The position numbers and the translations under genes are program-made. From an uncultured beta proteobacterium (GTDB lineage Bacteria; Pseudomonadota; Gammaproteobacteria; Burkholderiales; Rhodocyclaceae), in contig CAIWVX010000479.1 of NCBI GenBank assembly GCA_903916205.1, positions 1 to 19,160 on the forward strand: a DNA stretch of 19,160 bases, written 5' to 3'. A model generated the notes under the pieces. The model was not told the origin of the DNA. It worked only from the letters and a program-made list of their open reading frames with translations, and made no database searches. Position 1 is the first letter of the stretch; each line of letters opens with the position of its first letter. Positions 1-19,160 of the stretch are shown piece by piece.

Positions 1-4
1 CGTC

Positions 5-892
5 ATGGAGCCGAACCGGTTGCCTCAAATGAGAATCAAGGGAACCGTAATCGCCGCACACGGACGGCAATATCGAGTTGAACTACCGGGGGGAGAGACG
101 CTGCTTTGTTTTCCGCGTGGAAAAAAAAGTGAGGTCGCTTGTGGCGATCAGGTGATGATCGAGCGCAGCAGTGAAAACCAGGGCGTCATTACCCACATTG
201 ATGAGCGCAAAACCCTGCTTTATCGCTCCAACAATTTCAAACAAAAACTAATCGCGGCCAACGTCACTCAGATCATCATTGTCGTCGCAACCGAACCCTC
301 TTTTTCCGATGAACTCATCAATCGTTGCCTTGTGGCGGCAGAGAGTCAGGGCATGAAGGCCGTAATCGTACTCAATAAGTGCGATCGAGTTGAGCGGATT
401 CCTGCGGCACTGGCGACGCTGTCCATTTTCAAGCAACTGAACTATCCCCTGCTCCAACTCTCTGCACATACCAATGCCCAAGCTCTGAAGCCTTATCTTT
501 CAGGTCAGACCAGTATTTTTATTGGCCAATCAGGCATGGGAAAATCGACACTAACCAATACTCTGCTCCCCGGAACCAATGCGCCAACGCGGGAAATATC
601 TACAGCACTCGACTCCGGAAAACACACGACAACGCACGCCTCACTTTATCGACTTGATTCCGACTCAACGCTAATCGACTCACCCGGCCTACAAGAATTT
701 GGACTGCGCCATTTGACAAAAGAGGACATCGAACACGGATTTCCTGAGTTGAGATCATTGAATGGTCAGTGCCGTTTCCGAAACTGCCAGCATAATCAGG
801 AGCCCGACTGTGCCGTAAAAGCAGCCATCGCTAGTGGCGACATCAACCCCCGTCGCATTGCGGCCTTTCGCGCACTTATGGCTGAAATCTAA
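5..892 (+). CDS. rsgA: Ribosome small-subunit-dependent GTPase A (RsgA/YjeQ)
   Basis: RsgA is a cytoplasmic GTPase that binds the 30S subunit late in assembly and helps mature the decoding centre. The protein shows an N-terminal OB-like part (about residues 10-75) and then the circularly permuted GTPase order typical of this family: G4 motif NKCD at 124-127, G1 P-loop GQSGMGKST at 174-182 and G3 DSPG at 225-228. A C-terminal zinc knuckle has C256, C261, H263 and C269. Length, 295 residues, is normal. The start is uncertain: ATG at 5 and ATG at 29 are both possible, the frame is open to the left edge, and the upstream sequence is missing, so a start outside the window cannot be excluded. The identification itself is secure. 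Confidence 0.96.
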   Translation: MEPNRLPQMRIKGTVIAAHGRQYRVELPGGETLLCFPRGKKSEVACGDQVMIERSSENQGVITHIDERKTLLYRSNNFKQKLIAANVTQIIIVVATEPSFSDELINRCLVAAESQGMKAVIVLNKCDRVERIPAALATLSIFKQLNYPLLQLSAHTNAQALKPYLSGQTSIFIGQSGMGKSTLTNTLLPGTNAPTREISTALDSGKHTTTHASLYRLDSDSTLIDSPGLQEFGLRHLTKEDIEHGFPELRSLNGQCRFRNCQHNQEPDCAVKAAIASGDINPRRIAAFRALMAEI

Positions 893-943
893 GTTCGACC
901 ACACGCCCTATTCGATGTCATGGTCACATCACACATGGCAAGA

Positions 944-972
944 TTGCGCCATCTCGATGATTTGCCTATAAT
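944..972 (+). promoter_or_regulatory. Predicted sigma70 promoter of the glycan cassette
   Basis: A TTGCGC -35 element (944-949) is followed after 17 bases by a perfect TATAAT -10 element (967-972). Transcription would start near 979 and give a leader of roughly 95 bases before the ATG at 1075. It lies in the gap after rsgA, so the glycan genes probably have their own promoter and need not be read through from rsgA. Confidence 0.7.
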
Positions 973-1074
973 CGCCAACGAGTTTACGGGCCGCTTGGCG
1001 CTTTGCTCGTAAGGCCCGAGAGTCTTCGGTGCCGTTCTGTCCTTCATGAATTTTCTGGCGTCGCTGTTGACCAC

Positions 1075-2301
1075 ATGAACATCAAATTCCAGCGTGCCGT
1101 TGATCGCTTCATCGGGGTTCCGATCTGTTTCCTGCTCAGTCTGGTTGACCGCTTTTTTGCGAAACCAGCCGTTACCGCTGCGCCGAAAAGCATCCTAGTG
1201 ATTTTGTTGTCTGAGATGGGCAGTCTCGTCTTGGCGCAGCCGATGTTTGCTCGTCTGAAACAAAAATATCCCGACGCCTCAATTCATGTGATGCTGTTCG
1301 CCAAGAATCGTGAAGTGCTTGACCTGCTTGGCGTGGTTCCTAGCGAAAACGTGCTGACGCTGGATGACTGTTCGTTGCTGAGTTTTGTTGCCGATAGTCT
1401 GCGGGTGATTGCCCGCATTCGAGCGCTCAAGCTGGAGGCGGTGATCGACTGCGAGTTGTTTTCGCGCGTCAGTAGTATTTTTTCCTATCTTTCCGGGGCG
1501 CGTCTGCATGTCGGTTTTCATCGCCATACGCAGGAAGGCCTTTACCGTGGCTCGTTCATCAACCGTCCGGTGCTTTACAACCCTTATCGGCATTTGACCT
1601 TGCAATTTTTGACGATGGTTGCGGCGCTCGACTCAAAATCTTATCCGCTCGCTAAAGATTTTCCTGTGACGGTGCCGAATGACGTGCCGCCTCTGGTTTT
1701 TGCTGAGGGCGAGTTGGCGAGGATTGCCGCGCGTCTGCATGAGGATTTTCCGGACATCGCCGTCAAACGGCTGGTGCTGGTTTATCCCAGTGGGGGAGCG
1801 TTGCCGATTCGGGCCTGGCCCTTCGAGTCTTATCTCAAACTTTGCGCTGGATTGCTGGCCGAGGGTTATGCCGTCGGCGTGATCGGCATGAAGGAAGATA
1901 CCCCGCTCGGGCAAGCGCTGGTCAAATCCAGTGCGAGTCCGTTGTGCATTGACCTGACCGGCTACACCAAGACCGTGCGCGAGTTGCTGGCGCTGTTTCA
2001 TCGCGCCGCTCTGCTGATTACCAATGATGGCGGCCCCGGCCAATTTGCCGCGCTGACTCCGATCCCTTCGATCATCTTTTTCGGCCCGGAAACGCCCCAG
2101 CTTTACCGTTCCTTGTCAGCCAACGCCTTCTTTTTTCATTCGCCGGTGTCCTGTTCGCCCTGCCTGACGGCCTACAACCACCGTCTTTCTCCCTGTGATG
2201 GCGATAATCAGTGTCTAAAACAGATTTCTCCTGAACAAGTGCTAGCCAAGGCGCAGGAGATGCTGGCTTCACCGCCCTCCCCTTCCGGGTCAAGCGTATG
2301 A
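1075..2301 (+). CDS. Glycosyltransferase family 9 (ADP-heptose:LPS heptosyltransferase-like)
   Basis: This is a GT-B fold family 9 transferase of about 408 residues, the family that adds heptose from ADP-heptose to lipopolysaccharide at the inner face of the cytoplasmic membrane. Visible hallmarks are the N-terminal segment around ILVILLSEMGSLVLAQPMF, where heptosyltransferases carry their first nucleotide-binding loop; the C-terminal donor-site region with TNDGGPGQFAAL followed by FFGPETPQLY; and a Cys-rich tail (CSPCLTAYNHRLSPC) common in this family. The usual His in the GPxHxA element is replaced (GPGQFA), so the exact sugar is uncertain. A hydrophobic stretch near the N-terminus suggests membrane association. 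I chose ATG 1075; an in-frame TTG at 1003 would add 24 residues of low plausibility. The stop overlaps the next start by ATGA. Confidence 0.85.
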   Translation: MNIKFQRAVDRFIGVPICFLLSLVDRFFAKPAVTAAPKSILVILLSEMGSLVLAQPMFARLKQKYPDASIHVMLFAKNREVLDLLGVVPSENVLTLDDCSLLSFVADSLRVIARIRALKLEAVIDCELFSRVSSIFSYLSGARLHVGFHRHTQEGLYRGSFINRPVLYNPYRHLTLQFLTMVAALDSKSYPLAKDFPVTVPNDVPPLVFAEGELARIAARLHEDFPDIAVKRLVLVYPSGGALPIRAWPFESYLKLCAGLLAEGYAVGVIGMKEDTPLGQALVKSSASPLCIDLTGYTKTVRELLALFHRAALLITNDGGPGQFAALTPIPSIIFFGPETPQLYRSLSANAFFFHSPVSCSPCLTAYNHRLSPCDGDNQCLKQISPEQVLAKAQEMLASPPSPSGSSV

Positions 2302-2780
2302 ATCTGATCCTGCGCTTGTACGCCCTAGCCTGGGTGCAATGGCTGCTGCGCCACCGTTTTTTGAAATTCGGTACGGTCGGTGCTTCTGGCACCTGCGTCA
2401 ATCTCGGGGTGCTCTATTTAGCGCAGGAATATCTGTTCAACCAGATCAAGCCGGAGAGCATGCGACTCAACGCTTCGCTGGTGATGGCCATCCTATTTGC
2501 CACGGTCAATAATTTTCTCTGGAATCGGGCTTGGACTTGGCACGACCGCAAACATCTGCATCGCCACCGTTCGCGGCTGGGGCAATTTGGTCAATACGCC
2601 ATGGCTTGCTGGCTTGGCATCGCGCTACAAATCGTGTTTACCAAGTTGCTGGTGGTCTATTTTCATTACCTAATCGCCAATGCCGTAGCCATTGTTTTGT
2701 CCAGCGTCTTCAACTTTATGGTCAACGACCTGTGGACTTTCCGGCATCGCAAAACGCCAGCGGCCAAGACGGAGGAATGA
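2298..2780 (+). CDS. GtrA-like membrane protein (putative polyprenyl-linked sugar flippase)
   Basis: This 160-residue protein has four predicted hydrophobic segments and the GtrA family signature: the start of the first helix around FLKFGTVGASGTCVNLGVLYL, the second helix ending in ATVNNFLWNRAWTW, and the C-terminal pattern FNFMVNDLWTFRHR. GtrA-type proteins are thought to move undecaprenyl-phosphate-linked monosaccharides across the inner membrane so that periplasmic GT39/GT-C enzymes can use them. The ATG lies inside the stop of the GT9 gene (ATGA), which argues for translational coupling. The GT39-like gene downstream is the expected partner. Family assignment is firm; the substrate is unknown. 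Confidence 0.88.
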   Translation: MNLILRLYALAWVQWLLRHRFLKFGTVGASGTCVNLGVLYLAQEYLFNQIKPESMRLNASLVMAILFATVNNFLWNRAWTWHDRKHLHRHRSRLGQFGQYAMACWLGIALQIVFTKLLVVYFHYLIANAVAIVLSSVFNFMVNDLWTFRHRKTPAAKTEE

Positions 2781-2807
2781 GCGGCTGTGAAAAAAAGCAT
2801 AATCCTT

Positions 2808-2898
2808 CACCACAGAGGCACAGAGGTTTCGCAGAGTAACCCTTTTGGAGCGAGGTCTTACCTCTGCGTTTTCTCTGCGTCTCTGTGCCTCTGTGGTG
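2808..2898. repeat. Inverted repeat forming a long hairpin between the GtrA and GT39 genes
   Basis: An 18-base arm (2808-2825, beginning CACCACAGAGGCACAGAG) is perfectly complementary to 2881-2898. A second pair of 7-base arms lies inside it (CGCAGAG at 2830-2836 against CTCTGCG at 2873-2879), leaving a central stretch of about 36 bases. CACAGAGGCACAGAG-type palindromes recur in many bacterial genomes as dispersed intergenic repeats and give rise to false ORFs with peptides such as TEAQRRRE; both strands show such false ORFs here. In RNA it could act as a stability or processing element within the operon. No terminator-like T-run follows it. Confidence 0.8.
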
Positions 2899-2926
2899 GA
2901 TTTTCGAATTCTTGACACGCTCTGAT

Positions 2927-4609
2927 ATGGCCATAAAACATTCCCGCCAGCCTTGGCTGCTTCTGCTATTGGCCACCCTGCTGGCGGTCTTTGTCTATTT
3001 TTTTGATCTCGACGGGCAGCACATCCCGAAGAATGGCGATGAGTTTCCTTATGCCCACATCACCCGTCTGACCGCCGCTTCGGGGCATATGCTGCCCTTG
3101 CAGTCCGAGCTGTTCGAGATGCGCAATACCAAGCCGCCGCTGTTGTTCTGGCAAGGTATGGCCTCGACGCATTGGGGCGCAGACTGGTCGCTCTGGAATC
3201 TGCGTTATCCCAGCGTGATTTATACTTTGCTGACCGCGCTGCTGGTTTTTCTGCTTGGCTGGCGGCTGGCGCGCGATCCGGGCAAAGGCTTGATCGGTGC
3301 GCTGGCTTTTCTGGCGTTTTTCAGCACCTATCGTTTTGGCCGCCCTTTTCTGACCAATCCGCCCGAGGTGTTCTGGCTCTTTTTGCCCTTCTTCATTCTG
3401 CTCTACTGGCGCACCACGGCTTTTGCTTCAAGTTTCGTCCCGCTGCTACTCGGCGTAGTTATTGGCATCGGGCTGCTCTATAAATCCTTTGCCTTGTTGC
3501 TGCCAGTCGGGCTGTGTCTGGCGCTGTGGTATTGGCGTCAGCGTAATTACCGGATCATGCCGTTTATCCGTGAAGATCTCTGGAAGTTGCTGCTGGTGGC
3601 GGTAATTTCGCTGGCGATTTTCAGTTTGTGGTTCGTGCTCGACCCGCATCCGCAGGAAATCTGGCAGGAGTTTGTGGTCAAGGAAAACGCCGGTAAATTC
3701 GATCCGCACAGCCCGAGCTATCTAGCGAAATTGCTCTGGGGAACTTCGAGTGCCTGGGTGCTGGCACTGGGTTATCCGCTTAACGCCGGTTTGCTGGCTT
3801 TTCCGGTCTTGGGCTTGATGTTCAATGCCTTGCGTCGGCCCGGACAACTTTCCGATGCGGAAAAAATGTTGTGGATCTGGTTGCTGGTAATGATCGTGGT
3901 GTTTAGCCTTCCCAGTCAGCGCTCCAGCCGCTATCTGCTGGCCGCCATGCCCGCGCTGGCCGTGCTTTGCGCCTTAGGTTGGGAACGCATCAGCCGCCTG
4001 TGGTTTGTGCTAACGCTGGTGGTTTCGGTGGCAGTGGTGGCCGGGCTGGGTTATTTATCGTTCCGCTTGATCGGCGTCATTCCCGGCGTTGATTTATATC
4101 CGGCGCTTTACTGGGTGTTGCTGGCGGGAACGCTAACATTTTCGCTACTGGCGATTTTTCGCCCGGCTTTGACACAAGTCGGTGCGTGTACGACGGTGCT
4201 CTTGGTGTTCCTTTCGCTGGCGGCTTTTCTGCGCCCATTTAACGGTGAACTGGGCTGTTACAGCCGCACCGTACAGACTCACCTAGTCGGAGCAAACGTC
4301 TGGGTTCCCTACGATTTCAATGCCAAATTTGAACTCTACGAATTTCTGTTGCCCGGTGCTGAAATTCACGGTTATCGTGAAGAACGACAGCCGGATGTCG
4401 CTGATCTGGCCCGGCGTTACCGTTTGTTTGCGGTGCGTGTGCCGCTGGGTGCCGAGCCTTGCAAAGGCTGCAAAATCATTGCTCAGCGTCTGGATTTGCG
4501 CGGAAGACAGAGTCCAGAAGAATTAAAAGAAATTCTGCGCGGCAAGGTTTTCGAGAATCTCTTTCTCAAAGAATGGCTGATTGAATCTCCGGGGAAAGGC
4601 AAGTCATGA
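2927..4609 (+). CDS. GT39/ArnT-like integral membrane glycosyltransferase
   Basis: This is a large polytopic protein (560 residues from ATG 2927) of the GT-C superfamily, related to protein mannosyltransferases and ArnT. The N-terminus has one membrane helix and then a periplasmic loop with NGDEFPYAHI, where the D-E pair sits at the place of the catalytic acidic residues of the family, followed by the conserved KPPLLFW element. About ten further hydrophobic segments follow, then a soluble C-terminal domain of roughly 130 residues containing CKGC. Such enzymes transfer a sugar from a polyprenyl-phosphate donor on the periplasmic side, which fits the GtrA-like flippase upstream. The start is uncertain because no clear ribosome binding site is seen; an in-frame GTG at 2885 lies inside the hairpin repeat and is unlikely. 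The stop overlaps the sialidase start by ATGA. Confidence 0.85.
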   Translation: MAIKHSRQPWLLLLLATLLAVFVYFFDLDGQHIPKNGDEFPYAHITRLTAASGHMLPLQSELFEMRNTKPPLLFWQGMASTHWGADWSLWNLRYPSVIYTLLTALLVFLLGWRLARDPGKGLIGALAFLAFFSTYRFGRPFLTNPPEVFWLFLPFFILLYWRTTAFASSFVPLLLGVVIGIGLLYKSFALLLPVGLCLALWYWRQRNYRIMPFIREDLWKLLLVAVISLAIFSLWFVLDPHPQEIWQEFVVKENAGKFDPHSPSYLAKLLWGTSSAWVLALGYPLNAGLLAFPVLGLMFNALRRPGQLSDAEKMLWIWLLVMIVVFSLPSQRSSRYLLAAMPALAVLCALGWERISRLWFVLTLVVSVAVVAGLGYLSFRLIGVIPGVDLYPALYWVLLAGTLTFSLLAIFRPALTQVGACTTVLLVFLSLAAFLRPFNGELGCYSRTVQTHLVGANVWVPYDFNAKFELYEFLLPGAEIHGYREERQPDVADLARRYRLFAVRVPLGAEPCKGCKIIAQRLDLRGRQSPEELKEILRGKVFENLFLKEWLIESPGKGKS

Positions 4610-5898
4610 TCGTGGTCGCACGATGGCGTTGGCTGGTGCTTGGGCTGACTCTCGTGGCCTTTATTGCCGCTTTCGCCAAAGTCTGGCAGCGCCCCGCTGC
4701 GGCTTCTTTCCAGCCGCAGGAGATCACCGCTCAGGCTGGCTCCGTGCCATTCTTCAACACCCGTTTCGTTTCCAACAACGCCGGTCCGCATCGTCATGCG
4801 CCCTCATTGGTCGTTCTGGGCGATGGCCGATTGCGGGCTTTTTGGTTCTCCGGTAGCCGCGAAGGCGCTGCCGACGTTGAAATTCGCAGTGCCGTTTTTG
4901 ACCCGCGCCGTGCGCAATGGAGCGCCGAAACCCGCGTGCTCAATCGCCCGCTTGCGCAGCAAAGTCTATGGCGCTACGTTAAAAAACTGGGCAATCCGGT
5001 AGTCGAGCGTTCCGCCGATGGCACGCTGCATCTCTACGTAGTAACCGTTTCCCTCGGCGGCTGGGCGGGCAGTTCGATCACCACGCTACATTCTAACGAT
5101 GAGGGCGAAACCTGGAGCGCACCGCAACGGCTGGTTACTTCGCCGTTTCTCAACATCAGCACCCTAGTCAAAGGCACGCCTTTTCACTATGCCGACGGAA
5201 GCATCGGGCTGCCGGTTTACCACGAGTTCATCGGCAAATTTGCCGAACTGCTGCGGCTGGATACGCACGGAAAAGTGCTCGATAAGCAGCGTCTAAGTCA
5301 TGGTCGGCTGGCCTTGCAGCCGGTGGTGCTGGTGCGTGATGGACAACGCGCACAGGTGCTGATGCGGCATGGCGAGGGGGGCTTGAGTCGGGTTATTGGC
5401 AGCCGCACCGATGATGCCGGTCGACATTGGACGCCAGCCGAACAGACCACTCTGGCTAATCCGAACGCGGCGGTATCCGGTGTCGCTTGGCCTGACGGTT
5501 CCTTACTGGCCGTGATCAATGAACTTGATGGGAGTCGCGATGCGCTTTCGCTCGTCGCGTCGAACGATGGCGGCACTCACTGGCGAACGCTTCAGGTATT
5601 GGAAGATCAGGTGGCGGCCCGCGAACGTTTAAACGCCACCGCCCGTTATGCCGAAGAGGTAAAGGCACAAGCCCTAGCGACAGATGCCAGACTAGCGAAT
5701 ACGCAGGCTTTCGCTGACGCCTCGGTCGAACACATGTGCATTGCGCAACGTTGCAACTTCGAATTTTCTTACCCGTATTTGATACTTACCGCGCAAGGCG
5801 ATCTTCAACTGGTCTACACCTGGAATCGCAGCTTCATCAAACACGTCGAGTTTTCGCGAGGCTGGATCGAACAGCGTTTAAAGGAAACCCGCCAATGA
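4606..5898 (+). CDS. Sialidase-fold (BNR repeat) protein with N-terminal membrane anchor
   Basis: This 430-residue protein has an uncleaved signal anchor or signal peptide (hydrophobic stretch around residues 9-25) and then a six-bladed-propeller-type domain. Three Asp-box (BNR) motifs of the form S/T-x-D-x-G-x-x-W are visible: SNDEGETW (163-170), TDDAGRHW (268-275) and SNDGGTHW (319-326). Asp boxes are structural and occur in sialidases and other glycan-active propellers, so sialic acid itself is not proven as the substrate. A perfect FRIP arginine motif was not seen. The gene starts inside the stop of the GT39 gene after a purine-rich ribosome binding site (GGGGAAAGG) and overlaps the next gene by ATGA. 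A role in trimming or recognising the glycan made by the neighbouring genes, on the periplasmic face, is inferred. Confidence 0.82.
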   Translation: MIVVARWRWLVLGLTLVAFIAAFAKVWQRPAAASFQPQEITAQAGSVPFFNTRFVSNNAGPHRHAPSLVVLGDGRLRAFWFSGSREGAADVEIRSAVFDPRRAQWSAETRVLNRPLAQQSLWRYVKKLGNPVVERSADGTLHLYVVTVSLGGWAGSSITTLHSNDEGETWSAPQRLVTSPFLNISTLVKGTPFHYADGSIGLPVYHEFIGKFAELLRLDTHGKVLDKQRLSHGRLALQPVVLVRDGQRAQVLMRHGEGGLSRVIGSRTDDAGRHWTPAEQTTLANPNAAVSGVAWPDGSLLAVINELDGSRDALSLVASNDGGTHWRTLQVLEDQVAARERLNATARYAEEVKAQALATDARLANTQAFADASVEHMCIAQRCNFEFSYPYLILTAQGDLQLVYTWNRSFIKHVEFSRGWIEQRLKETRQ

Positions 5899-6506
5899 TG
5901 CTATTCACTGACCTGACCGGTCTGGCAGGCATCGCTTTAGCGTTAGCCTTGCTGTGCCAACGGACGCTTAGCTATTTGCCCTTTCCCCAGCGCACGTTGG
6001 CAATGGTTTCCAGCGCTGTTTTCGTGCTGTTGCTGGTGCCTTTCTCAAGCTTGCCACCCGCCGCCTACGTGCGCGGCATGGTCGGTGATTTAAGCGTTAC
6101 TTCGTTGATGCTGTTAAGTTGCCGCTCAATGCGGCAAGCCAGCATTCTGCCCTCGCTCGATACCACTCAACGTTGGTGCGGATTAGGGCTGCTGGCTCTG
6201 GCTAGCGCCGTGCTTTACCCTCTAGCGCTCGGCGTCACACCCTATGATCCCTATCGCTGGGGCTATGGCGATTTCTGGTTTCTTGGCGCATTGCTGAGTC
6301 TGTCGCTGGCGGCTTCAGCGTTACGCCTAATGCAGGTTGCCGCGACGATCAGCCTTGCCGTTCTGGCTTGGGCCGTCGGCTGGTCTGAGTCAAACAATCT
6401 TTGGGATTATCTACTTGACCCGATGCTGGCGATTTATGCGTATGGTGGTTTGATAACGATGATCTTTTCACGCTGGCGCTCAGGGCGTTCGCTCGGTTTT
6501 AAGTAA
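5895..6506 (+). CDS. Small polytopic inner-membrane protein of unknown function
   Basis: I do not recognise a named family. The product is about 203 residues, with roughly six hydrophobic segments separated by short loops. A notable loop is rich in aromatic residues and Pro (PYDPYRWGYGDFWFLGALL), and the C-terminus is short and basic. I place the start at ATG 5895, four bases inside the sialidase stop and behind a good ribosome binding site (AAAGGAAA, 5879-5886). The frame is open further upstream to 5736, but that part overlaps the sialidase and looks like a shadow. Tight coupling to the sialidase-like gene suggests a shared task in envelope glycan handling, but no activity can be assigned. 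Confidence 0.75.
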   Translation: MMLFTDLTGLAGIALALALLCQRTLSYLPFPQRTLAMVSSAVFVLLLVPFSSLPPAAYVRGMVGDLSVTSLMLLSCRSMRQASILPSLDTTQRWCGLGLLALASAVLYPLALGVTPYDPYRWGYGDFWFLGALLSLSLAASALRLMQVAATISLAVLAWAVGWSESNNLWDYLLDPMLAIYAYGGLITMIFSRWRSGRSLGFK

Positions 6507-6808
6507 AGCGGATTCGATTGATCAACGCTGTTTGTTGAAGTTTTTTTCGTTGGAACCATAACCAACTTTCTGGCCGCATCCACGACCAGCGAGTGCCAAG
6601 CCGCTATTGATCGCGGCAATCGACTAGTGGAGGCCCTTGTGCCACACTGATACACTACCGCTCTCGAATTAAACCGATCAGGTGTCATTTTAATGAAGCG
6701 TTGCGTTATCGGTCTCCGCCGCACCCCGCTGGCAACCAAATTTCTAGTCGTCCTAGATTAAAAAACGAACAGCCGCCCTCTGATCAATACACAGAAATAA
6801 CGGAACCC
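6507..6808. other. Intergenic region between the glycan cassette and the restriction operon
   Basis: About 300 bases without a convincing gene. It holds the possible terminator near its left end. The rest has only short open stretches in each frame; one of about 31 codons ending at the TGA near 6649-6651 has no start and no recognisable family. The hsdM frame is open upstream as far as a TTG at 6701, but this extension of 36 codons does not look like HsdM. No strong promoter for hsdM could be picked out by eye. The region may be the left boundary of the island; I saw no flanking direct repeat or tRNA. Confidence 0.5.
6522..6547 (+). terminator. Possible weak intrinsic terminator after the glycan cassette
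   Basis: A short A/T-rich stem (TCAAC 6522-6526 with GTTGA 6534-6538, seven-base loop) is followed after two bases by seven T residues (6541-6547). Its position, 16 bases after the stop of the last cassette gene, is right for a terminator. The stem is only five base pairs, so it may be weak or not used. Confidence 0.4.
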
Positions 6809-9394
6809 ATGTCCAGCGCCAAACTTACCCTCTCCCGTCTCGCCAGCTTGTTGTTGACCGCCTGCGACGATCTGCGCGGCAATATGGATGCCAGCGAATA
6901 CAAGGAATACATCTTTGGCATGTTGTTCCTCAAGCGTGCCAGCGATCTGTTCGATCAACGTCGTCAAGAGATCAAGCAGCAAGGCCAAGCCGATGGCCTG
7001 AATGAAGCCGACATCTCGGCGTTACTTGAAGACGAAGATCAATACTCGGGCAAATATTTCTTTGTCCCCGAACGCGCTCGATGGAACGAGGCTTGGACTG
7101 AGCACAAAACCGACAAAGACGGCAAGATCGAGACAGTGAATCACCCCGCCCTCAAACACATCAAAGAAAACGTCGGCACCCTTCTCAACACAGCGCTGGA
7201 AGACTTGGAAGAAGCCAATCCCGAAGCCTTGCAGGACGTGCTCAAACACATCAACTTCAACAAAAAAATCGGCCAGAACACGTTAGACGACGACACGCTG
7301 ATTAATTTCATCCAAAACTTCGAGAAAATTCCGCTCAAGGATGACGATTTTGAATTTCCTGATCTACTCGGTGCCGCCTACGAATGGTTGATCAAGCACT
7401 TTGCCGATTCGGCGGGCAAAAAAGCGGGCGAGTTTTACACCCCGGCCGAAGTGGTACGCATTTGCGTCGAAATTTGCGACCCGAAAGAAAACATGACGGT
7501 TTACGACCCGACTGTAGGCTCCGGCGGCATGTTGATTCAGGCCCGTGATTACCTACGCGAATGCGGTGCCAACGCCACCAATCTGCCGCTTTACGGTCAG
7601 GAAAAAATGGGCACCACCTGGTCGATCTGCAAGATGAACATGTTGTTGCACGGCATTTCACATGCCGTCATCGCCCAGCAGGACACCCTGCGCGAGCCGC
7701 AGCATCAGGCCGACGATGGCAACCTCATGCGCTTTGACCGCGTGCTGGCCAATCCGCCGTTCAGTCAGAACTACATCAAAAAAGAAATCAAGCACCCCGG
7801 TCGCTTCCCGGTGTGGATGCCGGAAAAAGGCAAAAAAGCCGATCTGATGTTTGTGCAGCACATGCTCGCCGTGCTCAAATCCGATGGACGACTCGCCACG
7901 GTCATGCCGCACGGCGTGCTGTTTCGTGGCGGAGAAGAGCGCGAAGCCCGGCAATATTTTATCGACAAGGGCTACCTCGAAGCCGTGATCGGCCTGCCCA
8001 GCAATCTGTTTTACGGCACCGGCATTCCGGCCTGCATTCTGGTGCTCAACAAGGCCGGTACGGCAGAGCGTCTGGGCGAAAACGGCGGCGTGCTGTTCAT
8101 CAACGCCGACCGCGAATACCGTGAAGGCAAGGCTCAGAACCACCTGCGCCCGGAAGATATCGACAAGATCGTACATGCCTACCGTGCCGGTCAGAACATT
8201 CCGGCCTACGCTCGTCGCGTGCCGCTAAGTGAAATCAAGGCCGAAGACTACAACTGCAACATCCGGCGCTATGTCGACAACGCCCCGCCGCCAGAACCGC
8301 ACGATGTACGCGCCCATCTGCATGGCGGTGTGCCGGTCAGCGAGATCAATGCCCTCGAACACTTCTGGCAGAACTATGCTGGTTTGCGCGACAGCAGCTT
8401 TACCAACCGTGATTCTCGCGCCGACAAAAATCAAAAAATCCCCTACGCCGACTTCGCCACCGCACTGCAAGACAAGCGCGCCATCGCCGAACACGTCAAC
8501 ACCCACCCCGGCGTGATCCAACGCCAGAGCAAATTCATGACGGCGCTAGAAACCTGGTGGCAGCAACACCTGCCCATTGTCGAGGCGCTGGCACCGGATG
8601 CCGAAAATCAGCACGGCAAAACCAACAACGTCTACCGGATGCGCGCCACGCTGCTCGACAGCATCGAGCGCACCTTTGCCAGACAGCATTTGCTGACCCG
8701 CTATCAGGTGCGCGGAGCCTTTGCCAACTATTACAAACTGTTGGCCGCCGACTTCAAGTCCATCGCCGCCAGCGGCTGGGGGCCGGAGCTGATCCCGGAC
8801 GAAGAAATTCTGCAAAGCCAGTTCCCCGAAGTGTTAGCCGAACTGGAGCAACAGCACAGCCGACTGGCTGAGTTGCAAGCCCTGTTTGCCGCCGCCAGCG
8901 AAGAAGATTTTGAAGACAGCGACGACACCGGCGTACTCCCCGCCGATGACGTCAAAGCGCACAAGGCCGCCCTGAAAGAAGCCCGAGGTAGGATGAAACT
9001 CGCCAAACGCGACCCCGGTCTGGGCGATTGGCAGAATTTTCAACGTGAAGCCGAACGCATCGAAGCGCAACTGGCCCGCCACAAAGCGCTGGAAGACGAA
9101 GCGAAAAACCTCAAAGCCCTGATTAAAACCACCGAAAAAAGCCGCGACGAATTGGTGGAAAAAGCCCGCCAAAAAATCAGCAAGGACGAGGCCCGCGTGG
9201 TCATTGTTGAACGCTTGGGCCAAGAGTTGTTCAACAGCTACCGCCAATACCTGCGCGCCGACCAACGGGCTTGCATCGCCGCGATTGAAAACCTGTGGGG
9301 TAAATATGCGGTTACGGCCAAGCAGATTGAGGCTGGGCGGGATAAGGCGGCGCGAGCGTTGCAGGCGTATTTGGTGGAGTTGGGGTATGAGTGA
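6809..9394 (+). CDS. hsdM: Type I restriction-modification system methyltransferase subunit (HsdM)
   Basis: HsdM is the S-adenosylmethionine-dependent adenine-N6 methyltransferase subunit that works with HsdS. The N-terminal HsdM_N helical domain is clear (about residues 5-165, including [19 protein letters not shown]). The Rossmann methyltransferase domain follows, with motif I DPTVGSGG (233-240) and the catalytic N6A motif IV NPPF (315-318). The length, 861 residues, is much greater than the classic enterobacterial HsdM of about 530: a C-terminal region of some 300 residues is rich in charged residues and probably coiled coil (about 690-850). Motif I has T-V where A-C is common. I chose ATG 6809, where homology to HsdM begins. 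The end overlaps hsdS by 8 bases. The gene looks intact. Confidence 0.95.
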
Positions 9395-10706
9395 GACTGC
9401 TGGCGGAGGCTGGGCTGCGTCCAGCTTTGGTGCTCTTTGCCTTCGCATTGTGAATGGAGGCACTCCCGATACAGGCATTGCCGCTTATTGGAATGGTGAA
9501 ACGCCATGGATCACCGGTGCGGATTTTACGCCAAGCGGCATTGGCGAATTCCGACGTTATGTGTCGGATGCAGGAATAAGCAGTAGTGCTACTTCGGTTG
9601 TTAAGCAAGGCAATCTCTTAGTTGTTACTCGCACAGGCGTTGGTAAGCTTGCTATCGCTCCTTGTGACATTGCCATCAGCCAAGATATTACTGGCGTCTA
9701 TATCAATTCAGCGAAGGCGGAAACAGCTTTTTTTTACTACCTGCTTAGTCGGGAACTCGATGAGCTAAAGAAACTTAATCAAGGCACCAGCATTAACGGA
9801 ATTGTCCGTTCCGATCTTGAAAAACATATTGTTCGCTTTCCTGCTGCAAAGGCAGTGCAACAAAAAATTGCCTCCATTCTCACTGCCGCCGACACGGCTA
9901 TCGAAAAAACCGAAGCCCTGATCGCCAAATACCAGCAGATCAAGGCCGGTCTGATGCACGACCTGTTCACCCGTGGCGTACTGCCCAACGGCCAATTGCG
10001 CCCACCACACAGCGAAGCGCCAGAGCTGTATCAGGAAACGGCATTTGGGTGGATTCCGAAGGAGTGGGAGTTGTCTGGACTCGCAGAAAAGTCGCGCCCA
10101 GGAACCAGTTGGATACGAACAGGCCCATTTGGCTCCGCGCTAAAAGGTGAGCATTGGGTAGAACAAGGCTATCCAGTTATCACCATCGGTGCGCTTGGCG
10201 TAGGTGACTTTATCGAAGAGGGGCTGTTGTATATCGGCAGCAAGGATGCTGCACGACTAAGTGACTTTCAACTGAGAGCCGGTGATGTCGTTTTCTCCCG
10301 TGTTGCTGACGTGGGCCGCTCCGTGGTGATACGCGAAGAACAAAGTGGTTGGATCATGTCGTCTAACCTGATGCGTATAGCTCTCAGCGAATCTGTTGCC
10401 CGACCAGATTATTTGCAAATGCAGTTGTCAGATGACTTTCGAGTGAAGGCGCAGATAAGGGCAAAGGTTACCGGCGGCGGACGTGAAGTGGCCAATAGTG
10501 CCGTCTTGGGGCAGTTGCGATTTGCATGGCCATCGCTGGTAGAGCAAGATCAGATTATCAATTTGGCTAGCGGAATTCTTGTTCAGTTACGTGCAGAGCA
10601 GAGGAAAGTAGAAAAACTCAACCGACAAAAACTCGGCCTGATGCAAGACCTGCTCACCGGCAAAGTTCAGGTGCAAATCGATGAGTCGGAGGCCGCCTAT
10701 GCCTGA
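9387..10706 (+). CDS. hsdS: Type I restriction-modification specificity subunit (HsdS)
   Basis: HsdS chooses the DNA target for both methylation and cleavage. The 439-residue protein shows the standard two-half design. The first target-recognition domain covers about residues 5-155 ([20 protein letters not shown] near its start) and ends in a conserved helix around [22 protein letters not shown] linker reading [21 protein letters not shown] follows, then a second target-recognition domain (about 225-385) and a C-terminal helix ending [14 protein letters not shown]. The two halves are unlike each other, so the target should be a bipartite asymmetric sequence. ATG 9387 overlaps the hsdM stop by 8 bases and has GGTGGAG (9373-9379) as ribosome binding site. 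No frameshift was seen. Confidence 0.93.
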
Positions 10707-11178
10707 CTACAGTGGCCGCCTGAATCCCTAGAAGGCACTGATCTTTCGCCTCGTACACCGCGATGCATTGCCGTGGATTCTGGAGCCTGGACTGCACTGC
10801 AAGAACTCGCCGGTGCAGGCCCCTGATTATGTGAACATCGGCAATACTGAATTGATCGACAAGCGTTCACGGCGCATGGTGTATATGCCGTCGGGTGGCA
10901 ATCTCAGTGATTAATGGGTCAATTACTACAGCGATCTAAACCAATTGACGGAGATTGACTGGCCGATTTTCCAGCGCCGGGATTTCAGCCGTGACGCCGA
11001 CGATCCGCGAAAAATCGAGCGTTACCAAACTGAAGCATGGATGCATCAGTATGTTCCGGTCGAGGCACTGATGGGTGTCGTTTGTTACACTGACCCGCTA
11101 AAATTACATATTGAAGCGCAAGTACAGGCGCGTGGCTTAGGGTTGCGGATTCATACCAAACGAGGGTGGTACTTCTGA
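10699..11178 (+). pseudogene. darT: Inactivated DarT toxin gene (DNA ADP-ribosyltransferase, DUF4433)
   Basis: DarT attaches ADP-ribose from NAD+ to thymidine in single-stranded DNA; DarG counters it. Reading from ATG 10699 (GGAGG ribosome binding site at 10688-10692, 8-base overlap with hsdS) gives [10 protein letters not shown], a TAG stop at codon 11 (10729-10731), then KALIFRLVHRDALPWILE and GLHCKNSPVQAPDYVNIGN, ending at NLSD with a TAA (10912-10914). The same frame resumes with WVNYYSDLNQLTEIDWPIFQ and runs through RYQTEAW to the family C-terminus RGWYF at 11178. From memory of DarT proteins of about 210 residues, some 55 codons are missing exactly at the second stop, which removes a central part of the catalytic domain. 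The glutamate of the YQxEA element remains. No functional toxin can be made. Confidence 0.88.
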
Positions 11179-11291
11179 TGATCACATATATACAAGGGAA
11201 TCTCTTGGAGGCGAAAGCAGAAGCACTCGTCAACACGGTAAATACCGTCGGTGTGATGGACAAGGGTATTGCGCTGATGTTCAATGGCTAA
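11178..11291 (+). pseudogene. darG: Truncated DarG antitoxin gene (macrodomain start only)
   Basis: DarG is a macrodomain ADP-ribosyl glycohydrolase that removes the mark made by DarT. Here ATG 11178 overlaps the last base of the darT stop (TGATG), with GAGGG at 11162-11166 as ribosome binding site. It encodes a very typical DarG beginning ([20 protein letters not shown], then [13 protein letters not shown]). Similarity ends after codon 35, and a TAA follows at 11289-11291, so only 37 codons remain. The normal continuation after GIAL (a GIALQFK-type sequence) is absent, and the downstream gene starts at 11284, inside this remnant. The macrodomain is thus cut after its first conserved loop and cannot fold. 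Confidence 0.88.
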
Positions 11292-13104
11292 CAAACTACC
11301 CATCAACCTCAACGATCTGCTGCGCCAACGCACGGTAGAAGGCGAGCGCATCGAATACAAGGTCGGCTGGAATCCTGATGCCATCATTCGCACCTTGTGT
11401 GCCTTCGCCAACGATTTTGAAAACCTCGGGGGTGGTTATGTGGTAATCGGCCAGGATTGCGATGCCCATGGTCAACCGCTGTTCCCACCGGTGGGGCTGG
11501 CAGAGAATCAGCTCGACAAGATTCAGCAAAAATTACTGGCACTCTGTCAGTTGATCCAACCACCTTACTTTCCGGCGCTGAGTGTGCAGGACGTCGAGGG
11601 CCGAAAACTGATTGTGCTGCAAGCACCAGGCGGCATGCACCGCCCGTACAAGGCGGCAGCTTCGGTGAGTTCCAAGCACAAGACCTGGCATTACTATATT
11701 CGCCGTTACAGCAGTACGGTCGAGGCCAAGGGCGAAACTGAACAGGAGCTGCTTAGCCTGACGGCGCAGGTACCGTGGGACGACCGCTTTAATTCGCAGG
11801 CGCAGATCAGTGATTTGTCCAAACCACTGATGCTGGAGTATCTGCGCGAGGTTGGCAGTGGCTTGGCCGACGTGGCGTCCGAGATGTCGGTCGAGGATTT
11901 GGGGCGACAGATGAATCTGGTAGGCGGGCCGAGCGAGTCGCCGTGGCCAAAAAATGTTGGTCTGTTGTTTTTCAACGAAGCACCGGATCGATTCTTCCCC
12001 TATACGCAGATTGATGTGGTGTGGTTTCCTGAGGGGGCGGGCGGCGACCGTTTTGATGAAAAGATTTTCAAAGGGCCGCTGGCGCGTATGACTCGGGATG
12101 CGCTGAGCTTCATCGAGCGCAATTACCTGATTGAGACCGTGCTCAAACACCCGGATCGCGCCGAGGCCACGCGGGTTTGGAACTTCCCCTACGTGGCCAT
12201 CGAAGAAGCGCTGGTCAATGCCGTCTATCATCGCGCTTATGAGTTGCGCGAACCCATCGAGGTGCGTATTAGCCATGATGAGTTGGTGATTTTGAGCTTT
12301 CCGGGGCCGGATCGATCAATCAAGCCCGAGGATTTTGAGGCCGGCCGTGCGATTAGCCGCCGTTACCGCAACCGGCGGATTGGCGAGTTTCTGAAAGAAC
12401 TCGACTTGACCGAAGGCCGCTCAACGGGCGTGCCAAAGATGCTGCGGAGCATGGCCGCCAATGGTTCGCCTGCACCCCGTTTTGAAACCGACGATAACCG
12501 GCTGGCCTGCCTTATCCGGCTACCTGTTCATCCGCTGGCAAAACAGCCTACCGATGAAGTCACCGCCCCCTCCACCATGGAAGTCACCATGGAAGTCACC
12601 ATGGAAGTCACGGCCTTGCTTCGGGTTGTTGAAGGTGAAATGCGTCGTCAAGCGCTTCAGGCGGCCATGGGACTGAAGAATGTAGACCACTTTAGTAAGG
12701 CTTACATAGTGCCGGCCATCGCCGCAGGTTGCCTAGAAATGACGCTGCCCGATCAGCCAAACAGTCGCCTACAACGCTACCGATTGACCGCCAAGGGCCG
12801 AAAATGGCTAGCGTCCCAGGCTGAAGGCAAAACACCATCCATGGAAGTCACCATGGAAGTCGCCATGGAAGTCACGGCCTTGCTTCGGGTTGTTGAAGGT
12901 GAAATGCGTCGTCAAGCGCTTCAGGCGGCCATGGGACTAAAGAATGCAGATCACTTTCGTAAGGCTTACATGGTGCCGGCCATCGCCGCAGGTTGCCTAG
13001 AAATGACGCTGCCCGATCAGCCAAACAGTCGCCTGCAACGCTACCGATTGACCGCCAAGGGCCGAAACTGGCTAGCGTCCCAGGCTGAAGGGAAAACACA
13101 ATGA
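11284..13104 (+). CDS. AlbA_2 (Schlafen-like) / GHKL ATPase-domain protein with duplicated C-terminal winged helix
   Basis: This 606-residue protein is of the COG2865-like family often found beside restriction systems. An N-terminal AlbA_2/Schlafen-type putative nucleic-acid-binding domain spans about residues 12-140 ([30 protein letters not shown]). A HATPase_c_4 GHKL-type domain lies at about 295-410, with the N-box [12 protein letters not shown] and the RNRRIGEFL segment; a clean DxGxG box is not seen (SFPGPD in its place). The C-terminus consists of two nearly identical 88-residue units (431-518 and 519-606), each a short MEV(T/A) run plus a winged-helix-like domain. The N-terminus looks complete, but the sequence before ATG 11284 is a darG remnant and no good ribosome binding site is visible, so translation may depend on coupling to that remnant. 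The stop overlaps hsdR by ATGA. The role is unknown; defence or regulation of the operon is inferred. Confidence 0.85.
12574..12609 (+). repeat. 12-bp microsatellite, first array (3 units)
   Basis: Three exact tandem copies of ACCATGGAAGTC at 12574, 12586 and 12598 encode Thr-Met-Glu-Val three times. The unit length is a multiple of three, so gain or loss changes linker length without shifting the frame. Similar low-complexity EVT/QVT linkers precede winged helices in related proteins. Confidence 0.95.
12574..12837 (+). repeat. 264-bp tandem duplication, copy 1
   Basis: First copy of a 264-base in-frame unit (88 codons) made of the 12-bp microsatellite and the winged-helix-like domain. From 12610 onward it aligns without gaps to 12874 onward, with about eight base differences in some 227 bases by eye. 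It ends ASQAEGKTP and passes directly into the second microsatellite. Confidence 0.95.
12838..13100 (+). repeat. 264-bp tandem duplication, copy 2
   Basis: Second copy of the unit, headed by three slightly varied 12-bp units (12838-12873, the middle one exact and the others with one changed base at their start). It ends at the end of the gene. Its last bases carry GAAGGGA (13087-13093), a good ribosome binding site seven bases before the hsdR ATG; copy 1 has GAAGGCA at the same place, so the C-to-G change strengthens the site in copy 2. Confidence 0.95.
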
Positions 13105-16100
13105 GCGAATACAACGAGGTCGAGCAACCCTTCCTGCAACAGCTTGAATCGCTGGGCTGGACGACAGTCGATCAGGGGATGGGCATCCCGCAGGACGCTA
13201 CCCTCAGCTTGCGCGCCCACTTCCGCCAGTGGCTGCTGCCCGAGGTGTTCGATAGGGCAGTACGCAGAATCAACCGCACTGACGACGGTCGCCAATGGCT
13301 GACCAACCGGCAGCTGGAAGACCTGCGCGGCCAACTGCTGCACCAGCCAAACCGCACGCTGCTGGAAGCTAACGAAGCCGTGCAAGCTTTGCTGTTCAAG
13401 GCACAGGTCGAGGTGAATGAGCTAACTGGCGAATCCGATCCGGTCGTGCGTCTAATCGATTTTCGTAGCCCGGAAAACAATCAGTTCCACGCCATTAACC
13501 AATTTCGCATCGATACGCCGGGCAGTGTTAAAGACTTCATCATTCCCGACATTGTACTGTTCGTGAATGGCATCCCGCTGTGTGTGGTCGAGTGCAAAAA
13601 AGGCTCGGAAACCTGCGCCAATCCGATGCACGAAGCCTTTATCCAGTTACAGCGTTATATGCGGCGGCGCAAGGCAACAGAAACGGAAACGGCGGGTTTG
13701 AAGGAAGGTGAGCCGCGCCTGTTCTACAGCAACCTGCTGTTGATTCGCAGCACAGGCACTCTCGCCGACTACGGCACCATTACGTCGATTAACGAGCACT
13801 ACTATGCCTGGAAGACGCTCTACCCAGAAGATGATGCGGCCCGTGAAGGCTTGAATGCCCAGCAGCAGCTCATTGCCGGAATGCTGACGCGCCCTAACCT
13901 GCTGCAAATCCTGCGTACCAGTTCGGTGTTCATGAATAGCGATGGCGGGTCTCGGGTGAAAGTCGTGTGCCGCTACCAGCAATTTCGCGCCGCCAACAAG
14001 ATCATCGAGCGCTTGCAGACGGGCGGCACGGCGATGGAACGCAGCGGTGTGGTATGGCATACCCAGGGTTCGGGCAAATCGCTGACGATGGTGTTTCTCG
14101 CCCGGATGTTACGCACCAACCGTCATCTTTCTGACTACAAGATCGTGCTGGTTAATGATCGGCAGAATCTTGAAGAACAACTGGGTGAAACGGCAACGCT
14201 GATCGGCGGCCGCGTGAATGTGATCGAGAATCGGCAAGGTTTGCGCCAGCATTTGTCCACCGATAGCTCGGACATCAACATGGTGATGGTGCATAAGTTC
14301 CAGGAGCACAAGCAGACCCTGAGCAACACGGTAGCCGAAGCGCTTGGCACCTATCTGGCGATGCCGGCGAGCAAAACCTTCGGGGTGGTTAATACGTCGG
14401 AGCGGATCATCCTGATGATCGACGAGGCGCACCGTACGCAGAGTTCTGATCTCGGCGACAACCTGTTTGAAGCTTTCCCGAATGCCACGCGTGTGGCCTT
14501 TACCGGCACGCCACTGATCACTGACCGTCATGGCGAGAAGAAAACCCACAAGCGCTTCGGCGAGTACATCGACACCTACCGGCTGATGGACGCGGTGAAC
14601 GATGGGGCGACGTTACAGATCTTGTACGAAGGAAAAACAGCCGACAGCGCACTCAATGAAAAGCACGCCTTCGATACGGCGTTTGAAGACCTGTTCAAGG
14701 ATCGCAGCGCAGAAGATCTGTTGGCGATCAAGAAGAAATATGGCGCAACAGGCGATATTCTCGAAGCCAAAAATCGCATCAACGCCATCGCCAAGGATAT
14801 GGTCACTCACTACGTTGACCACATTCTGCCCAATGGTTTCAAGGCGCAGGTGGTGTGCCATTCCAAGCTGGCCTGTATTCGCTACCAAAATGGCATTAAG
14901 GCCGCACTCGCGGAACGCATTGAGCAGGAAGAGGCCAAGACCACGCCGGATACAAGCTTGCTCAAGCGGCTGCGCTTCCTCAAAACAGCCGTGGTGATTT
15001 CGTCGGACGGTACCAATGAGGCGGCCTATATCACGCACGCCCGCAAACAGGCCGCACGAATGAATGCGGTCGACAACTTCTGCCGCAATTTCGACTTAGA
15101 GGATGCGGACAAAGAATACACCGGCATCGCCTTCCTGATCGTTTGTGACATGCTGCTGACCGGTTTCGATGCACCTATCGAACAGGTCATGTACATCGAC
15201 AAAAAACTGCGCGAGCACACCCTGCTGCAGGCAATTGCCCGTACCAACCGGGTCAAAAAAGGTAAGCAGCGCGGCTATATCGTCGATTACATCGGACTAG
15301 CCAACCATCTGACCGATGCACTAACCCTTTACGCGGCCAGCGATGAATTACAAGAATTGCACAATGGGATGCAGAACATCACCTCGGAACTGCCGGTGCT
15401 GGAAGAGCGCTATCAGCGCCTATTGCAACATTTCACGGCGCGGGGTGTGAAGCATATTAAGGCCTTCGTTACCGGCGACCTGCCAAATCTGGAGACCGAG
15501 GCGAGCGTAGTGAACGAGGCGGTCAAAGCCTTAAAGGATGAGAAACAGCGGGCGGACTTCGAGGTCTATTTGAAGAAATTTCTGATGAGCATGGACGTGA
15601 TTTTGCCGCATACCTCGGCCCAGCCCTACCGTGTGCCAGCCAAACGATTCGGCTACATCCTGCAAGTCACAAAGGAACGCTATAAAGACACCAGCCTCAA
15701 TTTGGGCAATGCCGGTGAGAAAGTGAAAGCGCTAATCAATGAACACCTAATCAGCCTGGGCATCAATCCCAAGGTTGAACCCGTCGAACTGCTGGCCGAT
15801 GATTTTCTCGAGAAACTGGCGGCGCACGCCGGCAAAAACGCTGAAGCCAAAGCCAGCGAGATGGAGCACGCCATCCGCAAGCACTGCACGGTGCACCACG
15901 ACGAAGACCCCGCTTTTTACAAAAACCTCTCGGAAAAAGTGGATGCCCTGATCAGTAAACATCACGACGAATGGGAACTGTTGGCAGAGAAGTTGGCAAA
16001 ATTGCGCACCGATGCCATTGCGGGTCGCCAAAAGGGTGAAGAAGGCATGAGCAAAGAGGCCACGACCTTCTACGAACACATCGTTCAGGTTGGCTTCCCC

Positions 16101-16370
16101 GGCGCTTCCATTACGGAGGGGGATAAAGAAAAATTCAAGGAACTGATGGAAACCACAGTGGAAATTTTGCAAGAAACCATCACCAGTATCGACTTCTGGC
16201 AGAATCCTGACAAACAAAAACGTGTTCGAGGTCTAATCAAGACCGAGATCACCAAAGCGGGCATTGAGGCACTCAAGAAAAACCGTGAGCGTGTTGCTGT
16301 CGAGATCATGAAACTCGCCAAGAACCGCCACGATAAATTGATCCGCGCAGTGCGGGCGGGGGGCGCGTAA
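13101..16370 (+). CDS. hsdR: Type I restriction endonuclease motor and nuclease subunit (HsdR)
   Basis: HsdR translocates DNA with ATP and cleaves unmethylated targets. The 1089-residue protein has an N-terminal PD-(D/E)xK nuclease (P149-D150, E164, K166 in VECKKG). A superfamily 2 motor follows: Walker A in HTQGSGKS (about 320-327), DEAH box at 441-444 (IDEAHRTQ), motif III FTGTP (about 467) and motif VI around QAIARTNR (about 713). A long helical C-terminal part after about residue 760 probably docks on the methylase. All key residues are present. The ATG lies inside the stop of the AlbA_2-type gene and is preceded by GAAGGGA, which supports this start. The next gene begins at the base after its stop codon. 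Confidence 0.96.
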   Translation: MSEYNEVEQPFLQQLESLGWTTVDQGMGIPQDATLSLRAHFRQWLLPEVFDRAVRRINRTDDGRQWLTNRQLEDLRGQLLHQPNRTLLEANEAVQALLFKAQVEVNELTGESDPVVRLIDFRSPENNQFHAINQFRIDTPGSVKDFIIPDIVLFVNGIPLCVVECKKGSETCANPMHEAFIQLQRYMRRRKATETETAGLKEGEPRLFYSNLLLIRSTGTLADYGTITSINEHYYAWKTLYPEDDAAREGLNAQQQLIAGMLTRPNLLQILRTSSVFMNSDGGSRVKVVCRYQQFRAANKIIERLQTGGTAMERSGVVWHTQGSGKSLTMVFLARMLRTNRHLSDYKIVLVNDRQNLEEQLGETATLIGGRVNVIENRQGLRQHLSTDSSDINMVMVHKFQEHKQTLSNTVAEALGTYLAMPASKTFGVVNTSERIILMIDEAHRTQSSDLGDNLFEAFPNATRVAFTGTPLITDRHGEKKTHKRFGEYIDTYRLMDAVNDGATLQILYEGKTADSALNEKHAFDTAFEDLFKDRSAEDLLAIKKKYGATGDILEAKNRINAIAKDMVTHYVDHILPNGFKAQVVCHSKLACIRYQNGIKAALAERIEQEEAKTTPDTSLLKRLRFLKTAVVISSDGTNEAAYITHARKQAARMNAVDNFCRNFDLEDADKEYTGIAFLIVCDMLLTGFDAPIEQVMYIDKKLREHTLLQAIARTNRVKKGKQRGYIVDYIGLANHLTDALTLYAASDELQELHNGMQNITSELPVLEERYQRLLQHFTARGVKHIKAFVTGDLPNLETEASVVNEAVKALKDEKQRADFEVYLKKFLMSMDVILPHTSAQPYRVPAKRFGYILQVTKERYKDTSLNLGNAGEKVKALINEHLISLGINPKVEPVELLADDFLEKLAAHAGKNAEAKASEMEHAIRKHCTVHHDEDPAFYKNLSEKVDALISKHHDEWELLAEKLAKLRTDAIAGRQKGEEGMSKEATTFYEHIVQVGFPGASITEGDKEKFKELMETTVEILQETITSIDFWQNPDKQKRVRGLIKTEITKAGIEALKKNRERVAVEIMKLAKNRHDKLIRAVRAGGA

Positions 16371-17078
16371 ATGCAACTGCGCCAAATTCGAGATATTGAA
16401 TACCAACTCTTGCCCGGTTCGGATCGCCAAACAACTGACATCGTAATTGAGCGCAGTGGCGTGATCACGGTGCGTCCACCGATAAAAATGACGCCAGAAC
16501 AGGCCGACGAAACGGTTCTCAGCAAACGGCTGTGGATTTACCGCAACCTAGCCGAGTGGCGTGATCTCAATGCCACGCATGTTAACCGGGAGTGGGTGAG
16601 CGGCGAGTCGTTTCTGTATTTGGGCAGCCGCTATCGACTGCAATTAGTCAGAGAGCAAGAAGAGTCTCTCAAGCTTAAAGATGGACGCTTCTGCTTGTTG
16701 CGTTCAATTGTTGAAGCGGGTGGCAATAAAGCCGCCCATGAGGCTTTTGAATCCTTCTACCACGACAAGGGGCTGCTCCGAATCAAGAAACGGGTGGCGC
16801 ACTTTGCCGGCAAGATCGGCGTTTCTGCGGGTTCTGTTCAGATCAAGGAACTTGGTTACCGCTGGGCATCATGCCTGAAAAATGGTGATCTACATTTTCA
16901 TTGGAAATGCCTGATGGCCCCTCTGACCGTCATCGATTACATCGTGGTTCATGAATTGTGTCACCTTCATCACCGTGACCACTCGGATGCCTTCTGGAAT
17001 GAAGTGGACAAGGTGATGCCCGATTATCGGGAACGCAAGAAGTGGTTGCGGGTTCGCGGTGCAGAGTTGGATCTTTGA
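16371..17078 (+). CDS. YgjP-like (SprT/WLM-type) zinc metallopeptidase, restriction-associated
   Basis: A 235-residue protein of the YgjP/DUF45 metallopeptidase family, which often sits at the end of type I restriction operons. The C-terminal half carries the zinc-binding HELCH motif (H194, E195, H198) followed by a third histidine in HSDAFW (H204), as in SprT-like peptidases, and just before it the family pattern YRWASCLKNGDLHFHW (about 164-179). The N-terminal half is the usual beta-rich YgjP part. The ATG directly follows the hsdR TAA with a G-rich ribosome binding site (16354-16365), so the two are co-translated. The substrate is unknown; turnover of the restriction complex is a possible role but not shown. 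The family call is firm. Confidence 0.9.
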   Translation: MQLRQIRDIEYQLLPGSDRQTTDIVIERSGVITVRPPIKMTPEQADETVLSKRLWIYRNLAEWRDLNATHVNREWVSGESFLYLGSRYRLQLVREQEESLKLKDGRFCLLRSIVEAGGNKAAHEAFESFYHDKGLLRIKKRVAHFAGKIGVSAGSVQIKELGYRWASCLKNGDLHFHWKCLMAPLTVIDYIVVHELCHLHHRDHSDAFWNEVDKVMPDYRERKKWLRVRGAELDL

Positions 17079-17389
17079 CATTGTTCTGAAATAAATCGCC
17101 AGCTCGTTTGAAAGTCAGTATAATTCGCCCCCTTGTGTGTTGCGGCAAGCATTGCTGTATCGCGCAAATTACGCGCTTCGCGAACCTGGCCGCATTTCAA
17201 AGCCCTCCTGCCTTTTGGTGTCGATTCATTGAACACCGCCCTGGCACAAAGCTTTTGTGCCGAAAAGTACCGAATTCTCTCGCTCTGGCAGAGTTTCTCT
17301 AAACTATTTCGTTGGTTGGCGTTGCATTTTATTGCACTCTTGCGCCGTTTATTTCAACTGTGCAACGCTGTTCCATACGAAAGAAATTA
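17079..17389 (+). other. Intergenic region and long untranslated leader of the helicase gene
   Basis: About 310 bases between the metallopeptidase and the helicase, without a convincing gene. It contains the predicted promoter (17096-17124), so some 259 bases of transcribed leader would precede the ATG at 17390. The leader holds a perfect 8-bp hairpin (GGCACAAA 17243-17250 with TTTGTGCC 17254-17261) and a shorter one beside it (GGTGT 17218-17222 region with ACACC near 17233-17237). Long structured leaders are known for cold-shock-type DEAD-box helicase genes; regulation here is inferred. Confidence 0.55.
17096..17124 (+). promoter_or_regulatory. Predicted sigma70 promoter of the DEAD-box helicase gene
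   Basis: A perfect TATAAT -10 (17119-17124) lies 17 bases after TCGCCA (17096-17101), which matches four of six -35 consensus positions. The expected start is near 17131. It is the best match in the gap, but its -35 element is moderate. Confidence 0.55.
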
Positions 17390-18850
17390 ATGACTTTTGC
17401 AGAAATTGGTCTTCACGAAACACTTCTTAAAGCCCTGACAGATTCGGGTTACACCGAACCTACGCCGGTTCAAGCACAGGCGATTCCCGCCGCTATTCAA
17501 GGACGTGATCTGATGGTTACGTCGCAAACGGGCTCTGGAAAAACAGCCGCCTTCATGTTGCCAGCGCTTCACCGCTTCGCCTTGCAAGAACGTCCGGCCT
17601 TTATTCCGACAGCACCGCGTCGCGGCCCTAATCAGGATCGCCAAACAGGCCGCTCGCGCAATGATCGCGTACGTTTTCAACCGGCTCAACCCAAAATGCT
17701 GGTTTTGACACCGACGCGCGAACTGGCCCTGCAAGTGACCGCTGCAACCGATAAATACGCCGGACAACTGCGCCACCTTAAAGCCGTTGCCATTCTTGGC
17801 GGGATGCCTTACCCGAAGCAAATGGAACTTCTGTCGCGTAATCCGGCTATTTTGGTAGCCACCCCAGGCCGACTGATTGACCATATGGAGTCTGGCAAGA
17901 TTGATTTCTCAAAGTTGCAGATTCTCGTTCTTGACGAAGCCGATCGTATGCTCGACATGGGCTTTATTGAGGATATTGAGAAAATTGTCGCCGCCACGCC
18001 AGCCGTGCGCCAAACGATGCTTTTCTCTGCCACGCTTGATGGCACGGTGGGTCAGATGGCTCGCAGTGTTACGCGTGACGCCCTAGTCATTCAAATTGAC
18101 GCCTCGCACGCCAAGCACGAAAACATTGAACAGCGCATGCATTTTGTCGACGATCTGTCGCATAAAAACCGTCTGCTTGATCATCTACTGCGCGATGTCA
18201 GCATCGACCAAGCGGTTGTGTTTACTGCCACTAAACGTGACGCGGACACGATTTCTGACCGCCTGAATATCGCCGGTTTCAATGCCGCACCGCTGCATGG
18301 CGACATGCATCAGGGCGCTCGTAACCGCACGCTCACCGCGCTGCGTCGTGGGCAGGTTCAAATTCTCGTCGCCACCGACGTTGCCGCACGCGGCATCGAC
18401 GTTCCGACGATCACTCACGTTTTTAATTACGATCTGCCGAAATTTGCTGAAGACTATGTGCATCGCATTGGCCGCACCGGTCGCGCCGGGCGTAATGGTC
18501 TGGCCATATCGCTGGTTAACCATGCCGAACAGCACAATGTGCGCAAAATTGAACGCTTCACCAAGCAAATTATTCCGGTAGAAATCGTTGTCGGCCACGA
18601 GCCGACTCGCCGTCCGCCGACGGGCAATGCTCGCCCCGGCGGTAAACCCAACAGCCGCCCGGCCTGGAAGTCTGGCGACAATCGCGGCCACGGAAAACCC
18701 GCAGGACACAGCGCAGGCTATGCGAATAAATCGGGCGCGGCTCGACCCGATGGACCGGCCCGCACGCCCTACCGTGATGGCGCAAAAACAGCCCGTCCCA
18801 CACCAAGCGGTGGTAACGCGGGCAATCGTCGGACATACGGTGATCGCTAA
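17390..18850 (+). CDS. DEAD-box ATP-dependent RNA helicase (RhlE-like)
   Basis: A 486-residue cytoplasmic RNA helicase. Both RecA-like domains are complete: Q motif (FAEIGLHETLL to PTPVQAQAIP), motif I SQTGSGKT (about 44-51), Ia PTRELALQV, Ib TPGRL, II DEAD (182-185), III SAT (213-215), V ATDVAARGID and VI HRIGRTGRAG (from 358). An unusual basic, Arg/Pro-rich insert of about 33 residues lies between motifs I and Ia. After about residue 395 comes a low-complexity basic tail rich in Gly, Arg, Pro and Asn, as in RhlE-type proteins that bind RNA non-specifically. ATG 17390 begins the conserved part; an upstream in-frame start at 17312 would add 26 unlikely residues. Likely roles are ribosome assembly or RNA decay. 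The exact subfamily is not certain. Confidence 0.93.
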   Translation: MTFAEIGLHETLLKALTDSGYTEPTPVQAQAIPAAIQGRDLMVTSQTGSGKTAAFMLPALHRFALQERPAFIPTAPRRGPNQDRQTGRSRNDRVRFQPAQPKMLVLTPTRELALQVTAATDKYAGQLRHLKAVAILGGMPYPKQMELLSRNPAILVATPGRLIDHMESGKIDFSKLQILVLDEADRMLDMGFIEDIEKIVAATPAVRQTMLFSATLDGTVGQMARSVTRDALVIQIDASHAKHENIEQRMHFVDDLSHKNRLLDHLLRDVSIDQAVVFTATKRDADTISDRLNIAGFNAAPLHGDMHQGARNRTLTALRRGQVQILVATDVAARGIDVPTITHVFNYDLPKFAEDYVHRIGRTGRAGRNGLAISLVNHAEQHNVRKIERFTKQIIPVEIVVGHEPTRRPPTGNARPGGKPNSRPAWKSGDNRGHGKPAGHSAGYANKSGAARPDGPARTPYRDGAKTARPTPSGGNAGNRRTYGDR

Positions 18851-18861
18851 TAAAATCCCGC

Positions 18862-19160
18862 TTAATGCGTGGTTGATCTTGCCTCCTTTTCATTGAGGGA
18901 TTCAGCCGTTCTTTTATTCAGCCGAGCGGTTTGGCTGTTGTTGCTGTAAAAGCTTGGTTTGTCGTCATTGACGGCAGCACTTAGCTTGGCACGGCAAACG
19001 TGTTCAAATTTGTCGGCGAGAGGTTGTTGAGGCTTGAGTGCAGGCGGGTTGTGTTGCATCCCCTCGATGTGAGTGAACACACACCGCTTCGCTTGTTCGC
19101 GGGTGGCGAAGTTCTGCCCGTGCGTTTCTTCAACTTTCAATGAATGCCAGAAGCTCTCCA
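18862..19160 (-). pseudogene. C-terminal fragment of a decayed IS3-family transposase (runs off the right edge)
   Basis: Read on the - strand from the window edge, the frame gives ESFWHSLKVEETHGQNFATR and EQAKRCVFTHIE, which is the end of the rve integrase core of IS3-family OrfB; the first E of ESF is the position of the catalytic glutamate. The expected next segment appears only in the neighbouring frame, between about 19058 and 19009, as NTTRLHSSLNNLSPTN, after which the original frame resumes with FEHVCRAKLSAA. This fits a two-base loss near 19058-19063 and a one-base loss in a T-run near 19006-19011, so the gene is not functional as it stands unless these are sequencing errors. The open frame ends only 11 bases from the helicase stop, so its last part is probably beyond the element's own coding end. 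No terminal repeat was recognised. Confidence 0.8.

Follow-up and report, generated by a model that had tools for sequence, protein, structure and literature searches.

Between the specificity and the restriction gene of a type I restriction operon we found the broken remains of a DarTG toxin–antitoxin module, followed directly by an AlbA_2 (Schlafen-type) gene that is the present occupant of the place. The operon lies in the window, as we call the whole stretch of 19,160 nucleotides analysed here, which is one entire contig. Judged from the DNA itself, positions 10699–11291 almost certainly represent a dead DarTG remnant. The two pieces of darT and the piece of darG (darG′) were each searched separately against Pfam, NCBIfam and PADLOC profiles. 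They matched DarT and DarG significantly and lie in darT–darG order on the same strand (Table 1), and the match of the remnants to the two families is far beyond chance. The first-pass annotation had proposed that a DarTG module was destroyed inside a type I restriction operon with both toxin and antidote broken, and the separate matches (E from 6e-8 to 1e-21) bore this out.

Table 1. Genes and gene remnants of the operon, in window coordinates, with the profile matches on which each assignment rests
Feature	Position	Strand	Evidence
hsdM, type I methyltransferase, open	6809..9394	+	N6_Mtase E 4.9e-100; PADLOC MTase_I 2e-246
hsdS, specificity subunit, open	9387..10706	+	Methylase_S E 1.6e-20
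darT remnant, whole frame	10699..11178	+	two stops, about 57 central codons gone; profile matches
DarT N-terminal piece (profile positions 1-58 of 201)	10732..10911	+	PF14487 E 6.4e-8; NF048013 4.8e-12; PADLOC 4e-14
DarT C-terminal piece (profile positions 115-201 of 201)	10915..11175	+	PF14487 E 6.9e-13; NF048013 1.2e-21; PADLOC 6.4e-19
darG remnant, first 35-36 residues then stop	11178..11291	+	11178-11288: NF048014 (1-35 of 338) E 5e-16; PADLOC DarG 8.1e-17
AlbA_2 (Schlafen-type) gene, open, present slot occupant	11284..13104	+	SLFN_AlbA_2 E 7.8e-12; HATPase_c_4 region E 7.2e-11; two Fic-like_C winged-helix copies E 1.2e-44 (Pfam)
hsdR, restriction subunit, open	13101..16370	+	HSDR_N E 2.1e-29; PADLOC REase_I 6.7e-118
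ygjP-type metallopeptidase gene, downstream partner, open	16371..17078	+	YgjP-like E 1.8e-55

By their families, the open genes hsdM, hsdS and hsdR make up a predicted type I restriction–modification set. The order on one strand is hsdM–hsdS–darT–darG–hsdR–metallopeptidase gene, with AlbA_2 added between darG′ and hsdR. The junctions overlap in operon style, as the first reading of the sequence had described: hsdM and hsdS share 8 nt of start and stop (9387–9394, form ATGAGTGA), the darT start at 10699 overlaps the hsdS stop (10704–10706) by 8 nt (form ATGCCTGA), the darT frame ends at 11176–11178 and shares its last nucleotide with the darG start (11178), and the darG′ stop at 11289–11291 lies 8 nt into the AlbA_2 gene starting at 11284 (form ATGGCTAA). 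The hsdR start precedes the AlbA_2 end by 4 nt. The 3′ end of AlbA_2 (12575–13102) contains a 264-bp in-frame tandem duplication, 96% identical and with short 12-bp repeats inside, which doubles the Fic-like_C winged-helix domain; the predicted protein has 606 residues, compared with 514–537 in uninterrupted relatives (ORF length). A gene for the YgjP-type metallopeptidase was matched in nearly all loci of the window's HsdR family, the exception (L143) being a short contig.

No full-length DarT ADP-ribosyltransferase can be read from the darT frame. The nonsense codon proposed for codon 11 was found as TAG at 10729–10731, and a second in-frame stop, TAA at 10912–10914, which had gone unmentioned, marks the internal deletion. 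The deletion itself, put earlier at about 55 codons, is real and amounts to 57 codons when aligned with 216-residue relatives such as those of L069 and L090. The 77-residue ORF that an ordinary annotation might call also exists (10945–11178) and is merely the tail of darT. Its one match in the protein collection (P0005, 134 aa, 79% identical) lies on a contig of 1,264 bases. A search of the named genome collection with the 87-residue darT piece gave 22 pattern matches, none confirmed as a relative. On the minus strand, ORFs of 99 and 86 residues run over the remnant region.

The antitoxin gene ends early. As the first-pass annotation had it, darG′ consists of 37 codons; 35–36 of them match DarG, which is about 340–360 residues long in relatives, so that positions 1–35 of 338 are left of the macrodomain and C-terminal domain of a complete DarG. 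Pfam returned only RuvA_N for this short piece, at E 0.01 and under its cut-off. A search for a second copy of DarT or DarG elsewhere in the window's genome, which is 79% complete, gave no match. The start codon of darG′ is kept and no stop precedes 11289, and since its overlap with AlbA_2 has the same 8-nt form as the hsdM/hsdS and hsdS/darT overlaps, the remnant may still mediate a coupling of translation. It is nevertheless improbable that the remnants were retained for function, with the 37-codon mini-ORF feeding ribosomes to AlbA_2 by translational coupling: the stop is already contained in the AlbA_2 start, read in one of its two other frames, so that about 1 junction in 3 would overlap in this way by chance; the overlap may be luck, and no close copy of the remnant for a selection test was found in the genome and protein collections.

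A strain chimera in a draft genome of short contigs could in principle produce such a scar. The assembly comprises 501 contigs with 5% contamination, and the genome and protein collections yielded no second, independent assembly with this scar. An artefact of this kind is very improbable, however, because apart from the lesions the frame can be read, the join is clean, every flanking gene is open, and like broken occupants occur in unrelated assemblies, including the single-contig genome of locus L181 from the same family (see below).

We compared the place between hsdS and hsdR, the slot, in related operons. An alignment of four HsdR proteins served as the query against the named genome collection, and the best 80 of the 143 stretches that encoded relatives were kept; L113 (identical to L112) and L151 (no HsdR start) were dropped and the window, L072 and L181 were added, giving 81 loci. 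Both the hsdS end and the hsdR start, and therefore a complete slot, are visible in 66 of them. Some contigs recur under different names: that of L069 is identical to those of L113 (listed as Oxalobacteraceae) and L112 (listed as Cellvibrionaceae), and that of L065 to that of L165 (listed as Sulfuricellaceae). L069 and L065 come from genomes of the window's order, which is therefore probably Burkholderiales in the GTDB sense. The slot was empty in 18 of the 66 loci and occupied in 48. Uninterrupted darT and darG were present in 12 (L072, L090, L092, L093, L096, L098, L102, L103, L132, L136, L146 and L147), in agreement with the earlier statement that DarTG occurs inside restriction operons, which the available text of two papers also reports (PMC5179494, PMC12255303). 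All 12 uninterrupted darT genes in these slots are adjoined by an uninterrupted darG, and one further slot (L104) holds a darT with a stop beside an open darG. Uninterrupted AlbA_2 genes of the window's family were present in seven slots (the window, L101, L105, L131, L138, L140 and L159). None of the 66 held both darTG and AlbA_2 uninterrupted, compared with about 1.3 expected under independence, and the absence alone therefore proves nothing; mutual exclusion of the two as a rule was rejected as a conclusion, the numbers being too small and 0/66 not significant.

A second, shorter DarT-family gene was observed directly before darT–darG in L072 (8693–9265), L098 (5184–5753) and L147 (7657–8226), with a single darG for the two toxin-family genes. 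The shorter gene is also present in L188 and, in two pieces, in L187.

The occupants of the slots are diverse. We compared 30 hand-picked slot proteins with Pfam and 10 with PADLOC, a survey and not a census, in which 7 of the 30 had no Pfam match at E 0.001 and 3 of the 10 no PADLOC match. The families recovered were DUF1016/YhcG nucleases (L094, L131), RhuM (L114, L118), AbiEi with AbiEii and a SIR2-domain protein with a Dsr1-like neighbour (all L119), KwaB (L131), an AbiL-like ATPase (L140), a zeta-toxin-like protein (L141), a protein with an MqsA-type domain (L146), KilA-N (L123), DUF6932 (L100, L148) and other SLFN_AlbA_2 proteins (L126, L130, L135, L139). These families indicate that many occupants are defence or toxin–antitoxin genes. 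Several cargo genes share one slot in L131 and L140.

Start/stop overlaps of exactly 8 nt recur in this operon family. Such an overlap joins hsdS to hsdR in 15 of the 18 empty slots (4 nt, 1 nt and 71 nt in the other three), hsdS to darT in 8 of 11 slots that begin with darT, the window among them, and hsdS to AlbA_2 at 4 of 5 such junctions. At the other side, the AlbA_2 end overlaps hsdR by 4 nt also in L091, L101, L105, L131 and L138; the overlap is 8 nt in L159, and in L140 another gene lies between. The window thus has a left edge like that of a darTG slot (hsdS/darT, 8 nt) and a right edge like that of an AlbA_2 slot (AlbA_2/hsdR, 4 nt).

Broken genes were recognisable in 10 of the 48 occupied slots (the window, L181, L096, L104, L097, L148, L119, L091, L072 and L153), a count that covers only pieces detectable with the few queries used. 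The mirror of the window is the slot of L096, from Hydrogenophaga: darT and darG are intact there, and between darG and hsdR lies a piece of AlbA_2 of 69 residues. Among 61 genomes from the window's GTDB family, the best HsdR match outside the window's own genome (85%) came from that of L181; the slot of L181 holds a darT piece of 37 codons, a zeta-toxin-like gene, an ORF of 58 residues and DarG from residue 145 onwards, and its sister on the HsdR tree, L090, has an intact darTG. Elsewhere, L097 retains darT codons 3–37, L148 has a stand-alone DarG macrodomain (residues 1–149; 7952–8395) directly after hsdS, with no darT found, L119 has a broken 5′ piece of AlbA_2 and L091 an AlbA_2 with stops. 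Two loci outside the 66 slots, L099 and L145, contain further broken pieces.

Fragments of the 5′ part of a second hsdR were seen upstream of or among the cargo in L072 (8258–8620), L153 (4503–4766) and L099 (8182–8394), as if cargo and a new hsdR had arrived together. L181 (8692–10072 of the reverse complement) and L145 (1096–2497) share a run of three genes: a zeta-toxin-like gene, then a short ORF, then a C-terminal part of DarG standing alone. The zeta-toxin-like gene of L181 has homologues in L141 and L145 (73–75% identical) that match Pfam Zeta_toxin at E 1.8e-8 and 5.9e-8, and the DarG C-terminal part of this type matched SocA_Panacea only at E 0.072. Since the same run of three genes occurs in two distant operons, the DarG C-terminal part may be the partner of another toxin.

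We favour, with some confidence, an origin of the scar by replacement of darTG by AlbA_2 and not by deletion. A DarTG module once occupied the slot between hsdS and hsdR, and darT, now dead through the two stops and the central deletion, would have died first. DarG is the protection against DarT, and darT should therefore have been dead before darG was broken; once the toxin gene was dead, the antitoxin would no longer have been needed. The slot of L104, with its stopped darT and open darG, is a present-day example of the expected intermediate. In Mycobacterium tuberculosis screens, as given in the available text of PMC5179494, the antitoxin gene was essential and the toxin gene dispensable. 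An AlbA_2 gene of a different hsd operon would then have entered by recombination, through homology towards hsdR, and replaced the 3′ part of darG. Nine tenths of darG is gone, and AlbA_2 stands directly on the break, where its first 8 nt overlap the end of darG′. What would now be at work is a simple type I system that has an AlbA_2 accessory protein but no arm for DNA ADP-ribosylation. Along hsdM, AlbA_2, hsdR and ygjP we detected no clear switch of nearest relative that would mark an incoming tract (100-codon blocks, 12 loci), a point against replacement. The nearest hsdR overall is that of L089 (81.1% at the DNA level), which was first or tied in 9 of 11 blocks; L089 is also an AlbA_2 operon and is without hsdM.

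The scar could also have formed by decay in place, from an operon that once had intact darT, darG and AlbA_2, in which darTG alone decayed and one deletion ran from darG codon 36 to the AlbA_2 start. The slot of L096, where an AlbA_2 piece directly follows darT and darG in exactly that order, makes an ancestor with both possible, and L131 and L140 show that several cargo genes can be held together. We nonetheless regard decay in place as rather unlikely. The break falls exactly at the AlbA_2 start codon, for which a deletion needs luck or selection, and the intact order hsdM–hsdS–darT–darG–AlbA_2–hsdR, suggested earlier as one to be looked for in close relatives, was seen in none of the 66 slots. 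A scan of 398 genomes of the phylum gave 16 DarG matches in 15 of them, one being the L069 contig again, and none had AlbA_2 beside it within flanks of up to 1.5 kb, less at contig ends. The first-pass annotation had seen here a combined defence unit that lost one arm. The adjoining modules of L096 speak for that view; uninterrupted darTG and uninterrupted AlbA_2 are alternative occupants in our sample, however, and a unit that lost one arm is for this reason less supported than an occupant that was replaced.

Replacement of darTG by AlbA_2 would be one event in a frequent turnover of the slot. On a FastTree tree of HsdR from the 66 loci, in which 21 of the 63 inner branches were weak, we scored each slot as empty, darTG, AlbA_2 or other (L104 and L096 as darTG, L091 as AlbA_2). 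The four states required 26 changes, compared with a mean of 33.3 for shuffled labels, and none of 200 shuffles was as low, which indicates that the cargo is clustered but often changing. The 8 tips with AlbA_2, the window and L091 among them, required 8 changes, of which well-supported branches force at least 6; shuffled labels required 7.7 on average. AlbA_2 thus shows no clustering, nor is it scattered more widely than labels placed by shuffling. The sample accordingly lent no support to the idea that AlbA_2 follows the lineage of its HsdR. We read the hsdS–hsdR slot as a turnover-prone site of module replacement. Tentatively, and as a single proposal, we suggest that the hsdS–hsdR junction of this HsdR family may act as a plug-in socket in which one defence gene is exchanged for another, with the recombination anchored in the hsd genes on either side; newcomers would keep the 8-nt or 4-nt overlaps and so preserve chain translation, toxins would die before their antidotes, and pieces of old occupants (darT, darG, AlbA_2 and even 5′ hsdR) would stay as a record.

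Parts of this picture are already in print. DarTG in type I operons, its hsdS–hsdR place and the idea of a hotspot are in the available text of PMC5179494 and PMC12255303. The RRDM island of enteropathogenic Escherichia coli consists, in that portion of PMC12255303, of RptR, a type I restriction–modification system, DarTG2 and an M48-family peptidase; as in the window, darTG lies in the hsdS–hsdR place and a metallopeptidase gene follows hsdR, and its authors call the site a potential recombination hotspot. Its darTG is described there as intact and active, whereas that of the window is dead and has AlbA_2 in its place. The TAGCTA sites that are repeated in front of the RRDM operon have no counterpart here: none lies between 6507 and the hsdM start (6507–6808), and the whole window contains one TAGCTA, at 5969, with a chance mean of 1.06. 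The DarTG systems presented in the accessible part of PMC5179494 belong to the same gene families and the same kind of operon as ours and are intact, whereas the window holds remnants. In the hsd loci of Campylobacter jejuni, rlo genes (R-linked ORFs) are variable extra genes between hsdR and hsdS, as here; those loci have another operon order and other cargo, and remnants of earlier occupants are not described in the available portion of PMC5183652, a paper that cites the work on these genes. TgvAB in a type I operon of Vibrio cholerae (PMC11411939) and PrrC in EcoprrI (PMC12707154) are likewise second defences embedded in type I operons, but by the text available of each they are intact and of other families. 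Literature searches, with subscription papers and preprints mostly outside their range, returned no report on fossil occupants of the hsdS–hsdR slot and none on AlbA_2 with hsdR and restriction–modification. What looks new here is the dead occupant beside its apparent successor, together with the mirror case of L096.

For annotation, the remnant accounts for a gap in which one would otherwise call a hypothetical protein of 77 residues, and it cautions against counting the window's genome as DarTG-positive. Catalogues of the defence modules inside restriction operons are being compiled, but the fate of such modules over time is rarely visible. A dead previous occupant, a present one and a mirror case are direct snapshots of the turnover of the slot, and they make it countable whether toxins die before their antitoxins and which modules displace which.
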